Below are positions 1-64,000 of a DNA stretch of 64,000 bases, in pieces. Source of the DNA: a bacterium (GTDB lineage: Bacteria > Patescibacteriota > Minisyncoccia > Minisyncoccales > JANBVM01). A program made the translations under genes and the position numbers. Each line of letters begins with the position of its first letter. The stretch's first letter is position 1. Where the stretch lies: the NCBI GenBank assembly GCA_030665965.1, contig DAOUYT010000001.1:1-64000 (forward strand). Direction: 5' to 3'. Below the pieces are notes generated by a model. That model searched no databases. It saw only the letters and a list, made by a program, of their open reading frames with translations, and was not told the origin of the DNA.

Positions 1-329
1 TGTATATTGCCCAGCCTCCTCTTTATAAAATTCAAGCCGGGAAAGAGATTCAATTCGCTTATACCGAGAATCAGAAATTAAATATCTTAAAGTCAATGAA
101 AAAAAGAGTTGGTATTTCTATTCAGAGATACAAGGGTTTAGGAGAGATGAATGCAGGAGAGTTATGGGAAACAACCATGGATCCTGAAAATAGGATTTTA
201 CTTCAGGTCACTATTGAAGATGCCAGGGAGGCAGATAAGATTTTTGACACCTTGATGGGAAAGGAAGTTTCATCAAGAAAGAAGTTTATTCAAACCTATG
301 CAAAAAAGGTGAAGAACCTTGATATTTAA
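1..329 (+). CDS. gyrB: DNA gyrase subunit B, C-terminal end (partial)
   Basis: The reading frame is open from base 3 and only the last ~108 residues are present. It contains YIAQPPLYK, the signature [10 protein letters not shown], then [11 protein letters not shown] and a terminal VKNLDI, which are the TOPRIM-distal and C-terminal motifs of type IIA topoisomerase B subunits. The NLDI ending favours GyrB over ParE. GyrB is the ATPase subunit that drives negative supercoiling with GyrA. An internal ATG at 96 is not the start because conserved GyrB sequence continues upstream of it. secE follows after 15 bp, so the genes may be co-transcribed. Confidence 0.95.
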
Positions 330-344
330 CATTGAAAAAATAAT

Positions 345-545
345 ATGAATTTTAAGAATATTCCCATAAAAATTAATACCTTTTTTAAAGAAATCAAGGT
401 AGAGATTAGGAAGGTTAATTGGCCAACAAGAAAGGAAACCATAAGAGATACCTTGATTGTCATCGGGGTTTCAATAGTAGTTGCCATATTTTTAGGTGGA
501 ATAGATTTTCTCTTTACCACCTTATTAAATAGATTTATACTTTAG
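345..545 (+). CDS. secE: Preprotein translocase subunit SecE
   Basis: A 66-residue protein of the short one-membrane-helix SecE form. An amphipathic N-terminal segment carries the conserved EIRKVNWPTRKET motif, followed by a single hydrophobic helix (about residues 37-60). SecE clamps SecY in the inner-membrane translocon. nusG begins 4 bp after its stop, the almost universal secE-nusG pairing, which supports the call despite the small size. Confidence 0.95.
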   Translation: MNFKNIPIKINTFFKEIKVEIRKVNWPTRKETIRDTLIVIGVSIVVAIFLGGIDFLFTTLLNRFIL

Positions 546-549
546 AAAT

Positions 550-1095
550 ATGCCAAAGCAAAAAATAATCCAAAAGAGAAGCTGGTATGTGCTCCACACC
601 TATTCAGGATATGAAGAATCTGTGGCCAAGAATTTAAGACAAAGGATTGAGTCTTTGGGTATGGAAGATAAAATCTTCAATGTTATTGTTCCCAAAGAAA
701 AAAAGATAAAGATTAAAGCAGGCAAGAGAAAGGTGATTGAAGAAAAGATTTATCCAGGTTATGTGCTGGTGGAAATGATTGTTACAGATGATTCCTGGTA
801 TGTTGTCAGGAATACCCCTAACGTTACTGGTTTTATCGGGGCTGGTACCATTCCTATTCCGGTTTCAGAAAAAGAGATTAATGACCTGAAAAAGAGGATG
901 GAGGTGAAAGAGCCCCAGTACAAGATTAAGGTTAAAATTGGTGATTTGGTAAAGATTACAGATGGTCCTTTCAAGGATTTTGAAGGCAAGGTTTCTGAGA
1001 TTGATGAAGAAAAGGGGAAGATAAAGGTCTTGGTAAATATGTTTGGAAGAGACACGCCTGTTGAGTTAGATTCCCTCCAGGCCAAGAAGCTTTAA
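550..1095 (+). CDS. nusG: Transcription termination/antitermination protein NusG
   Basis: A 181-residue protein of normal family length. The N-terminal NGN domain starts with [12 protein letters not shown] and contains the YPGYVLVEM strand; the C-terminal KOW domain starts at [16 protein letters not shown]. NusG binds RNA polymerase and suppresses or modulates pausing, and couples to ribosomal S10 or Rho through the KOW domain. It lies in the secE-nusG-rplK order typical of bacteria. Confidence 0.97.
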
Positions 1096-1121
1096 CATTA
1101 AACCTATTTGATGACAAGATT

Positions 1122-1544
1122 ATGGCAAAAAAAATAAAAGCCGTCATAAAATTACAGATTCCAGGAGGTAAAGCTACTCCTGCACCTCCTGTAGGGCCTT
1201 CTTTGGCCCAGCATGGATTAAATATTGCTGAATTCTGCAAGAAGTTTAATGATGCAACCCAGAATCAGCAGGGAGCTAAGATTCCTGTAGTGGTTACCAT
1301 ATATGAGGACAGGAGTTATACCTTTAAGACAAAGCAACCCTTGGTCTCTGATTTATTGAAAAAAGCAGCTGGTATTGAAAAGGGTTCAGGAGAGCCTAAC
1401 AGAAAAAAGGTGGGCAAGATTACAAAAGAACAGCTAAGAAAGATAGCTGAACAAAAGATATCTGATTTAAATACCGAAGACATAGAAAAAGCAATGAAGA
1501 TTATACAAGCTACAGCTGAAAACATGGGAATAGAAGTTCAATAA
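1122..1544 (+). CDS. rplK: 50S ribosomal protein L11 (uL11)
   Basis: 140 residues with the L11 N-terminal signature ([20 protein letters not shown]) and a C-terminal RNA-binding domain containing [11 protein letters not shown]11 binds the GTPase-associated centre of 23S rRNA. In most bacteria rplA (L1) follows at once; here the next gene is unrelated, and rplJ-rplL lie about 30 kb away. Loss of L1 is reported for some CPR lineages; whether L1 is absent from this genome cannot be seen from one window. Confidence 0.97.
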
Positions 1545-1553
1545 ACAATCTCT

Positions 1554-2033
1554 ATGTTAAATTCAAGAATCAATTTAAAAATAGCAGTAATTATCCTTGG
1601 CATTGCCATAATAGGAGCATTAATTTTAATTCAGAATGAGTATGTTTTGACCAAAAAAGAGATAGATGGCTTGATTGAAAATCAGTTTGTTGATTTCCAG
1701 TATCAGAAAAGAAAAGCTGCTCAGGAAGAAACAGTATATATCATTAATAAGGGAAATGGGGATGTGCTTTACTATGAAATAGTGCCTTCTGAAGATTCAA
1801 CCGTCTTTTCCTTGCTGAAAGAGTTAAGCCAGAGAGAGAATTTTGAGTTAGAATCAACCTTATATGAGGGAATGGGCGTATTTGTTGAAAGTATTGATGG
1901 TCTCAGGAATGGAACCCAAGATAAATATTGGCAATACTGGGTTAATAATGAATTGCCCCAGGTTGCTGCAGATAAAATGCAGATTAAGAAAAATGATGTT
2001 ATTGAGTGGAGATTTGAGGCTTCTACTTTTTAG
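1554..2033 (+). CDS. Membrane-anchored DUF4430 (transcobalamin-like) protein
   Basis: 159 residues: an N-terminal membrane helix (about 9-27) and an extracytoplasmic domain whose second half (LESTLYEGMGVFVESIDG, then KYWQYWVNNE and a closing DVIEWRF) matches the DUF4430 pattern. DUF4430 resembles the C-terminal domain of transcobalamin, so ligand capture at the cell surface is plausible. It starts 9 bp after rplK and is followed 26 bp later by a multi-pass membrane protein. Binding of a cobamide is inference; the family also occurs in proteins with other or unknown ligands. Confidence 0.7.
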   Translation: MLNSRINLKIAVIILGIAIIGALILIQNEYVLTKKEIDGLIENQFVDFQYQKRKAAQEETVYIINKGNGDVLYYEIVPSEDSTVFSLLKELSQRENFELESTLYEGMGVFVESIDGLRNGTQDKYWQYWVNNELPQVAADKMQIKKNDVIEWRFEASTF

Positions 2034-2059
2034 TACGTATTTAACAATCCATAAATTAA

Positions 2060-2629
2060 ATGGACTATAAAAAGCTTTTTTTTACTATTTTAATTATCAT
2101 CTTCGGAGTTATTTTTCGCATTTTTTTGAATGAAACAATAGCTATTCCTAATTTTGAAGCAGTAACTGCTTTATCTTTGCTTTCAGGGGTGTTTGTGGGA
2201 GGTGTTTACAGTATTTTAATTCCTCTTTCCATCATGTTTTTTTCTGACCTTTATTTTGGCAATACCTTTATTTATCTTTTTACCTGGTCAGCCTTTGTCT
2301 TGATTGGAATTTCTGGTAATATATTCAAGAGGGATTCTAAACATTATTTGCTTAAAATTACAGGTTCAGGAGTTTTGTCTGTTTTATTTTTTTATTTGTG
2401 GACGAATCTTGGCTGGTGGCTGATTTCTGGAATGTATCCCATGAGTTTTTCAGGTTTGATTCAATGTTATATTGCTGCCCTTGCTTTTTTAAAGAATCAA
2501 CTTATTTCCGTGATTCTTTTTGTTCCTGGTTTCAATGTTATTTTTTCTTTTCTTATTGATAAGGTTTTTTCTTCTTCTCAAAAGGTAAAAAAGCATGGAA
2601 CCTTTATTTTACCCGAAATTAATCATTAA
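2060..2629 (+). CDS. Multi-pass membrane protein, DUF6580/ECF S-component-like
   Basis: 189 residues with about five or six hydrophobic helices and the early motif FRIFLNETIAIPNFEAVTAL, resembling DUF6580 proteins and the general shape of ECF transporter substrate-binding (S) components. The FxPxxxxVTAL-like N-terminus followed by GVFVGG is characteristic. It sits between the DUF4430 protein and dcd in one direction with short gaps. A transport role together with the DUF4430 protein is reasonable; the substrate cannot be read from sequence, and no ECF ATPase gene is adjacent. Confidence 0.6.
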   Translation: MDYKKLFFTILIIIFGVIFRIFLNETIAIPNFEAVTALSLLSGVFVGGVYSILIPLSIMFFSDLYFGNTFIYLFTWSAFVLIGISGNIFKRDSKHYLLKITGSGVLSVLFFYLWTNLGWWLISGMYPMSFSGLIQCYIAALAFLKNQLISVILFVPGFNVIFSFLIDKVFSSSQKVKKHGTFILPEINH

Positions 2630-2650
2630 GATTATATTATTTTAATTTAT

Positions 2651-3217
2651 ATGATTCTTTCTGACAGAGACATCAAAAAATATATTAAAATGGGTAAGAT
2701 TAAAATTAAACCCGAACCTGATTTTAAAAAACAGTTAGGTTCAGCTTCTTTAGATTTAAGACTGGGAAATGAATTCAGGGTTTTTAACCACGTAAAAAAA
2801 CCGTTTATTGATACCAAAGATCCAAAGACTTTTAAGAATATAACCCATTTGATAAAGATAAAAGATAAAGAACCTTTTGTTTTCCAGCCAGGCCAATTTA
2901 TTTTAGGGGTGACCTTAGAGGAGATTTCTCTGCCCGATGGCGTGGCAGCCAGGGTTGATGGAAGGAGCAGCATTGGAAGACTGGGAATTGTTGTTCATTC
3001 CACTGCCGGACATGTTGATGCCGGATTTAGGGGAAGAATTAATCTTGAGATGGAGAATATTGGAATGATGCCCGTTCTTTTGTATCCTGGAACAAGGATC
3101 TGCCAGTTGGTTTTTGAATTGCTTTCTTCATCAGCTGAGATTCCTTATTACAAAAAGAAAGGGGCAAAATATTTAGGAACAAAATCCCCGGAAGAAAGCA
3201 AGCTTGAAAAAATATGA
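2651..3217 (+). CDS. dcd: dCTP deaminase, probably bifunctional (dUMP-forming)
   Basis: 188 residues of the dUTPase/dCTP-deaminase trimer fold, with GRSSIGRLG, then HSTAGHVDAGFRGRINLEME; the Glu in LEMEN is the expected catalytic residue. Gly after HSTA, followed by VDAGF, is as in bifunctional dCTP deaminase/dUTPase enzymes (M. jannaschii and M. tuberculosis type) rather than the E. coli monofunctional form, so dCTP to dUMP in one protein is likely. Its stop overlaps the next gene's ATG (ATGA), indicating translational coupling, and a thymidylate synthase-like gene is two genes downstream. Confidence 0.9.
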   Translation: MILSDRDIKKYIKMGKIKIKPEPDFKKQLGSASLDLRLGNEFRVFNHVKKPFIDTKDPKTFKNITHLIKIKDKEPFVFQPGQFILGVTLEEISLPDGVAARVDGRSSIGRLGIVVHSTAGHVDAGFRGRINLEMENIGMMPVLLYPGTRICQLVFELLSSSAEIPYYKKKGAKYLGTKSPEESKLEKI

Positions 3218-4044
3218 ATGATTGGCCCAAGGTAGAGGGAAGATATAAAGTGGGAAACAAGACCTCTCCTATTGCAGTTTGTACCAATGCCAGTATTGAT
3301 GACATAGAGATTGACCTTAAAAAAATAGCAATTATTGGAAAGTGTGTTACAGAGAACATTGGCATTGAAAAGATAATCCAGAATATAGTTTCCAATCCTA
3401 ATATAAGGTATTTGATTCTTTGCGGAAAGAAATCAAAGGGTCATTTTATCTCCCAGGCAATTGAATCTTTAAAGAAAAATGGCATTGACCAAGATAAGAG
3501 AATCATTGGAGCTGCAGGCAACATGCCTTATTTAAGAAATATTGACGAAGAACTAATTGAAAGGTTCAGGGAACAGGTAGAGATAATCAATATGGCAGGG
3601 GAGACCAACAGCCAAAAAATTGAAGCAATGGTAGATAAATTATTAGAAGGAAAAACAGAGGAGTTTAAAGGTGAAGCTGTTCAAATTAAAAAAATAGAGG
3701 AGATTGAAGCTAAACCAGCAAAATGGATTGCTGACCCTAAAGGTTATTTTGTAATCTCCCTTAATAATGAAAGAACCAAGATTATGGTTGATCATTATAT
3801 AAAAGGGGAGATCAACAAAAGAATTATTGGCAAGAATGCCAAGGAAATCTGTGATACCATTGCCAGATTAAAACTCATAGGAGAGTTTGAACAGTCTTTG
3901 GAGCATTCCATGTATTTGGGAAGAGAACTTGAAAAAGCAGAAATAGCTTTAAGGGAAAACCTTGATTTTGAACAGGACAAGGAATTAAAAATTAAAAAGC
4001 TTAAAAAACAAGAGTCAACCAATGAATACGGTTGGTTTGATTAA
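3214..4044 (+). CDS. MtrA-like corrinoid-protein domain fused to DUF4346
   Basis: 276 residues. Residues ~1-150 match subunit A of tetrahydromethanopterin S-methyltransferase (MtrA): WPKVEGRYKVGN at the start, TENIGIEKIIQNI, NPNIRYLILCG and SKGHFISQ. His77 in the last motif aligns with the His that ligates the corrinoid cobalt in methanogen MtrA. Residues ~170-265 (DPKGYFVISLNNE, SMYLGRELEKAEIAL) match DUF4346, a domain associated with thymidylate synthase proteins. No MtrB-H partner is nearby. It overlaps dcd by 4 bp and the ThyA-like gene by 23 bp, so all three are probably made together. A role as corrinoid or C1-carrier partner in dTMP synthesis is a hypothesis. Confidence 0.8.
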   Translation: MNDWPKVEGRYKVGNKTSPIAVCTNASIDDIEIDLKKIAIIGKCVTENIGIEKIIQNIVSNPNIRYLILCGKKSKGHFISQAIESLKKNGIDQDKRIIGAAGNMPYLRNIDEELIERFREQVEIINMAGETNSQKIEAMVDKLLEGKTEEFKGEAVQIKKIEEIEAKPAKWIADPKGYFVISLNNERTKIMVDHYIKGEINKRIIGKNAKEICDTIARLKLIGEFEQSLEHSMYLGRELEKAEIALRENLDFEQDKELKIKKLKKQESTNEYGWFD

Positions 4045-4822
4045 AAATATGTATCAAACAAAAATAATTGCAGCTAAAAATTTAGGTCAGGCATGGGAAA
4101 GAGCCTGTATCTTAATAATGAAAGAAGGACATAATCGTTATGTTCAGGCCCCTGAATATAAAATTGAAACAAGGGATTTGCCTTTGATGATAAAGGTGTC
4201 AGAGCCTTTTTCAGAGCCAAGACTTTCTTTGAAATCCAATGTTAAAAAAGAACAGGCTGATGACTATTCCAAAAAACTGCTTTTTGGGAGCGGAAAAGAA
4301 AAAGAAAATAGCTTTGATTATACCTATTTTTCTCGGCTTCGTTGTTATCCTGATTGCCGGGTGAGGGCTTTTTTGCCCAGTATTACAGAATCAAAAGAAG
4401 AACTGGAACAGGAGGTAAGAAAGGTTTCTCCTGACGGTAAATGTCTGGTTGAGAGAATTGACCAGGTGGAAAAAGCAATTAAGATTTTAAAGAAAGATCC
4501 AACCCGTCGGACAGTTGTTCTTCATACCTGGATTCCTTACAGGGATTTGATGAAATTTGGACCTAAGAGAGAAGACACCTCTTCTCCCTGTGTGGTTTTG
4601 GTTTATCCTCAACTGGTTGATGGGAAATTGCACATGTTTATTGTAATGAAAACCAATGATTTATATAATGCCTGGCCTGAAAATGCCTATGCCCTTACCA
4701 ATCTCCAGAAACATATAGCTGATGAATTGGGGGTTGAAACAGGAACCTATACCCATTTTTCTGTAAGTATGCATATTTATAAAGACATGTTTGAGGAAGT
4801 AAAAAGGAAATTTAATCTTTAA
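4022..4822 (+). CDS. Thymidylate synthase (ThyA-like, divergent)
   Basis: 266 residues. ThyA landmarks are present: DPTRRTVVLHTW (phosphate-binding Arg pair), SSPCVVLVYP (nucleophilic Cys), TNDLYNAWPENAYAL (Asp and Asn of the dUMP pocket) and MHIYKDM (H-x-Y). The Arg normally found three residues before that Asp is Lys here. The family converts dUMP to dTMP with a methylene-pterin. The divergence and coupling to an MtrA-DUF4346 gene suggest a non-standard C1 carrier. The start at 4022 overlaps the previous gene; an ATG at 4049 (MYQTKIIAAK) is an equally reasonable start. Confidence 0.85.
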   Translation: MNTVGLIKNMYQTKIIAAKNLGQAWERACILIMKEGHNRYVQAPEYKIETRDLPLMIKVSEPFSEPRLSLKSNVKKEQADDYSKKLLFGSGKEKENSFDYTYFSRLRCYPDCRVRAFLPSITESKEELEQEVRKVSPDGKCLVERIDQVEKAIKILKKDPTRRTVVLHTWIPYRDLMKFGPKREDTSSPCVVLVYPQLVDGKLHMFIVMKTNDLYNAWPENAYALTNLQKHIADELGVETGTYTHFSVSMHIYKDMFEEVKRKFNL

Positions 4823-4857
4823 GAATAAAAAAACTTACTATTAGGGAATTAAGTTTT

Positions 4858-4885
4858 AGGAGTTCGAGTCTCGTCGTCCCCACCA
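4858..4885 (+). pseudogene. tRNA- or tmRNA-like 3' end fragment with CCA
   Basis: The sequence reads as a T-arm (AGGAG, loop TTCGAGT, CTCGT), a 3' acceptor strand CGTCCCC, a discriminator A and CCA. One T-stem pair is a G-G mismatch. No matching 5' acceptor (GGGGACG) or anticodon arm exists upstream: thyA coding sequence ends only ~35 bp before. CGTCCCCACCA is a common tmRNA 3' terminus as well as a tRNA one. It looks like a truncated remnant of the kind left at integration sites. Confidence 0.55.
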
Positions 4886-4892
4886 TTTCGGG

Positions 4893-4915
4893 CCCGAGCA
4901 TTTGGCTCGGGTTTT
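4893..4915 (+). terminator. Intrinsic terminator after the thyA-like unit
   Basis: Perfect 7-bp stem CCCGAGC (4893-4899) and GCTCGGG (4905-4911), loop ATTTG, followed by TTTT. It directly follows the tRNA-like fragment, as expected for the end of an RNA gene or of the dcd-thyA operon. Confidence 0.75.
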
Positions 4916-4995
4916 AGGTTTGACAAAAACTAAAAGATGGGGTAAAAGTAGATAGATTAAAATTACAATTAAAAATGTGGAGGTTAAGGATAAAA

Positions 4996-5322
4996 ATGTT
5001 TAGGAAAAAAAGGAAAAAAACAGAAATTAAAGAAAGAAAGGAAATTAAAGAGACTAGAAAAATTGAGAAGGTAGCTATAAAAACAAATGAATTTACCAAG
5101 GGCACCTCAATCAAAATCTTCTTTCCCAATAGAGAAGAAGATAACATATGGCTTACTTCTGTAGATAAGCGCTTGAAACCTTATTCTGAATCTCAGATTA
5201 GAAGAATCTGGTCCGATTGTCAGAATCAGATAAAAGCAATGGATCCTGAGATTCCTGTGGTATTTCATGAAATAGTTCGAAAACTTAACGAAGCTATTAA
5301 AAAGAGAGGAATAGATATCTGA
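4996..5322 (+). CDS. Hypothetical basic protein
   Basis: 108 residues from the ATG at 4996, which has AAGGA 5 nt upstream; an in-frame ATG at 4975 has no ribosome-binding site. The N-terminus is a long Lys/Glu/Arg-rich stretch, followed by a compact region with KIFFPNREEDNIWL, YSESQIRRIWSDCQNQI and a C-terminal helix. I do not recognise a family. It lies alone between a tRNA-like fragment and three inverted repeats, so it may be a recent arrival. Confidence 0.6.
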   Translation: MFRKKRKKTEIKERKEIKETRKIEKVAIKTNEFTKGTSIKIFFPNREEDNIWLTSVDKRLKPYSESQIRRIWSDCQNQIKAMDPEIPVVFHEIVRKLNEAIKKRGIDI

Positions 5323-5364
5323 ATAGCTAAATGTTGGTGGTTTCTAGATTTATTTTATATATAG

Positions 5365-5414
5365 GGAAAAAAGAACTATATCGAGAAAATAATTATTTTC
5401 TCTTTCTTTTTTCC
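5365..5414. repeat. Long inverted repeat with a perfect 20-nt palindrome
   Basis: The outer arms GGAAAAAAG (5365-5373) and CTTTTTTCC (5406-5414) enclose a perfect palindrome, GAGAAAATAA/TTATTTTCTC, at 5383-5402. It is the first of three successive dyads between 5365 and 5517. Function unknown: terminator, protein-binding site or element end. Confidence 0.7.
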
Positions 5415-5418
5415 GCTT

Positions 5419-5457
5419 TTTTTCAAGCCCATAATCATAGATTGTGGTTTTGAAAAA
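5419..5457. repeat. Second hairpin in the 5.3-5.5 kb intergenic region
   Basis: TTTTTCAA (5419-5426) pairs with TTGAAAAA (5450-5457). Inside, CCATAATC (5429-5436) pairs with GATTGTGG (5440-5447) with one G-T wobble and an ATA loop. The stem is long and nearly continuous. Apart from the dyads, 5323-5519 shows no gene. Confidence 0.6.
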
Positions 5458-5483
5458 GAAAATTAAAGAAAAAGAAGATTAAA

Positions 5484-5517
5484 ACAAAAACTGTCTATTA
5501 ATATGGGCAGTTTTTGT
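5484..5517 (+). terminator. Terminator-like hairpin upstream of tmk
   Basis: ACAAAAACTG (5484-5493) and CAGTTTTTGT (5508-5517) pair perfectly. The stem continues inward through TCTAT and ATGGG with two wobbles, giving about 15 bp around a 4-nt loop. A and T tracts on both sides would allow termination in either direction. It insulates tmk from upstream transcription. Confidence 0.65.
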
Positions 5518-5519
5518 GT

Positions 5520-5542
5520 TATAATATGTGTATAATAAAACA
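5520..5542 (+). promoter_or_regulatory. tmk promoter -10 region, predicted leaderless start
   Basis: Two TATAAT boxes occur at 5520-5525 and 5531-5536. The second ends 6 nt before the ATG at 5543, so transcription would start at or next to the A of the start codon. No clear -35 box is visible. Confidence 0.55.
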
Positions 5543-6160
5543 ATGGAGAAGAATACTTTTCCTGGAAAATTTATTGTTTTTGAAGGATTGGATGGCTCAG
5601 GGCAATCAACCCAGTCAGGGCTTTTAAAGGATTTTTTATTGAAAAAAGGATATAATATTCTTCTTGCAAAGGAACCTACCTTAGATTCTGAAGTAGGCAG
5701 AAAGATTAGAAAGGTTTTGAGGAAAGAATTAAAAATACCTCCCCAGGAACTACAAGAATTGTTTGTTCAAGATAGAAAGGAACATCTGGAAAAAACCATT
5801 ATTCCTGCTTTAAAACAAGGAAAAACAGTTATTTCTGACCGTTATTTTCTCTCTTCCCTTGCTTATGGAACATCTGAAGGCCTTGATTTGAAATGGTTAA
5901 TTGAGATTAACAGCCAATTCTTATTTCCTGATATAATTTTCCTTTTAAAGGTGAATCCTGAAATTTGTATTAAAAGGGCTGCAAAGAGAAATATTAAAAT
6001 GACCCTTTTTGAAGAAAAAGAAAAGTTAGCTATGGTTTGGCAAACTTATGAAATCTTGCCAGATCGATTTGAGAATATTTATGTTATCGATGGAGAAAAA
6101 TCCATTGAAAAAGTTTTTGAACAAATAAAGAATATATTAAATAAAAAGCTAAATTTATGA
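5543..6160 (+). CDS. tmk: Thymidylate kinase
   Basis: 205 residues from ATG 5543. P-loop FEGLDGSGQSTQ near residue 15 (Gln replaces the usual Lys of GSGKST), the LID/DR region with ISDRYFLSSLAYG, and the family-typical KEPT segment. It phosphorylates dTMP to dTDP, the step after the ThyA-like enzyme encoded 0.7 kb upstream. A GTG at 5528 in the same frame lies inside the promoter and is unlikely to be used. The stop overlaps the deoC start by 4 bp, so the two are translationally coupled. The P-loop Lys-to-Gln change should be checked. Confidence 0.9.
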   Translation: MEKNTFPGKFIVFEGLDGSGQSTQSGLLKDFLLKKGYNILLAKEPTLDSEVGRKIRKVLRKELKIPPQELQELFVQDRKEHLEKTIIPALKQGKTVISDRYFLSSLAYGTSEGLDLKWLIEINSQFLFPDIIFLLKVNPEICIKRAAKRNIKMTLFEEKEKLAMVWQTYEILPDRFENIYVIDGEKSIEKVFEQIKNILNKKLNL

Positions 6161-6828
6161 AAAAGATAAACAAAAAAAATATTGCCAGAATCATTGACCA
6201 CACCAATATCAAGCTTGAAGCAAAAGCCAAAGACATTAAAGAGACCTGTCAGGAGGCAAAACAGTATGGTTTCAGATCAGTGTGTGTCAATCCCAAATGG
6301 GTGAGATTAGCCAAAAAACAACTAGAGGGAACCAAGGTTAAAATAGTTGTTTTAATTGATGCTCCCATGGGTTTAAGCCCTCATCAAAAAAGAATGAGAA
6401 TATGTAAAAAAACAAAGAAACATGGAGCAGATGAGCTGGATGTAGTAATGAATATTGTTGATTTAAAATATGGGAGATATGATAAGGTTTTAAAAGATTT
6501 GAAAGGAATTTGTAGTATTTTACCCACAAAAGTAATCATTGGTTCAGGTTATCTGACAGATGACGAGATTAAGAAAGCTTCTAAAATTGTTAAGAAAGCT
6601 GGAGCTTTTTGTGTTAAAACAGCCACCTCAAAAGACCCTTTGGAAAATCGAGAAATAAAAGAAAAAGTCTATCATCTGAAAATAATGAAAAAATCAGCTC
6701 CTGGTCTTTCAATTAAAGCTTCAGGAAAAATCAGAACCTTAAGCGATGTTAAGGCAGCTGTGAAAGCTGGAGCTGACATTATTGGTACCAGTTCCGGGAT
6801 AAAGATAATAAAAGAGCTTGAAAAATAA
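6157..6828 (+). CDS. deoC: Deoxyribose-phosphate aldolase
   Basis: 223 residues of TIM-barrel class I aldolase type. IARIIDHTNIK at the N-terminus, ELDVVMNI in the core, FCVKTATSK with the Schiff-base Lys, and IKASGKIRT near the end are DeoC hallmarks. It interconverts deoxyribose-5-phosphate with acetaldehyde and glyceraldehyde-3-phosphate, linking nucleoside salvage to central metabolism. The ATG overlaps the tmk stop by 4 bp. Confidence 0.95.
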   Translation: MKKINKKNIARIIDHTNIKLEAKAKDIKETCQEAKQYGFRSVCVNPKWVRLAKKQLEGTKVKIVVLIDAPMGLSPHQKRMRICKKTKKHGADELDVVMNIVDLKYGRYDKVLKDLKGICSILPTKVIIGSGYLTDDEIKKASKIVKKAGAFCVKTATSKDPLENREIKEKVYHLKIMKKSAPGLSIKASGKIRTLSDVKAAVKAGADIIGTSSGIKIIKELEK

Positions 6829-6872
6829 TTTAAGATTAAATTCATTTTAAAGAATAAATTTAGAAAAAGAAA

Positions 6873-8096
6873 ATGGCTAGACATAGGATTATTAAAATAC
6901 CTAAGGACAGATTAAGGTATTTATATGTTGTTAAAAAATTATCTCCCATTCAGATTGCAAAAGAATTTAATTGTAGTAAAAGAACAATCTTTAGCAGATT
7001 ATACGGATATAATATTCCGATAAGGTATAAGATTAAAAGAGCAGATATAACAAAGGATAAATTAAAAGAATTATATGTTAATAGAAAACTAAGTCTTGAT
7101 AAAATTGCGAAAATGTTTAATTGTAGTAAAAGTACGATATGGACAAAATTGCGCCAATTCAATATTGAAGTCAGGACAAGAAGCGAAGCGAGTAAAAAGA
7201 AGTATAAGGTTAAAATACCAAAAGAATTATTAAAATGTTTTTATCTAAATAAAAAATTAGATACCAAAGAAATTGCTAGAAAATTTAATTGTAGTAGAGC
7301 AACAATAGTAAGAAGACTCCGTCGCTGCGATGTTTCTATAAGAAGAATAAGGATAGATATCCCTCGGAATAGATTAGAGTATTTATACCGTAGTAAAAAG
7401 ATGACTATTTATCAAATTGCAAGAGAATTTAATTGTAGTGAAGTAACAATTTTAAACAGATTAAACCAATATAATATTCCAATATGGAGAAATGAATTAA
7501 GGAAAGGAAAATATAAGATTCAAATTTCTAAAGATAAATTAAAAGATTTGTACGTTAATAAAAAATTAACTATTTCTGAAATTGTTAAAATATTTAATTG
7601 TAGTCCCGGGACAGTCTATAAAAGATTGCGGAAAGACGATCTTGTAAGAAGTGTAAGCGAGGCATTAAAGGGAAGGCCATCAGTCATGAAAGGAAAACAT
7701 CATACATCAGAAACTAAAAAGAAATTAAGAAAAGCAACAATAGAACAATTAGCGTCGGGGAAGATGAAAAGAAAAGATACTTTTATTGAATTAGAAATGG
7801 AAAGAGAGCTAAAAAGAAATAATATTTATTACCAAAAACAAGTTCCTTTATATAACATTACCGTAGTAGATTTTTATTTACCGAGATATAAAATAGTAAT
7901 TTACACAGACGGAGACTATTGGCATAACTTACCTAAAGTAAAAAAGAGAGATGAACAACAAAATAAAATTTTAAAACAAAATGGCTATAAAGTTTTTAGA
8001 TTTTGGGAGCATGAAATTAATAAATCAACAAAAGGATGTATTAATGAGATTCTGGAAAATATTAGAATTAGAAATAGATTAATCCCAATGGGTTAA
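6873..8096 (+). CDS. Five-HTH, NUMOD3-like, Vsr-like endonuclease (homing-type)
   Basis: 407 residues. Residues ~5-260 are five ~50-residue helix-turn-helix repeats, each with LY..KL....IA..FNCS..TI..RL. Residues ~264-300 (EALKGRPSVMKGKHHTSETK) look like a NUMOD3 DNA-binding module. Residues ~308-395 form a Vsr/EDxHD-type nuclease: Glu in TFIELEME, Asp in VVDFYLP, TDGDYWHN, and a closing GYKVFRFWEHEI. This is the layout of free-standing homing endonucleases or very-short-patch-repair-like nucleases. The DNA repeats with the protein (AATTTAATTGTAGT recurs about every 150 bp). It sits between deoC and gatB, no intein or intron is visible, and mobility is inferred. Confidence 0.75.
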   Translation: MARHRIIKIPKDRLRYLYVVKKLSPIQIAKEFNCSKRTIFSRLYGYNIPIRYKIKRADITKDKLKELYVNRKLSLDKIAKMFNCSKSTIWTKLRQFNIEVRTRSEASKKKYKVKIPKELLKCFYLNKKLDTKEIARKFNCSRATIVRRLRRCDVSIRRIRIDIPRNRLEYLYRSKKMTIYQIAREFNCSEVTILNRLNQYNIPIWRNELRKGKYKIQISKDKLKDLYVNKKLTISEIVKIFNCSPGTVYKRLRKDDLVRSVSEALKGRPSVMKGKHHTSETKKKLRKATIEQLASGKMKRKDTFIELEMERELKRNNIYYQKQVPLYNITVVDFYLPRYKIVIYTDGDYWHNLPKVKKRDEQQNKILKQNGYKVFRFWEHEINKSTKGCINEILENIRIRNRLIPMG

Positions 8097-8117
8097 AATA
8101 ATTTTTAAATTAAATTT

Positions 8118-9578
8118 ATGTATAAAACAATTGTTGGGCTCGAAGTGCATATCGAACTGAAGACTAAATCAAAAATGTTCTGTTCTTGCTTGAATGACCC
8201 TGATGAAAGGCATCCTAATGTTAATGTATGTCCCATATGTCTGTCGCATCCAGGAACACTTCCAGTAATAAATAAGGAAGCCGTGAGAAAGGTTATAAAA
8301 ACAGGCTTGGCATTGAATTGTGAAGCATCAACAGCTTCAAAATTTGATAGAAAGAATTATTTTTATCCAGACCTGCCAAAGGGATATCAAATATCTCAGT
8401 ATGACATGCCTCTTTGTAAAAAGGGATTTTTGCAGATAGGGAAGAGGAAGATTAAAATGACCAGGGTTCATTTAGAAGAAGATACAGGGAGACTTATTCA
8501 TCCTCAGGGTAAAGATTACAGCCTGGTGGATTTTAATCGAGCAGGCATTCCTTTAATGGAATTGGTTACTGAACCTGATATTACTTCTGCTTTGGAAGCG
8601 AGAAGGTTTGCCCAAGAGCTTCAACTGATTTTTCGATATCTTGGTGTGTCTGATGCTGATATGGAAAAAGGACAAATGAGGGTAGAAGCTAACATCTCAC
8701 TCTCTCCTAAAGATGCAAAATCCAGGACTCAACCTTTGGGTAACAAGGTAGAGGTTAAAAACCTTAATTCTTTTAAAGCAGTAGAGAGAGCAATTGATTA
8801 CGAGATTGAAAGACAGACAAAAATTTTACAAGGAGGAAAGAAAGTTTTACTAGAAACAAGAGGCTGGAATGCTGTAAAGGAGATAACATTTTCTCAAAGA
8901 AAAAAAGAGGAAGCTCATGATTACCGTTATTTCCCTGAACCTGATTTACCTTCACTTCATTTCACAAAAGAAGATATTAAAGGAATCAAGAGCGAGATTC
9001 CTGAGTTACCTCAAGCCAGAAGAGAAAGGTTGGCCAAAGAATATAAACTGGGTAAAGAAGCAGTTGAATTTTTCGTTCAAAATAAAGATTTGGGAGAGTA
9101 TTTTGAAAAGGTGGTTAGCGAATTTGAATCAAGGATATCCAGGGAAAAACTCTCTGCTTTAATAACTTTGGCAACCAATTATATGATTAGTGATTTACAG
9201 GGGTTATTAAAAGAAGCCGGTATTTCTGATGAAGATTTTTTGATTACTCCGGAAAACTTTGCCGAATTCATTTCTTTATTAGAGGGTAAAAAAATATCAA
9301 GCAAAATTGCCAAGACCGTTCTTTTAGAGATGTTTGAAACTGCAGCTGATCCTTCTCAAATTATTGAAGAAAAAGGATTATCTAAGATAACCGATGGGGT
9401 TGTGATTACAGATACTGCCAGTGAAGTAATTTCAGAGAATCCAAAAGCAGTTAAAGATTATATAAAAGGAAAGAAAAATGCCCTTGAGTTTTTAATAGGG
9501 CAGATGATGGCAAAAGAAAAAGGAAGAATAGATCCTGAAACTGCTCGAAAAGAAATAGAGAAAAAGCTCAAAACTTAA
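8118..9578 (+). CDS. gatB: Asp-tRNA(Asn)/Glu-tRNA(Gln) amidotransferase subunit B
   Basis: 486 residues, full length. N-terminal GLEVHIELKTKSKMFC, the paired Cys of CPICLSHPG, YFYPDLPKGYQISQYD, and RVEANISLSP are GatB motifs; the C-terminal ~150 residues form the helical YqeY-like tail that contacts tRNA. With GatA and GatC it converts mischarged Glu-tRNA(Gln) or Asp-tRNA(Asn) to the correct form. gatA and gatC are not adjacent. Its last 4 bases overlap the convergent miaA end. Confidence 0.97.
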   Translation: MYKTIVGLEVHIELKTKSKMFCSCLNDPDERHPNVNVCPICLSHPGTLPVINKEAVRKVIKTGLALNCEASTASKFDRKNYFYPDLPKGYQISQYDMPLCKKGFLQIGKRKIKMTRVHLEEDTGRLIHPQGKDYSLVDFNRAGIPLMELVTEPDITSALEARRFAQELQLIFRYLGVSDADMEKGQMRVEANISLSPKDAKSRTQPLGNKVEVKNLNSFKAVERAIDYEIERQTKILQGGKKVLLETRGWNAVKEITFSQRKKEEAHDYRYFPEPDLPSLHFTKEDIKGIKSEIPELPQARRERLAKEYKLGKEAVEFFVQNKDLGEYFEKVVSEFESRISREKLSALITLATNYMISDLQGLLKEAGISDEDFLITPENFAEFISLLEGKKISSKIAKTVLLEMFETAADPSQIIEEKGLSKITDGVVITDTASEVISENPKAVKDYIKGKKNALEFLIGQMMAKEKGRIDPETARKEIEKKLKT

Positions 9579-10474
9579 TTTTTTAAAAATTCTTTTACTA
9601 AGTTTTCAGCCTCCGGGTATTTTTTTATCCAATGAATTCTTTTATCTCTTTTAAACCAGGTCATTTGTCTCTTGGAAAATTGTAAGGTGTGATATTTAAT
9701 GGTTTTTTTTACTTCCTTGTTTTCCTTTGTTGTAAGAGGAAAAGAAGGCCATTCTAGATAGCCAATTGTTTGGAGTAAAAGAAGTTTATCGTATTTTTTC
9801 CTTAAATCTTCAACCTCTTTTTCCAATCCTGATTTAAACATACTTTTTGTTCTTTTTGAGATTCTTTTTTTTAATTCCTCTTTCGATAACTTTATTCCAA
9901 TCTGGAGAATATTGAAAAGAGGTTTTCCTTTCTTTCTCTGTCCCCAAAATGGTTTTTTTGTTACCCTACAAACCTCAATTGCCCTGATTAATCTTCTTTT
10001 GTTTTCTTTATCAATGAATTCTGCTCCTCTGGGGTCTAATTTCTTATAAATCTTAAACAATTCTTCCTTGGTTTTTTCCATTAACTCTTTCCTTATCTCT
10101 TTTTGGGGTGAAACCTCTGGGAAGATGACATTATCAATGATTGACTGAATGTAGAGGCCTGTTCCTCCAACTAAAAAAGGAATCTTTTTCTTTTTTTGAA
10201 TGTCTTTAATGGTCTGAATAGCCATTTTTTTATACAGGGCCACATTAAATTTTTCGTTTGGATAAATGATATCAATTAAGTGGTGGGGGATAGCTTTCAT
10301 TTCTTTTTTGGTTGGTTTTGCTGTTCCAACAGTCATTTCTTTATAAATCTGTCTTGAATCAGCTGAAACAATTTCTCCTTTAAATTTCTTGGCTAATTTT
10401 ATTGCCAAGCCTGTTTTTCCGGTAGCTGTAGGTCCTAATATGACGATTAATTTTGGTAATTTGTTGTTTTTCAT
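9575..10474 (-). CDS. miaA: tRNA dimethylallyltransferase MiaA
   Basis: 299 residues. P-loop GPTATGKTGLA near residue 14, SADSRQIYKEM, GTAKPT, PHHLIDI and VGGTGLYIQ are the characteristic MiaA series. It transfers a dimethylallyl group to A37 of tRNAs reading UNN codons. miaB, which methylthiolates the same base, lies immediately upstream on the same strand with 10 bp between, so the pair acts sequentially. The isoprenoid donor fits with the idi gene elsewhere in this window. Confidence 0.96.
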   Translation of the reverse strand: MKNNKLPKLIVILGPTATGKTGLAIKLAKKFKGEIVSADSRQIYKEMTVGTAKPTKKEMKAIPHHLIDIIYPNEKFNVALYKKMAIQTIKDIQKKKKIPFLVGGTGLYIQSIIDNVIFPEVSPQKEIRKELMEKTKEELFKIYKKLDPRGAEFIDKENKRRLIRAIEVCRVTKKPFWGQRKKGKPLFNILQIGIKLSKEELKKRISKRTKSMFKSGLEKEVEDLRKKYDKLLLLQTIGYLEWPSFPLTTKENKEVKKTIKYHTLQFSKRQMTWFKRDKRIHWIKKYPEAENLVKEFLKN

Positions 10475-10484
10475 CTTCCAGGAA

Positions 10485-11810
10485 TTAAACTTTACTCTTT
10501 AAAATTCCCTTTAGTCCCCAGGGCAGGACATCAATAATTTTCACTTTCAAGAAGCGACCAATTAAACTGCTGGTTAATGTTTTGTCTGGCATTTTGATTT
10601 TTACTGTTTTATGGGTTCTGGTTTTACCGTATAAAAAGCCTTTCTTTTGTTCATTCACTAAAACCTCCACTTGTTTTTTAAGATATTTTCTATTGTTTTT
10701 TAAAGCAGTTTTGCTTAATACTACTGTCAGGGTTTTCCATCTTCGCTCCTTTTCTTTTTTAGGAACGTTATCTTGCATTAAAGCTGCTTTGGTTGCAGGT
10801 CTTAGAGAATACTGGGAGATATATGCCATATCAAACTTAATCTCTTTGAAGAGTTTCATTGTATTTTTAAATTGTTTTTTAGTTTCTCCTGGAAAACCGA
10901 CAATAACATCGGTTGATAAGCTAATATCTGGTATTTTTTGACGAATCTTTTTTACCAAAGCCTTGTATCCTTTAATGTTATATTGCCGATTCATCATTTT
11001 TAAAATCTTATCGTCTCCTGATTGAACAGGAAGGTTTAGATATTCTGTTATCTTTTTACATCTTGATATTTTTTCAATTAATTCCTCAGAGAAATCTTTA
11101 GGATTGGAGCTTGTAAACCTGACCCAGAAATTACCTGGTATATTATTTATCATTTCCAATATCTCAGGGAAATTTATTGAAGAATTACTTGGGGATTGAT
11201 AATCATTAATATTTTGGCCTAAAAGCCAGACTTCTTTGACACCTTTTTTAATTGAGTTTTCAGCTTCCTTTAATATGTCTTTATGGCATCGGCAGATCAA
11301 AGGACCGCGGGTAAAAGGAACAACACAATAACTGCATAAATTATTGCAACCTGTTGAAATAGGGATAAAGGTGGAAAAATCTTTGGAGTATTGCGGAGAG
11401 ATATTAAGATAATTTGCGTCAAATTTTTCATTGAATTGAGAGTCTCTTTGGTTTAAATAAAGGAAATAACTTTTTCTTTTTAATATCTCTGGCCAGTACT
11501 TTAAGGTTTTAACAGGGAGAATAAAGTCAAAGAAGTCTTTAAATCTTCTAAAGTCTTTTTTTAAAAAACATCCTGTTAAGATAGTTTTAATAGCCTGTTT
11601 GTTTTTTCTTAAACCCTTAAACTTTTGGGAAAGACCGTAAATCCTATCGACAGCTGATTGTCTTACCGAACACATATTGACAATAATCAAATCAGCCTCA
11701 TTTATTGTTGAAGCTGATTTATATCCCATTTTTTCTATCACAGAGGCAAGTCTTTCAGAGTCAGATTTATTCATATGACATCCGTAAGTAACAATAAGGT
11801 ATTTTTTCAT
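10485..11810 (-). CDS. miaB: tRNA-2-methylthio-N6-dimethylallyladenosine synthase MiaB
   Basis: 441 residues from the ATG at 11810 (MKKYLIVTYGCHMN). An in-frame ATG at 11870 is rejected because that stretch crosses the terminator at 11831-11856. An N-terminal MTTase domain with Cys in YGCHMN, NMCSVR and TGCF, a radical-SAM motif CNNLCSYC, and a C-terminal TRAM-like domain are all present. A TATAAA box (11820-11825) lies 9 nt upstream of the start, giving miaB-miaA their own promoter. Confidence 0.93.
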   Translation of the reverse strand: MKKYLIVTYGCHMNKSDSERLASVIEKMGYKSASTINEADLIIVNMCSVRQSAVDRIYGLSQKFKGLRKNKQAIKTILTGCFLKKDFRRFKDFFDFILPVKTLKYWPEILKRKSYFLYLNQRDSQFNEKFDANYLNISPQYSKDFSTFIPISTGCNNLCSYCVVPFTRGPLICRCHKDILKEAENSIKKGVKEVWLLGQNINDYQSPSNSSINFPEILEMINNIPGNFWVRFTSSNPKDFSEELIEKISRCKKITEYLNLPVQSGDDKILKMMNRQYNIKGYKALVKKIRQKIPDISLSTDVIVGFPGETKKQFKNTMKLFKEIKFDMAYISQYSLRPATKAALMQDNVPKKEKERRWKTLTVVLSKTALKNNRKYLKKQVEVLVNEQKKGFLYGKTRTHKTVKIKMPDKTLTSSLIGRFLKVKIIDVLPWGLKGILKSKV

Positions 11811-11830
11811 ATCATTTTCTTTATAACAGA

Positions 11831-11856
11831 AAAACAGCCCCTGACAAGGCTGTTTT
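11831..11856 (-). terminator. Terminator ending the thrS / Kazal-protein unit
   Basis: AAAACAGCC (11831-11839) and GGCTGTTTT (11848-11856) form a perfect 9-bp stem with an 8-nt loop and T-runs. On the minus strand it follows the Kazal-protein stop by ~25 bp and precedes the miaB promoter. Confidence 0.8.
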
Positions 11857-11880
11857 CTATTATTTTTCAAAACTTTCCCT

Positions 11881-13635
11881 TTATTCTTTGGCCCCTTCTT
11901 GTGTCTGTAAAGATGATTTTAGCTTTAACTGTAATTGAGGACAGCTATTGACTCTTGTCCATGATTTTGGAACATCACAGGGGGTTGGGAATTCCTTACA
12001 TTCATTTGTTATAGGGTCTTTAGCTGGAGTAATAACCTGAATACAGACTTGAGGTTCTTTACAAAGAGGCACTATGCATTTACCTTCAACACATTTTGAG
12101 GTTTCTCCTATACAGCGGGAAAGGGGACAATCTTCATCTGTCTGGCACTGAAAAGAAACCCCTGGTTTTTTACAGATGCTGTAAGTCCTGGCTACCCTGA
12201 TTTCTTCCAGACCCTCACAGCACAACTGAGAAATTGCGCCAAGAAGAGGGTTCCGGTTCACTCTTTGTCCTTCTATGGCACAGCGTATTTCAGCTCTACA
12301 TACTTCCCGATAGGCAATTGCAACTCCTTGTTTTTTTGCTTCACAGATATTGAGATAGGTGTTTCCGTCTGTTCCACAAACAGGAGCTTCAATATCTGTA
12401 CAGATTATAGCCTGAGATTCTGCAGTCTCTTCAAAGCCTGCTCTTACTGCCATAATTCTAATGGCATTTTTAGACAAAGATTCAAATGTTGTTGTTTGAC
12501 CGAAAGCAGCTCCGTAATTTCCCTCCTCATAGTATTTTTTAGCAGCCTCTAAATTTTCTTGAGCTTCTTCTACCAGTCGATAGACAGCAGGCATTTCTTC
12601 TTTTGCAATCTCTTTTTCAAGGATTAAGGACTTGGCTTTTTCTAATATTTGTTCAGCTCGATTAATCTGTTCTTGGGTCTTTTCTGGTGTTATCATTTCT
12701 TTATATTTGTTTTTTATTCTCTCAACGTTTATTTCTCTTGCTTGTTTAATAATTGTTCTTAATCTTTCTGAAAGTTCTTTTCCTTCAAGATAACCCAATA
12801 TATCCAATTGGTTTAATTTATCTCCGCTTATCCTCTCTATGTATTGTTTAAATTGTTCTTGCTCTTCTGGAGGAAGCGCTTCTAAACTCTGGCGTAATCT
12901 TTCTATTATCTCTTCTTTTTTTTGTTCAATTTTCTCTTGTATGTCTTCTGGAAGCCTTTTTTTAAATTCATTGAGAACCTCCAGGTTTTTGAAGTCTTTA
13001 AATTTACTGCCTTTTAATTTTTCTAAATTGTTTACCAATCTATCAGGGATTTTAGCTTTATCTTCAAGTTTTAACATTACATTGTTAAATCTTTCTAAGT
13101 GTTCTTCCCTGGCTTGTTTTATCTTTTCAAAGGCTTCAACAGGTACCTGCTCTTGTAGTTTTAAAAGCAGTTTTTCGTGAAGAAACTGATGTTGGGTAAA
13201 TTTATCTAAAAAGGTTCCTATTCTTTCATTTTCCTGGGCTGTTTCCCTTATTCTTTCTGTATATCTTTCAACTTTTTCCATTTCATTTCTATACTTTTCA
13301 GCAGCCTTTTTTAAGCTTTCTGGATTTCTTTTTATCTCAACCATTTTCTTTAATTCCATCAATCTTTCATTTGCAAATCTTTCTCTCAGTTCTGCTTTTG
13401 CCACTGAGTTGAAAGTAAAGAAAGCCCTGATTTCTCTTCCCCAGTCTCTCAAAAAATAAAAGGGGCTGTCGGGTAATATTGCAGGTTCACCAACTTCCAG
13501 GTCAGCTGGCTGAACATCCTCGTCAAGATTAACTTGTTCAATGACTTGTGATGTATCTTGAGCTGAAACAAAGCTCCCCACAAGGAGTAGAGTTAAGGCT
13601 GTTAAAGCCAAAAGGTATTTGGTTGTTTTTCGCAT
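11881..13635 (-). CDS. Secreted coiled-coil protein with Kazal-type domain (DUF5667-like N-part)
   Basis: 584 residues. A signal peptide (residues ~1-25, ending SFVSAQD), then a DUF5667-like segment around ILPDSPFYFLRDWGREIRAFF, then ~330 residues of charged coiled-coil helices. Residues ~410-447 carry a Kazal pattern: C, PVCGTDGNTY, NIC and a final C. After it comes a Cys-rich tail of ~130 residues (CQTDEDCPLSRC and others). Kazal domains inhibit serine proteases; here it would be outside the cytoplasmic membrane. It lies 12 bp after thrS and is probably co-transcribed. The true role could be protection from host or environmental proteases, or purely structural. Confidence 0.8.
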   Translation of the reverse strand: MRKTTKYLLALTALTLLLVGSFVSAQDTSQVIEQVNLDEDVQPADLEVGEPAILPDSPFYFLRDWGREIRAFFTFNSVAKAELRERFANERLMELKKMVEIKRNPESLKKAAEKYRNEMEKVERYTERIRETAQENERIGTFLDKFTQHQFLHEKLLLKLQEQVPVEAFEKIKQAREEHLERFNNVMLKLEDKAKIPDRLVNNLEKLKGSKFKDFKNLEVLNEFKKRLPEDIQEKIEQKKEEIIERLRQSLEALPPEEQEQFKQYIERISGDKLNQLDILGYLEGKELSERLRTIIKQAREINVERIKNKYKEMITPEKTQEQINRAEQILEKAKSLILEKEIAKEEMPAVYRLVEEAQENLEAAKKYYEEGNYGAAFGQTTTFESLSKNAIRIMAVRAGFEETAESQAIICTDIEAPVCGTDGNTYLNICEAKKQGVAIAYREVCRAEIRCAIEGQRVNRNPLLGAISQLCCEGLEEIRVARTYSICKKPGVSFQCQTDEDCPLSRCIGETSKCVEGKCIVPLCKEPQVCIQVITPAKDPITNECKEFPTPCDVPKSWTRVNSCPQLQLKLKSSLQTQEGAKE

Positions 13636-13647
13636 AGTATTATTATG

Positions 13648-15366
13648 TTATTTTTTCTTATCAATTTCTATTTTCGCCTTTTTGATAAAACCTGTCAACT
13701 TTATTTTCCCCAAGTCTTTTCCTTTATATCTTGGTCTTACTGATTTTGTTTTCATTTCTTTGTCGCCCACTACCAAAAGGTAAGGTATTTTTTTGAGTTC
13801 TCCGTTTCTGATTTTCTTGGATACGGTTTCATTCTCATCTTTAAGTTTACATCGGAAGTTATCTGATAGAAGTTTTTTTGCAACTTCTTTTGCGTATTTT
13901 CTATGTTGGGAGCCTACTGGTATTACCCATATCTGTTCAGGAGCCAACCACAAAGGCAAATTACCTGCCCAATTTTCCAATAAGACCCCGATAAATCTTT
14001 CAAAAGATCCAAGCAGAGCCCGATGGATCATATAGGGTCTTTTTTTCTTTCCTTTTTTATTAATATATGACATGTCAAATCTTTCAGGCAGATTGAAATC
14101 AACCTGGATTGTTGTACACTGCCATTCTCTTCCCAAAGAGTCCTTTATCTTAATATCTATCTTGGGTCCATAAAATGATCCTCCTCCTTTGTCAAGGTAG
14201 TGTTTTAACCCCTCTTTTTTTAATACGTATTTTAAAGCATTCGTTGCTTTTTCCCAGCCCTTTTTTGTTCCGACATATTTTATAGGACGGGTGGAAAGAT
14301 AAATATCAAACTCTTTAAAACCAAAAGCCCTTAAGATTTTTAGACTGTGTTTCAAGAGTTTTATAACCTCTTCAGCTAACTGATCTTGGGTGCACCAGAC
14401 ATGGGCGTCATCCTGGGTAAAACCCCTTACCCTTGTCAAACCATGTAAGGTTCCAGATTTCTCATAACGGTAAACCGTACCAAATTCTGCGTATTTAATG
14501 GGTAGTTCTTTATAGCTTCTGATTTCAGATTGATAGATTTTTACATGAAAAGGACAATTCATGGGTTTTAATATGTATTGTTCTTTCTCAACCTTCATTG
14601 GGGAGTACATATTTTCTCTATAAAAGTCCCAGTGACCAGATTTTTTCCAGAGCTCTAATTTTCCGATATGGGGCGAGACCAGCCATTGATATCCTTGAGA
14701 GGTTAATTCTTTGTACATATAGTCTTGAATAATCTTTATCAAGATAGCTCCATTGGGATACCATATATGGAGTCCAGCCCCAACCTCCTCGTCAGAGTAA
14801 AACAGCTTTAATTTCTGACCCAAAATCCGGTGGTCTCTTTTTTCAGCTTCCTTTAATTTGAAAACATGATTGTCTAATTCTTTCTTTGTTTTGAAAGCGA
14901 TTCCGTAAATCCGGGTCAGCATGGGATTCTTTTCATTTCCTTTCCAGTAAGCCCCTGCAATCTTTGTTATCTTGAAAGCATTGGGATTGATTTCTTTTGT
15001 TGATTTAACATGGGGACCCTGGCATAAATCTATGAAATTACCACTTTCATAAAAGGTTAACTTACCTTTTGGTAATTTTTTCATCAACTCTCGTTTATAT
15101 GGTTGTTTCTTGAAGATTTTATTGATTTCTTGTTTTGACAATCTTCTCTTCTTAAAGGAGATATTTTTTTTAATGAGTTCTTTCATCTTTTTTTCAATCT
15201 TTGGTAAAGCATCTGGGGTTAAAGCTTCTCTGGGGAAACCAAAATCATAATAAAATCCATTTTCAATTGCAGGTCCTATGCCAAATCTTACCCCAGGGAA
15301 TAATTCCTGGACAGCATGAGCCATTACATGGGAGAGTGAATGACGGATTGTTTCAATTTTAGCCAT
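13648..15366 (-). CDS. thrS: Threonyl-tRNA synthetase without TGS domain
   Basis: 572 residues against the usual ~640. It starts directly in the editing domain (HSLSHVMAHAV, then FIDLCQGPH); the N-terminal TGS domain is absent. The class II catalytic core has the zinc Cys in MNCPFHVKIY, TRVRGFTQDDAH and IHRALLGSFERF, followed by an anticodon-binding domain. It charges tRNA-Thr and clears Ser-tRNA-Thr. The 200 bp upstream contain a promoter, a Thr-rich leader peptide and an attenuator, so expression probably responds to Thr-tRNA charging. Confidence 0.96.
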   Translation of the reverse strand: MAKIETIRHSLSHVMAHAVQELFPGVRFGIGPAIENGFYYDFGFPREALTPDALPKIEKKMKELIKKNISFKKRRLSKQEINKIFKKQPYKRELMKKLPKGKLTFYESGNFIDLCQGPHVKSTKEINPNAFKITKIAGAYWKGNEKNPMLTRIYGIAFKTKKELDNHVFKLKEAEKRDHRILGQKLKLFYSDEEVGAGLHIWYPNGAILIKIIQDYMYKELTSQGYQWLVSPHIGKLELWKKSGHWDFYRENMYSPMKVEKEQYILKPMNCPFHVKIYQSEIRSYKELPIKYAEFGTVYRYEKSGTLHGLTRVRGFTQDDAHVWCTQDQLAEEVIKLLKHSLKILRAFGFKEFDIYLSTRPIKYVGTKKGWEKATNALKYVLKKEGLKHYLDKGGGSFYGPKIDIKIKDSLGREWQCTTIQVDFNLPERFDMSYINKKGKKKRPYMIHRALLGSFERFIGVLLENWAGNLPLWLAPEQIWVIPVGSQHRKYAKEVAKKLLSDNFRCKLKDENETVSKKIRNGELKKIPYLLVVGDKEMKTKSVRPRYKGKDLGKIKLTGFIKKAKIEIDKKK

Positions 15367-15404
15367 GATTTTATTAGTTTATTTTACTATAAAAATTGAC
15401 CTTT

Positions 15405-15483
15405 TAAAAATAAAAACCTCTTTTTTTCAAGAGTCTAGCTTAAAGAATTGTTTAAAATTCCCAAACCAGACATTTAAGAGGTT
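15405..15483 (-). promoter_or_regulatory. thrS transcription attenuator
   Basis: On the minus strand AACCTCTT (15483-15476), which is the last Thr and Ser codons plus the T of the leader-peptide stop, pairs perfectly with AAGAGGTT (15422-15415), followed by TTTATTTTT. Inner pairings GTCT/AGAC and GAATT/AATTC sit between the arms. A ribosome stalled on the Thr codons would cover the 5' arm and prevent the terminator; normal translation would let it form. Polarity is inferred from this geometry. Confidence 0.75.
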
Positions 15484-15524
15484 GTAGTGGTAGTTGTAAT
15501 TCTATTGCTTAGATTCTTTGACAT
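15474..15524 (-). CDS. thrS leader peptide (six consecutive Thr codons)
   Basis: A 16-codon frame: M-S-K-N-L-S-N-R-I, then six Thr codons in a row (ACA ACT ACC ACT ACA ACC), Ser and TAA. It sits 10 nt after a TAAAAT box and 107 bp before thrS. A run of the cognate amino acid in a short frame between promoter and terminator is the hallmark of ribosome-mediated attenuation, as in the thrL leader of enteric bacteria. Six Thr codons in 16 by chance, directly before thrS, is very unlikely. Confidence 0.85.
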   Translation of the reverse strand: MSKNLSNRITTTTTTS

Positions 15525-15534
15525 CCTGATTTTA

Positions 15535-15562
15535 ATTTTAGAGGGAATAAAAATCTTGTCAA
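15535..15562 (-). promoter_or_regulatory. thrS promoter
   Basis: On the minus strand TTGACA (15562-15557), a 16-nt spacer and TAAAAT (15540-15535). It lies immediately after the dnaE stop, so thrS has its own promoter. Transcription would start about 3-4 nt before the leader-peptide ATG. Confidence 0.75.
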
Positions 15563-15565
15563 GCA

Positions 15566-18500
15566 TCAGGCTTCCATAATCTCTTCAATGTTTTCACAGA
15601 TGAGCTTTGGGGTTTCGCTTCGTCTATCAACCCTTCCTGAAACCAGAACGATTTTATTTTCCTTGAAAGCAGTGGGATTCTTTTCAATTATTGTTGGAAA
15701 TACCACAACCTCAATTCTATCGGATAAGTCCTCCAAAGTCATAAAAAACATGAGTCTTCCGGTTTTGGTAATAATCTTTTTTATCCTTGAAATAATTCCT
15801 CCAATCCTAACGTGACGGTTTGTTAAAGCAGGGACCAGACTGGAAATTTTAGTTGCTTTTTTTTCTAAGATATCCTGGAAATCTTCCAAAGGATGGGAAC
15901 TGACAAAAAGTCCTAACAGTTCTTTTTCCCAGGCCAGTTTTTGTCTTTTGGTAGCAGCCTCAATAGGTTGAAGATGAAGCTTATTGTTAAACTTCATTCC
16001 CTCAAAGAGCCCTTTCTGCCCTGTGGTTAATATTTTTTGATTTTCCCGGCTGCAATCTAGAATCTTTTCTATGTTGAATAAAAGCAGGTTTCTTTCAGCC
16101 AGTTTGTCAAAGGCACCGGCTTTAATAAGGCTTTGCAGGGATTTTTTGTTTAAATCAGTTGAACTTATCCTTAAGATAAAGTCATCTATTGACTGGAAGA
16201 AACCTTTATTTTTTCTCTCCTGGACTATGGATTCCACAATATTTGAACCAACATTTTTAATGGCCAACAATCCGAAACGGATTTGTTTTTTATTAGGAAT
16301 AACCGTGAAGTTTCTCCAGCTCTGGTTTATATCAGGAGCCAGGATTTCAATGTCCATTCTTTTGCATTCCTGCATTAAAAATCCAATCCTTTCCACATCA
16401 GCCTTGCTTGAGGTTAAAAGAGCAGCCATAAATTCTACTGGAAAATGGGCTTTAAGATAAGCTGTTTGATAAGCAATAGTGGAATAGGCGCAGGAGTGGC
16501 TTCTGTTAAATCCGTAGCTGGCAAAGGGTAAAATCCATTGCCATATCTTCTGGGCAATCCTTTGTTCTATTCCGTTTTTCATCATTCCCTGGATTAGTTT
16601 TTCTTTTTGAGCCATAAGCAGGGATTTAATCTTTTTTCCAACAGCCTTTCTCAAGATGTCTGCTTCAGAAAGGGTGAAACCTGCCAATTTTTGGGCAATG
16701 AGCATTAGGTCTTCCTGGTATATGAGCAGGCCATAGGTTTTTTCCAGAATCTCTTTTAAGCTAGGATGTAAATATTCCACCTGTTTTTTTCCTTTTTTTC
16801 TGGCAATATATTCAGGAATAAGAGACATGGGACCTGGTCGGTAAAGAGCAACCATGGTTATGATGTCTTCAAATTCAGTTGGTTTTAATTGTTTTAAGTA
16901 TCGTTGAAAACCAGCTGATTCTAATTGAAAAACTCCGACTGTTTTTCCTTTTTGCAATAATTGATAGGTTTTTTTGTCGTTGAGAGGGATATTCTCAATG
17001 TCAATCTTCTTTTTCTTTCTAACAACATAGATTCTTGTTAAGGTATCTTCAATAATGGTTAGATTCTTCAGTCCCAGGAAATCCATCTTCAGGAAACCCA
17101 GATCCTCTATTGAATGCATTTCATATTGGGTAACAATAGTTGAATCATTCTGAGTGGGATGCTGTAAGGGAATGTCATTATCTAAGGATTCTTTTGAAAT
17201 TACCACTCCGCAGGCATGGGTTGAGGCATGTCTGGCTACACCCTCCATTTTTTTTGCAAAATCAATAAGCTTTGTTGCTTTAGGATCTGTTTCATAAAGT
17301 TGTCTGAATTCAGGAATCTTTGCCAGGGTTTCATCAAGGGTAGAACCAAAAGGAATCATTTTTGCAACCCTGTCACAATAGCTATAAGCATAGTTAAGGG
17401 CTCTTCCAACATCTCTTACAGCCGCCCTGGCAGCCATTGTTCCAAAAGTAATGATTTGGGCTACCCGGTCTCTTCCGTATTTTTCAGCCACATATTCAAT
17501 TACTTCATCCCTTCTTCTGTCGGTAAAATCCAAATCAATATCAGGCATTGATATGCGGGCAGGATTAAGAAATCTTTCAAATAAGAGATTATATTTCAAA
17601 GGGTCAATAGTTGTAATGCCTAAAACATAAGATACCAATGATCCCCCGACAGAACCCCTGCCTGGACCCACCACAATTCTTTTTTCTTTTGCCCAATTAA
17701 CAAAATCCTGGACAATCAAAAAATAAGAAGAAAAACCCATTTTATCAATCATGTCTAATTCATAGTTTAATCTGTCTAGGACCTCTTTTTTTGCCAGAGG
17801 CCCAAACTTTTTCTTTACTCCCTGAAGACATAAGTGCTTAATATATTCACCAGGCGTTTGGTTGTTTGGCGTTTCAAAATGAGGCAGTTTTGTTTTTCCG
17901 AGAACAAAATCAAAATTGCAGCTTTGTGCTATCTTTTGTGTATTTTCAATAGCTTGGGGTATATCCTTGAAATCTTCAATCATTTTTTCAGGAAGCCTTA
18001 AAGAAAAATCATCTGCTTTCATGGTCAGTCTTTCCGGGTCATTGGGGTCAGATCCAGTATTAATAAGCATTAAGATATCCTGGGCCTCTGCATCCTCTGG
18101 TCTTAAATAATGAGAGTCATTTGTAGCTACCAGGGGAATGTTTAATTCTTTTGATATTAAAATAAGACCCTGATTGACAATACCTTGCTCTCTTAGATTG
18201 GGATGGTGTTGTAGTTCTAAATAAAAATTTCCTTTGCCTAAAATCTCCTGATATTTTAAAGCAGCTTTTTTAGCTGTCTCAGGTTTTTTAGCTAGAATTA
18301 ACTGGGGTATTTTTCCCTGGATACAGGCTGATAAACCAATAAGTCCTTCTGAATAGCGGGATAATAGTTCTTCATCAATCCTGGGTTTGTAGTAAAAACC
18401 TTCCAGATGGGCTTTTGTTAAGAGTTTTACCAGATTCTTATAACCTGTTTTGTCTTTAACCAATAAAACCAAATGATATCTTCTATTATCAATGTTTGGC

Positions 18501-18739
18501 CTTTTTTGATGCATGCTTTCCAGGGCCATATATACTTCACAACCAATTATGGGCTTTATTCCTTTTTTCTTTGCCTTTTTGTAAAATTCAACTGCCCCGT
18601 AAAGAACCCCATGATCGGTTATGGCAACAGAATCCATTCCCTGTTCTTTTACGTAATCCAAAAGTTCATCGATTTTTGGAAGGCCATCGAGCAGGGAATA
18701 ATGACTATGAACGTGGAGATGGGTAAATTTTTTATCCAT
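15566..18739 (-). CDS. dnaE: DNA polymerase III alpha subunit
   Basis: 1057 residues, shorter than E. coli DnaE (1160) but complete. N-terminal PHP domain (THLHVHSHYSLLDG, AITDHGVLYG), the polymerase core with the catalytic PDIDLDFTD and GPGRGSVGGSL, the thumb/finger region, an HhH segment and a C-terminal OB fold (VRIGGIISRIKK) that binds DNA. It is the replicative polymerase. No intein is visible. It is transcribed divergently from rnhB across a 128-bp gap. Confidence 0.97.
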   Translation of the reverse strand: MDKKFTHLHVHSHYSLLDGLPKIDELLDYVKEQGMDSVAITDHGVLYGAVEFYKKAKKKGIKPIIGCEVYMALESMHQKRPNIDNRRYHLVLLVKDKTGYKNLVKLLTKAHLEGFYYKPRIDEELLSRYSEGLIGLSACIQGKIPQLILAKKPETAKKAALKYQEILGKGNFYLELQHHPNLREQGIVNQGLILISKELNIPLVATNDSHYLRPEDAEAQDILMLINTGSDPNDPERLTMKADDFSLRLPEKMIEDFKDIPQAIENTQKIAQSCNFDFVLGKTKLPHFETPNNQTPGEYIKHLCLQGVKKKFGPLAKKEVLDRLNYELDMIDKMGFSSYFLIVQDFVNWAKEKRIVVGPGRGSVGGSLVSYVLGITTIDPLKYNLLFERFLNPARISMPDIDLDFTDRRRDEVIEYVAEKYGRDRVAQIITFGTMAARAAVRDVGRALNYAYSYCDRVAKMIPFGSTLDETLAKIPEFRQLYETDPKATKLIDFAKKMEGVARHASTHACGVVISKESLDNDIPLQHPTQNDSTIVTQYEMHSIEDLGFLKMDFLGLKNLTIIEDTLTRIYVVRKKKKIDIENIPLNDKKTYQLLQKGKTVGVFQLESAGFQRYLKQLKPTEFEDIITMVALYRPGPMSLIPEYIARKKGKKQVEYLHPSLKEILEKTYGLLIYQEDLMLIAQKLAGFTLSEADILRKAVGKKIKSLLMAQKEKLIQGMMKNGIEQRIAQKIWQWILPFASYGFNRSHSCAYSTIAYQTAYLKAHFPVEFMAALLTSSKADVERIGFLMQECKRMDIEILAPDINQSWRNFTVIPNKKQIRFGLLAIKNVGSNIVESIVQERKNKGFFQSIDDFILRISSTDLNKKSLQSLIKAGAFDKLAERNLLLFNIEKILDCSRENQKILTTGQKGLFEGMKFNNKLHLQPIEAATKRQKLAWEKELLGLFVSSHPLEDFQDILEKKATKISSLVPALTNRHVRIGGIISRIKKIITKTGRLMFFMTLEDLSDRIEVVVFPTIIEKNPTAFKENKIVLVSGRVDRRSETPKLICENIEEIMEA

Positions 18740-18757
18740 GTCATTATATAAAGTTTA

Positions 18758-18774
18758 GCTCGCTCAGGGCGAGC
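18758..18774. promoter_or_regulatory. Hairpin in the dnaE-rnhB divergent region
   Basis: GCTCGC (18758-18763) and GCGAGC (18769-18774) form a GC-rich 6-bp dyad in an AT-rich region. It lies just upstream of the dnaE -10 region (TATAAT on the minus strand, adjacent to the start codon), where an operator could sit. Confidence 0.4.
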
Positions 18775-18855
18775 ATTGTATCATTTTACTTTTTTGGGTC
18801 TTCCAAGTCAAATTTTAAAAATTATCAGATATCTTTTATTAGTTTCAAATTTTAA

Positions 18856-18867
18856 TATAATTAAGGA
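18856..18867 (+). promoter_or_regulatory. rnhB -10 box, leaderless spacing
   Basis: TATAAT at 18856-18861 ends exactly 6 nt before the rnhB ATG (18868), so the predicted transcript begins at the start codon. Confidence 0.5.
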
Positions 18868-19527
18868 ATGAAGTACCCAAATTTTTCTGAAGAAAAAAAG
18901 TTATGGAGAAAGGGATTTAAAAGAGTGGTTGGATTAGACGAGGCAGGAAGAGGACCCTTGGCAGGACCTGTGTTGGCTGGAGCAGTTATGGTCAATTCAA
19001 AATTCAGAATTAAAAATTCAAAATTAAAAGTAAACGATTCAAAAAAGCTTTCAGAAAAAAAACGAAGGGAGCTGTATAAAATTTTAGTGAATCATTCCCA
19101 GATAGAGTGGGGAATAGGCAGGGTTTCAGAAAGAGTCATTGATAGAATCAATATCCTGGAAGCCACCAAATTGGCAATGAAAAGAGCTATTAAGAATCTG
19201 GGAAAGAAATTAAAAAAGAAACAACAGAAAAAATCAGATTCAGTTGGTTTTTTAATTTTAGACGGGAGAATAAAACTTGATTTGGATATTCCTCAGAAAT
19301 CAATTATTAAAGCTGATAATAAGGTTTTTTCCTGTGCGGCAGCATCCATTATAGCTAAGGTAAGCAGGGACAGGATAATGCAAAGGTGGGATAAAAAATA
19401 CGTTAGATATGGATTCCTAAAACATAAAGGATATGCTACCAAGCTTCATCTTAAGATGTTAAAGAAATACAAGCCCTGTAATATTCACAGAAAGAGTTTC
19501 AAACCAGTGCAAAGATTGCTTCATTAA
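18868..19527 (+). CDS. rnhB: Ribonuclease HII
   Basis: 219 residues. VGLDEAGRGPLAGPVLAGAV contains the catalytic Asp-Glu pair; KADNKVFSCAAASIIAKVSRD and the C-terminal GYATKLHL segment complete the RNase HII pattern. It cuts RNA-DNA hybrids, including single ribonucleotides in DNA. It heads the rnhB-rpmF-nusB-rnc-rpsP run. Confidence 0.96.
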   Translation: MKYPNFSEEKKLWRKGFKRVVGLDEAGRGPLAGPVLAGAVMVNSKFRIKNSKLKVNDSKKLSEKKRRELYKILVNHSQIEWGIGRVSERVIDRINILEATKLAMKRAIKNLGKKLKKKQQKKSDSVGFLILDGRIKLDLDIPQKSIIKADNKVFSCAAASIIAKVSRDRIMQRWDKKYVRYGFLKHKGYATKLHLKMLKKYKPCNIHRKSFKPVQRLLH

Positions 19528-19587
19528 ATTGATAAACTTGATTTTTATAAAAAATAATGTAAGAATATAAAATTAACTTTTAATTTA

Positions 19588-19872
19588 ATGGCTGTACCCA
19601 AGAAGAGAACGACAAAGTCAAAACGGGATAAAAGAAGACTCCATATTTTTTTAAAGAAACCTGTTTTAGCCAGATGTCCAAAATGTGGTAAATTGTTATT
19701 ACCCCATACCCTTTGTTCTTATTGCGGGTATTATAAAGGGAGGGAGATTGTAAACATTCTTGGTAAAATGACCAAAAAAGAAAGGAAGAAAAGAGAAAAA
19801 GAAATGAAGGAAAAAGACAAAGAAACCCAAAAGAAGAAACCCTTGGACTGGAAGCAGTTATCTAAAAGATAA
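19588..19872 (+). CDS. rpmF: 50S ribosomal protein L32 (bL32), extended
   Basis: 94 residues. [17 protein letters not shown] is the universal L32 start; [20 protein letters not shown] gives the four-Cys zinc ribbon. The usual protein ends near residue 60; here ~35 further Lys/Glu-rich residues follow. This matches the charged tail on S16 encoded 1.2 kb downstream. Confidence 0.95.
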
Positions 19873-19879
19873 ATCACAT

Positions 19880-20326
19880 ATGGCTTCAAGACACTTATCA
19901 CGAAGTATCGCTATGCAATCCCTTTATGAATGGGATTTTAGCAATAAAGAACTGGATTTGGACAAAATCGTTGAAAAGAATTTAAAGGAGTTTGGTCCAG
20001 GATTAGAGGATCAAGGATTTGTCTGGGAACTGGTAACAGGAGTGGTTGAGCATTTAAAAGAGATTAATGAGATCATTACAAAGGCTGCTCCTCAATGGCC
20101 TCTGCAGCAGATTTCCATTGTTGATAGAAATATCCTGAGAATCGGGATTTACGAGTTGTTATACGAAGATAGAAAAGCTGTTCCTCCCAAGGTAGCCATT
20201 AATGAGGCAATTGAATTGGCAAAATCCTTTGGAGGTGAAAATTCAGGAAAATTTATAAACGGGGTCCTGGGAACGGTCTTTGAACTTATTTCTTCTTCTG
20301 AAAAAGAACAAAAACCCAAGAAATAA
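19880..20326 (+). CDS. nusB: Transcription antitermination protein NusB
   Basis: 148 residues, all helical. The N-terminal [13 protein letters not shown], the central [13 protein letters not shown] and [20 protein letters not shown] are NusB signatures. It joins NusE (S10) on boxA RNA of rRNA operons. It is 7 bp after rpmF and 2 bp before rnc. Confidence 0.95.
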
Positions 20327-20328
20327 CA

Positions 20329-21030
20329 ATGAACAACAAGATGAAAGATTTCTCCCTTTTTGAAAAAAAATTAAAGATTAAATTTAAAAACAAGGATCTC
20401 TTGACTCAGGCTTTTGTCCACCGTTCTTATTTAAACGAAAATCCAGATTTTCCTTTGTTTCACAATGAAAGACTGGAGTTTTTAGGAGATGCTGTATTGG
20501 AGTTGGTTGTGACCGAAGAGCTTTACAAAGAATATCCTAAAAAATCAGAAGGAGAACTAACCAATTGGCGGGCAGCCCTGGTCAATTCAAAGATACTTTC
20601 AGAGATTGCCGATGAATTGGGTTTTAATGATTTTTTACTGTTATCTAGGGGAGAGACAAAAGAACTTGGTAAGTCCAGGAAATATATTTTAGCCAATACC
20701 TTTGAAGCCATGATTGGAGCCATTTATCTTGACCAGGGATATGGAGTCTGTCGGGATTTAATTAAAAAACATTTAATGAAGGAATTACCCTTAATCATTG
20801 AAAAAGGTCTTTATAAAGATGCCAAATCCCTTTTTCAGGAGGAAGCACAGGAAAAGGTGGAAATTACCCCTACTTACAAAGTATTGAAAGAGTGGGGACC
20901 TGACCATGCCAAACATTTCATTATCGGGGTTTTTCTGGAAAAAGAATTAATAGCAGAAGGTGAGGGTTCTTCAAAGCAGGAAGCAGAGGATGAGGCAGCT
21001 AAAAAAGCTTTAGAAGTTAAAAAATGGTAA
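20329..21030 (+). CDS. rnc: Ribonuclease III
   Basis: 233 residues. The endonuclease domain has the signature HNERLEFLGDAVLELV and a second acidic patch in NTFEAMIGAIYLDQG; a double-stranded-RNA-binding domain occupies residues ~155-230 (DAKSLFQEEAQE to KQEAEDEAAKKAL). It processes rRNA precursors. The order nusB-rnc-rpsP is tight. Confidence 0.97.
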   Translation: MNNKMKDFSLFEKKLKIKFKNKDLLTQAFVHRSYLNENPDFPLFHNERLEFLGDAVLELVVTEELYKEYPKKSEGELTNWRAALVNSKILSEIADELGFNDFLLLSRGETKELGKSRKYILANTFEAMIGAIYLDQGYGVCRDLIKKHLMKELPLIIEKGLYKDAKSLFQEEAQEKVEITPTYKVLKEWGPDHAKHFIIGVFLEKELIAEGEGSSKQEAEDEAAKKALEVKKW

Positions 21031-21031
21031 T

Positions 21032-21535
21032 ATGCTTGTTATTCGTTTGTTTCGTGTCGGTAAAAAAAATCAGCCTTCTTTCAAGATTGTGGTAATTGAC
21101 AAAAGGAAACCTCCCAGACGAGGCCGCTTTATAGAAGAGGTTGGTTTTTTAAATCCTTTAACTAAAGAAAAGGTGTTGAGAAAGGAAAGGATTGATTACT
21201 GGATGTCGGTGGGAGCCAAACCCTCAGATACGGTTCATAATTTATTGGTTGAAGAAAAGATTATTGAAGGAAAGAAAATTGTAAAACATAAGAAAGCAAA
21301 AAAGAAAGAGAAAAAAGAGGAAGGGGAGATTCCATCTCAAGAAGAGAAACCCAAAGAACAAAAGAAGGAAGAGAAAAAAGAAATTCAAGTCCCAGAGGAA
21401 AAAGTAAAAGAAGTTTCAATCTCAAAGGAACCAGAGGAGGTTTCAGCTCCAGGAGAAAAAAAAGAGAGGCAAAAACAGACTAAAGAAGCATCTAATACAA
21501 AGAAAGAAGAAGATAAAAAGGAAAAAACAGAATAA
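21032..21535 (+). CDS. rpsP: 30S ribosomal protein S16 (bS16) with long charged tail
   Basis: Residues 1-80 are a normal S16 (MLVIRLFRVGKKNQPSFKIV, then YWMSVGAKPSDTV). About 85 extra residues of Lys/Glu-rich, low-complexity sequence follow; usual S16 is ~80-90 residues. The start lies 1 bp after the rnc stop. The tail is probably disordered and exposed on the ribosome surface. Confidence 0.96.
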   Translation: MLVIRLFRVGKKNQPSFKIVVIDKRKPPRRGRFIEEVGFLNPLTKEKVLRKERIDYWMSVGAKPSDTVHNLLVEEKIIEGKKIVKHKKAKKKEKKEEGEIPSQEEKPKEQKKEEKKEIQVPEEKVKEVSISKEPEEVSAPGEKKERQKQTKEASNTKKEEDKKEKTE

Positions 21536-21591
21536 TTTTTGGAGAGGAGAAGAATCAGACAGTTCTTTATAAAAAAGAGAAGGAAATCCCT

Positions 21592-21640
21592 GGATGATGG
21601 AATTTGTCAGCTATAAATTAGTAGATAGATTCCACTATCC
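21592..21640 (+). promoter_or_regulatory. Stem-loop upstream of the ATT-start gene
   Basis: GGATGATGGAAT (21592-21603) pairs with ATTCCACTATCC (21629-21640) over 12 positions with one wobble and one mismatch around a 25-nt loop. AAGGAGG follows at once (21641-21647). It may control access to the ribosome-binding site. Confidence 0.5.
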
Positions 21641-21655
21641 AAGGAGGTAATTAAA

Positions 21656-21958
21656 ATTAAAATAAAAATTAAAGTATTTCCAGAACAAGAAATTTTTAAA
21701 AAACCTGGAATAGAAGATATGGCAGAGAGAATAAAGGATGTATATATAGATTTGGACATACATACAGCAGGGATCTTTCAAAAAGCATCACCAGAATTAA
21801 AAAGGAGGATAAAAAATGAATTTGAAAATCTTTTCCGCCATTTTGGAAAATTAGGATTCACGTCTTTTTTAGTAACGGCTGAAACAGACGATTGGAGTAT
21901 GGTGAATAAGATGAAAGAAGCTCTAGATAATTTACATGAAGAATTAACTTTATATTAA
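21656..21958 (+). CDS. Hypothetical protein, probable ATT start
   Basis: 100 residues if translation begins at ATT 21656, which lies 8 nt after a perfect AAGGAGG. The first ATG in frame is at 21719, has no ribosome-binding site and would give 79 residues. The upstream part (K-I-K-I-K-V-F-P-E-Q-E) reads as a plausible beta strand. Inside are LDIHTAGIFQKASPELKRRI, FRHFGKLGFTSFLV and a C-terminal helix. I do not recognise the family. Confidence 0.55.
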   Translation: MKIKIKVFPEQEIFKKPGIEDMAERIKDVYIDLDIHTAGIFQKASPELKRRIKNEFENLFRHFGKLGFTSFLVTAETDDWSMVNKMKEALDNLHEELTLY

Positions 21959-22031
21959 AAAACCAAACCCTTCTCTTTTTTTTAATTTTTTAGAAGTTAT
22001 TAAAAGAAGGGATTTATTTTAGAATTAATCC

Positions 22032-22059
22032 TTGACATATTTTAAATAATAAATATAAT
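22032..22059 (+). promoter_or_regulatory. Consensus promoter upstream of khpA leader
   Basis: TTGACA at 22032-22037, a 16-nt spacer and TATAAT at 22054-22059. One of the best sigma70-type promoters in the window. Predicted start is near 22066, giving a ~100-nt leader before khpA. Confidence 0.8.
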
Positions 22060-22065
22060 ATCAGT

Positions 22066-22160
22066 ATTGGTAGCTTTTTCAGTTTAGCCGATTCTCCGAA
22101 TGATTGGAGTAAGGTAGGCTGCAAAGGTCGGGCTACTCAAAAATCACTTAATTCTTGTAG
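22066..22160 (+). ncRNA. Structured leader RNA upstream of khpA-trmD
   Basis: Nested complementary segments follow the consensus promoter: GTAGC near 22071 with GCTAC near 22132, AGCC with GGCT inside, and CTCC with GGAG innermost. The paired blocks are GC-rich against an AT-rich background. I do not recognise a known riboswitch core. It ends near the khpA ribosome-binding site (TAGGAAT). Confidence 0.45.
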
Positions 22161-22166
22161 GAATTT

Positions 22167-22484
22167 ATGGCAAAAGGAACAGCTGATAAAGATTTCCTTG
22201 AATTCATTATAAAGGCCTTGGTTGATAACCCAGATGATGTCAAAGTTGACCGTAGGGTTGACGAGATGGGAGTTTTACTTTCTTTAAAAGTAAACCCTGA
22301 AGACATGGGTCAGATCATTGGAAAGGCTGGATCTACTGCTCGGGCTATCAGAAACCTGGTTCGTATCGTCGGTCTTAAAAATCACGCTAGGGTGAATTTA
22401 AAGATTGAGGAACCAGAAGGAGCCAGAGCTTCTCAGGGAAAGAAATCTAAAGTTGAAGAAGGACTAGAAGACTTAAAAATATAA
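22167..22484 (+). CDS. khpA: KH-domain RNA-binding protein KhpA
   Basis: 105 residues with one KH domain; IIGKAGSTARAIRNLVR holds the GxxG-type loop. KhpA binds RNA, in Gram-positive bacteria with KhpB, and affects cell length and translation. The order rpsP-khpA-trmD, here with one extra gene, is common. Residues 80-105 form a charged tail. A strong promoter and structured leader lie upstream and a terminator lies downstream. Confidence 0.92.
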   Translation: MAKGTADKDFLEFIIKALVDNPDDVKVDRRVDEMGVLLSLKVNPEDMGQIIGKAGSTARAIRNLVRIVGLKNHARVNLKIEEPEGARASQGKKSKVEEGLEDLKI

Positions 22485-22505
22485 GTCTTTCCTAGATTTA
22501 CTCTT

Positions 22506-22551
22506 AAAGGAAACGGTGCTATTATATTAATTAGTAGCGCTGTTTTCTTTT
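22506..22551 (+). terminator. Terminator after khpA
   Basis: A 16-bp stem: AAAGGAAACGGTGCTA (22506-22521) with TAGCGCTGTTTTCTTT (22535-22550), containing three G-T wobbles, ending in a T-rich run. Confidence 0.75.
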
Positions 22552-22575
22552 TAACTGATAATTTTTTCAGGATAT

Positions 22576-23253
22576 ATGTTGAGATTCGATATCATCACAA
22601 TTTTTCCAGAGATATTTGACTCCTATTTAGGAGCCAGTTTAATTAACAGAGCTCAAAAAAAGAAATTAATCAAGGTTAAACTTCATGATTTAAGGAAATG
22701 GACCCCTGACCGTCATAAAACAGTTGATGATAGACCTTATGGAGGGGGCATAGGCATGGTTTTAAAGGTTGAACCAATTTACAAGGCAGTCAGAGACATT
22801 AAAAAATTAAAAAGAGTAGATAAGAGAAAAAGGAAGATTATTTTATTTACTCCAAGAGGAAAACAGTTTGACCAAAAAACAGCTTATTCTTTAAGTAAAC
22901 TCAGTCATGTTATTATGATTTGCGGTAGATATGAAGGAGTGGATGAAAGGGTAGCAAGACATATAGCTGATATGAAGTTATCAATAGGGAATTATGTTTT
23001 AATGGGGGGAGAGTTACCATCTATGGTAGTAATTGAAACCGTAGCTAGGCTTATTCCAAGAGTGTTGGGCAAACCCAAACTTTTAAAAGAGAGGATAACA
23101 AAAGAAAAAGGGTTTATTGAGTATTCTCAATATACCCGACCTGAGATTTTTAGCTCTAAAAAAAAGATGAATTGGAAAGTACCTAAGGTTTTACTGTCTG
23201 GTAATCATAAAAAGATTCAAGAGTGGAGAGAAAAACACAAAAAAGTTATTTAA
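22576..23253 (+). CDS. trmD: tRNA (guanine-N1)-methyltransferase TrmD
   Basis: 225 residues. FDIITIFPEIFDSYL, DDRPYGGGIGMVLK, the trefoil-knot SAM site ICGRYEGVDERV and SIGNYVLMGGELP are TrmD hallmarks. It methylates G37 of tRNAs with G36 to prevent frameshifting. The C-terminal domain is slightly shorter than in E. coli. tRNA genes and rpmG follow. Confidence 0.97.
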   Translation: MLRFDIITIFPEIFDSYLGASLINRAQKKKLIKVKLHDLRKWTPDRHKTVDDRPYGGGIGMVLKVEPIYKAVRDIKKLKRVDKRKRKIILFTPRGKQFDQKTAYSLSKLSHVIMICGRYEGVDERVARHIADMKLSIGNYVLMGGELPSMVVIETVARLIPRVLGKPKLLKERITKEKGFIEYSQYTRPEIFSSKKKMNWKVPKVLLSGNHKKIQEWREKHKKVI

Positions 23254-23321
23254 AAATAATATTTATATTGAAATATTAAGAAAAATAAGGTAAATTAATA
23301 AAAGTATTAAATATCACTCTT

Positions 23322-23403
23322 GGGTGGTTGGCGGAGCAGCTATCGCACTAGTCTGTAAAACTAGCGTCTTCGGACTTCGGGGGTGCAAGTCCCTCACCAC
23401 CCA
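23322..23403 (+). tRNA. tRNA-Tyr (GTA)
   Basis: Acceptor GGGTGGT/ACCACCC, D-arm, anticodon stem CTAGT/ACTAG with loop CTGTAAA (anticodon GTA at 23355-23357), a long class II variable arm as expected for bacterial tRNA-Tyr, and a T-arm with loop TGCAAGT. The discriminator is A; CCA is not encoded. Confidence 0.95.
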
Positions 23404-23437
23404 CAGATGAGTTTTCAGAATTATATAAAAAAATGGT

Positions 23438-23511
23438 GCCTGGGTAGCTCAGTTAGTTAGAGCACGTCTTTGGTAAAGACGAGGTCAGCGGTGCAAATCC
23501 GCTCTCAGGCT
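23438..23511 (+). tRNA. tRNA-Thr (GGT)
   Basis: Acceptor GCCTGGG/CTCAGGC with one G-T pair, anticodon stem CGTCT/AGACG with loop TTGGTAA (anticodon GGT), T-arm AGCGG/CCGCT. CCA is not encoded. It reads ACC and ACT, codons used in the thrS leader peptide. rpmG follows after 11 bp. Confidence 0.95.
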
Positions 23512-23522
23512 TACGAAATATT

Positions 23523-23687
23523 ATGGCAAAAAGAAAAAAACCATTTGTAAAAATGATGTGTACTGATTGTAAAAGAATTAATTATTACACTCACAAATCA
23601 AAGAAGATGGTGGGGGAGAAGTTAGAATTGAAGAAATTCTGTAAGTGGTGCAGGAAGCATACTTTACATAAAGAAACAAAGAAGTGA
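23523..23687 (+). CDS. rpmG: 50S ribosomal protein L33 (bL33)
   Basis: 54 residues: MAKRKKPFVKMMCTDCKR, YYTHKSKK, then FCKWCRKHTLHKETKK. Four Cys form the zinc ribbon (CxxC twice). Its last 55 bp are repeated 598 bp downstream beyond grpB. That downstream copy would end KETKR plus TAA, so it may be the original gene end, displaced when grpB arrived. Confidence 0.95.
   Translation: MAKRKKPFVKMMCTDCKRINYYTHKSKKMVGEKLELKKFCKWCRKHTLHKETKK
23628..23682 (+). repeat. Direct repeat copy 1 (3' end of rpmG)
   Basis: 55 bp matching 24226-24280 with one mismatch; positions 23634-23682 are 49 bp of perfect identity. It lies inside the rpmG coding region and marks the left end of the segment carrying grpB. 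Confidence 0.9.
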
Positions 23688-23690
23688 AAT

Positions 23691-24224
23691 ATGCTTGGAC
23701 TAAAACGAGGAAAAGTTAAACTATTTCCGTATAACCCAAAATGGTCAGAGATTTTTAAGAAAGAAAGGAAGATATTGCAAAAAGCGCTGGGGAAGATGAT
23801 AATTGATATCCAGCATGTGGGAAGCACTGCGATACCCAATCTTCCAGCCAAACCAATAATTGATATGGCTGTAGCAGTTTCTGATCTTAGCGGAAAGAAA
23901 GTAGAGAAATATATTGAACCTCTTAAAGAATTGGGTTATGAGTATAGAGGAGTTGAAAGGAGACACACTCGGGAACACCTCTTTGTTAAGGGAAGCGAAG
24001 AGAAAAGAACTTGTCATTTGCATATGGTTGAATTTAACAGCAAGACATGGAAGAATTATCTTCTATTCAGAGATTATCTCCGTAACCACAAGAAAGTAGT
24101 AGCTGAATATGTTGAGCTTAAACTGGAATTAGCAAAAAAGTTTTCAGATAATCGTAAATTGTATACGTCTGGCAAAGATAAGTTTATTCAAGGAGTATTC
24201 AAGAAACTAAAGAAATCTTCTTGA
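23691..24224 (+). CDS. GrpB/UPF0157 family nucleotidyltransferase-like protein
   Basis: 177 residues with the family motifs LFPYNPKWSEIFKKER, IQHVGSTAIPNLPAKPIIDM and HLHMVEF. The domain has the nucleotidyltransferase fold (GS and a D-x-D-like site); in other bacteria it is fused to dephospho-CoA kinase, but its substrate is not settled. It starts 3 bp after the rpmG stop and is bracketed by the duplicated rpmG end, which suggests it arrived as a cassette. Confidence 0.88.
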   Translation: MLGLKRGKVKLFPYNPKWSEIFKKERKILQKALGKMIIDIQHVGSTAIPNLPAKPIIDMAVAVSDLSGKKVEKYIEPLKELGYEYRGVERRHTREHLFVKGSEEKRTCHLHMVEFNSKTWKNYLLFRDYLRNHKKVVAEYVELKLELAKKFSDNRKLYTSGKDKFIQGVFKKLKKSS

Positions 24225-24225
24225 T

Positions 24226-24280
24226 TTGAAAAAATTCTGTAAGTGGTGCAGGAAGCATACTTTACATAAAGAAACAAAGA
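24226..24280 (+). repeat. Direct repeat copy 2 (displaced rpmG 3' end)
   Basis: Matches 23628-23682 at an offset of 598 bp with one mismatch. Read in the rpmG frame it encodes FCKWCRKHTLHKETKR and TAA, still an intact L33 C-terminus. It has no start codon of its own. Confidence 0.9.
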
Positions 24281-24371
24281 GGTAAGATAAGAATATATGG
24301 GGGGGGTGTCGGTTAATAGACGAACTGCTTCAGATTTTTTTGGTCTAATTTAACTAAAATTCCTAACAGTT

Positions 24372-24445
24372 GGGGGTGTAGTGAAGTGGTATCATTGGAA
24401 TCTCCAAAATTCCAGTCGGGGGTTCGATTCCCTCCGCCCCTGCCA
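24372..24445 (+). tRNA. tRNA-Trp (CCA)
   Basis: Acceptor GGGGGTG/CGCCCCT with terminal G-T pairs, anticodon stem GGAAT/ATTCC with loop CTCCAAA (anticodon CCA), T-arm loop TTCGATT, discriminator G and an encoded CCA at 24443-24445. It is the only complete tRNA here with encoded CCA. Confidence 0.95.
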
Positions 24446-24451
24446 AAGATT

Positions 24452-24778
24452 ATGAAAAAAATAAAGATAAATAAATCAAAGCTTCTTTTAGGAATTCCTT
24501 TGGCCTTAATATCTTTAAAAATTTATTTAGGAGTTTTGTTTGGTTATTTTTTCGCAAGGTTTCTATCAGCAAGGATTAATTCCATTATTCTTAGTATCGG
24601 CAGCCATCAACTCCACTTTCATCACTGGATGATGGGTTTTATTGCCTTGATTTTCATTCTTTGGTACAGTTTTTCTCCATTGATAGATCATCTTGTCTTT
24701 GGATTCTTAGGAGGTTTAATCTTTGAAGGAATCTCTTCTTATCCGGATTGGTATAAAGTTATAATCAGAAAAGAATAA
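24452..24778 (+). CDS. Small membrane protein with His-rich motif
   Basis: 108 residues from ATG 24452; an earlier in-frame ATG (24386) lies inside tRNA-Trp and is rejected. About three hydrophobic helices, with SHQLHFHHWMMGFI between the first two. Four His in seven residues suggests a metal site or a buried polar patch. It starts 6 bp after tRNA-Trp and ends before a strong terminator. No function assigned. Confidence 0.65.
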   Translation: MKKIKINKSKLLLGIPLALISLKIYLGVLFGYFFARFLSARINSIILSIGSHQLHFHHWMMGFIALIFILWYSFSPLIDHLVFGFLGGLIFEGISSYPDWYKVIIRKE

Positions 24779-24793
24779 AGACTCCTCAATATC

Positions 24794-24822
24794 AAACGTG
24801 TATGTAAAATACACGTTTTTTT
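24794..24822 (+). terminator. Terminator before the efflux operon
   Basis: Perfect 9-bp stem AAACGTGTA (24794-24802) and TACACGTTT (24810-24818) with a 7-nt loop, then a run of T. Confidence 0.85.
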
Positions 24823-24832
24823 ATTTTAATAA

Positions 24833-24852
24833 ATATGATATTATTATCATAT
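24833..24852. promoter_or_regulatory. Perfect dyad abutting the efflux operon start
   Basis: ATATGATA (24833-24840), TTAT, TATCATAT (24845-24852): an exact inverted repeat ending one base before the ATG at 24853. Its position over the presumed -10 (TATTAT) and transcription start suits a repressor operator. Confidence 0.5.
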
Positions 24853-26454
24853 ATGAAAAAGGTTATAGTAATTGTAGTTATTGTTTCTATTGTTTCTATT
24901 TTTGTCTATCAGAATTATTTCAAAAAAACAGAATTAGATTTTACTTTAGTAAAGGTGGTAAAGGGAGAGGTGGTACAGGAAATATCTGAAACAGGTCAGG
25001 TTAAAAAAGGAGAAGAAGTAAATCTCGGCTTTAAATTGGCAGGTATAATTGAAAACATTTATGTTGAGGTTGCCGAAGAGGTTAAACAAGGAGAGATATT
25101 GGCAAAATTAGAAAACAGTCAATTAAGGATTAAATTAGAAGAAGCTGAAGCCAACCTGGATTTAGCCCAAGCTCAATTTAATAAATTGTTAGCTGGAGCA
25201 ACCCAGGAGGAAATTCAAATTACCCAGACTGCTGTGGATAATGCAAGGATTTCTTTTGAATCTGCAAAACAAAACCTCCAAGACATTAAAGCCCAGGGAG
25301 AAGAAAATCTAAAAGCGGCTTATGACGATGCTTTAAATGCTCTGGATGATTCTCATTTAAAAATCACCAATGCTCTTAACAATGTAGATTTGATACAGAC
25401 AACATATTTCACAAGTAATGACCAGGAAAAGATCATTGTCAGAGAAAATAAAGACAAGATAGAAAATGCTTTAAATAAGGTAAAGTCTTATTTAGATACT
25501 GCCAAGAACACTCAGGGATATGAGGATATTGACCTTGCTATTTCTGAAATGAAAGAAGCCTTGGATAGTGTTTTTAATGCCTTAAAGATTATCAGAGATA
25601 CCTGTGAAAAAACAGGTTATAAAAACCTGGTTTCTTCGACCGACAAGACATCTTTAGATAATCACCAGGGATACATTAATACTGCCTTAACAAACATTAC
25701 CAATTTCCAGCAAACCATTTCTTCAACCAAATTAACAAACAGCAGCAATATCAACACCTATCAGGCCAGCATTGATTCAGCCCAGGGCAAGCTAACAGCA
25801 GCAGAGAATGAATTAGCTAAGATTACAGCTGATCCCAGAAAGGAAGATGTTGATTTATACCAGGCTCAGGTAAGACAGGCCAGGGCCCAGGTTCAGCTTT
25901 TGGGAAAGCAGATTGAAGACACCATACTCAAGAGTCCTGTTGAAGGCCAGGTGGTTAAGATAAATAAGAGAGTAGGGGAACTGGTTCAAACAGCCATTCA
26001 GGATGCAGTCATTAATCTTCTTCCTGCCAGTCCTTTTAAAATAGAGGTAGATATTTATGAAGAAGACATTGTTGACGTTAAAGTTGATAATCCAGTAGAG
26101 ATTACTTTAGCTGCTTTTTCAGATGATATTTTAAAAGGCAGAGTAATTTCAATTGACCCGGCAGAAAAATTGATTGGAGGAATAGTTTATTATGAAGTAA
26201 CTATTGACTTTGAGGAAACCAGGGGTGGGATTAAACCGGGCATGACAGCTGATATTATTATTGAAAGTGATAAAAAGGAAAATGTGTTAGTTATTCCAAA
26301 AAGAGCAGTAAAGAAAATGGATGGCAAAAAAATAGTTCAGGTTTTTAAGGACGGCGAGGTTAAAGAACGAGAAATAGAAATTGGCTTGGAAGGAAATGAA
26401 TACATTGAAGTTATTTCCGGGTTGCAAGAAGGAGAAGAAGTTGTTATTGATTAG
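24853..26454 (+). CDS. HlyD/MacA-type membrane fusion protein
   Basis: 533 residues from ATG 24853 (the ATG at 24835 lies within the dyad). An N-terminal membrane helix, a split biotinyl-lipoyl-like domain (VVQEISETGQVKKGEEVNLGF and SPVEGQVVKINKRVGE), an unusually long helical hairpin of about 270 residues between them, and C-terminal beta-barrel domains (DIYEEDIVDV, GMTADIIIE). It would link the MacB-like ABC transporter encoded next to the cell exterior. The lineage is thought to lack a normal outer membrane, so it may act without TolC. Confidence 0.85.
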   Translation: MKKVIVIVVIVSIVSIFVYQNYFKKTELDFTLVKVVKGEVVQEISETGQVKKGEEVNLGFKLAGIIENIYVEVAEEVKQGEILAKLENSQLRIKLEEAEANLDLAQAQFNKLLAGATQEEIQITQTAVDNARISFESAKQNLQDIKAQGEENLKAAYDDALNALDDSHLKITNALNNVDLIQTTYFTSNDQEKIIVRENKDKIENALNKVKSYLDTAKNTQGYEDIDLAISEMKEALDSVFNALKIIRDTCEKTGYKNLVSSTDKTSLDNHQGYINTALTNITNFQQTISSTKLTNSSNINTYQASIDSAQGKLTAAENELAKITADPRKEDVDLYQAQVRQARAQVQLLGKQIEDTILKSPVEGQVVKINKRVGELVQTAIQDAVINLLPASPFKIEVDIYEEDIVDVKVDNPVEITLAAFSDDILKGRVISIDPAEKLIGGIVYYEVTIDFEETRGGIKPGMTADIIIESDKKENVLVIPKRAVKKMDGKKIVQVFKDGEVKEREIEIGLEGNEYIEVISGLQEGEEVVID

Positions 26455-26493
26455 AAAATATAAGAACCTGCCTCGCTAATATTCGGCAGAACC

Positions 26494-26521
26494 TTGATTC
26501 GTTAAGGTATAAATATATAAT
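26494..26521 (+). promoter_or_regulatory. Promoter of the MacB-like ABC genes
   Basis: TTGATT (26494-26499), a 16-nt spacer and TATAAT (26516-26521), 8 nt before the ATG at 26530. A small dyad ACCTT/AAGGT (26491-26508) covers the -35 box. Confidence 0.65.
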
Positions 26522-26529
26522 CTTGAATT

Positions 26530-27246
26530 ATGGCAAAGCCATTGATAAGATTAGAGAATGTCTGGAAAATTTACCAGTTGGGAAAAGTAGAACTTACGGT
26601 TTTAAGAGGAGTGAGCCTGGAGATATATCCAGGCGCTTTTGTCACTATAATGGGGCCATCAGGTTCTGGGAAATCAACCCTTATATACATCATTGGTTGT
26701 TTAGATGTTCCTACTAAAGGAAAGGTTTTCTTGGAAAAACAGGATATTATGGAACTTTCTGAAGATGACCTTGCCCAGATTAGGTGCCAGAAAATTGGAT
26801 TTGTTTTTCAACAATTTAATTTACTTCACAGTCTTAATGCTCTTGAAAATGTAATGCTTCCAATGATTTTTCAAGGCGTTCCTGTAAATAAAAGAACAGA
26901 AAGAGCAAAGGAGATTCTTGTTTCTTTGGGCATGGGGAAAAGAATTTTCCACAGACCCTCTGAGCTTTCTGGGGGAGAACGGCAAAGAGTTGCAATTGCC
27001 AGAGCGCTGTCCAATGACCCTGAGATTATAGTTGCTGATGAACCTACTGGGAACTTAGATTCTACTACCGGCAAGATGATTATGAAGGTTTTAATCGACC
27101 TTCACAAAAAAGAAAAAAAGACCATTGTTGTTGTAACTCACGATCCTCATATTGCAGAATATACCGAGGAAGTAATTAATATTATGGATGGACAAATAGT
27201 TGCTAATCATAAAACAGCCGGAAAAGTTCTATGGGAAAAACATTAA
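26530..27246 (+). CDS. ABC transporter ATP-binding protein (MacB/LolD type)
   Basis: 238 residues. Walker A GPSGSGKST (~42), Q-loop FVFQQFNLL, signature LSGGERQRVAIARAL, Walker B IIVADEPTGNLDS, and the switch His in VVVTHDPH. The family powers mechanotransmission-type transport of lipoproteins, antibiotics or peptides. The end overlaps the permease start by 16 bp. Confidence 0.95.
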   Translation: MAKPLIRLENVWKIYQLGKVELTVLRGVSLEIYPGAFVTIMGPSGSGKSTLIYIIGCLDVPTKGKVFLEKQDIMELSEDDLAQIRCQKIGFVFQQFNLLHSLNALENVMLPMIFQGVPVNKRTERAKEILVSLGMGKRIFHRPSELSGGERQRVAIARALSNDPEIIVADEPTGNLDSTTGKMIMKVLIDLHKKEKKTIVVVTHDPHIAEYTEEVINIMDGQIVANHKTAGKVLWEKH

Positions 27247-28454
27247 AAGAGTATATCAAAATCGCTATAAGAAGTTTAAGAACAAGGCCGATGAGGAGTT
27301 GGTTGACCATGATAGGTATTGTTATTGGTGTTTTTCTGATTATGTCATTGCTTTCTTTGAGTGAAGGGTTAAAAGGAGCAGTTATGCAGCAACTAAGAAT
27401 GATGGGGAAAGATATAATTATGATTATGCCTGGAGAGATTACTGATATAGCAACTATGATGGTTGGAGGATTAGAATTAACCGATGATGATATTAAAGCG
27501 ATAAAGAAAGCCGAGGGGGTAGATGCTGTTATTCCTATGACCTATAAGGGAATAGCGATGAGGTATCAAGGAGAAAAAAGAACAGTTTTAGTAGCCGGAA
27601 TTCCCTTAGAAGAAGGCCTGGACATATTAAAATCTGATATGGGTTTTGAGTTAATTGAGGGACGTTGGCCGATTTCCGGCAAAAGAGAAATTTTCGTTGG
27701 TTATTTAGTACCCGAAGAAATTTTTTCCGGAATGAAAGTAGGAACACAGATTACTCTCAAAGGAAAGCAGTTTGAAGTTGTCGGGGTATTAAAATCTGTA
27801 GGGAGCAAGCAAGACGACTCTCAGGTTTATTTGGATTTAGATATCTATCGGGAAATTACCGGAGAGAGAACAGGGGCTAAAATGGCTATGGCTAAAGTTA
27901 AACCCGGTTATTCAACAGATGAAGTAGTTGAAAATATAAAAGAAAATCTTGAAGAAAGCAGAAAGAGGAAACAGGGAGAAGACTTACCATCTTATACGGT
28001 TATTAGCAGTGAAAAAATGACTGATATAGTGGGAAACATAATGGGTTTGATACAAATAGCAATCTTTGGTTTTGCTTCAATAGCTATTGTTGTTGGAGGA
28101 ATAGGAATAATGAATACTATGTATACTTCAGTTCACGAAAGAATTCGGGAAATCGGAATTATGAAAGCTGTGGGAGCAAGAAATAAGACTATCATCATCA
28201 TCTTTTTAATTGAATCCGGTATGTTTGGTTTGGTTGGCGGATTGGGAGGGATAGTTTTAGGATTAGGATTAGCTAAAATAGTGGAAATTTATTGCCAAGC
28301 CCAAAACCTCTTTTTATTAAAGGCTTCAATTACTCCCCAGCTTGTTCTTTTTGGCTTGGGTTTTTCTTTCTTAATTGGTTGTATAGCAGGCTATTTACCT
28401 GCCCGTTCTGCCTCAAAACTCAACCCAGTTGATGCTTTAAGAGGATATGAATAA
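27231..28454 (+). CDS. ABC transporter permease (MacB/FtsX-like)
   Basis: 407 residues: first helix near residues 20-40 (RSWLTMIGIVIGVFLIMSLL), a ~220-residue periplasmic-type MacB domain, then three helices with the FtsX-like GIMNTMYTSVHERIREIGIMKAVGA motif. It forms the homodimeric channel for the ATPase upstream. With the HlyD-like protein this is a complete MacAB-type exporter; the substrate is unknown. Confidence 0.93.
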   Translation: MGKTLKEYIKIAIRSLRTRPMRSWLTMIGIVIGVFLIMSLLSLSEGLKGAVMQQLRMMGKDIIMIMPGEITDIATMMVGGLELTDDDIKAIKKAEGVDAVIPMTYKGIAMRYQGEKRTVLVAGIPLEEGLDILKSDMGFELIEGRWPISGKREIFVGYLVPEEIFSGMKVGTQITLKGKQFEVVGVLKSVGSKQDDSQVYLDLDIYREITGERTGAKMAMAKVKPGYSTDEVVENIKENLEESRKRKQGEDLPSYTVISSEKMTDIVGNIMGLIQIAIFGFASIAIVVGGIGIMNTMYTSVHERIREIGIMKAVGARNKTIIIIFLIESGMFGLVGGLGGIVLGLGLAKIVEIYCQAQNLFLLKASITPQLVLFGLGFSFLIGCIAGYLPARSASKLNPVDALRGYE

Positions 28455-28465
28455 ATTCTTTAAAT

Positions 28466-28765
28466 ATGTATCTTGAGATTTTAATTGCTGGTTTTGGCGG
28501 AGGTATGATCAGGGGATTGGTTGGATTTATTAAACACCAATTCTCGTATAAAAAAGTGGGTTTTAATTTACCTTATTTTTTAGGAATGATTCTTCTTTCA
28601 GGAATGGTGGGATTGTTATCAGCTGTAACAATAAAGAGCATTGGTTTTGCCCTAGAGGGTATGTTTAGTCCTGCTGTAGCTTTTATTGTGGGTTATGCCG
28701 GAGGTGATTTTATTGAAAACATCTATAAAATCATTATTAAAAAGTCTTCCCTTTATCCCAAATAA
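28466..28765 (+). CDS. Small Gly-rich membrane protein
   Basis: 99 residues with three predicted hydrophobic stretches and Gly-rich helices (ILIAGFGGGMIRGLVGFIKH, AFIVGYAGGDFIENIYKI). It is 11 bp after the ABC permease and probably in the same transcript. I do not recognise a characterised family. Its stop codon lies inside a 17-bp tandem duplication. Confidence 0.65.
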   Translation: MYLEILIAGFGGGMIRGLVGFIKHQFSYKKVGFNLPYFLGMILLSGMVGLLSAVTIKSIGFALEGMFSPAVAFIVGYAGGDFIENIYKIIIKKSSLYPK

Positions 28766-28785
28766 AATTTTATCCCAAATAAAAT
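28752..28785 (+). repeat. 17-bp perfect tandem repeat
   Basis: TTTATCCCAAATAAAAT occurs twice head-to-tail (28752-28768, 28769-28785). The first copy contains the stop codon of the preceding gene. Probably a replication-slippage duplication. Confidence 0.85.
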
Positions 28786-28842
28786 ACTAATTCTCCTTTT
28801 GATTAATAATAAAGGATTTTTGTAAATCTACCCTAATTTAAA

Positions 28843-29481
28843 ATGAGTCTAATTGATAATTTAATTAAAGACGGATGGTTAAAAACCCCGAGAATCATCA
28901 GGGCTTTTAAAGAAATCAAAAGAATTGATTTTTTGCCTGAAGATTCAAAAAATCTGGCTGAATTAAATGAAGCCTTACCAATAGGATATGGACAGACAAT
29001 ATCTCAACCATTGGTTGTAGCTTTTATGATAGAACACCTCCAACCTGAACAAGGCCATAAGATTTTAGATATTGGTTCAGGTTCAGGCTGGACAACAGCC
29101 TTGTTGTCTTACATTGTAGGACCCAAAGGAAAGGTAATAGCCATTGAAGTTGTTCCAGAATTAAAGGAGTTTGGAGAGAAAAACGTATCAAAATACAACT
29201 TTATACAAAAAGGAATAGCAGAATTCATATGCGCAGACGGCTCAAAAGGATATGAAATAAAAGCCCCTTTTGACAACATCTTAGCCTCAGCTTCAGCCCA
29301 GGAGATTCCTCAACCCTGGAAAGAACAGTTAAGGATTAGTGGCAGTATTGTAACCCCTATTAAGTCCTCCATCTGGGTTTTCACCAAAAAATCAGAAAAA
29401 GAGTTTGAGGAACGGGAATATCCTGGTTTTGCTTTTGTACCCCTTATAACAAAGAATGGAAAACATGAAACAGAGGAATAA
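28843..29481 (+). CDS. pcm: Protein-L-isoaspartate O-methyltransferase-like
   Basis: 212 residues. PRIIRAFKEIKRIDFLPE, ALPIGYGQTISQPLVVAFM and the SAM-binding ILDIGSGSGWTTALL are PCMT signatures. The family methylates isoaspartyl residues in damaged proteins. The last 26 bp overlap mltG. Confidence 0.9.
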   Translation: MSLIDNLIKDGWLKTPRIIRAFKEIKRIDFLPEDSKNLAELNEALPIGYGQTISQPLVVAFMIEHLQPEQGHKILDIGSGSGWTTALLSYIVGPKGKVIAIEVVPELKEFGEKNVSKYNFIQKGIAEFICADGSKGYEIKAPFDNILASASAQEIPQPWKEQLRISGSIVTPIKSSIWVFTKKSEKEFEEREYPGFAFVPLITKNGKHETEE

Positions 29482-30505
29482 ATTAATAATCTTTGTTTTT
29501 TGTTTTCTTGTTTTTTTTATATTTATCTGGCAACAGATTTATCTGCCTTTAAATTCTTCTGATACTGAAGACAGGTTATTTTTAATTGAAAGAGGTCAGA
29601 ACCTTTTTCAAATTTCTGGAAATCTGGAAAAACAAGTGATAAAGGACAGGTTTTCGTTTAATCTTTATGTGTTTTTAAAAGGCGGTGCAGGAAGGCTTCA
29701 GGCAGGGGAATATGCTTTTAATCCTTCAATGAGCATTGCAAGGATTGCTGATAAAATAATTTCTGGTGATGTTGCAAAAGAAACCATATTGATTCCCGAA
29801 GGATGGAATTTAAAAGACATTGCCTGGTATCTGGAAAACAAAGGAATGTTTCAGGCAGAAGAACTGTTTGAATTAGTGGGTTTTCCCCTGATTGATTACT
29901 CCCACAATAGTGATTTGTCAGAACTCAAGGATTTTAGTTCAGATCATGATTTTTTAACTGATAAACCCAAGAATATAGGATTGGAAGGTTATCTTTTCCC
30001 TGACACCTATGAAATAAAAAGGAATAGCAGTTTGGAAGAGATTGTCAGGAAAATACTGGATAATTTTGGCAAGAAATTAAGTGGAGAATTAAGGGAAGAA
30101 ATAAAAAGACAGGAAAAAACAATCTTTGAAATAATAACAATAGCTTCTTTAATAGAAAAAGAAGTTAAAACACCTGAAGAGAAAAAAATAGTTTCTGGAA
30201 TCTTATGGAAAAGATTGAAAAACAAAATACCTTTGCAGGTTGACGCTACCATAAACTATATTACTGGTAAAAAAACAACAAAGGTTTTAATACAAGAAAC
30301 CAAGATTGATTCTCCTTATAACACCTATAAATATGGAGGATTACCTTTGGGTCCCATCTGCAACCCTGGAATTGAAAGCATTATATCAGCCCTCTATCCT
30401 GAAAGCAGTGAATATTCTTATTATCTGTCTACGTCTGAAGGAGAAACCCTTTTTAGTAAAACCCTGGAAGAACATAATTTAAAAAAAGCTCAGTATCTTA
30501 AATAA
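29456..30505 (+). CDS. mltG: Endolytic murein transglycosylase MltG
   Basis: 349 residues: an N-terminal membrane anchor (~10-27), a LysM-like segment with ILIPEGWNLKDIAWYLE, then the YceG domain with LEGYLFPDTYEI, the catalytic Glu in ASLIEKEVKTPEEK, QVDATINYI and SPYNTYKYGGLPLGPI. It cleaves nascent glycan strands outside the membrane and ends peptidoglycan polymerisation. It implies a peptidoglycan wall, in agreement with ftsI and the MurF-like gene. Confidence 0.95.
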   Translation: MENMKQRNKLIIFVFCFLVFFIFIWQQIYLPLNSSDTEDRLFLIERGQNLFQISGNLEKQVIKDRFSFNLYVFLKGGAGRLQAGEYAFNPSMSIARIADKIISGDVAKETILIPEGWNLKDIAWYLENKGMFQAEELFELVGFPLIDYSHNSDLSELKDFSSDHDFLTDKPKNIGLEGYLFPDTYEIKRNSSLEEIVRKILDNFGKKLSGELREEIKRQEKTIFEIITIASLIEKEVKTPEEKKIVSGILWKRLKNKIPLQVDATINYITGKKTTKVLIQETKIDSPYNTYKYGGLPLGPICNPGIESIISALYPESSEYSYYLSTSEGETLFSKTLEEHNLKKAQYLK

Positions 30506-30509
30506 AATC

Positions 30510-31142
30510 ATGAATAGAGTTTTGGTATTATTTATCATTGCTGCTATAATAATAACAGGATTTTTAGCTTATAATCACTTAATCAAAAAACAAGTTTATA
30601 TGCCACAGGATAATAAAAAAGCTGTAATAATTATATCTTTTCGTAATTTTAGAGACGCAGAATATTTCATTCCTAAAGAAATTTTAGAAGAAGCAGGTGT
30701 TGAGATAAAGACTGCTTCAAATAAAACAGGATTAGCTATTGGGACTGATGGAGGAGAGGTAAACATAGATTTGCTGGTTTCTGACATAAATATAGGTGAA
30801 TTTGATGCAGTGGTATTTATTGGGGGTCCTGGCTGTCTTACCAGTTTGGATAATGAACAATCATATAACATAGCAAGAGAGGCAGTTTCTCAAAACAAAC
30901 TTCTTGCCTCAATTTGTATTTCCCCTGTTATCTTAGCTAAAGCTGGTGTGTTGGAAGGAAAGAAAGCTACTGTGTGGAGTTCTCCTATGGATAAAAGTCC
31001 GGTTAAGGCCCTGGAAGAAAAAGGTGTCCTTTACCAAGCAGAGCCTGTAATTGTTGATGGAAAGATTATTACTGCTAATGGTCCTGCTGCCGCCAAGGGT
31101 TTTGGCCAGGCTATAGTTGAAGAGTTGACAAAAAGTTATTAA
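30510..31142 (+). CDS. Membrane-anchored DJ-1/PfpI family protein
   Basis: 210 residues. An N-terminal membrane helix (~3-22) precedes a DJ-1/PfpI domain: ILEEAGVEI (conserved Glu60), VVFIGGPGCL, and the nucleophile elbow SICISPVILAKAGVL with Cys136. Members are glyoxalases, chaperones or proteases; the exact activity cannot be assigned. It lies 4 bp after mltG. Confidence 0.85.
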   Translation: MNRVLVLFIIAAIIITGFLAYNHLIKKQVYMPQDNKKAVIIISFRNFRDAEYFIPKEILEEAGVEIKTASNKTGLAIGTDGGEVNIDLLVSDINIGEFDAVVFIGGPGCLTSLDNEQSYNIAREAVSQNKLLASICISPVILAKAGVLEGKKATVWSSPMDKSPVKALEEKGVLYQAEPVIVDGKIITANGPAAAKGFGQAIVEELTKSY

Positions 31143-31341
31143 AAATATATATTGAAATATCCACAGACAGCAGGTTTATCCTCTTAGATAGGAGAGGATA
31201 TCTGATGAGTAAAGTAAATCCTGCCGAGGATACCAGAATGACAGGAAAGATAGTGCCAGATATTTCTGATAGAGTAGGTAATAGGTAAGAGATAAAATTC
31301 TTAAGTCTGTGATATGCACAGATTTTTATTTTTTTAATATC
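31143..31341 (+). promoter_or_regulatory. Ribosomal L10 operon leader with attenuator
   Basis: A perfect hairpin TATCCTCT/AGAGGATA (31177-31184, 31193-31200) lies inside a weaker GCAGG/CCTGC pairing. At the downstream end AAGTCTGT (31303-31310) and ACAGATTT (31318-31325) form a terminator with a long T-run ending just before the rplJ ATG. The layout resembles L10-binding autoregulatory leaders ending in an attenuator. Confidence 0.6.
31205..31288 (+). CDS. Possible 27-codon ORF in the rplJ leader
   Basis: ATG 31205 follows GGAGAGGA and encodes MSKVNPAEDTRM and 15 more residues to TAA 31288. No amino-acid bias is seen. It may be chance within a structured leader; translation could nevertheless affect the downstream attenuator. 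Confidence 0.25.
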   Translation: MSKVNPAEDTRMTGKIVPDISDRVGNR

Positions 31342-31854
31342 ATGGCAAAATCTAAAGAACAAAAGAAAAGAATATTAGAGGAATTAAAAGAAAATATATC
31401 TAAACAAAAAACACTGGTTTTCATTGATTTTACGGGTTTGAAAATGGAAGATATGTTTGGTTTAAGAAAGAAATTAAAGAAAGCTGACGCTCAATTAAAG
31501 GTTGCTAAAAAAACCTTAATTCAGTTAGCTTTAAAACAAAGCGGTTTAAAAACAGATGTAAAAAAAATAAAGGGAGAATTTGGTTTGGTGTTTGGATATA
31601 AAGATGAGATATCTCCTGTAAAGGTGGTTCATGAGTTTTCCAGAGAAAATCCTTGTTTGAAGATTTTAGGAGGATTCTTTGAAAATGAATTCAAAGAAGC
31701 TGAAGACTTTATAGCTTTAGCTCAACTTCCTTCAAAACAAGAGCTTTTAGCAAGATTATCTGGGAGTTTGGCAGCTCCAGTAGTAAATCTTGTTAGGGCT
31801 TTACAATACAATTTAAAAGGTCTAGTTTATATATTATCAACAATTAAAGAGTAA
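31342..31854 (+). CDS. rplJ: 50S ribosomal protein L10 (uL10)
   Basis: 170 residues from ATG 31342 (MAKSKEQKKRILEELKE); an in-frame ATG at 31309 lies within the attenuator hairpin and is rejected. VFIDFTGLKMEDMFGLRKKL and VAKKTLIQLAL are L10 motifs, and the C-terminal helices anchor L7/L12 dimers. It is co-transcribed with rplL 10 bp downstream and separated from rplK by 30 kb. Confidence 0.95.
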   Translation: MAKSKEQKKRILEELKENISKQKTLVFIDFTGLKMEDMFGLRKKLKKADAQLKVAKKTLIQLALKQSGLKTDVKKIKGEFGLVFGYKDEISPVKVVHEFSRENPCLKILGGFFENEFKEAEDFIALAQLPSKQELLARLSGSLAAPVVNLVRALQYNLKGLVYILSTIKE

Positions 31855-31864
31855 TAATTAAAAT

Positions 31865-32326
31865 ATGGCTGAAGAAACAAAAAAAGAAGAAATAAAAAAG
31901 GAAATAAAGAAAGAAGAAAAAAAAGAAACTCCTGTTAAGGTTCCTGCAAAATTTAAAAAGCTCATAGAAGAGATTGAAAAAATGAGTGTTTTAGATTTAG
32001 CAGAACTGGTCAAAATTTTAGAAAAGAAATTCGGCGTTTCAGTTGCTCCTCAGGTAGTGGCTGCAGCTGCCCCTGCTGGAGCTAAAGCTGCCCCTGTGGA
32101 AGAAAAGAGTGTTGTCAATATTGTTCTTACTGCTGTAGGAGCCAAGAAGATTGAAGTTATTAAAGCTGTAAGAGACGCAACTCAAAAAGGATTGAAAGAT
32201 TCAAAAGATTTGGTTGATGCCGTGGCTTCAGGTCCCCAGACAGTTAAAGAGAATGTAAAGAAAGAAGAGGCTGAAGAGATTAAAAAGAAATTTGAGACAG
32301 CTGGTGCAAAAGTTGAGTTGAAATAA
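31865..32326 (+). CDS. rplL: 50S ribosomal protein L7/L12 (bL12), N-terminally extended
   Basis: 153 residues instead of ~122. About 30 Lys/Glu-rich residues precede the normal dimerisation domain ([20 protein letters not shown]). An Ala-rich hinge follows, then the C-terminal domain with [20 protein letters not shown] that recruits translation GTPases. A terminator follows 20 bp after the stop. Confidence 0.95.
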
Positions 32327-32346
32327 ATCCTTATAAAACCTCCTAG

Positions 32347-32375
32347 AAAAGAACTCTTTTTGAAGGGTTCTTTTT
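32347..32375 (+). terminator. Terminator of the rplJ-rplL operon
   Basis: AAAAGAACTC (32347-32356) pairs with GGGTTCTTTT (32365-32374) with one T-G wobble, leading into a T-run. Confidence 0.8.
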
Positions 32376-32401
32376 CAGGTTAAATGTGTTAAACTAAAAG
32401 A

Positions 32402-33793
32402 ATGAGAAAAATGTCTTTGCGTGAGCTTTTCGAAAAGGAAAGAGAGGTTTTTGAGGGTTATAAAAAGACAAATCCTGAGTTGTTTGTATCTCCAGAGAGA
32501 CCAGAAACGGAACTCCTCTCTCATATTGGAATTGGAATAGATTTTAAATCACGTCTGAAAGGGTATTTGTGTCTCTATTTCCATGATTTCATTGTTGAAG
32601 AATTATCAGTTAATAGAGAGATTTCTGAGATAGAACCAAGGGAGATGAGGATAAAGGTTCCTTCAGACCCTTTTACCCTTTATTGTGACTTGATTAAGGT
32701 AGGAATTTCCACTAAAGCTGCTATTTCAAACTTGGCTAATGAGCTTGGAATTGGAGCTAATAAGATAGGGTATGCTGGTCTAAAGGATGTAAAAGCCCTT
32801 ACCTCCCAAAGAATAGCCTTTCCCAATATTGATTCAGAGATATTTGAGAAGATTAAGGGTTTGTCTTTTCAAAACATCTTTTTGACCAATTTCAGTATTG
32901 GCAAAGGCTCCTTGCAACCAGGCCAGATGTTTGGTAATAGGTTTACCATTTTGGTGAGAACAAAACCTGGAGCTGGTAAAAAGAAGGTTATTGAAAATAT
33001 TAAAAGGATGGAAAAGGAGGGCTTTTTGAATCTTTACTATTTTCAGAGATTTGGTACTCCTCGTTTGTTGAGTCACCAGTTGGGCAAATTAATTTTAGAG
33101 GGAAAGTATAAGGAAGCAGTCTTTTCTTTTTTGTTTGAAAGGGGAATGAAAGGACTTCCCTTAATAGATAAGATAAGAAAAGAGGCTGAATCTTCTCACA
33201 ATTGGAATGAGGTTGAAAGAATCTTTTCTGAGCTTCCCTATACCTTTAGAAATGAATTAAGATTCACTTCTTATTTAAAGGAACATCCTAGAAATTTTAT
33301 AGGAGCCTTATTTTTCTTAGAAGATCAAACTTCTTTATGGGTTTATGCTTATACAAGTTATTTATTTAATCTTTTGCTCTCTTTAGATAAAAAAATGGAT
33401 TTACCAGATGAAATTCCTCTTCCTTTAAGTAATAACCCAAAAGATTCGGATATTTATAAGTTCTGGTTGGAAAAAGACAACATAAAAGATTTTCAAAAAA
33501 GTCTTAAGTATTTCCCTTTTATAGTCTTAAAGAGAAGATTGATTAAAAGCAGAATTTTTCCTCAGGAGCTCCAATACAAAATTTTACCAGAAGGAATAAT
33601 TATAAGTTTTATTTTGAAAAAAGGAGCTTATGCTACCACCTTTTTAATGAATCTTTTTGAGGTTAAAAAGGGGTTACCGCGGCCTGAGTGGGTAAAAACT
33701 AAAGAATATGATATTAAAAAAGAGCTCAAAATAGGCTCACTAGAAAAAGCGAAAGAAATCTTAGGAGAGGATATTTTTAAGCTCCCAGAATAA
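32402..33793 (+). CDS. truD: tRNA pseudouridine synthase TruD family
   Basis: 463 residues, longer than E. coli TruD (349) and closer in size to archaeal/eukaryal Pus7. Motif KIGYAGLKDVKALTSQRIA contains catalytic Asp129; MFGNRFTILVR and YYFQRFGTPRLLSHQLG are also TruD hallmarks. It isomerises U13 in tRNA-Glu in bacteria. A TAAACT box ends 6 nt before the ATG, suggesting a leaderless transcript separate from rplJL. Confidence 0.88.
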   Translation: MRKMSLRELFEKEREVFEGYKKTNPELFVSPERPETELLSHIGIGIDFKSRLKGYLCLYFHDFIVEELSVNREISEIEPREMRIKVPSDPFTLYCDLIKVGISTKAAISNLANELGIGANKIGYAGLKDVKALTSQRIAFPNIDSEIFEKIKGLSFQNIFLTNFSIGKGSLQPGQMFGNRFTILVRTKPGAGKKKVIENIKRMEKEGFLNLYYFQRFGTPRLLSHQLGKLILEGKYKEAVFSFLFERGMKGLPLIDKIRKEAESSHNWNEVERIFSELPYTFRNELRFTSYLKEHPRNFIGALFFLEDQTSLWVYAYTSYLFNLLLSLDKKMDLPDEIPLPLSNNPKDSDIYKFWLEKDNIKDFQKSLKYFPFIVLKRRLIKSRIFPQELQYKILPEGIIISFILKKGAYATTFLMNLFEVKKGLPRPEWVKTKEYDIKKELKIGSLEKAKEILGEDIFKLPE

Positions 33794-33844
33794 AAAAATT
33801 CGAGACATTACTCTCTACAAAATATAAGAAAAAAAAGAAGGAAT

Positions 33845-34189
33845 TTAGTTTTTAGAAGGAGAAGGCTGGCGTTTTAGACAATTAACCGTGTCTATGCTAT
33901 TTGGGTTTTGCCAATAATGGACAATACCCCATGTCCCGTGTTTGACAAAATTTTTTACAATTTGTTCAATTACGGGTTTTTTAGCTCTCCGGCTGTTCTC
34001 TAGGTTTTTTTCAAAAGTAATCACCACAACGGGCTTTTTAATCCCATTGCTGCGTTTCTGGTAGAAAATATGGGTATTAGTAGTTCCGAATTTTTCAGAT
34101 ATTTTTTTCCAGAAATTTCTGATGTCAACATTTTCTATTTGTTGATGTTTTTTTGCTGTATCAACACGGCCTCTCCGGTATCTTTCCAT
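33845..34189 (-). CDS. Hypothetical protein with riboregulated start
   Basis: 114 residues from ATG 34189, which has AAGGAGG 10 nt upstream; an extended frame to 34345 would run through perfect hairpins and is rejected. Sequence features: a basic N-terminus (MERYRRGRVDTAKKHQQ), VVVITFEKNLENSRRAKKPV, and GTWGIVHYWQ near the end. It is a basic, probably cytoplasmic protein of unknown function. A consensus promoter and ~265-nt leader with four hairpins precede it. Confidence 0.55.
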   Translation of the reverse strand: MERYRRGRVDTAKKHQQIENVDIRNFWKKISEKFGTTNTHIFYQKRSNGIKKPVVVITFEKNLENSRRAKKPVIEQIVKNFVKHGTWGIVHYWQNPNSIDTVNCLKRQPSPSKN

Positions 34190-34454
34190 CGCTTCTACAC
34201 CTCCTTGTTTGAGGTGTTTTGTCTCGATTTGATTTTCATGTCTTTCCTTCAAACTAATTCCTTTTGGAATTAGTTTTCTATTAGTAAAGAAGAACTTTAC
34301 TAATATTTTCTTTGCTCCAAAATCAACTTTGTTGGTTAATTCCAATTAATTTCAACTCTTCTGAGTGAGTAAAATGACTACCAGAAAATTTTGATAAACA
34401 TTTTACTCACTCAAAAACTATTTCCTTCCTTTTTCATTTTAAAGAACTTTCAAT
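34190..34454 (-). promoter_or_regulatory. Long 5' leader with four hairpins and sequestered SD
   Basis: In transcript order: TGAGTGAGTAAAATG/CATTTTACTCACTCA arms (34413-34399, 34376-34362; 15 bp perfect); ATTAGTAAAG/CTTTACTAAT (34304-34295, 34289-34280; 10 bp perfect); AAACTAATTCC/GGAATTAGTTT (34276-34266, 34261-34251; 11 bp perfect, 4-nt loop); and ACACCTC/GAGGTGT (34217-34211, 34203-34197; 7 bp), whose second arm holds the Shine-Dalgarno GGAGG. Confidence 0.65.
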
Positions 34455-34460
34455 ATTTAT

Positions 34461-34488
34461 ATTATATCATATCTACTAAATTTGTCAA
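34461..34488 (-). promoter_or_regulatory. Consensus promoter of the 34189 gene
   Basis: On the minus strand TTGACA (34488-34483), a 16-nt spacer and TATAAT (34466-34461). It is a full-consensus pair; the predicted start is near 34454. Confidence 0.8.
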
Positions 34489-34498
34489 ACTAAAGATT

Positions 34499-34517
34499 TA
34501 CGAGACCGGGCCTCGTA
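34499..34517 (-). terminator. Hairpin after the PP2C-like gene
   Basis: TACGAG (34499-34504) and CTCGTA (34512-34517) with a 7-nt GC-rich loop, 24 bp past the stop of the minus-strand gene. The T-tract is weak. Confidence 0.45.
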
Positions 34518-34540
34518 GAGAATTTAAGAATAGCTTAGGT

Positions 34541-36514
34541 TTAAAACTCAATTTTATATACTTTCAAACTATTCAAAAGATAGATTATTCTTCCATTTTC
34601 AGAAACACCAAAATCTAATAAATTATCGAACTTCTCACTTTGGAATTGTTTAATTATATTGCCAGATTTATCCAAAATAACGATTCTTTTTTGAACAGGC
34701 TCTAAAATATAAAGGTAAGGCAGGATGGGGGAGGTGAAGATTTTTGAAAAATCCTTGGGAGAAGGAAAAATTTCAAACTCAATCTCTTTTTCAAATTTAC
34801 CCTCATAATATTTATAAATTGAATTTTCCTTTAAAAGCCAGATTGCAGTATCAATGGCAAAAGAGTCAGTTCCCATAACCTTTGTGGTTTTGGAATCTAG
34901 CCATAATTGGGGAGAATCCCATTCTAAATTTCTGATAAAAGGATATTTTATTATTTGACCTTCCTTTTTATCAAGAAAATATATGTTTTTTCTAAAAGAA
35001 GAAAAATCATTGAAATTAAAATCTGGATAAGGGGTTTCTAAAGAAAGGTAAGTAAGATTATTATTTTTTAAAATAATTAATTGAGCTGGTTTTGAGAAAA
35101 AAGAAATTGAATCATCAAGAGATACAGCAAAATCAATTTCTTGTTCAGTCTCAATAATATTTTTCTCTCCATTTTCTTTTAACTGGAATATATTTTTTGA
35201 ATAAGGATTAAAAAAATAAAGGTTTTCATTAAAAACCAAAAGCTTAAGTGGGACAAATGTTTTTCTTTCAAATTCAAATAATACCTGGGGGTTCTCAATT
35301 CGTTCTAATTTGTTTAACTCAGCTAGTTTTTCTGAGATTTCATCTTTTAATGTTGAAACTTGATAATTCAAGGTTTCTGGCAAACCCATTACCTTTTTAG
35401 ATAAAGAAGAAATCTCTTCCCATGTTTCCTTTAATAACAGGTTTGCTTCTTGAATAGCTTCAGGACTTGCTTCTTTTAAAATTAATAAACTGTCTGCCAG
35501 GATCAATTTTTGTCTTATTTCTGCTAAATCTTTATTATATATTTTAATATTCCTCTCTTGTTCAAACCGAGATAGAAAGAAACCCAGAGAAAGAAGGATG
35601 ACCAATACAAAAATCAAAGACAGCTTTTTATTTAAGAAAAAAGCTTTTACCTTTTTTCTGGAAGAACTTAATTTAGTCTTGGTGACTATAATTTGAGGAA
35701 GCATTAACTTGGTCTTTAAGCCAAGAGAAGGAAAAGTACTTTTTCTGATTTTTTTAAAAAGGTTTAAAAAGGGACTGAAAGCTTCTTTTAAAGAAAACTT
35801 TTTTAATAGTTTAGGTGAAACGGTTTCTTTTTTTCCCAAAAAGACTTCTTTTGTTAAAAGTACTGCCATAAAAACCCCTGATATCTCAAACAACAATTCT
35901 TCTTTTTTATTTAAGATTTCTTTTAGTCCTTTTTCAGTAAGGGGAGTTAATTGAGCAATCTCATTTAACATGTCTTGTTTTTGAAAGAAATCAAAGATAT
36001 CTTCGGTCAAAACTAAGATTACGTCATTTTCAGTTAGTTTACCTGAAACCGTATTAATGAATATTTTTAAAGGGTAAGGTTCTATATCTTGGAGTGTTAT
36101 TTTTTTATCAATATCAATTATCTTTCCTCCTCTTAAAACCAATATTTTTATATTTCCCACCTTGGTAAAATTTAATTTAAAATCCTTAAGAGAAAGTATG
36201 GTAAAGCTTATATTCCCCAGCCAGCTGACATCACCTTTTTGGGTGATTCCTTCTAAAAACTCATTTGCTGTTTTTAAGGTTGCTTTCAGTGATTTTTCAG
36301 GAGTGCCTGTTGTTGAACGGTAATATTTATCCTTCACAACCTTTACCAGTTTTTCTATGAAGCGGGTATTCTGAGGCAGTACGTTTTTTAAAAATCCCAC
36401 TATATACAGACTTCCCATTCTTTTTTCGTAAAGATTTTCCGGCTCATAACAGAAACTGTCAAAAACCAAGTTTGACTTTATTTTGGGATTAAAATGGAAC
36501 TCAAAAACCTTCAT
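34541..36514 (-). CDS. PP2C-like / transmembrane / beta-propeller-like protein
   Basis: 657 residues. The N-terminal ~210 residues (FDSFCYEPENLYEKRMGSLY to LTEDIFDFF) resemble the shape of PP2C-type phosphatases but lack clear DG metal-binding motifs. A single membrane helix lies near residue 298 (LSLIFVLVILLSLGFFL), followed by a coiled coil (~325-400) and ~250 residues of repeated beta strands suggesting a propeller. This would place a cytoplasmic pseudo-phosphatase domain and an extracytoplasmic sensor in one chain. TAAAAT lies 8 nt before the start. Confidence 0.6.
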   Translation of the reverse strand: MKVFEFHFNPKIKSNLVFDSFCYEPENLYEKRMGSLYIVGFLKNVLPQNTRFIEKLVKVVKDKYYRSTTGTPEKSLKATLKTANEFLEGITQKGDVSWLGNISFTILSLKDFKLNFTKVGNIKILVLRGGKIIDIDKKITLQDIEPYPLKIFINTVSGKLTENDVILVLTEDIFDFFQKQDMLNEIAQLTPLTEKGLKEILNKKEELLFEISGVFMAVLLTKEVFLGKKETVSPKLLKKFSLKEAFSPFLNLFKKIRKSTFPSLGLKTKLMLPQIIVTKTKLSSSRKKVKAFFLNKKLSLIFVLVILLSLGFFLSRFEQERNIKIYNKDLAEIRQKLILADSLLILKEASPEAIQEANLLLKETWEEISSLSKKVMGLPETLNYQVSTLKDEISEKLAELNKLERIENPQVLFEFERKTFVPLKLLVFNENLYFFNPYSKNIFQLKENGEKNIIETEQEIDFAVSLDDSISFFSKPAQLIILKNNNLTYLSLETPYPDFNFNDFSSFRKNIYFLDKKEGQIIKYPFIRNLEWDSPQLWLDSKTTKVMGTDSFAIDTAIWLLKENSIYKYYEGKFEKEIEFEIFPSPKDFSKIFTSPILPYLYILEPVQKRIVILDKSGNIIKQFQSEKFDNLLDFGVSENGRIIYLLNSLKVYKIEF

Positions 36515-36602
36515 AATAAGGTATTTTACTTTTTATTTTGATTGTTGTAAAATGACTGAAGTTACCTTAAAAATTAATTTAAATAATGAAGGATGATTTA
36601 AT

Positions 36603-37076
36603 ATGGAAGGAATTGACATTAAACAAATAGGTTTTGATTTTGACGGCGTCATCGTAAAATTACCATACCCATTACAGAGAATATCAAATAGGTTACCTTG
36701 GTGGCTTTCTGGAGCATTGAGCTTTTTGATAGGTCAGCCAGACGAAGAAATCTTAGGAATTGTAAGAAAACTAAAAGAAAAAGGCTATAAAATTATTATC
36801 ATTACCTCAAGACCAAATTTTTTAAAGAGGCGGTTGAGAGAATTCTTTGAAAAAAGTTTAAATTATGATAAAACTCCGTGTCTGGAGATAATTTGCACAG
36901 GACCCATAAAAAGAAAATTCAAAAAACTAAAAGTCATGAAGGAAAAAGGTATTCAGTTTCTTATAGACGATGATGGAGGTTGTAGATTTTTTCTAAAAAG
37001 GAATTCAGTTTTAGCCTTTTCCCCTGAGAGTTTTAATAGACTGTTATTGAAAAATCTAGGCCTAGAAGGCAGTTAA
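36603..37076 (+). CDS. HAD-superfamily hydrolase-like protein
   Basis: 157 residues. GFDFDGVIVK (motif I with both Asp), IIITSRPNFLKRRL (motif II) and FLIDDDGG (motif IV) define a HAD fold with a small cap around residues 20-50. Probably a phosphatase; the substrate is unknown. A GAAGGA ribosome-binding site precedes it. It is divergent from the PP2C-like gene. Confidence 0.75.
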   Translation: MEGIDIKQIGFDFDGVIVKLPYPLQRISNRLPWWLSGALSFLIGQPDEEILGIVRKLKEKGYKIIIITSRPNFLKRRLREFFEKSLNYDKTPCLEIICTGPIKRKFKKLKVMKEKGIQFLIDDDGGCRFFLKRNSVLAFSPESFNRLLLKNLGLEGS

Positions 37077-37098
37077 AAGAATACTGCCCTCTTTTTTT
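37068..37098 (+). terminator. Terminator overlapping the HAD gene stop
   Basis: GGCAGT (37068-37073) and ACTGCC (37083-37088) form a 6-bp stem followed by a run of seven T. The 5' arm includes the last codons of the gene. Confidence 0.75.
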
Positions 37099-37139
37099 AC
37101 TATTTATACAAAATTTGCTAAATTGAGGAAATAATATTC

Positions 37140-37212
37140 GGGCTCGTAGCTCAGGGGTTAGAGCGTACGGTTCACATCCGTAAGGTCATAGGTTCAATTC
37201 CTGTCGAGCCCA
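37140..37212 (+). tRNA. tRNA-Val (CAC)
   Basis: Acceptor GGGCTCG/CGAGCCC (7 bp perfect), anticodon stem TACGG/CCGTA with loop TTCACAT (anticodon CAC), T-loop TTCAATT, discriminator A. CCA is not encoded. CAC reads only GTG, so another tRNA-Val is expected elsewhere. Confidence 0.95.
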
Positions 37213-37280
37213 CAAGATTTCACATATCCAGACACCTTTTTTATTTACAAAATATCTAAAAAATGAGATTATAAAAGAAG

Positions 37281-37613
37281 ATGAAGAAAAAAGCTTTTAT
37301 TGAGGAAGAATTGTACAAAAAAGCTTCTATCAATGACTTGATTCTTTTTGGAATTTATTCTGTAACCACTGGTGCTAAAAAATGTCAGTTTGAAACACTG
37401 GTACATCAATGTTTCAGATTATTTCCCAAAGTCTTTGCCCTTTCTGATTACCCTAAATGGCCAGACAGCCGCAAATTAGACCGTCCCCTCAGGACCTTAA
37501 GAAATAAAAGACTAATCACGGGGAATCCAAAAACCTCTTTTTCTTTAACAAAAAGGGGCAAGAAAAAAGCTTTGGAGATTGCCAATGTTTTCAGACAGGG
37601 AAAATTGTTATAA
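37281..37613 (+). CDS. Winged-helix domain protein
   Basis: 110 residues. NDLILFGIYSVTTGAKKCQFETL resembles the first helices of a winged helix; LRTLRNKRLITGNPKTSFSLTKRGKKKALEIA is a classic recognition helix plus wing. Probably a DNA-binding regulator or the N-terminal module of a restriction-type protein acting alone. TATAAA ends 5 nt before the ATG. Confidence 0.55.
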   Translation: MKKKAFIEEELYKKASINDLILFGIYSVTTGAKKCQFETLVHQCFRLFPKVFALSDYPKWPDSRKLDRPLRTLRNKRLITGNPKTSFSLTKRGKKKALEIANVFRQGKLL

Positions 37614-37673
37614 AATACTAAATAAAAATGTTTAAAAGGTCGGTAACTAAAATAAGTTTTTTCAAAACAAGAA

Positions 37674-37796
37674 ATGGGATCGTCTATCGTTAATGTTTTT
37701 GAAACATTAGTATTCGGAATAACAGTACTCTTTTTTGTCGGCGCTTTAATCCTAGGTCTACTTTTCACCATTATTAAGGGTTTACGCGGTTTCTAA
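37674..37796 (+). CDS. Small single-helix membrane peptide
   Basis: 40 residues (ATG 37674 to TAA 37796) dominated by one hydrophobic helix (FGITVLFFVGALILGLLFTI) with a Lys/Arg-containing C-terminus. Composition is membrane-like rather than random, but no homology or ribosome-binding site supports it strongly. Confidence 0.4.
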   Translation: MGSSIVNVFETLVFGITVLFFVGALILGLLFTIIKGLRGF

Positions 37797-37842
37797 ATAC
37801 TGATTTTTGAATTTACGGCTTGCTTTAGAAACAAAATCATAT

Positions 37843-38124
37843 ATGGAAAAGAAAACCAGAGCCCATATTTTTGTTTCGGGCCGTGTCCAAGGTGTATATT
37901 TTAGAGAAAACACCCGCAAAAAAGCTGAACAGCTGGATGTTTCAGGCTGGATTAAAAATCTATCAGATGGCCGGGTGGAAGCTGTATTTGAAGGAGAGGA
38001 AGATAAGATAGAAAAGATAGTAGCTTGGATCAAGAAAGGTCCAATTTTTGCTAAGGTCATTGATTTGAAGATTGAGTGGCAGGAATACAAAGGGGAATTC
38101 AAAAACTTTGAAACAAGATATTAA
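37843..38124 (+). CDS. acyP: Acylphosphatase
   Basis: 93 residues from ATG 37843 (MEKKTRAHIFVSGRVQGVYF); the upstream ATG at 37807 adds non-conserved residues. The catalytic Arg is in GVYFREN and the Asn in GWIKNLSDGRV. It hydrolyses carboxyl-phosphate bonds. metK follows 17 bp downstream. Confidence 0.93.
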   Translation: MEKKTRAHIFVSGRVQGVYFRENTRKKAEQLDVSGWIKNLSDGRVEAVFEGEEDKIEKIVAWIKKGPIFAKVIDLKIEWQEYKGEFKNFETRY

Positions 38125-38141
38125 ATTAATAAATAAAAAAT

Positions 38142-39290
38142 ATGAAGAAATTTCTTTTAACATCAGAATCAGTGACAGAGGGTCATCCTGACAAAGTCTG
38201 TGATCAAATAGCAGATGCTATATTAGACAATCTTATAAAAAAGGATAAGTATGCCAGGGTAGCCTGCGAGATTATGTCAGGAATGGGCTATGTGATAATT
38301 GGAGGCGAGATAACAACCAATGCCTGGATAGATGTTTGTCAGGTGGCCAGGGATGTTATGGGAGATATCGGCTATACCAAACCAGAATATGGAATAGATT
38401 CCCATACCCTGGCTGTTTTTAATACCATCCATACCCAGTCCCCGGACATTGCCAGGGGAGTTAAAAAAGCTGGTACCAAAAAACAAGGAGCAGGAGACCA
38501 GGGTTTTGTGGTGGGTTTTGCCTGCAAAGAAACCCCTAAATTAATGCCTTTGCCCATAATGTTAGCCCATAGATTAGCCAGGAGATTGGCTGAAGTGAGG
38601 AAAAAGAAGATATTGACCTATCTGAGACCAGACGGTAAGAGTCAGGTTTCCGTTGAGTACCAGGACGGAATTCCAAAAAGATTAGATAATGTTGTGATTG
38701 CAGCCCAGCACGACCCTGATGTTTCTTTAAAAAAGATTAAAAAGGATATTATTAAAAAAGTAATCAAGCCTGTTTGTAGAGGTTTTTTAGATAAAAAAAC
38801 AAGATATTATATCAACAATACAGGACGGTTTGTTATTGGCGGTCCTGTTGCTGACACTGGAGCTACAGGCAGAAAAACGGTTGTTGATTCTTATGGAGGA
38901 GTAGTTCCTATTGGCGGTGGTTCTTTCAGCGGTAAGGACCCAACCAAGGTTGACAGGTCAGGGGCTTATACGGCCCGCTATATTGCTAAGAACATAGTAG
39001 CTGCAGGTTTAGCTGAAAAATGCGAGGTTCAAATAGGTTATGTCATTGGAGGAATCAAGCCTCTGTCTTTGAAAGTAGATACCTTTGGTACAGGAAAGGT
39101 TTCTGACGGAAAATTAACAAGAATTGTTCCTAGGGTCTTTGCATTAAATCCTGGAGGAATAATCAAACAGCTTAAGCTGTTGAGGCCTATTTACCGCAAT
39201 ACAGCTAGCTACGGACATTTTGGCAGGGAAGAACCAGGATTTACCTGGGAGAGAACCGATAAAGCAAAACAGATTTTAAGATTATTGTAG
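38142..39290 (+). CDS. metK: S-adenosylmethionine synthetase
   Basis: 382 residues. [51 protein letters not shown] and [19 protein letters not shown] are MetK signatures. It makes SAM from methionine and ATP, the donor for MiaB, TrmD, PrmC-like and PCMT proteins encoded here. The downstream gene starts 20 bp later. Confidence 0.97.
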
Positions 39291-39310
39291 TGGTATTTTC
39301 ATCTAAGACC

Positions 39311-39613
39311 ATGAGGCTTATTAAAAAAATATATTCAATCATTAAAAGAGCAATTAAAAAGCTACTTATCTTAACCGAACTTTTTTTATTTATCAGATTG
39401 GCACTTAAATTTTTAAATGCCAATCCAAAAGCTCTTGTGGTCAATCTTGTTTATAAATATAGCGATGTTTTAATTTCTCCTTTCAATTTTATTTTTCCAA
39501 ATATCTACTATAACAATAAGGTTATTGAAACAGCTACCATTTCAGCAATGATAGGTTATGGTATTTTGGTTTTTGTCTTTTTTAAACTCCTATATCTTTT
39601 TTCCAGAGATTAA
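39311..39613 (+). CDS. YggT-like membrane protein
   Basis: 100 residues from ATG 39311 (a GTG at 39290 overlaps the metK stop). Two hydrophobic helices flank RLALKFLNANPKALVVNLVYKYSDVLISPF, close to the YggT pattern of an NP motif and SDxLxxPF. YggT proteins are envelope proteins of uncertain role, linked to division or osmotic tolerance. Confidence 0.65.
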   Translation: MRLIKKIYSIIKRAIKKLLILTELFLFIRLALKFLNANPKALVVNLVYKYSDVLISPFNFIFPNIYYNNKVIETATISAMIGYGILVFVFFKLLYLFSRD

Positions 39614-39638
39614 AGTATCAAAATACATCTAATGAAAA

Positions 39639-41117
39639 ATGGCAAGACTACATAATGATTTAATAAATAAAGAGTTCTGGTATAGAGATATTACCCTCAT
39701 TCCCAATAGACTACCTGATTTTGAGAGAGATGAGGTTGATTTAACTACTCATTTTACTAAAAAAATAATTCTCAAAGCTCCCTTTGTTTCCTCGCCAATG
39801 GATACGGTTACAGGCTCTGACATGGCAATATTAATGGCTCTGTATGGTGGAATGGGAGTAATTCACTATAATTTTCAAACTATTGATGAACAGATTAAAG
39901 AGGTTGAAACAGTTAAAAGATTTGAAGCAGGATTTGTTTACAATCCCATAGTCTTATCTCCTAAAAATACCATTAAGGATGTTTATGATATTAACGATAA
40001 ATATGGTTTTTTTAGTGTTCCCATAACAGAAGACGGAACCTTGAGCTCAAGATTGGTAGGAATTGTCACTCATAGAGATGTAAGATTCAGAAGTGATATG
40101 AAGACGAAACTAAAAGAGGTGATGACCCCAAGAAATAAGCTGAAAGCTGCTTCGAAAAAGGAGACCGTAGATAAAAATGATTTAAATGAAGCTAATAAGA
40201 TAATAAAGAAATATAATGTTGATACATTAGTGATTGTTGATGAAAAAGATAAGGTTGTAGCTTTGGTTACAGATAGTGATTTAAGAAAAAATAAACAGTT
40301 TCCCTTGGCAACAAAGACCGAAAATAAACAATTAATAACATTCATTGCTGTGGAATCAAGGTTAAAATCAGCTAGAGAGAGAATTGCCAAAGGTGTTGAT
40401 GCTGGAGTCGATGGAATTGTTATTGATGCCAGTATTGTTTTTAAAGAACAGATTGAGATTGCTAAATGGACAAAGGAGAATTTTCCTCAGCTGGAAGTAG
40501 TTCTGGGAAATATTGATTCATCTGAAATGGTAAGAGAGATAGTTAAAAAAGCTTTTCAGTATTGTGATGGTTTAAAAGTGGGGATAGGGCCTGGAGCTGC
40601 CTGTATTACCCAACAGGAGCTTGGAACAGGCAGGGCTCAGGCTTCAGCAGTATGGGATTGTGTTCAGGAAACGAAAAGACTGGAAAGAAAATATGGTTTT
40701 ATGCCAATAATTGCTGATGGCGGCATTAAGGTTGATGATATTACTAAGCCAGGAGACATAACAAAAGCATTGGCTTTGGGTGCTCAAACCTGCATGATGG
40801 GTTCTTTGTTTGCTGGTCTTGATGAGTCGCCAGGAGAGACAGAGTTTGATTATAAAGAAAATAGAATGGTTAAAAAGTATCGAGGAATGGGGTCTTTGGA
40901 AGCAATGGAAAAGAGGTCAGCTGCAAGATATGCGGTTGATAAGGTTAAAATAAGAATTCCAGAAGGTAGGGTAGTGAAAGTACCTTATCGGGGTTCAGGT
41001 CATGATTTTTTACCCAAACTCATAAGTGGAGTGAAACAAGGTTTTCAGAAGCAAGGATTTAAAAATATTGCTCAGCTCCAAGAATTTGGTGATATTCGTC
41101 CTTTATCAAAGAGATAA
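39639..41117 (+). CDS. guaB: IMP dehydrogenase, eukaryote-like sequence
   Basis: 492 residues: TIM barrel with a CBS pair inserted (~95-215). VSSPMDTVTGSDMAILMAL, GPGAACITQQELGTGRAQ (catalytic Cys) and KYRGMGSLEAMEKRSAARY are present. The CITQ active-site loop and GMGSLEAM flap resemble eukaryotic IMPDH more than the usual bacterial GSICTTR form. It oxidises IMP to XMP, the committed step to GTP. GMP reductase is possible but the CBS domains and length favour IMPDH. Confidence 0.9.
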   Translation: MARLHNDLINKEFWYRDITLIPNRLPDFERDEVDLTTHFTKKIILKAPFVSSPMDTVTGSDMAILMALYGGMGVIHYNFQTIDEQIKEVETVKRFEAGFVYNPIVLSPKNTIKDVYDINDKYGFFSVPITEDGTLSSRLVGIVTHRDVRFRSDMKTKLKEVMTPRNKLKAASKKETVDKNDLNEANKIIKKYNVDTLVIVDEKDKVVALVTDSDLRKNKQFPLATKTENKQLITFIAVESRLKSARERIAKGVDAGVDGIVIDASIVFKEQIEIAKWTKENFPQLEVVLGNIDSSEMVREIVKKAFQYCDGLKVGIGPGAACITQQELGTGRAQASAVWDCVQETKRLERKYGFMPIIADGGIKVDDITKPGDITKALALGAQTCMMGSLFAGLDESPGETEFDYKENRMVKKYRGMGSLEAMEKRSAARYAVDKVKIRIPEGRVVKVPYRGSGHDFLPKLISGVKQGFQKQGFKNIAQLQEFGDIRPLSKR

Positions 41118-41249
41118 ACCATTCTTCAATTCTTAAAAACATTAGAATAAAAAAGAAAGAAATATTAAAGATATAGAGTTACCAAACAATATTTAAAGCG
41201 GCTTAATAAAAGCACTTTTAAATAATTAAATTTTGCTCAAAAGCTAAAA

Positions 41250-41277
41250 TAAAAATCGCCAAAGAGGCAATTTTTTA
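41250..41277 (+). terminator. Terminator in the guaB downstream gap
   Basis: TAAAAATCGCC (41250-41260), loop AAAGA, GGCAATTTTTTA (41266-41277), one mismatch. The rest of 41118-41331 is AT-rich and holds no gene I can support. Confidence 0.65.
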
Positions 41278-41331
41278 GTAGAATAAAATAAGGTTATAAA
41301 AGGTCATAAGAAATAAGAAGAAGATTAACAT

Positions 41332-41562
41332 ATGAATTCAAAAAGATTAGAAGCATTTTTTGAGTTTTTAATCTTCGCAATCCTTATTGGGATAACCGAA
41401 GACTTGATTGCCATTAAGTTGGCAACTGGAGAACCAATAACACCAAGGATAGTCGGCATCATAGTTTTAATAGCTGTTCCCTTTGCTATAGTTGGAGAAA
41501 TAATAGCTTATAAGATAGATTTTGTTAAGTTATCCAGAAATTTTCTCAAGAAAGATAAATAA
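41332..41562 (+). CDS. Small two-helix membrane protein
   Basis: 76 residues with two hydrophobic helices (FFEFLIFAILIGITEDLIAI and VGIIVLIAVPFAIVGEIIAY) and a short basic tail. An acidic pair (ED) sits in the first helix. No recognised family. It lies 42 bp before the DUF4015 gene and could be co-transcribed with it. Confidence 0.6.
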   Translation: MNSKRLEAFFEFLIFAILIGITEDLIAIKLATGEPITPRIVGIIVLIAVPFAIVGEIIAYKIDFVKLSRNFLKKDK

Positions 41563-41604
41563 TTTTTTCAAGTCTATATTTGAGCTCAAAAAAGATTTGC
41601 TAAT

Positions 41605-42816
41605 ATGATAACTGAGATCCTTAGTAAATGGTATACCATATTTTTTTTAATCTTGGCAATAATCATAATTGGAGGTTTTTCGAATCTTTCTTTAGAGCCT
41701 ACCCCTTTGCCGTCACAAGAGGAAAATGATTTCAGTAAAGAAGAGTCTCTTCCAGCTGCTGTCAGTAAAGCTCCAGCTACCACTACTATTGATGCTGAAA
41801 TACAGGAGTCTACCTTTCAGCCACCAGAAATAGTAAAAGCTGTTTATTTAACCGGTTGGTCAGCTTCCAATCCCAGGGTTGTTGATTATGTGATTGATAT
41901 TGCCAAAAACACAGAAATTAATGCAGTAGTAGTTGATGTCAAAGACTGGTCAGGGTATATAACCTATGATACGAATGTTCCTGAAGCTGAACAATATGAG
42001 GCTGAAAGAATATTAATTCCAGACATTGAAGCGTTCGTGGAAAGATTTCATAAACAAGGAATATATGTGATTGCCAGAATTACTGTTTTTCAAGATCCTG
42101 TTTTAGCCTGGACTAAACCCAATTTAGCAGTTTATAGAAAGTCAAATAAATTCTTGTTATGGCTGGATAAATCAGGATTGGCCTGGATTGATCCAGCATC
42201 TAAAGAGTCTTGGGACTACAACATCGCCATTGCTGAGGATGCCCTGAGTCGAGGTTTTGATGAATTGAATTTCGATTATGTGAGATTTCCTTCAGATGGT
42301 AATTTAGAAAATATGGGTTTTCCTCTGTGGAATGGAACCACTTCAAAAAATTTAATTATTAAGGGGTTTTATCAATCTCTTCGGGAAAAACTTCCCCAGG
42401 CCACCCTTTCAGTTGATCTCTTTGGGCTTTCCACTGTTAGTTCTAATTTTGGTGTAGGTCAGAACATTGAAGATGCCTACCAGTATTTTGATTTTGTTTG
42501 CCCAATGGTTTATCCTTCTCATTATGTAGATGGGTTTAGGGGCTATCAAAATCCAGCTGAATATCCTTATGAAATAGTGAAATATTCTATGGACAATGCC
42601 TTAGAAAGATTAAATGTTTTTAATCAGGTTTATCCAACAAAAGCCAGGTTACGACCTTGGCTTCAAGACTTTGATTTAGGGGCCACCTATGATAAAGACA
42701 TGGTTCAATCAGAAATTAACGGTGTTTCTGAGGCACTAGGAGAGCATTTCTCAGGTTTTATGTTATGGAATTCAAGAAATGTTTATACAATAGAAGCTCT
42801 CTTGCCAGCAGATTAA
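41605..42816 (+). CDS. Secreted putative glycoside hydrolase (DUF4015 family)
   Basis: 403 residues. Signal anchor (~10-28), a Pro/Ser/Thr-rich linker, then a TIM-barrel-like domain: AVYLTGWSASNP, NAVVVDVKDWSGYITYD, YVIARITVFQDPVLA, ELNFDYVRFPSDG and FVCPMVYPSHY. These match the DUF4015 putative glycosyl hydrolase family. Asp and Glu at the strand ends (VVVDVKD, ELNFDYVRFP) are candidate catalytic residues. It probably acts on cell-surface or environmental polysaccharide. Confidence 0.82.
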   Translation: MITEILSKWYTIFFLILAIIIIGGFSNLSLEPTPLPSQEENDFSKEESLPAAVSKAPATTTIDAEIQESTFQPPEIVKAVYLTGWSASNPRVVDYVIDIAKNTEINAVVVDVKDWSGYITYDTNVPEAEQYEAERILIPDIEAFVERFHKQGIYVIARITVFQDPVLAWTKPNLAVYRKSNKFLLWLDKSGLAWIDPASKESWDYNIAIAEDALSRGFDELNFDYVRFPSDGNLENMGFPLWNGTTSKNLIIKGFYQSLREKLPQATLSVDLFGLSTVSSNFGVGQNIEDAYQYFDFVCPMVYPSHYVDGFRGYQNPAEYPYEIVKYSMDNALERLNVFNQVYPTKARLRPWLQDFDLGATYDKDMVQSEINGVSEALGEHFSGFMLWNSRNVYTIEALLPAD

Positions 42817-42845
42817 AGGTTTTTTAAATAGATGTGTGAATTTTG

Positions 42846-42871
42846 AAAGCAGGAATATGCTGCTTTTTTTT
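42846..42871 (+). terminator. Terminator after the DUF4015 gene
   Basis: Perfect 7-bp stem AAAGCAG (42846-42852) and CTGCTTT (42860-42866) followed by T's. Confidence 0.85.
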
Positions 42872-42918
42872 GAAGACTTGATAATTTCATTTTTCTTTTA
42901 GAAAATCTATTTATGGTG

Positions 42919-42932
42919 TATAATATAGAAAA
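42919..42932 (+). promoter_or_regulatory. -10 box with near-leaderless spacing
   Basis: TATAAT at 42919-42924, 8 nt before the ATG at 42933. Confidence 0.5.
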
Positions 42933-43214
42933 ATGTTTATTCAACAAATTGCTTTTTTAATAATCTGGATAATTGGTAGTTTTCTAATTGCTCTTTATTT
43001 AGAAAAGAAATATGCTTTTTTCAAAAAACTGGTTGGGGTTTTATCTTTCTTGGCAGGTTTTATATTGTTTGTTTTTCTACACAATGCTGTTTATGTTTTG
43101 TTTCAGATTGAAGAGGGAATATTCTTTATTTTATCCTTTTTTTCTCTTGGCACTTCAGCTTTTCTGCTCATTTTCTGGATAATCAAGAGGATAATTGAAA
43201 TGGCTCGGAAATGA
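42933..43214 (+). CDS. Small membrane protein, three helices
   Basis: 93 residues, three hydrophobic helices (IAFLIIWIIGSFLIALYLEK, LVGVLSFLAGFILFVFL, FFILSFFSLGTSAFLLIFWI) and a basic tail. The stop is immediately followed by the ATG of the glycosylase gene. Function unknown. Confidence 0.65.
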   Translation: MFIQQIAFLIIWIIGSFLIALYLEKKYAFFKKLVGVLSFLAGFILFVFLHNAVYVLFQIEEGIFFILSFFSLGTSAFLLIFWIIKRIIEMARK

Positions 43215-43844
43215 ATGAAAAGAACAGTCAGGATTAAAAAATTATATAAAGAACTTTATACAAAACATGGCAGACCAACCGGTCAGTGGAGGTTATGGTG
43301 CAAAAGACCAAAGACTACTAGAGAAAGAGAAGAAATAATAATTGGAGCTGTCTTAACCCAACGTACAAACTGGAATAATGTTGAAATGGCAATAGCGAGA
43401 CTGAAAGATGCCAGGGTATGCTCTTTGGATGATATCTGTTATCTGGGTCAAAAAAACAGGAAGAAACTGGTTCGTTTAATTAAGTCATCCGGGTTTTATC
43501 GCCAGAAGGGTGGTTATTTGCTGGGTTTAGCCAGGTTTATCAGAAAAAACTATGGAAACATTGAAAAGATGAGAAAAACAAACTTATCCAGGCTAAGAGA
43601 AGAACTGCTTTGCCTCAAGGGTTTGGGCCCTGAAACAACAGACAGTATCTTGCTTTATGGTCTGGAAAAACCTATTTTTGTCATAGATGAATATACCAGA
43701 CGGTTAATTAAAAGATATCGATTGGCCGAAAATCTATCTTATAGTTTTTTACAGGAGCTGTTTGAAAAGAATCTGCCAAAGGATTATCGTTTATACCAGG
43801 ATTTCCACGCCTTAATTGTTATTGAGGGAAAAAACTTATTATAA
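43215..43844 (+). CDS. MagIII-like DNA glycosylase (HhH-GPD)
   Basis: 209 residues. HhH-GPD core: ILTQRT-like AVLTQRTNWNNVE, helix-hairpin-helix CLKGLGPETTDSILLYGL, and the catalytic Asp in VIDEYTRR. The Lys of bifunctional endonuclease III is Glu here (GPET), as in the monofunctional 3-methyladenine glycosylase MagIII. The protein stops at ALIVIEGKNLL without the C-terminal Cys4 iron-sulphur loop. It probably removes alkylated bases by simple hydrolysis. Confidence 0.8.
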   Translation: MKRTVRIKKLYKELYTKHGRPTGQWRLWCKRPKTTREREEIIIGAVLTQRTNWNNVEMAIARLKDARVCSLDDICYLGQKNRKKLVRLIKSSGFYRQKGGYLLGLARFIRKNYGNIEKMRKTNLSRLREELLCLKGLGPETTDSILLYGLEKPIFVIDEYTRRLIKRYRLAENLSYSFLQELFEKNLPKDYRLYQDFHALIVIEGKNLL

Positions 43845-43856
43845 CTTTTCCTTTTA

Positions 43857-44387
43857 ATGTATTTAATGTCAAAGAAAAAAATAATTATTGTTGATAGAAA
43901 TGATAGTGAAATTGGAACAGGAGAGAAACTAATAACTCATAAAGAAGGAAAACTTCACAGGGCATTTTCAGTCTTTCTCTTCAATTCCAAAGGAGAGATG
44001 TTGATTCAGAAAAGGGCTAAAACAAAATATCACTCTCCATCTCTCTGGTCCAATGCCTGTTGTTCACATCCTCGACCGAATCAAAAACTTGAAAAGGAAG
44101 TTAAAAAGAGATTAAAAGAAGAAATGGGGATTGAATGTGATTTAAAAGAAATCTTCAGTTTTGTTTACAGGGCAAAGATAGGGAATTTAATTGAGCACGA
44201 ATTCGACCATGTGTTTTTAGGAAAATTTAATGGAAAACCAAAACCAAACAAGGAAGAGGTGCAAGCTTGGGAATGGATAACCATCGAGAATCTAAAAGCA
44301 GATATCAAGAAAAATCCTCAAAATTACACTTATTGGTTTAAATTAATCTTAAACAGGGTATTAAAAGAAAGAACAAAATATGGATAA
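43857..44387 (+). CDS. idi: Isopentenyl-diphosphate delta-isomerase, type I
   Basis: 176 residues; ATG 43869 (MSKKKI) is an alternative start. Nudix-fold IDI with LWSNACCSHPRPN (catalytic Cys) and the metal/Glu motif IEHEFDHVFLG. It interconverts IPP and DMAPP; DMAPP is the MiaA co-substrate. No other isoprenoid gene is in the window. The stop overlaps the next gene by 8 bp. Confidence 0.93.
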   Translation: MYLMSKKKIIIVDRNDSEIGTGEKLITHKEGKLHRAFSVFLFNSKGEMLIQKRAKTKYHSPSLWSNACCSHPRPNQKLEKEVKKRLKEEMGIECDLKEIFSFVYRAKIGNLIEHEFDHVFLGKFNGKPKPNKEEVQAWEWITIENLKADIKKNPQNYTYWFKLILNRVLKERTKYG

Positions 44388-45069
44388 TAAACCCATAAAG
44401 CTTTCACCAAGCTCTTTGAATTTATTTATAGAGTGTCCTCTTTGTTTTTGGTTGGCAAAAAGAGAAGGTATCAGGAGGCCTCCACCTTATCCTTACAGTC
44501 TTAATTCAGCTGTAGACCAGCTTTTAAAACAGGAGTTTGATGGCTACCGGAACAGAGGAGAGCTGCATCCTTTGATTGCCTCTTATAATATCCCGGCTAA
44601 ACTTTTTTCAAACCAGAGATTATTAAATGAGTGGCGGAATAATTTCAAAGGCATACGTTATTATGATCCTGAGTTAAAAGCTACCCTTTTTGGAGCAGTA
44701 GATGATGTTTTAGAATTTGATGGTGGAAAATTAGCTCCTCTTGATTTTAAATCTACTGGCAGCAAGAAAGCTAATATTTACGACAGCTTTCAGCTCCAGA
44801 TGGATGTCTATACCCATCTTTTAGAGAAGAATGGTTTTTCTACTCCGGGAAAAGGTTATTTTGCTTTTTATCTTGTTAATAAAGAGAATGGATTTGTTGA
44901 TAGATTACCCTTTAGGCAAGAATTAAAAGAAGTGGAAACCAATCCTTCTCGTGTTCCAGAACTTTTTAAAAGAGCTGTTTTGCTTTTAAGAGACAATAAG
45001 CCTCCTTTGCACAGTAAAACCTGTAAATTCGGTCATTGGTTCAATGATGTTAAAAATTTGATTAACTAA
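44380..45069 (+). CDS. PD-(D/E)XK nuclease, RecB/Cas4-like
   Basis: 229 residues. LSPSSLNLFIECPLCFWLAKREG at the N-terminus with a CxxC pair; GAVDDVLEFDGGKLAPLDFKST supplies the D...DxK active site; QLQMDVYTHLLEKNG is the QxxxY helix of RecB nucleases. Only one further Cys (SKTCKFGHW) lies at the C-terminus, so a Cas4-type Fe-S cluster is possible but incomplete. No CRISPR array or cas gene is near. Confidence 0.75.
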   Translation: MDNKPIKLSPSSLNLFIECPLCFWLAKREGIRRPPPYPYSLNSAVDQLLKQEFDGYRNRGELHPLIASYNIPAKLFSNQRLLNEWRNNFKGIRYYDPELKATLFGAVDDVLEFDGGKLAPLDFKSTGSKKANIYDSFQLQMDVYTHLLEKNGFSTPGKGYFAFYLVNKENGFVDRLPFRQELKEVETNPSRVPELFKRAVLLLRDNKPPLHSKTCKFGHWFNDVKNLIN

Positions 45070-45102
45070 AACAGAAATTTGGTAAATCAAATTTATTCTT
45101 GA

Positions 45103-45114
45103 TATAATAAAACA
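45103..45114 (+). promoter_or_regulatory. -10 box, leaderless spacing
   Basis: TATAAT (45103-45108) then AAAACA and ATG 45115. The same TATAATAAAACAATG string precedes tmk at 5531-5545. Confidence 0.55.
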
Positions 45115-45714
45115 ATGGAAGAAATTATCTCAAAAAAAGAATTTGATAAATTTATGGCAATTAAGGGAGAAACGAGAGGAGCTTCCATTAAAGGTGAAGC
45201 AGACTTTGTGTTTAAAGAAGAAGGGGAAGAAGGATTGAAGAAATTGGAGGATGTAATAACAAAACTGGGTTATCCAATAAAATACAAAGAAATGAAAACA
45301 ATGGACTTTTATCCTTTAGGATTGGAAGGTATTACCTTATTAGCCATTAAGAGGCTCTTTAATTATGACGACAAAAAGTTTCAGGAAATGGGCAGGTTTG
45401 AATCTAAGCTTTCTTTCATCATCAGGCTTTTTATGAAATACTTCTTTTCCATTAAAAGGGTGATTAAAGAAGCCCCAAAGATGTGGAGAGAAAATTACAC
45501 GGTGGGAGATCTTAAGGTAGCAGAATTTAATGAAGAGAAAAGATATGCAATTGTGAAACTTGAGAATTTCCGTCTTAATTCCATTCTATGTGAAAACCTT
45601 AAAGGGTTTTTCCCTAGTATACTTCAAATGGTAGTAGGCAAGCCCGTGACCTGTGAAGAGACAAAATGTGTTTTTCGGGGTGATGATTATCACGAATTTT
45701 TGCTGAAATGGTAA
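45115..45714 (+). CDS. Hypothetical protein, possible V4R/heme-NO-like fold
   Basis: 199 residues. The second half (NYTVGDLKVAEFNEEKRYAI, VKLENF, FFPSILQMVVGKPVTCEETK, CVFRGDDYHEFLLKW) resembles the ending of 4-vinyl-reductase/DUF2378-type small-molecule-binding domains, with two Cys. The first half is charged and helical. The relation is weak and functional assignment is not warranted. Confidence 0.5.
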   Translation: MEEIISKKEFDKFMAIKGETRGASIKGEADFVFKEEGEEGLKKLEDVITKLGYPIKYKEMKTMDFYPLGLEGITLLAIKRLFNYDDKKFQEMGRFESKLSFIIRLFMKYFFSIKRVIKEAPKMWRENYTVGDLKVAEFNEEKRYAIVKLENFRLNSILCENLKGFFPSILQMVVGKPVTCEETKCVFRGDDYHEFLLKW

Positions 45715-45717
45715 AGA

Positions 45718-45766
45718 ATTGGTATTATTAATATTCTAAAAGATCATATTAATCATTAACACCAAT
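45718..45766. promoter_or_regulatory. Nested dyad upstream of the SIMPL gene
   Basis: ATTGGT/ACCAAT (45718-45723, 45761-45766) encloses TTAATAT/ATATTAA (45728-45734, 45746-45752). It ends 5 bp before the ATG at 45772; operator or RNA hairpin. Confidence 0.4.
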
Positions 45767-45771
45767 AAATT

Positions 45772-46572
45772 ATGAAAAGACAAAGATTAAAAATTAAAAA
45801 AGAAGAATTATTAAAAATATTCTTTAATGTCATAATCTTCTTTTTCATCTTTCTCACTGTTTTGGTAGCCGTCAATATTATTAACGAAATTAAGAGAGGA
45901 AGATACATTGGTCAGGAAATAGAAAGACAAAATACCATTAGTGTTTCAGCTACAGGTGAGGTTTTCGCTAAACCCGATTTAGCTTTAATTAGCTTTTCCG
46001 TTAAGACAGAGGAAAAAACAGTGAGTGAGGCAATGCAGGAAAACACAGAAAAAATGAATGCCACAATTGATTTTATGAAAGCGCAGGGGATTGAAGAAAA
46101 GGATTTAAAGACCACCAGCTTTAATATTTATCCCCGTTATGAATACAGAAAGGAAGAAACAGAAACTTATATCTATCCACCTCCTACCGGCAAAAGAGTG
46201 CTGGTAGGTTATGAAGTAATACAATCCCTCCAGGTGAAAATCAGGGATATGAACAAGATAGGAGACATTATTGAAGGAGCTACCAGGGCAGGTGCCAATG
46301 AAGTTGGCGGTTTACAATTTATTATTGACAATGAAGATGAGTTTAAAAAACAAGCCAGGAAGCAGGCCATTGAAAAGGCAAAAGATAAAGCCAAAGAATT
46401 AGCTTCTCATCTGGGGGTAAGATTGGTAAGGATTAGTAATTTTCAGGAAAGCAGCATTATTCCTCGTTTCTATGAGCTTGAAAAAGCAATGGGAGGAGGT
46501 GAAACTCCCCAGATTGAAACAGGAGAAAACCTCATAGAGGTTACTGTATTCATAACCTACGAGATTAATTAG
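45772..46572 (+). CDS. SIMPL (DUF541) domain protein, membrane-anchored
   Basis: 266 residues. An N-terminal membrane helix (~15-38) precedes a SIMPL domain: ISVSATGEVFAKPDLALISF, KTTSFNIYPRYEY, VLVGYEVIQSLQVKI, and ARKQAIEKAKDKAKELASHLG. The family forms oligomeric envelope proteins linked to oxidative or stress responses in other bacteria. A 75-residue DUF5652 gene follows 1 bp later. Confidence 0.88.
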   Translation: MKRQRLKIKKEELLKIFFNVIIFFFIFLTVLVAVNIINEIKRGRYIGQEIERQNTISVSATGEVFAKPDLALISFSVKTEEKTVSEAMQENTEKMNATIDFMKAQGIEEKDLKTTSFNIYPRYEYRKEETETYIYPPPTGKRVLVGYEVIQSLQVKIRDMNKIGDIIEGATRAGANEVGGLQFIIDNEDEFKKQARKQAIEKAKDKAKELASHLGVRLVRISNFQESSIIPRFYELEKAMGGGETPQIETGENLIEVTVFITYEIN

Positions 46573-46573
46573 T

Positions 46574-46801
46574 ATGGATGAAATAACCAATGTTTTGTTC
46601 GGCAATCCATTGTTTCTTTTATTAATTATTCTTTGGACTATACCCTGGAAAGCAGTGGCTTTATGGAGAGCCTCAAAAAATAATCACAGGAAATGGTTTG
46701 TTGCTTTGCTTGTATTAAACACTTTAGCTGTTTTAGAGATTATATATATTTTCTTTTTTAGCAAACTAAAGAAAACTGAGCTCAAAGAGCATGAAGGTTA
46801 A
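46574..46801 (+). CDS. DUF5652 small membrane protein
   Basis: 75 residues, two helices: LFLLLIILWTIPWKAVALWRA and WFVALLVLNTLAVLEIIYIF. The PWKxxALWRA and NTLxxLEIxYIFFF motifs are typical of DUF5652, a family frequent in Patescibacteria. The 3' end overlaps the next gene by 11 bp. Confidence 0.8.
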   Translation: MDEITNVLFGNPLFLLLIILWTIPWKAVALWRASKNNHRKWFVALLVLNTLAVLEIIYIFFFSKLKKTELKEHEG

Positions 46802-47324
46802 GCAATTGGTAGTAGGTGAGCTAGAAGGTAATTGCTATTTACTGGCTTCAGAAAATGAGTTGGGGGTCATAGATCCCGGGGGAGAGGCAGAAAAGATTTT
46901 AGAAGAAATCAGAAAAGCAAAAGCTGAACCAAAATACATTATCAATACCCATTATCACCCAGACCATACTGGAGCTAACGAAAAGATAAGAGATAAAACA
47001 GGGGCAAAAATCTTAATTCATGAAAAAGAAAGAGATTTTATAGGTTTTAAGGCTGATGAATTCTTAAAAGATGGAGACGAAATAAAAATAGGGGAGAGTA
47101 TTTTAAAAGTTATTCATACTCCGGGACACACCTCAGGCAGCATCTGTCTGTTGGGACAGGGTTTTGTTTTAACAGGTGATACTATTTTTAAAGACGGGTA
47201 CGGTAGGACCGATCTAGCTGGTGGCTCTCAAAAAGAGCTAGAAAATTCGTTAAAGAAACTATCAGGCTTATTGAAACCAGGAACAAGTGTTTATCCTGGC
47301 CACGGTGAATCTTTTCAGGTTTAA
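46791..47324 (+). CDS. MBL-fold metallo-hydrolase (glyoxalase II-like)
   Basis: 177 residues, shorter than true glyoxalase II. Metal motif THYHPDHTGA (HxHxDH), later His in IHTPGHTSGS, Asp in LTGDTIFKDGYGRTD and His in YPGHGES. Likely a thioester or related hydrolase. Confidence 0.88.
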   Translation: MKVKQLVVGELEGNCYLLASENELGVIDPGGEAEKILEEIRKAKAEPKYIINTHYHPDHTGANEKIRDKTGAKILIHEKERDFIGFKADEFLKDGDEIKIGESILKVIHTPGHTSGSICLLGQGFVLTGDTIFKDGYGRTDLAGGSQKELENSLKKLSGLLKPGTSVYPGHGESFQV

Positions 47325-47329
47325 AAAAA

Positions 47330-47578
47330 ATGGCTGAATTTAAAGAAAAAATTTATCGAGTTGTTAAAAAAATTCCTCCTGGTAAAACAATGACATACAA
47401 AGAGGTGGCTGAAACTGCAGGTTTCCCAAAAGCCTGGCGGGCAGTAGGGAATGTGTTAAATAAAAACAGGAGTTCAAAGATTCCTTGTCATAGGGTAATT
47501 AAGTCTGATGGAAAGGTCGGTGGGTATTATTTAGGGACCAAGAAAAAGACTTCTTTACTTAAGAAAGAAGAGTCTTGA
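47330..47578 (+). CDS. MGMT-family methyltransferase-like protein (DNA-binding domain only)
   Basis: 82 residues: KIPPGKTMTYKEVAETAGFP, AWRAVGNVLNKN, and the active-site motif IPCHRVIKSDG with Cys53. This is only the C-terminal alkyltransferase domain, without the N-terminal domain of Ogt. With PCHRV intact it may repair O6-alkylguanine; proteins lacking the Cys (ATL) are binding-only, which is not the case here. Confidence 0.85.
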   Translation: MAEFKEKIYRVVKKIPPGKTMTYKEVAETAGFPKAWRAVGNVLNKNRSSKIPCHRVIKSDGKVGGYYLGTKKKTSLLKKEES

Positions 47579-47603
47579 CATCATCTTTTTCTTTCTGTAG
47601 ACT
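47575..47603 (+). promoter_or_regulatory. Promoter of the 44-residue membrane ORF
   Basis: TTGACA (47575-47580), a 17-nt spacer and TAGACT (47598-47603); it overlaps the MGMT stop codon. Confidence 0.55.
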
Positions 47604-47638
47604 TTAAAGCAGAATTTGAAATTGTTAATTTTTGAAAA

Positions 47639-47773
47639 ATGTTACATTTATCAACTAAAAAAGTAAATATTCTCAATTTCAACCTTTCAACCTTAGTGGT
47701 TCTATTTGTTTTGTTTATTGTCCTGGAAAGGATGGGCGGTTTAAGTTTAAGTCATAGATTTGTAGAAACATAA
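47639..47773 (+). CDS. Small membrane peptide
   Basis: 44 residues with one hydrophobic helix (LSTLVVLFVLFIVLE). Promoter 36 bp upstream and terminator 32 bp downstream frame it as an independent unit, which is the main support. No family recognised. Confidence 0.45.
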   Translation: MLHLSTKKVNILNFNLSTLVVLFVLFIVLERMGGLSLSHRFVET

Positions 47774-47804
47774 AGAATATATACTTACTCTTTAAAACAT
47801 ACCT

Positions 47805-47831
47805 CCCAGTTAAACTGGGAATTTTTATTTT
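47805..47831 (+). terminator. Terminator after the small membrane ORF
   Basis: CCCAGT (47805-47810), loop TAA, ACTGGG (47814-47819), then AATTTTTATTTTTT. Confidence 0.8.
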
Positions 47832-47868
47832 TTGGTTTGAAAATTGTTTATTTTAAAAAGTAAATAGT

Positions 47869-47892
47869 TTTCAGGCCAAAAATGGTCTGAAA
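47869..47892 (+). promoter_or_regulatory. Hairpin upstream of the 64-residue Cys protein
   Basis: TTTCAGGCC (47869-47877) and GGTCTGAAA (47884-47892), 9 bp with one wobble, about 50 nt before the start codon. Function unknown. Confidence 0.4.
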
Positions 47893-47943
47893 TAGATCTT
47901 TTACAATAATTCAATTAAAAACTAATTAAAAGGAGATATGGTT

Positions 47944-48138
47944 ATGATAGATATTGGAGATAAAACTCTAAGAGTAAAGATAATTCATAATAATGACGGA
48001 ACATTCTATAAGGAATGGGAATGCCCTTGCTGTCAGACAACAAATATAGAGAATGATGGAAGTAAAGTAGTTTTTTGTCAAAGTGAGGAGTGTAAGAAGA
48101 ACGAAAAGGACACTAACTGGTATATCATACTAGCATAA
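47944..48138 (+). CDS. Small Cys-rich (zinc-ribbon-like) protein
   Basis: 64 residues from ATG 47944, which has AGGAG 8 nt upstream; ATG 47938 is too close to it. WECPCCQTTN and FCQSEECKKN give two Cys pairs suited to zinc binding. No further assignment. Confidence 0.55.
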   Translation: MIDIGDKTLRVKIIHNNDGTFYKEWECPCCQTTNIENDGSKVVFCQSEECKKNEKDTNWYIILA

Positions 48139-48242
48139 TCAAAGAAGAGTGGTTGAATATCGATAATATAAACAGACCAGGTCATTACTGCCAATCCTGC
48201 AATTCAGTTCTTTTTTAGCTACAATTCTTTTATAGTTTTTGT

Positions 48243-48267
48243 AAGGGGTTTTACCCTTCTTTTTTTT
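48243..48267 (+). terminator. Terminator before the PAP2 gene
   Basis: AAGGG (48243-48247) and CCCTT (48254-48258), then a T-run. The PAP2 -10 box follows at 48272. Confidence 0.55.
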
Positions 48268-48271
48268 GTTT

Positions 48272-48284
48272 TATAATAGTTATA
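48272..48284 (+). promoter_or_regulatory. -10 box, near-leaderless spacing
   Basis: TATAAT at 48272-48277, 7 nt before ATG 48285. Confidence 0.5.
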
Positions 48285-48911
48285 ATGCAAATAGATCTGG
48301 AAAATAAGAGAATGAAAAATCCTAATAAAACTTTTACTGTTTTGCTTATTGTTTTGGTTCTTCTTTCAATAATAGTTTTTTTGATTGGAAATGAGCAATT
48401 ATTTTTATTTATCAATCAAGGAATTGCCAATCCTGTTTTAGACTTTATTGTTCTTAACATACTTATCCCTCTTTTCTTTCTGCTGGGAATTATTCCTTTT
48501 ATTATGCTCTTTTTAGATAAGTATCGGGTTTTGGGCGCTTTTTCTTTGTTTTCCGGTCCTTTTTGTTATGTTGTCGGGAGCCTAATCAAGCTCTTTTTTA
48601 AAATGCCAAGACCATTCAATGTTCTTTCAATCAGTGTTATAGGACCCTGGCATGTCGGTCAATTTTCCTTTCCCTCTACCACCACCATGCTGGCTTTTGG
48701 TTTTGCTCTTCCTTTTTTAATACAAAGGAAACCAAAATGGAGCTTGTTTTTTTTAACCCTTTCTATTTTGGTGGGTTTTTCCGTAATCTATACGGGATTT
48801 CATTTTCCCAGCGATGTCTTGGGAGGAATATTTTTTTCTATCTTGATAGTTTTATTGTTAAACAAAATTAAAACTATAATTATAAATAAAATGATAGAAC
48901 ATGGAGCTTGA
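48285..48911 (+). CDS. PAP2-superfamily membrane protein with altered motif
   Basis: 208 residues (ATG 48312, MKNPNK, is an alternative start), about six helices. Motif 1 is KMPRPFNV; motif 2, normally PSGH, reads FPSTTTMLAF, so the His is missing; motif 3 GFHFPSDVLGGI keeps His and Asp. Usual activity is dephosphorylation of lipid phosphates such as undecaprenyl diphosphate. The substitution may reduce or change activity. It overlaps the next gene by 11 bp. Confidence 0.8.
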   Translation: MQIDLENKRMKNPNKTFTVLLIVLVLLSIIVFLIGNEQLFLFINQGIANPVLDFIVLNILIPLFFLLGIIPFIMLFLDKYRVLGAFSLFSGPFCYVVGSLIKLFFKMPRPFNVLSISVIGPWHVGQFSFPSTTTMLAFGFALPFLIQRKPKWSLFFLTLSILVGFSVIYTGFHFPSDVLGGIFFSILIVLLLNKIKTIIINKMIEHGA

Positions 48912-49419
48912 AGAGGTTTTAAAGAATAGACATTCCATTAGGAAATTTCAGAAAAAAGATATTCCAGACAAGATTATTAAAAGGATTTTAGGATTGGCAA
49001 ATCTATCTCCTTCTGCTGGAAATTTACAGGCCAGAAGCGTGGTAATAGTAAAAGATGAGAAAATAAGAGAAAAGATTTCAGAAGCTACCATGGCCCAGCA
49101 TTTTGTTGCAAAAGCCCCTGTTGTCTTTGTCATCTGCGCCAATCTAGAGGAATCTGCCATAAAATACGGAAAAAGAGGCAGAGAACTTTATGCAATTCAA
49201 GATGCCACCATCTTTGCTTCTTATCTGCAGCTAGCTGTAACTTTATTAAAACTTTCTTCCTGTTGGGTGGGGGCCTTCAATGAAGATAAAATAAGAAAGA
49301 TTCTGGAACTGCCAGAACAAATAAGACCTGTTGTAATAATGCCAACAGGTTTTGCAGATGAACAAGCCCTTTTCATTGGAAGAAAGGGTTTGGATGAAAT
49401 CATTAAAAAACATATTTAA
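48901..49419 (+). CDS. Nitroreductase family protein
   Basis: 172 residues. RHSIRKFQKKDIPDKIIKRIL and ANLSPSAGNLQARSVVIV are the FMN-binding start; the C-terminal IRPVVIMPTGFADE completes the fold. NAD(P)H-dependent flavin reductase of unknown substrate. Confidence 0.88.
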   Translation: MELEEVLKNRHSIRKFQKKDIPDKIIKRILGLANLSPSAGNLQARSVVIVKDEKIREKISEATMAQHFVAKAPVVFVICANLEESAIKYGKRGRELYAIQDATIFASYLQLAVTLLKLSSCWVGAFNEDKIRKILELPEQIRPVVIMPTGFADEQALFIGRKGLDEIIKKHI

Positions 49420-49421
49420 AA

Positions 49422-49799
49422 ATGAAGATAATCCAAAACCCTGAAAAAATTTATTGGACCAGGCATGCCAGAGGAAAAATGCGGTATTATGGATTGTCAG
49501 AAAATAGAGTAAAAGGGGTTTTAAGAAAGCCAGATAGAAAAGAATTGGGTATTGCTTTAAATACCATAGCTGTCATGCAAAGAACTGGAACAAAAAAGCA
49601 TCCAAGTGAAATCTGGCTGATGTATCAAAAGACAAGCTTTAAGTATCAAAAACCAAAGCCAAACAAGAAAGCAAGGATAATTAGAATAATCAGTGCTTGG
49701 CGCTATCCAGGCAAAAGTCCGAAAGGGCAACCACCACCAATACCAGAAGACACTCTTTGGGAATTAAAGAAATTAAATGAAGGCCGGAATTCCAACTGA
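49422..49799 (+). CDS. DUF4258-like small protein
   Basis: 125 residues. YWTRHARGKMRYYGLSENRV followed by VLRKPDRKE resembles the DUF4258/RelE-like opening (HAxxRMxxxGLxxxxV). The C-terminus is Pro/Lys-rich. It sits between nitroreductase and the PrmC-like gene, overlapping the latter by 23 bp. No antitoxin partner is visible. Confidence 0.5.
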   Translation: MKIIQNPEKIYWTRHARGKMRYYGLSENRVKGVLRKPDRKELGIALNTIAVMQRTGTKKHPSEIWLMYQKTSFKYQKPKPNKKARIIRIISAWRYPGKSPKGQPPPIPEDTLWELKKLNEGRNSN

Positions 49800-50463
49800 A
49801 TATTTAAAAAAGAAGATAGGGTTTTTGAATTGTAAGATTGATTTATCAAAAAAAACCTTCATTCCCAGGATTGAAACTGAATACTGGGTCAGGAAAGCAA
49901 TAAAAGAAATTAAAAAAGAATTAAAAGACAAAAACAAGAAAATAAAGGTTTTAGATGTTTTTGCAGGTTCAGGGTGTATAGGCATTGCTATTTTAAAGAG
50001 TATTGGAAACAGCCTGGTTGATTTCAATGACATTGATAAAAGAGCCATTGCCCAGATTAAAACAAATTTAAAACTGAATGAAATTTCCTCAAAAAGATAC
50101 AGGGTTCACAAATCAAGTTTCTTTGAAAGACTGAAAGGAAGAAGATATGACTTTATCTTTGCCAATCCTCCTTATATAGCAAAACAACGAGTAAAAGAGG
50201 TAGAAAGCTCTGTTTTAAAATATGAACCTAATATAGCTCTTTTTTCAGGAAAGAAAGGTATTTATCACATTAAACGCTTTCTTAAAGAGGCTAAGAATTT
50301 TTTAAAGAAAAATGGTATAATTTATCTTGAGTTTGACCCAGACCAAAAAGAGGAAATTAAACATATTTTAAAGAAAAATAAATATCAGCATTTCAGGTTT
50401 TTTAAAGACCAGTTCAGGAAACACCGTTGGGTGAAAATAATATACAAGACACAAAAGACTTGA
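49777..50463 (+). CDS. PrmC/HemK-like glutamine methyltransferase
   Basis: 228 residues. SAM motif VLDVFAGSGCIGIAIL and catalytic FANPPYI (NPPY) place it with release-factor Gln methyltransferases. The N-terminal helical RF-binding domain is short (~40 residues rather than ~80). The substrate is probably peptide chain release factor, inferred by family. Confidence 0.82.
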   Translation: MKAGIPTEYLKKKIGFLNCKIDLSKKTFIPRIETEYWVRKAIKEIKKELKDKNKKIKVLDVFAGSGCIGIAILKSIGNSLVDFNDIDKRAIAQIKTNLKLNEISSKRYRVHKSSFFERLKGRRYDFIFANPPYIAKQRVKEVESSVLKYEPNIALFSGKKGIYHIKRFLKEAKNFLKKNGIIYLEFDPDQKEEIKHILKKNKYQHFRFFKDQFRKHRWVKIIYKTQKT

Positions 50464-50536
50464 TAAAATTAAAGAATTTGGTAAATAATATATATAGTAC
50501 CTTAAAAAGCATTTATATATAAAAGGAAAGGAAATT

Positions 50537-50602
50537 ATGCGTCATCTCCGAATTATCTATCAATGTTTGGTGGATAGCTCGGAGATGATACAAAATGAGT
50601 AA
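50537..50602 (+). CDS. Leader ORF overlapping the 50595 gene
   Basis: 21 codons (MRHLRIIYQCLVDSSEMIQN and Glu) from ATG 50537, preceded by AAAGGAAAGG. It reads through the hairpin at 50542-50588 and its TAA (50600-50602) lies just past the downstream ATG at 50595. Translation would unwind the hairpin and expose the downstream Shine-Dalgarno. Confidence 0.55.
   Translation: MRHLRIIYQCLVDSSEMIQNE
50542..50588 (+). promoter_or_regulatory. Hairpin sequestering the SD of the 50595 gene
   Basis: TCATCTCCGA (50542-50551) pairs perfectly with TCGGAGATGA (50579-50588); inside, CTATC (50557-50561) pairs with GATAG (50573-50577). The GGAG that serves ATG 50595 is in the 3' arm. Confidence 0.7.
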
Positions 50603-51026
50603 ACAATTTGAATTATTACAAGAAAAAAGAATGGAAGTAATTAAAAAAATAGAAGACATGTCTAAAGAAATAGAAGCAATTGACAGGGAAATAGAAAACA
50701 AAGATATTATTATAGGAAACTCCGGATGCTGTAAACCTGAGCAATATAAAAAGATAATTTCAATAGAGGGAGTAGAAGAATTAGAAGAGAAACAAAGGAA
50801 ATTAAAAGAAATGATAGAATACTTTGTTACAAAGTATTCTATTCCCTGTATAAGACTTTCGAAGGATAAGCAACTTCTTAGTACAGAAAACAATAACGCT
50901 ATTATATCTGTAGAACTTTTTCAATTTGAGGATCCATACAATTTATATATTATTAAATCTTCAAGTCTTCCAGTAAGTATTATAAACAAGGAAATAAAAA
51001 CCGTAATGAATAATTTGAAGATTTAA
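50595..51026 (+). CDS. Hypothetical coiled-coil protein
   Basis: 143 residues. Residues ~1-40 and ~58-80 are heptad-like (LLQEKRMEVIKKIEDMSKEI), between them GNSGCCKPEQYKK with a Cys pair. The C-terminal half is mixed beta. No family recognised. Its start is embedded in a leader ORF and hairpin, indicating translational coupling. Confidence 0.6.
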   Translation: MSKQFELLQEKRMEVIKKIEDMSKEIEAIDREIENKDIIIGNSGCCKPEQYKKIISIEGVEELEEKQRKLKEMIEYFVTKYSIPCIRLSKDKQLLSTENNNAIISVELFQFEDPYNLYIIKSSSLPVSIINKEIKTVMNNLKI

Positions 51027-51066
51027 TCTTTTTTTTCCTTTCTTATTTTTTTGGAACAAGAAAAAT

Positions 51067-51096
51067 ACCTTGAATTCCACAATCCAAGGTTTTTTT
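51067..51096 (+). terminator. Terminator upstream of the Clp-like operon
   Basis: ACCTTG (51067-51072) and CAAGGT (51085-51090), perfect 6-bp stem followed by seven T. Confidence 0.8.
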
Positions 51097-51146
51097 AAAA
51101 GCTGCTTGTTTGATTCTTAATTGAGACTCTAGTAAAATTAAATAAT

Positions 51147-51482
51147 ATGGATTTAACTAAAATCATTGGCTGGTTAACTTTTTTGGCTGGAATCTCAATA
51201 ATACTTTTTACCCTTTATTTTTCCTATAATATCTTTACTGGAAAGGTTGAGGCGCCTGAGATTCTTGCCTTTGAAATAGAAACCCAGCCAACCCAGGGAG
51301 AAACCCCTGGCTTACAGGAACAGCTTGGACAAATGATAACCGAGCAATTAAAGAGTATCTTACCTCTGGAAGCAATATCTACGCTTTTGAATTTAGGGGT
51401 TTGGGCAATGGGAGCAGGGCTTCTAATTTTTGGCGGTAGTCAAATTGCAGGTTTAGGGATTAAATTAATAAAAAAGCAATAA
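51147..51482 (+). CDS. Membrane protein, first gene of the Clp-like operon
   Basis: 111 residues. One helix near the N-terminus (IIGWLTFLAGISIILFTLYF) and one near the C-terminus (WAMGAGLLIFGGSQIAGLGI), with a ~45-residue polar Pro/Gln/Glu-rich segment between. TAAAAT (51133-51138) lies 8 nt before the ATG. Function unknown; probably a partner of the ATPase two genes on. Confidence 0.65.
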   Translation: MDLTKIIGWLTFLAGISIILFTLYFSYNIFTGKVEAPEILAFEIETQPTQGETPGLQEQLGQMITEQLKSILPLEAISTLLNLGVWAMGAGLLIFGGSQIAGLGIKLIKKQ

Positions 51483-51493
51483 ATTACACTTCC

Positions 51494-51877
51494 ATGAAAT
51501 CCATATTTGTAAAATGGCTGAAATGGCAGTTTTTTGAAGTACCAAAAAACATCTTAAGAGGATGGAAAAACTTTCTTAAATTTGGTTTAAATTACTTTTC
51601 CGTTCCCCTGCTTTTAAAGACACTTTTTTCTCCCTGGAGAAAATATGAATGGTTCTATCCCCGAGGATTTGATTTCTGGGTCTATCTTGAGATATTTATT
51701 TCAAACCTAATCTTCAGAATCCTGGGAGCTATGTTCAGGAGCATCTTAATAGTAATAGGAATCTTGTTTGAGGTTTTTTTATTCTTTTCAGGATTGGGCG
51801 TATTCTTGGGATGGTTGCTCCTGCCCTTCTTCTTGGTCTTGGGCATCTATGAGGGATTTAGGCTTTTATTACTATAA
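51494..51877 (+). CDS. Membrane protein, second gene of the Clp-like operon
   Basis: 127 residues. An amphipathic Trp-rich N-terminus (FVKWLKWQFFEVPKNILRGW), SPWRKYEWFYPRGF, then two long helices. It ends 2 bp before the Clp-like ATPase. Co-occurrence with a membrane-anchored AAA+ protein suggests one membrane complex; no known family is recognised. Confidence 0.65.
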   Translation: MKSIFVKWLKWQFFEVPKNILRGWKNFLKFGLNYFSVPLLLKTLFSPWRKYEWFYPRGFDFWVYLEIFISNLIFRILGAMFRSILIVIGILFEVFLFFSGLGVFLGWLLLPFFLVLGIYEGFRLLLL

Positions 51878-51879
51878 CC

Positions 51880-54459
51880 ATGTTTAACTTTGATTTAAGA
51901 AAAACAGGGATTTTCCAGGCAGTAATTTGGGAAAGGAATCCATTCTTCAGGTTTACCAAAATTCTAAAAAGATTGTTCTGGATTCTTTTTATTATTGTGT
52001 TTTTATTTTTTTGGTATGAATTAATACTTGAAGAGTTTTCAGCATCTTTAACCCGTAAGCTGCTTGGTCTTTCAATAATATCTCTGATTCTTTACCTAAT
52101 TTTCTGGATTAATGAATTTTTCTTAGAGTTAAAGATAAAGAAACCTGAATCAAAGATAAAGCTGACAGATAAAGTAGTAAAAGATAAGGGAAAGCATAAT
52201 CTGGCTGAATTTTTAAGTTTTGAAACAGCCAAAGCTGTATTAAAAGCAATCAGGTTTGCCAAATCAAAAAAAATCCCTCAAATAGATTCTTCACTTTTAT
52301 TTTATTTCATTTTAAAAGACAATCCCAGATTAAATTTTATCTTTTTTCGGGCTTTATTGCATCCAAAGGAAATTAAAAAGATATTCTTTGAAAATCTTAA
52401 GACCTTGAAAACAGGTTCTGTCAATAAAACAAACAAAGATTCCAAAGAGATTTTTGATGTAAGTTTCCAGAAAGTTATTTTAGACTCTTTAAAAATAGCT
52501 GAGGAAAGGAAACACCAAAGAATTGAACTCTTAGATATAATTTCTGCTCTGGCAAAACATGATTTAATTTTTAAAAAAATATTAATCAATTCCAATTTAA
52601 AGGCAGAAGACATGGAGAATCTGTCATCCTGGTTAGAAAGGCTTGAAAACAAAGACAAAGAAAGAAAAAAGTTCTGGGAATGGAAGAATTTATTGAGAAA
52701 AGGTTCCTTGGGTAAAGAATGGGCAGCAGGTTATACAGTTACTCTAGATAAGTTCTCTCTTGACCTGTCCAAGATAGCTAAGATACAGGGTTTCCCGGAA
52801 ATCATTGGTCATCAAAAAGAGATTGAAGAAATAGAAAGGGTTTTATCCCGCACCCAAGACAATAATGTATTAATAGTGGGGGAACCAGGCAGTGGAAGAA
52901 AAAGTATAATTCAGGCCCTGGTTGAAAAAAGCGCTCTGGGCGAAAGTCTGCCTGACATAAACTATAAGAGAGTGGTTCAATTAAATTTACCCACACTCTT
53001 GAGTCAAACAGAAACAGTAGAGAAGGTGGGAAATTTATTGGAAATAATATTCAGAGAAATAAGTTCAGCAGGAAACATAATCTTGGTCATTGATGAATTC
53101 CATAATTTTGTCAGCGGAAAAACCAGACCAGGAGTAATTGACATTTCCGGGGTCTTAGCATCTTTTTTACAATTACCTCAATTTCAGGTTGTAGCCATTA
53201 CCACGTTCAGCGGTCTCCACAAACACATTGAGCAAAATCCTTCTATTTTAAACCTCTTTGAAAGGGTTGAGGTGTCTGAAATTTCTCATAAAGAAACCCT
53301 GGTTGTTTTAGAAAACATGGCCCTTCAACTGGAAGCAAAATATAAAAGGTTTATCTCATATCAAGCCCTTCGCGATATTATTATGTACTGCGATAAATAT
53401 TTAGCTGATACTCCTTTTCCAGAAAAGGCAACAGAGTTATTGGATGAAGTAATGGTTTATGTTACCCAAATAAAAGAGAAGGTGGTTTTGGCAAAACATG
53501 CAGCAAAGATTGTGTCTGATAAAACCGAGGTACCGGTGGGGGAGATAGAAACCAAAGAAAAAGAGATATTGTTGAACCTGGAAAATTTAATCCACAAAAG
53601 AATTATCAATCAGGAAGAAGCAGTAAAGCAGGTTTCAGCTGCCCTGAGAAGAGCCAGGACTGAAATAACAATCAGAAAAGGAACAATGGGATCGTTTTTA
53701 TTCTTGGGTCCCACAGGAGTAGGCAAAACTGAAACTGCCAAAGCTTTAGCTGAAATCTATTTTGGTTCTGAAAACAGAATAATCAGACTTGATATGTCTG
53801 AGTTCCAAGATGTTTCTGATATTCCCAGATTGATTGGTTCTCCAGGCGAAGAAGGATTGTTAACCACCAAGGTAAGGGAAGATCCCTTTTCCTTAATCCT
53901 TTTAGACGAGATAGAAAAAGCCCATCCAAACATTTTAAATCTGTTCCTGCAGGTATTGGATGAAGGCCATTTAACAGACGGTTTGGGAAGAAAGGTTGAT
54001 TTTAAAAATAGCATTATTATTGCCACCTCCAATGCAGGTTATCTTATTATCTTGGAAGCCTTAAAGAAAAACAGGAAAATGTCTGAGATAAAAGAAGAAC
54101 TTATAGATTTTCTTTTTAAAAAAGGTTTGTTTAGACCAGAATTTATTAATCGTTTCGATGCTGTGGTTTTGTTCAAGGCTCTTACCAAAGAAAATCTATT
54201 GGATATTGCAGGATTATTATTCAAAAAACTAAAGAAAAACTTAATCCAAAAAGACATTGAATTTATCATTACTCCAGGACTGAAAGAAAAAATTGTTGAA
54301 CTCAGTTATAATCCTAAATTTGGAGCCAGAGAAATGAAAAGGGTTATTCAAGATAAGATTGGAAATGTATTGGCAAAATCCCTTTTAAGCAACGAGATAA
54401 AAAAAGGAGATAGAATAGAGATTGATCCAAAGGAATTTAGTTTAAAAATCAATCCCTGA
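51880..54459 (+). CDS. Membrane-anchored Clp-type double AAA+ ATPase
   Basis: 859 residues. Two N-terminal membrane helices (~30-48 and ~60-80), a divergent Clp N-domain (~105-260), AAA-1 with Walker A GEPGSGRKS (~333) and Walker B LVIDEFHNF (~402), then AAA-2 with GPTGVGKTETAKAL (~610) and ILLDEIEKAHPNI (~672), and a C-terminal D2-small domain (YNPKFGAREMKRVI). Clp ATPases unfold proteins. I see no hydrophobic-Gly-hydrophobic ClpP-docking tripeptide between Walker B and the sensor region of AAA-2, so ClpP partnership is doubtful. The membrane anchor is unlike ClpA/B/C. Confidence 0.88.
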   Translation: MFNFDLRKTGIFQAVIWERNPFFRFTKILKRLFWILFIIVFLFFWYELILEEFSASLTRKLLGLSIISLILYLIFWINEFFLELKIKKPESKIKLTDKVVKDKGKHNLAEFLSFETAKAVLKAIRFAKSKKIPQIDSSLLFYFILKDNPRLNFIFFRALLHPKEIKKIFFENLKTLKTGSVNKTNKDSKEIFDVSFQKVILDSLKIAEERKHQRIELLDIISALAKHDLIFKKILINSNLKAEDMENLSSWLERLENKDKERKKFWEWKNLLRKGSLGKEWAAGYTVTLDKFSLDLSKIAKIQGFPEIIGHQKEIEEIERVLSRTQDNNVLIVGEPGSGRKSIIQALVEKSALGESLPDINYKRVVQLNLPTLLSQTETVEKVGNLLEIIFREISSAGNIILVIDEFHNFVSGKTRPGVIDISGVLASFLQLPQFQVVAITTFSGLHKHIEQNPSILNLFERVEVSEISHKETLVVLENMALQLEAKYKRFISYQALRDIIMYCDKYLADTPFPEKATELLDEVMVYVTQIKEKVVLAKHAAKIVSDKTEVPVGEIETKEKEILLNLENLIHKRIINQEEAVKQVSAALRRARTEITIRKGTMGSFLFLGPTGVGKTETAKALAEIYFGSENRIIRLDMSEFQDVSDIPRLIGSPGEEGLLTTKVREDPFSLILLDEIEKAHPNILNLFLQVLDEGHLTDGLGRKVDFKNSIIIATSNAGYLIILEALKKNRKMSEIKEELIDFLFKKGLFRPEFINRFDAVVLFKALTKENLLDIAGLLFKKLKKNLIQKDIEFIITPGLKEKIVELSYNPKFGAREMKRVIQDKIGNVLAKSLLSNEIKKGDRIEIDPKEFSLKINP

Positions 54460-54497
54460 TAGCTTGGGTTAAGCTTAAATATATATAAAAATTGTTT

Positions 54498-54520
54498 CCC
54501 CTTTTATCAAGGGGTTTTTT
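54498..54520 (+). terminator. Terminator after the Clp-like operon
   Basis: CCCCTT (54498-54503), loop TTATC, AAGGGG (54509-54514), T-run to 54520. Confidence 0.85.
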
Positions 54521-54525
54521 ATATG

Positions 54526-54675
54526 TGTGGATAAAATGTGGATAAAAAGTAATTTTTATCGGGATTTTTAAAGAATTTTACTTTAATTTGACTAAGACAT
54601 ATAAAGTGAGATAAAGTGAATACAGGTGGGGGATTGTGGATAAGTATGTTAATAAGTGCCCTCAACTGTGGATAA
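54526..54675 (+). promoter_or_regulatory. Four perfect DnaA boxes upstream of mraZ
   Basis: TGTGGATAA (complement of the DnaA box TTATCCACA) occurs at 54526-54534, 54537-54545, 54635-54643 and 54667-54675, all in one orientation. The stretch between boxes 2 and 3 is AT-rich. Confidence 0.85.
54601..54630 (+). promoter_or_regulatory. MraZ-type operator repeats and mraZ promoter
   Basis: Three 10-bp repeats: ATAAAGTGAG, ATAAAGTGAA, TACAGGTGGG. The AAAGTG core at 10-bp spacing is the MraZ box pattern described in mollicutes. TTGACT at 54588-54593 could be the -35 with the -10 inside the repeats, giving autorepression by MraZ. Confidence 0.65.
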
Positions 54676-54685
54676 CTCATAATTT

Positions 54686-55117
54686 ATGTTTATTGGTGAA
54701 TACTCATACATAATTGACAGTAAAAAAAGAGTGGCCATACCACCTAAATTTCGCAAAACCTTAGGAAAAACAGCGGTTATTACCAGGGGATTGGATAATT
54801 GTTTAATAGTATATCCTTTAAAAGAGTGGGGGGGAGTAACCAAAAAATTAGAGGCTTTACCCAATACTCAGGTTGATGCTAGGGGATTTGTCAGAATCAT
54901 GCTTTCAGGAGCAGTAGACGTAAGGCTTGATAAATTAGGCAGGATATTAATCCCTGATTATCTAAAAGATTATGCTTCTTTAAAAAAGGAAGTGGTGGTA
55001 ATAGGCCTTTCTAATAAAATAGAAATCTGGGATGAAAAGAAATGGCAAGAATACAGAGAAAAAACAGAAAAAGAAGTAGGAGACATAGCTAGCAGATTAC
55101 GAGAACTGGGAATTTAA
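54686..55117 (+). CDS. mraZ: Transcriptional regulator MraZ
   Basis: 143 residues with two SpoVT/AbrB-like swapped hairpin repeats: MFIGEYSYIIDSKKRVAIPPKFR and ARGFVRIMLSGAVDVRLDKLGRILIP. MraZ forms rings that bind upstream repeats and represses the division/cell-wall cluster. rsmH (mraW), almost always next, is missing here. Confidence 0.96.
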   Translation: MFIGEYSYIIDSKKRVAIPPKFRKTLGKTAVITRGLDNCLIVYPLKEWGGVTKKLEALPNTQVDARGFVRIMLSGAVDVRLDKLGRILIPDYLKDYASLKKEVVVIGLSNKIEIWDEKKWQEYREKTEKEVGDIASRLRELGI

Positions 55118-55196
55118 TGCACAAAAGCGTTTTTAAAACAGAAATTATTCGTAATCCCTGTTCCTGAAGTGCTAAACTTCGGACAGCAGTAAAATT

Positions 55197-55496
55197 ATGA
55201 CCAAAACAAATAACATTAAAATCCTGCAGATTCCCTTCCTTATCTTAACTTTGTTTTGTTTAGTTTATTACATTTTCCAGGTTGGAGCCCTGAGTCAGGA
55301 ATTGTATCTTATTGAGGATTACGAAAATAGATTGGGCATGCTTTTAGAGAAGAATAAATTTTTAGACATTAATTTTTCCAAAATGAGTTCTCTGTCTAAT
55401 ATTGAAAATTACCTTATGTCCAGAAACTTTGTAAAGCCCAGCCAGGTGAAATATATCCAGATATTAGAAAGCTCTGTGGTAAGCAAACCCCGTTAG
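55197..55496 (+). CDS. FtsL/DivIC-like division protein
   Basis: 99 residues. A single N-terminal membrane helix (IPFLILTLFCLVYYIFQVG) followed by a short coiled coil and a conserved-looking tail (VKPSQVKYIQILESSVVSK). Size, topology and position between mraZ and ftsI are those of FtsL. Sequence identity in this family is always low, so the call rests on context. Between mraZ and this gene (55118-55196) there is a bulged hairpin. Confidence 0.6.
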   Translation: MTKTNNIKILQIPFLILTLFCLVYYIFQVGALSQELYLIEDYENRLGMLLEKNKFLDINFSKMSSLSNIENYLMSRNFVKPSQVKYIQILESSVVSKPR

Positions 55497-55541
55497 GAAT
55501 TCTTTTTTAAACAGCATTTATATAGTTATATTATATAGTTA

Positions 55542-55556
55542 TATAATGTAGAATCA
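55542..55556 (+). promoter_or_regulatory. -10 box upstream of ftsI
   Basis: TATAAT at 55542-55547, 9 nt before ATG 55557, within a strongly AT-rich stretch. Confidence 0.45.
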
Positions 55557-57200
55557 ATGAAAAACTGGAGAACTGATATAATCTTTGTCATCTTTCTGCT
55601 TGTTTCAGCGACTATTATAGGTCGTCTGGTTTTTATTCAGATTCTCCAGGGCGATCTTTACAAGGCCCTTTCCCAGGGTCTCCATGCCTCTTTTAATGAA
55701 ATGCCTGGAAACAGGGGAGAGATTTTTTTGAAAGGAGGAGAGTCTCTGGCAATAAACATAGACCAGCCATTTGTTTTTACCCATCCCTCAAAGATTAAAA
55801 ACCTTGAGGAAACAGTTAATGATTTAAGTCAGGTCTTAGGTCTGGAAAAGGATTTTCTCTTGGCAAAACTGCAAAAGGATAATTCTTACTTATTATTGAA
55901 ACGAAAGTTGAATCAACAAGAACTTGAGGCTTTGGAAGAATTAAACATGGAAGGTATTTATATTGGTAAAGAAAAAGGAAGATATTATCCCCAGGAAAAC
56001 CTGGCTTCCCAGATAGTGGGTTTCCTGGGAGCAGAAGGAAAAGGACAATATGGTCTGGAACAATTCTACAACCTGATATTGACAACCGAAGCCAGCTTTG
56101 AAGAAAACAAACAGGGTTCTGATTTAATCCTGACCATTGATTACAATATTCAGTTTAAGGCAGAAGAACTATTGCAAAAGGTAAAACAGGATTTAGGGGT
56201 TGAAAAGGGACAGGTGATTGTAATTGAACCTAATTCTGGAAAGATACTGGCTATGGCCAATCTGTTAAATTTCAATCCCAACCATTATGAACAATATGCC
56301 AGAGAAGGAAATCTGGAAGTTTTCAAAAACAGAGCCACCCAGGAATTGTTTGAACCAGGTTCTGTTTTCAAGGCAATAACCATGGCAGCTGCCCTGCAAG
56401 AAAATAAAATATCTCCAAAAACAACCTATATTGATGAAGGGTTTGTGGAGATTAATGGTTATCCTATTTACAATTACGAGCAGAGGATTTATCAGGGAGA
56501 ACAGACAATGACCAATGTCTTGGAAAAATCAATTAATACCGGTGCTGTTTTTGTACAAAGACAATTAGGTCAAAGCCTTTTTTTGAAATACATAGAAAGC
56601 TTTGGGTGTTTTGAACCTACGGGAATTGACATTCAAGAAACTTATTCTGAAAATAAAGAAATAAAAAAGGGTAGAGAAATAAATTTTGCCACAGCTTCCT
56701 TTGGTCAGGGAATTGAGATAACCCCCATTCAGCTGGTTCGAGCTTATTCTGCCATTGCCAACAAAGGAAGATTAATCAATCCCTATCTGGTAGAAAAAAT
56801 ATTATATCAGGAAGATGGACTTGTAATCCCTCACCAGGAAGATATGGAAAAATCTGTTATCTCTTCAAAGACCGCTTCTCAATTGACCGCCATGCTGGTG
56901 AGTGTGGTTGAAAATGGTTTTGGTAAACAGGCCAAGGTACCAGGTTATTTTATTGCCGGGAAAACAGGAACAGCCCAGGTTTCTTACGGCGCCCTGGGAA
57001 TTGACAAAAAGGGTTACTCTGAAGAAACCATTCAAACATTCATTGGTTTTGGCCCGGCTTTCAATCCTCAATTCTTAATCCTGGTAAAGTTAGACAATCC
57101 AAAAACAAAAACTGCTGAATATTCTGCCATACCTTTGTTCCGTGAATTGGCAGGATACATTATTAGTCAATATCAAATTCCACCAGATTATGAATTCTAA
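55557..57200 (+). CDS. ftsI: Peptidoglycan D,D-transpeptidase FtsI/PBP2-type
   Basis: 547 residues. N-terminal membrane helix (~8-25), PBP dimerisation domain (GNRGEIF), and a transpeptidase domain with all three active-site motifs: SVFK in FEPGSVFKAITM, SIN in EKSINTGAVF, and KTG in IAGKTGTAQV. It cross-links septal peptidoglycan. The stop overlaps the start of the MurF-like gene by 11 bp. Confidence 0.94.
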   Translation: MKNWRTDIIFVIFLLVSATIIGRLVFIQILQGDLYKALSQGLHASFNEMPGNRGEIFLKGGESLAINIDQPFVFTHPSKIKNLEETVNDLSQVLGLEKDFLLAKLQKDNSYLLLKRKLNQQELEALEELNMEGIYIGKEKGRYYPQENLASQIVGFLGAEGKGQYGLEQFYNLILTTEASFEENKQGSDLILTIDYNIQFKAEELLQKVKQDLGVEKGQVIVIEPNSGKILAMANLLNFNPNHYEQYAREGNLEVFKNRATQELFEPGSVFKAITMAAALQENKISPKTTYIDEGFVEINGYPIYNYEQRIYQGEQTMTNVLEKSINTGAVFVQRQLGQSLFLKYIESFGCFEPTGIDIQETYSENKEIKKGREINFATASFGQGIEITPIQLVRAYSAIANKGRLINPYLVEKILYQEDGLVIPHQEDMEKSVISSKTASQLTAMLVSVVENGFGKQAKVPGYFIAGKTGTAQVSYGALGIDKKGYSEETIQTFIGFGPAFNPQFLILVKLDNPKTKTAEYSAIPLFRELAGYIISQYQIPPDYEF

Positions 57201-58263
57201 TATAAATCTCTTATCTAAATTTAAATTCTTGTGCAGGAAAAAGCCAGTTATTGTGGTAACTGGACAAGGCAGAAAAACTGCTGTAGAAGCTGTTTTTGAC
57301 GTTTTAAAACAATATTTTAAGGTTGGGGAAGATATCTTAATTTTTGAATCAACAGATGAAGAGATAAAAAGATTTGAATTCTTTTTGAGAAAATCTCCCA
57401 AAGCATCAGTGATTGTCACTAATGTTGGCGATATTCCTTTTGACAGGGATTATTTTGGCGGAGAAAAGGAAAAGATAAAAAATACCCTTAAACTGGTTGA
57501 AACCCTGCCTGCCCAGACAAATTTAATTTTGAATTTTGACGATGAAACCGTGAGGGAAATAGATGATTTGACCAATCTTAATACCTTGACCTTTGGTTTC
57601 CAGCTAGGAGCAGACTTTAAGGCAAGTGATGTGAAATTTAACGGCGGAACAAACTTTAAGGTGAATTACAAAGGGAATGTTGTTCCTGTTTGGCTGGAAA
57701 AGATTTTTGGCAAAGAGCAGATTTATTCTGCTTTATGTGCAACAGCGGTGGCAACAGTTTTGGGATTAAATCTGGTGGAAACGTCTCAATCTCTTAAAAA
57801 CTATCATTCTTTGCCAGGTAAAATGAGACTCATAAAAGGGATAAAAAACTCCTGGATATTGGATGATACTGAATCAGCAACCGTATTCTCAATGATTGAA
57901 GCGCTTGAAATCCTGGGAAAGCTTAAAGACTTCAAAAGAAAGATAGCTGTTTTAGGAGACATTCTAGGAATTGGAAAATACACCATTGAAGCCCATGAAG
58001 CCATAGGGGAAAAGGTGATTGAAAATGCTGATTTTCTCTTTACCTTTGGTTCCCGGGCTCGCTTTATTTCCAAAGGAGCTGAAGTAAAGGGAATGGTTAA
58101 TGAAAAAATATCTTCATTTAATACGATTGAACAAGGAGTGTCAGAGCTTCGAAAAGAAATTAAAGAAGGTGACTTGATTCTCGTTGATGGTTCCAAAGAC
58201 ATGCAAATGAAAGAGATAGTTGAAAAAATTAAAGTTAGACAGAAGAAAGGGAATACTAATTAA
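57190..58263 (+). CDS. MurF-like Mur ligase, truncated with degenerate P-loop
   Basis: 357 residues from ATG 57190, which overlaps the end of ftsI. The central domain begins at once: VIVVTGQGRKTAVEAV stands where MurF has TGSNGKTT; the C-terminal half has LPGKMRLIKGIKNSWILDDTESATVFSM and KRKIAVLGDILGIGKYTIEAH, which are MurF-like. The N-terminal UDP-substrate domain of MurF is missing. MurF adds D-Ala-D-Ala to UDP-MurNAc-tripeptide; altered substrate or inactivity is possible. Confidence 0.78.
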   Translation: MNSNINLLSKFKFLCRKKPVIVVTGQGRKTAVEAVFDVLKQYFKVGEDILIFESTDEEIKRFEFFLRKSPKASVIVTNVGDIPFDRDYFGGEKEKIKNTLKLVETLPAQTNLILNFDDETVREIDDLTNLNTLTFGFQLGADFKASDVKFNGGTNFKVNYKGNVVPVWLEKIFGKEQIYSALCATAVATVLGLNLVETSQSLKNYHSLPGKMRLIKGIKNSWILDDTESATVFSMIEALEILGKLKDFKRKIAVLGDILGIGKYTIEAHEAIGEKVIENADFLFTFGSRARFISKGAEVKGMVNEKISSFNTIEQGVSELRKEIKEGDLILVDGSKDMQMKEIVEKIKVRQKKGNTN

Positions 58264-58347
58264 AACTAGTTGATTTTTAAACAATTTTGAGTATAATCTT
58301 AAATATATCTTAGTTGATCTTTTAAAATTAACTTGTGGTGAAAAAGA

Positions 58348-58536
58348 ATGGTTCGAATAATAATTCCTTGTCCCTGTGGGTATAAAATAAAAGTAGAGAC
58401 AGACAAAAAGATTAGGCCAAGAAAAATAAATGGAAAATTGGCCAAGAATAAAAGCGGGAAAATAAGTTGTCCCCGTTGTGAAAAAGAATTTGATTTGTAT
58501 AAAACAATGTGCAAACAAAAAAAGCAAAGGAGATAA
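58348..58536 (+). CDS. Small zinc-ribbon protein
   Basis: 62 residues, basic. PCPCGYKIKV and SCPRCEKEFDLY give two Cys pairs for a zinc ribbon. Probably nucleic-acid binding. A terminator follows the stop at once. Confidence 0.6.
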   Translation: MVRIIIPCPCGYKIKVETDKKIRPRKINGKLAKNKSGKISCPRCEKEFDLYKTMCKQKKQRR

Positions 58537-58560
58537 AGCTGGATTTACCCGGCTTTTTTT
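58535..58560 (+). terminator. Terminator before tRNA-Glu
   Basis: AAAGCTGG (58535-58542) pairs with CCGGCTTT (58549-58556) with one wobble; T-run to 58560. Confidence 0.8.
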
Positions 58561-58607
58561 ATTTAAAGCGTTTTCAAAAATAAGACTTTATGATAATCTG
58601 ATATACT

Positions 58608-58679
58608 GGCCCCATCGTCTAGTGGCTAGGACGCGAGGTTCTCAACCTCGTAACTCGGGTTCGATTCCCGATGGGGCCA
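58608..58679 (+). tRNA. tRNA-Glu (CTC)
   Basis: Acceptor GGCCCCA/TGGGGCC, anticodon stem CGAGG/CCTCG with loop TTCTCAA (anticodon CTC), T-arm CGGG/CCCG with loop TTCGATT, discriminator A. CCA is not encoded. Confidence 0.95.
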
Positions 58680-58742
58680 CTAAATATTAGTAAAAGAACC
58701 ATAACCAACCTTGAGAGGCTTTAAAACTTCTTGTTTTTTTAT

Positions 58743-58754
58743 TAAAATAGACTA
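58743..58754 (+). promoter_or_regulatory. -10 box, leaderless spacing
   Basis: TAAAAT at 58743-58748 ends 6 nt before ATG 58755. Confidence 0.45.
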
Positions 58755-61415
58755 ATGGCTCAATTTTTTTGGCACAACTTAACAATAAAGGAAACAGTTA
58801 AAATCTTAAGAACTAATATTAAAGATGGCTTGAATCAAAAAGAAGTAATGTTTCTTCAGAAAGAACTCGGTAAAAACAAGCTTCCAGAAGAAAAACCATT
58901 TTCAAATCTGGGAATATTATTAGAACAGTTCAAAAGCCCTTTAATCTACATCTTAATAATTGCTGGCATCATTGCTTTGGGGTTAAATGAAACAGCTGAC
59001 GCCATTGTTATCTTTGGCGCTGTTTTTTTAAATACTGTTGTGGGATACATCCAGGAAAACAAGGTTTCCAAGGCCTTAGAAAAACTGAAAAAAGCAGTAA
59101 AGTATGAAGCCAAGGTTTTGCGGGAAGGAAACCTGAGGATTCTTGATGCAGTGGAATTGGTTCCAGGTGACATCATATTTTTAAGTCCTGGAGGCAAGGT
59201 GCCTGCTGACGGAAGATTAATAGAGTCTCACGATCTTAAGGTAAACGAGATGGCTTTAACAGGCGAGTGGCTTTCAGCAGAAAAGAAACCAGAGGTCTTG
59301 GTCAAAGAAACGCCTTTGGCTGACAGAGACAACATGGTTTATATGGGAACCGTTATTGAAGACGGAAAAGCAAAGGTGGTTGTTGTTGGAACCGGGATTC
59401 AAACCGAAATCGGAAAAATAGCCAAGATGATCAGAGAATCTAAGGAAGAAAAAACCCCTTATCAGAAAAAACTGGCAAATTTCTCAAGAAACATTGGAAT
59501 AATAATTGCTGTCGTATGCTTTGGAATCTTTATTGAAGGAATGGTAACAGGAGGAGACTTTATGGAAATGTTTATTACAGCTGTAGCTGTAGCTGTAGCT
59601 GCCATTCCTGAAGGGTTACCTGTTGCCATGACCGTCATCTTGGCTTTAGGAATGCAGAGAATCTTAAAAAAGGGAGGATTGGTCAGAAAGTTATCCTCAG
59701 CTGAAACTTTGGGAAGCACTTCCATTATTTGTACTGATAAAACAGGTACCCTGACCATGGGGAAAATGAAAGTGGATAAGGTAATAACGCCAGCTCAAAT
59801 CTTTGAAAAAAATGATAATAAAAAGGCAGAATGTTTGGCTCTTAAGACAGCTGCCTTAACATCTGAAGCCTTTATTGAGAATCCAAGCTTGTCAAAAGAA
59901 AAATGGGTCTTGCGGGGAAGGGCTACTGATAAAGCTTTGTTAACAGCTGGAATCGAAAAAGGCGTTATTACTTTTGGCAAACAAAGTCCTAAAAAAATAG
60001 TTGAACTTCCCTTTAATACAATAAATAAATTCATTGCCTCGGTATTTAAAGAAGACAAAGAAACACGTTTGTATGTTTGCGGAGCCCCGGAAAAGGTTTT
60101 AGAGCGCTCTAAGCTTTTTAAAATAAAAGGGGAGAGATTGGATTTGACACCCAAGAGCCTGGAAAAGATAGAAGATAGATTAAAAAAGATAGCAGGATTA
60201 GGTCTCAGGGTAGTGGCTACAGCTTATAAAAAGATTCCTTTAAAAACAGAGCAAGACCTGCTGGAGAATAAAATTCAGAATCTGGAACAAGAAGTTAACA
60301 ATCTAATCTTTACAGGTTTCATTACTTTGAAAGACCCTATCAGGCCGGAAACAAAGAAAGCCATAAGAACCTGTCGTAAAGCAGGAATGAAACCCATTAT
60401 TGTTACAGGTGACCATAAATTAACTGCCAAGGCTGTTGCCAGAGAAATTGGTTTTAAAATAAAGGAAGAAAACGTCCTGGAAGGAAAAGATCTGGACAAG
60501 CTCTCTGATAAAGATTTTGAAAGGGTGTTGGATAAAATCCAGATTTATGCCCGGGTTGAACCAAAACACAAGGTAAGAATTGTCCAGGCCTGGCAGGAAA
60601 GAGGAGAGGTGGTGGCAATGACCGGGGATGGAATAAACGATGCACCAGCCTTAAAAAAAGCTGACATTGGAGTGGCTTTGGGTTCAGGGACTGAGGTAGC
60701 TAAAGAAACCTCAGACCTTATTTTATTAAACAACAGCTTTTCAATAATAGTTAAAGCAGTCCAGGAAGGCAGGGCAATATTGGATAATATCAGGAAGGTG
60801 ATTACATATCTGCTTTCTGACAGTTTTACTGAAGTAATCTTGATTGGAATAAGCATCTTATTTGGAGTTCCCCTGCCCATTACTGCTGTTCAGATTCTAT
60901 GGGTAAATCTGATTGAAGACGGGCTGCCAGACATTGCCCTGGCCTTTGAACCAGAAGAAGCAGATTTAATGGAAATGAAGCCCATGGGACACAAGATTCC
61001 TCTTTTAACCAGAGAAATGAAAGCAATCATTTTTATTATTGGACTTATTACTGATGTTATGCTTCTGGGACTGTTTTTCTGGCTTTTTAATAGAAATCAT
61101 GACATTGTTTACGTGAGAACAATGATTTTTGCCTGTCTGGCCATTGATTCACTCTTTTACGTGTTTTCCTGCAAAAGCCTGAGAAGGAATCTCTGGCACA
61201 TCAATCCCTTTTCCAATAAAATCCTGGTTGGAGCTTTCATAATAGGGATTATCACCCTTGTTTCAGCTATTTATCTGCCTCTGTTCCAGGTGCTGTTAAA
61301 AACCGTGCCTCTTAGTTTCCAGGACTGGCTTATTATTCTTTCCATGGGCTTTATTGAAATAATTTTAATTGAAGCCACCAAGTGGCATTTCATTGTTAAA
61401 AAAGAATATGTCTAG
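58755..61415 (+). CDS. Cation-transporting P-type ATPase (Ca2+ type, PIIA-like)
   Basis: 886 residues. Actuator motif MALTGEWLSAEKKPE, M4 AAIPEGLPVAMTV, phosphorylation site IICTDKTGTLTMGK (Asp ~328), nucleotide-binding VTGDHKLTAKAVA and hinge MTGDGINDAPALKKADIG, then six C-terminal helices. PEGLP in M4 and NLIEDGLPD in M6 resemble SERCA/PMR1. In M5 SDSFTEV keeps the SERCA Glu771 equivalent but has Ser for Asn768, so one Ca2+ site per cycle is likely. Two further transporter genes follow in an operon. Confidence 0.92.
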   Translation: MAQFFWHNLTIKETVKILRTNIKDGLNQKEVMFLQKELGKNKLPEEKPFSNLGILLEQFKSPLIYILIIAGIIALGLNETADAIVIFGAVFLNTVVGYIQENKVSKALEKLKKAVKYEAKVLREGNLRILDAVELVPGDIIFLSPGGKVPADGRLIESHDLKVNEMALTGEWLSAEKKPEVLVKETPLADRDNMVYMGTVIEDGKAKVVVVGTGIQTEIGKIAKMIRESKEEKTPYQKKLANFSRNIGIIIAVVCFGIFIEGMVTGGDFMEMFITAVAVAVAAIPEGLPVAMTVILALGMQRILKKGGLVRKLSSAETLGSTSIICTDKTGTLTMGKMKVDKVITPAQIFEKNDNKKAECLALKTAALTSEAFIENPSLSKEKWVLRGRATDKALLTAGIEKGVITFGKQSPKKIVELPFNTINKFIASVFKEDKETRLYVCGAPEKVLERSKLFKIKGERLDLTPKSLEKIEDRLKKIAGLGLRVVATAYKKIPLKTEQDLLENKIQNLEQEVNNLIFTGFITLKDPIRPETKKAIRTCRKAGMKPIIVTGDHKLTAKAVAREIGFKIKEENVLEGKDLDKLSDKDFERVLDKIQIYARVEPKHKVRIVQAWQERGEVVAMTGDGINDAPALKKADIGVALGSGTEVAKETSDLILLNNSFSIIVKAVQEGRAILDNIRKVITYLLSDSFTEVILIGISILFGVPLPITAVQILWVNLIEDGLPDIALAFEPEEADLMEMKPMGHKIPLLTREMKAIIFIIGLITDVMLLGLFFWLFNRNHDIVYVRTMIFACLAIDSLFYVFSCKSLRRNLWHINPFSNKILVGAFIIGIITLVSAIYLPLFQVLLKTVPLSFQDWLIILSMGFIEIILIEATKWHFIVKKEYV

Positions 61416-62535
61416 ACTGAAAAAGATTATCTATGCCATAGCCACTCTTTCAGGCACCATTGTAGGGGTGGGCCTGTTTTCTTTGCCTTACATGGCTTCC
61501 AAAACAGGGTTTTTCATAATCCTTGGTTATTTCTTGGTCCTGGGAATCATTGTGACCCTGGTTCACTTAATCTTTGGAAAACTGGCCATAATGACTCCTG
61601 ATTTTAAGAGACTGCCTGGTTTTGCCAGATTCTATCTGGGAAAGTGGGGAGAAAGGATATCCTTGCTTTCTGCAATCCTGGGAACATTCGGTGCTATCTT
61701 GGCTTACTTGATTGTAGGAGGCAGTTTTTTGGAGAGTCTACTTTCACCTGTTATTAATATTAAAAGCAATCTTTTCTATACCCTTGTTTATTTTAGCCTG
61801 GGAGCTGTTTTAATCTTCTTTGGAATTAAGATTATTGCCCAGATAGAGTCCTGGGGACTGATTCTTTTCTTTTTTGTTTTAATAGCTATCTTTATCAGGG
61901 CTTATCCTTTTATTAAAATAGAAAATTTCATTCCTCCTTCAGGGCCATTTAACATTTCAGATTTTTTCCTGCCTTATGGAGCTGTCCTCTTTTCTTTGTG
62001 GGGGGCAGCCTTAATACCAGAAGTGGAAGAAATGCTGGGAAAGGATAAAAAACTGCTTGGAGGAATAATCCCTGTAGCCATTTTAATTCCTGTAATCATT
62101 TACATATTCTTTATTTATTTAATCTTAGGCATCACAGGACCTGAAACAACAGAATCAGCTTTAACAGGATTGCGTAATTATCTGGGTAATGGAATAGTGG
62201 CTCTTACCCTTTTATTGGGTATCTTAGCAACCTTTACCTCTTTCATTACCCTGGGGCTAACCTTAAAACGGGTTTTCTGGTATGATTTAAAAATAGGGAA
62301 GAATGTATCATGGGCCCTTACCTGTTTTATTCCTTTAATATTGTTTCTGTTAGGTTTCAAAAGCTTCATTACGGTAATAAGCCTGGTGGGAGGGGCTCTG
62401 CTGGGGGTGGATGGAATATTGATTCTGCTGATGTATCAAAAAACCAAAAGTAAAAGAACCTTGTTCTTAACCCTGCCTTTGATTTTAATCTTTGTTACAG
62501 GCATTATTTTTGAAATAACTAATTTTTTGAAATAA
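61408..62535 (+). CDS. Amino-acid permease-like transporter (APC superfamily)
   Basis: 375 residues from ATG 61408 (MSRLKKIIYAIATLSGT), which overlaps the ATPase stop by 8 bp. About 11 helices. IVGVGLFSLPYMASKTGF in helix 1 is the unwound substrate site pattern of the APC/AAAP families. The substrate is probably an amino acid; which one is not evident. Confidence 0.82.
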   Translation: MSRLKKIIYAIATLSGTIVGVGLFSLPYMASKTGFFIILGYFLVLGIIVTLVHLIFGKLAIMTPDFKRLPGFARFYLGKWGERISLLSAILGTFGAILAYLIVGGSFLESLLSPVINIKSNLFYTLVYFSLGAVLIFFGIKIIAQIESWGLILFFFVLIAIFIRAYPFIKIENFIPPSGPFNISDFFLPYGAVLFSLWGAALIPEVEEMLGKDKKLLGGIIPVAILIPVIIYIFFIYLILGITGPETTESALTGLRNYLGNGIVALTLLLGILATFTSFITLGLTLKRVFWYDLKIGKNVSWALTCFIPLILFLLGFKSFITVISLVGGALLGVDGILILLMYQKTKSKRTLFLTLPLILIFVTGIIFEITNFLK

Positions 62536-62538
62536 CAA

Positions 62539-63495
62539 ATGGCTTGGTTTTATTTTTTTATCTTTATTGTTTCTTGTTTTGCCCTGGTCCGCTCAGGACT
62601 GTGGATGGTTCAATCTTTAATCAGGATAGCTCAATTTTTAAAATGGAGGGAGTTTATCGTGGCTTCTGTGTTAATGGCTTTTTCAACTTCCTTGCCGGAG
62701 GTGTTTGTGGGCATTACTTCAGCATTGCATCAGACACCAGAGCTGTCTCTGGGAATGATTATTGGCTCCAACATCATTGCCCTCACCCTGGTAATAGGTA
62801 TGGGAGCCATATTTGGAAAAGAACTGAGGTTTAAGGGAAGAACCCTGAAAAGATCAAGTATCTATGCCGGGATTTATGGTTTATTACCCCTTCTTTTAAT
62901 GTTAGACGGCAATATCTCCAGGCCAGATGGGGTAATCTTGTTTTTATCCCTGGGTTTTTACTTTTTTCAACTCCTGTCCCGGGAAGAAAGGTTCACTAAA
63001 GTCTTTTTAAATCGTTTCAAGGGAAGCTGGGTTCAATTTAAGTCATTTTTAAAAAGCCTGGCTATGTTTTGGGTAGGAACGGGTTTACTTTTATTGAGTG
63101 CTGAGGGAATTGTTTTTTCCTCTTTAAAACTGGCTGTTTCCCTTAATCTGTCGCTGGTGGTTATAGGCGCTCTTTTGGTCTCTATTGGAACCTCTCTCCC
63201 TGAATTAACCTTTGGAATAAGGTCAATTACCATGGGCCATGAAGACATGATTCTAGGGAACGTAATGGGGTCAGTGGTGATTAATTCAGCTTTTGTACTT
63301 GGGCTGGTAGCCTTAATTTCTCCTTTTGAGATTGTTAATTTCTCGCCATATTTAAGGGGAATCATTGTCACCGTAGCTACCTGTTTTTTGTTTGTGACTT
63401 TTGCCAGAACAGACAGCAAGATTACCAAGAAAGAAGCCTTATTGCTGCTCTTAATATATGTTACTTTTTTCCTGGCAGAGTTTTTCGCAAAATAA
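62539..63495 (+). CDS. Na+/Ca2+ exchanger family (CaCA) protein
   Basis: 318 residues, ten helices in two halves. The two alpha repeats are visible: FSTSLPEVFVGITSA (~55) and IGTSLPELTFGIRS (~225), each with GSN/GNVMGS-type partners (IGSNIIALTLV, LGNVMGSVVINSAFV). It probably exports Ca2+ in exchange for Na+ or H+. With the P-type ATPase it forms a Ca2+ export cluster. Confidence 0.9.
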   Translation: MAWFYFFIFIVSCFALVRSGLWMVQSLIRIAQFLKWREFIVASVLMAFSTSLPEVFVGITSALHQTPELSLGMIIGSNIIALTLVIGMGAIFGKELRFKGRTLKRSSIYAGIYGLLPLLLMLDGNISRPDGVILFLSLGFYFFQLLSREERFTKVFLNRFKGSWVQFKSFLKSLAMFWVGTGLLLLSAEGIVFSSLKLAVSLNLSLVVIGALLVSIGTSLPELTFGIRSITMGHEDMILGNVMGSVVINSAFVLGLVALISPFEIVNFSPYLRGIIVTVATCFLFVTFARTDSKITKKEALLLLLIYVTFFLAEFFAK

Positions 63496-63534
63496 ATTAT
63501 TGACTTTAAACCTCTAAAAGATTAATATGATTGA

Positions 63535-64000
63535 ATGAATGAAATTTTTTTTACTTTAATAACCATTTTTATTGTTGTTAGCGGCATTGGCATTCTTGTT
63601 TATTTCATCAGAAAATCAAGGATTGACAGGGTCCAAAGTGAGGAAATCAGGGATTTAGAGAGACGTCTGACTGATTTGATGATAAACCAGATGAAAGAGA
63701 TCAGAAACAGCCAGGATGGAGCCTCCAGGGTTCTCCACGAACAGATAAGATCCTTTACCAAAGAAACAACCAGGATTCGGGAAGGTTTAAAACAAATTCA
63801 GGAAAAGGTTCAGGATGTTTCTTCTTTCCAGGACATCTTTAAGTCTCCGAAGCTCAGGGGACAGTGGGGGGAAGCTTCTTTGGAATATATTCTTGGTCAG
63901 CATTTTCCCTCTGAACTCTGGAAAAAACAGTATGTCTTTTCTTCAGGAGAAAAGGTAGATGCTGTGTTAAAACTGCCCAATGGCAAGGTGCTGCCCATTG
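63535..64000 (+). CDS. rmuC: DNA recombination protein RmuC (partial, 5' part)
   Basis: The first 155 codons are present. An N-terminal membrane helix (~3-24), a coiled coil (~30-95), then the RmuC domain: QDIFKSPKLRGQWGEASLEY and GEKVDAVLKLPNGKVLPI. RmuC limits inversions at short inverted repeats and has a nuclease-like fold. The gene runs off the window end. Confidence 0.9.
   Translation, partial: MNEIFFTLITIFIVVSGIGILVYFIRKSRIDRVQSEEIRDLERRLTDLMINQMKEIRNSQDGASRVLHEQIRSFTKETTRIREGLKQIQEKVQDVSSFQDIFKSPKLRGQWGEASLEYILGQHFPSELWKKQYVFSSGEKVDAVLKLPNGKVLPI

Follow-up and report, generated by a model that had tools for sequence, protein, structure and literature searches.

A putative composite DnaA/MraZ control region at the promoter of the division and cell-wall cluster in an order of Patescibacteria

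DnaA is the protein that initiates DNA replication. At the nrdAB promoter of E. coli it is a dual activator and repressor (activation at low and repression at high ATP-DnaA), and its involvement with division genes has been described for B. subtilis ftsL (binding detected by ChIP) and Caulobacter ftsZ (activation by DnaA-ADP) (PMC8203912). Little effect on the timing of cytokinesis has been shown for the latter two precedents. The second regulator of relevance, MraZ, has in Burkholderia an operator in which 7-nt repeats, separated by 3-nt spacers, extend over the start site (PMC7761207), and in Mollicutes an operator repeat reading AAAGTG[T/G] (PMC8475190). The mraZ promoter region analyzed in this study shares with the MraZ operators of E. 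coli, Burkholderia and Mollicutes the 10-bp GTG repeats over the mraZ transcription start (PMC7761207, PMC8475190) but differs from them in that one repeat is a perfect DnaA box, while more boxes are located 31–32 bp downstream and 62–172 bp upstream. As in E. coli nrdAB, DnaA boxes are found near the promoter of a replication-time gene (here, mraZ and also nrdD); unlike nrdAB, the mraZ boxes overlie the operator of another regulator, flank the promoter on both sides and have the dcw (division and cell-wall) cluster as their target. The likeness to B. subtilis ftsL and Caulobacter ftsZ consists in predicted DnaA sites at a division-gene promoter, whereas the genes and positions are different, the gene being in our case the lead gene of a whole cluster and the architecture extending over dozens of families. 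In the part of the literature that was searched, no earlier report of DnaA boxes at mraZ was found; DnaA control of division genes is known elsewhere, and the conserved, putative DnaA/MraZ composite operator would represent a new variation on it.

The window (the whole stretch of 64,000 nucleotides under analysis) is located on contig 18 of a 469,738-bp genome in 33 contigs (G000), and the closest relatives that have names belong to the Patescibacteria, with the labels Candidatus Nealsonbacteria, Parcubacteria and Paceibacterota. An earlier note on this DNA had pointed to four perfect 9-mers in one orientation at the mraZ promoter, and these were confirmed, with exact positions, as four copies of TGTGGATAA on the + strand 5' of the mraZ ORF (Table 1), all conforming to the DnaA box 9-mer consensus (TTATCCACA type). 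The AT-rich stretch that it reported is present between the second and third boxes (1b and 54635), and so are the MraZ-type repeats, in the form of 10-bp GTG repeats as described. What the note overlooked is that box 3 is also one of the repeats of the 10-bp MraZ array, which makes the site a DnaA/MraZ composite. Its estimate of chance occurrence was about right: TGTGGATAA is expected 0.54 times in 64 kb (both strands), as compared to five observed copies (the fifth, at 25233, is intragenic), a number reached in none of 100 shuffles. The entire genome contains 12 copies, clustered only at mraZ (four). One more copy is located at the end of dnaA, and the remaining seven include four in ORFs, one close to where a small contig ends and two intergenic copies preceding nrdD and the gene of a Nitro_FeMo-Co protein. 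An RNA element at the mraZ promoter was also considered and rejected, as the only Rfam matches in the window are four tRNAs, none of them at this site.

Table 1. Predicted features of the mraZ promoter region and of the beginning of the dcw cluster (positions in the window)
Feature	Position	Strand	Evidence and remarks
Terminator-like hairpin	54498-54514		Belongs to the preceding AAA+ (ClpB-like) gene
DnaA box 1a, TGTGGATAA, distal upstream	54526..54534	+	Exact match; 109 bp before box 3; 11 bp from box 1b
DnaA box 1b, TGTGGATAA	54537..54545	+	Exact match; 51 bp before -35; 98 bp before box 3
Predicted -35 of the mraZ promoter, TTGACT	54588..54593	+	Consensus scan; conserved TTGAC in relatives
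MraZ-type operator	54603..54658	+	GTG cores at 54606, 54616, 54626, 54636 and 54656 in 10-bp register
Predicted -10, ATAAAGT	54611..54617	+	Promoter scan; weak, overlaps an MraZ-type repeat
DnaA box 3, TGTGGATAA	54635..54643	+	47 bp after the -35 start; coincides with the fourth MraZ repeat
Weak box, TGTTAATAA	54647..54655	+	12 bp after box 3
DnaA box 4, TGTGGATAA	54667..54675	+	Exact match; 32 bp after box 3, immediately before the mraZ start codon
mraZ	54686..55117	+	Pfam PF02381, E 2.4e-38
Small ORF, 99 aa, in the FtsL position	55197..55496	+	Without Pfam match
FtsI-type penicillin-binding protein	55557..57200	+	Transpeptidase and PBP_dimer domains
Mur ligase	57142..58263	+	Middle and C-terminal domains

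An MraZ operator is recognized by at least three GTG repeats with 10-bp spacing at an mraZ promoter, and the first four cores (54606, 54616, 54626 and 54636) form such a run, which is conserved. Several other elements of this region recur in relatives: an A/T-rich hexamer ~17 bp after TTGAC is kept in their mraZ promoters, the 98-bp distance from box 1b to box 3 represents the commonest spacing class among them, and in many the position of the weak box holds TGGGGATAA or TGGGGAAAA. The 11-bp spacing of boxes 1a and 1b is a pair spacing also seen around dnaA. Downstream, mraZ is directly followed by the small ORF, putatively FtsL by its position, and then by the gene of the FtsI-type penicillin-binding protein, without rsmH between them; rsmH (mraW), which normally adjoins mraZ, was not found in this genome (91% complete).

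The comparative analysis included a sample of 147 genomes of the order, mraZ being present in 141 of them. Upstream of mraZ, the motif TGTGGA[T/A]AA is present in 111 of the 120 relatives (shuffle mean 1.6), and 86 of these 120 upstream regions carry at least two copies (shuffle mean 0.02), with a strong preference for one orientation (234 forward vs. 7 reverse). Thus, a lack of boxes upstream of mraZ in relatives, named in the earlier note as an outcome that would count against its proposal, was not encountered. TTGAC is located 45–48 bp (nearly always 46–48 bp) before box 3 in 101 of 128 mraZ regions. Upon alignment of box 3 in 101 relatives, it reads TGTGGATAA in 60 and TGTGGAAAA in 31 of them, with mostly 1.6–2 bits per column and GGATAA/GGAAAA nearly fixed, and the NGTGG columns are conserved at box 3 itself as well as ~30 and ~10 bp before it. 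Box 4 (at least seven of nine matches) is found at +31 in 47 and at +32 in 42, i.e., in 89 of the 101 relatives. Most relatives have boxes on both sides of the promoter, a strict upstream box being absent in ~30%. Outside the order, mraZ promoters display a 10-bp GTGG array, many of them reading AGTGGATAA or GTGGGGAAA at the place of box 3, and TGTGGATAA or TGTGGAAAA is present within or above the array in about one half of the promoters read; boxes are absent from Nitrospiria and the other non-CPR mraZ loci examined (L062–L065). Because the array outside the order often carries AGTGGATAA and the non-CPR loci are devoid of boxes, the strict form of the predicted DnaA box at mraZ is strongest in the order of the window.

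A side-by-side comparison with dnaA in the same genomes revealed that the flanks of this gene contain TGTGGA[T/A]AA in 54 of 71 loci (vs. 1 in coding controls and 2.9 in shuffles). When all 9-mers containing three or more G/C were counted in these flanks without a preset motif, TGTGGAAAA ranked highest and was closely followed by TTTTCCCCA, TTATCCACA and TGGGGATAA, with hardly any matches in coding controls. When the distances between neighboring boxes are tallied (each pair of strict boxes contributing two counts), 11 bp makes up 35 of 37 entries for the upstream boxes of mraZ and 25 of 30 for the boxes around dnaA, whereas the array neighbors of box 3 are located at 10 or 12 bp. At the first position of NGTGGA[TA]AA, T is found in 73 of 85 upstream and in 54 of 70 dnaA-flank sites. 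The dnaA promoter and dnaA-dnaN region resembles the mraZ site in having the same 9-mer variants and one-orientation 11-bp pairs, while the mraZ site differs from it by promoter-locked boxes on both sides, by the overlapping MraZ array and by the lack of adjoining dnaA/dnaN. The DnaA protein encoded in the genome of the window is full length with all domains, and its RPRQ and GGKDHTT motifs align with domain IV of E. coli (1j1v), indicating an intact DNA-binding domain (PF08299, E 3e-27); we infer that this protein binds to the predicted boxes.

In a blind scan of all 147 genomes, the 11-bp pair TGTGGAWAANNTGKGGAWAA was matched 17 times, each time in a different genome, whereas the pattern in reverse gave no match. 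By their positions, 5 of these matches immediately precede mraZ, and 7 belong to the dnaA promoter (~1.2 kb before the dnaA C-terminal domain). Among the other five, a PBP1A-like gene follows one match and a sigma-factor-like gene another, both identities being judged from N-terminal sequence only. The tandem pair upstream of the PBP1A-like gene (L331, G042:C31:44018) is 3.6 kb from dnaA. With two mismatches allowed, the pair occurs in the genome of the window only at mraZ and at the dnaA-dnaN junction. Numerous similar clusters elsewhere, the second outcome that the earlier note had set against its proposal, were thus not observed, comparable clusters being mostly confined to mraZ and dnaA.

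Single predicted boxes point to further candidate targets. A perfect one is located 38 bp before the -35 of nrdD, encoding anaerobic ribonucleotide reductase (C26:10881, L019), and among the nrdD upstream regions of relatives a box is likewise present in 13 of 30, as compared to 0 of 30 coding controls. Another intergenic predicted box is found 155 bp before a gene of the Nitro_FeMo-Co (dinitrogenase cofactor) type (G000:C32:12682, L020). As a separate observation, NrdD matches in this genome (G000:C26:11330-14704) and in many relatives are split by long, mostly in-frame inserts at recurring profile positions (~156, 263 and 417), with open frames over 1000–1600 aa, an arrangement that looks like inteins.

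The positions of the upstream boxes relative to box 3 are not arbitrary and cluster near -63, -74, -85, -97, -108, -117, -139, -150, -161 and -172. The phasing has a period of 10.85 (R=0.72 on 31 distinct offsets), matched by no random set; with each family weighted once, R=0.66 for 34 families, a value reached in none of 2000 family-shift controls. Several in-phase distances are observed even within single families (in f9: -117, -97, -85 and -65). A period of ~10.85–10.9 bp puts the upstream boxes on the same side of the helix, and their placement relative to the promoter is consistent across species, as expected of a DnaA-regulated promoter. According to a review, E. coli oriC tolerates boxes being moved apart or together by a whole helical turn but not by a fraction of one (PMC4285127). 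Measured from the -35 element, the forward nrdD boxes begin at -28 or between -36 and -38, as compared to the mraZ classes of -26 to -28 and -37 to -38, although the nrdD sample is small (six forward sites in relatives and the one in the genome of the window). Since the two sets of boxes share these distance classes from -35, the comparison of predicted sites suggests that the phase is set relative to RNA polymerase.

Overall, comparison across genomes shows that the predicted boxes are conserved, that their variants match those around dnaA, and that their positions are fixed to the promoter and to the helix. The four 9-mers thus probably represent DnaA-binding sites within a composite DnaA/MraZ control region of the dcw promoter common to most of the order, a reading that we hold with good, if incomplete, confidence. 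The DnaA control of the division and cell-wall cluster proposed in the earlier note is, at the level of predicted sites, strongly supported by this comparative evidence (the conservation of the boxes and the location of clusters mostly at mraZ and dnaA).

An alternative interpretation would be that the TGTGGATAA sites are merely MraZ operator repeats (NGTGG, autoregulation) with an incidental likeness to DnaA boxes. Indeed, the GTGG of box 3 follows the preceding MraZ repeat by exactly 10 bp, and the array seen across the phylum consists of consecutive 10-bp GTGG repeats, some with the sequence AGTGGATAA. However, box 3 differs from the array repeats at precisely those positions that agree with DnaA boxes (first base T in 94 of 101 copies, a count possibly slightly inflated by placement of box 3 via the box consensus, vs. 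A in 95 of 146 array repeats). Moreover, the upstream boxes lie 62–172 bp before box 3, mostly outside the array, are paired at 11 rather than 10 bp, share sequence and pairing with the boxes around dnaA, and have counterparts in the same phase at nrdD promoters. The first base, the two spacings and the dnaA and nrdD loci make this pure MraZ-repeat reading improbable, less so for box 3, the conservation of which may in part stem from MraZ, given its exact 10-bp register with the repeats and the occurrence of AGTGGATAA/GTGGGGAAA outside the order. A rather different possibility, which is a sub-case of DnaA control and departs from the preferred explanation in mechanism only, is pure repression by looping, with DnaA bound upstream and at boxes 3/4 bridging the promoter and the 10.9-bp phasing required for the loop. 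It would account for the upstream box keeping its helical phase with respect to box 3 and for boxes on either side of the promoter in most relatives, but nrdD promoters show this phase as well, with no partner box listed downstream, so that phasing may be relative to RNA polymerase, even if the sample is small; we regard looping as somewhat unlikely.

Two further readings do not involve control of mraZ transcription. An origin of replication or origin-like unwinding site, also put forward in the earlier note, would agree with same-orientation DnaA boxes clustered beside AT-rich DNA. Yet the GC skew is uniformly positive throughout the 36–64 kb part of the window with no switch at mraZ, dnaA-dnaN is on another contig (13) instead of adjoining the site, most paired boxes elsewhere sit at dnaA, and the box positions follow the promoter. 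Adjacency of dnaA/dnaN is not universal among origins. In a genome of the same family represented by a single 661-kb contig (G066), the skew turns positive at ~84–108 kb and negative at ~420–450 kb (masked stretches from ~540 kb make the picture there partial), with dnaA at 177 kb and mraZ at 508 kb, i.e., far from the switch taken as the origin. The skew, the location of dnaA and the promoter-locked box positions led us to reject this reading as extremely improbable. Likewise, a datA-like site titrating DnaA without effect on mraZ transcription could be imagined from several strong boxes in one place, but a fixed spacing to the promoter across many families is unexpected for a simple sink, making such a role very unlikely. 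Two observations on skew are of separate interest: the switch in G066 is ~70–90 kb from dnaA, so that the origin of this family may not adjoin dnaA, and the otherwise positive window has a block of negative GC and AT skew at 10000–18000, probably a run of opposite-strand genes.

Returning to DnaA control of the dcw promoter, its proposed mechanism is as follows. DnaA at the upstream boxes, on the same helix face and often in 11-bp pairs, would touch RNA polymerase or bend promoter DNA and most likely stimulate mraZ transcription at moderate DnaA levels. Boxes 3 (predicted ~+12) and 4 (~+44) are just after the predicted start site, in or beside the MraZ repeats, and at high levels of active DnaA their occupancy might block transcription or displace MraZ. 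The net outcome would be dcw expression following the DnaA cycle together with dnaA and nrdD, a wiring akin to that of E. coli nrdAB, which serves as its precedent (PMC8203912). This direction of the effect (activation or repression) and the competition between DnaA and MraZ are what we infer from the arrangement of sites, and sequence cannot tell the direction. A tentative extension, to which we assign a somewhat less than even chance, is that DnaA and MraZ compete for one overlapping operator heading dcw, thereby forming a direct switch that links division to the initiation of replication and lies at the center of a very small DnaA regulon (dnaA, nrdD, mraZ).

The host bacteria have tiny genomes and presumably few regulators, and the predicted DnaA link to the lead gene of dcw is kept across ~34 families (by upstream boxes) with promoter-locked positions. 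The exact sites and the sequence rule derived from them (9-mer, 11-bp pairs, helical phase) may be employed for reading DnaA regulons in uncultured lineages. Thus, a direct connection between replication and division may exist in a large group of very small, uncultured bacteria.
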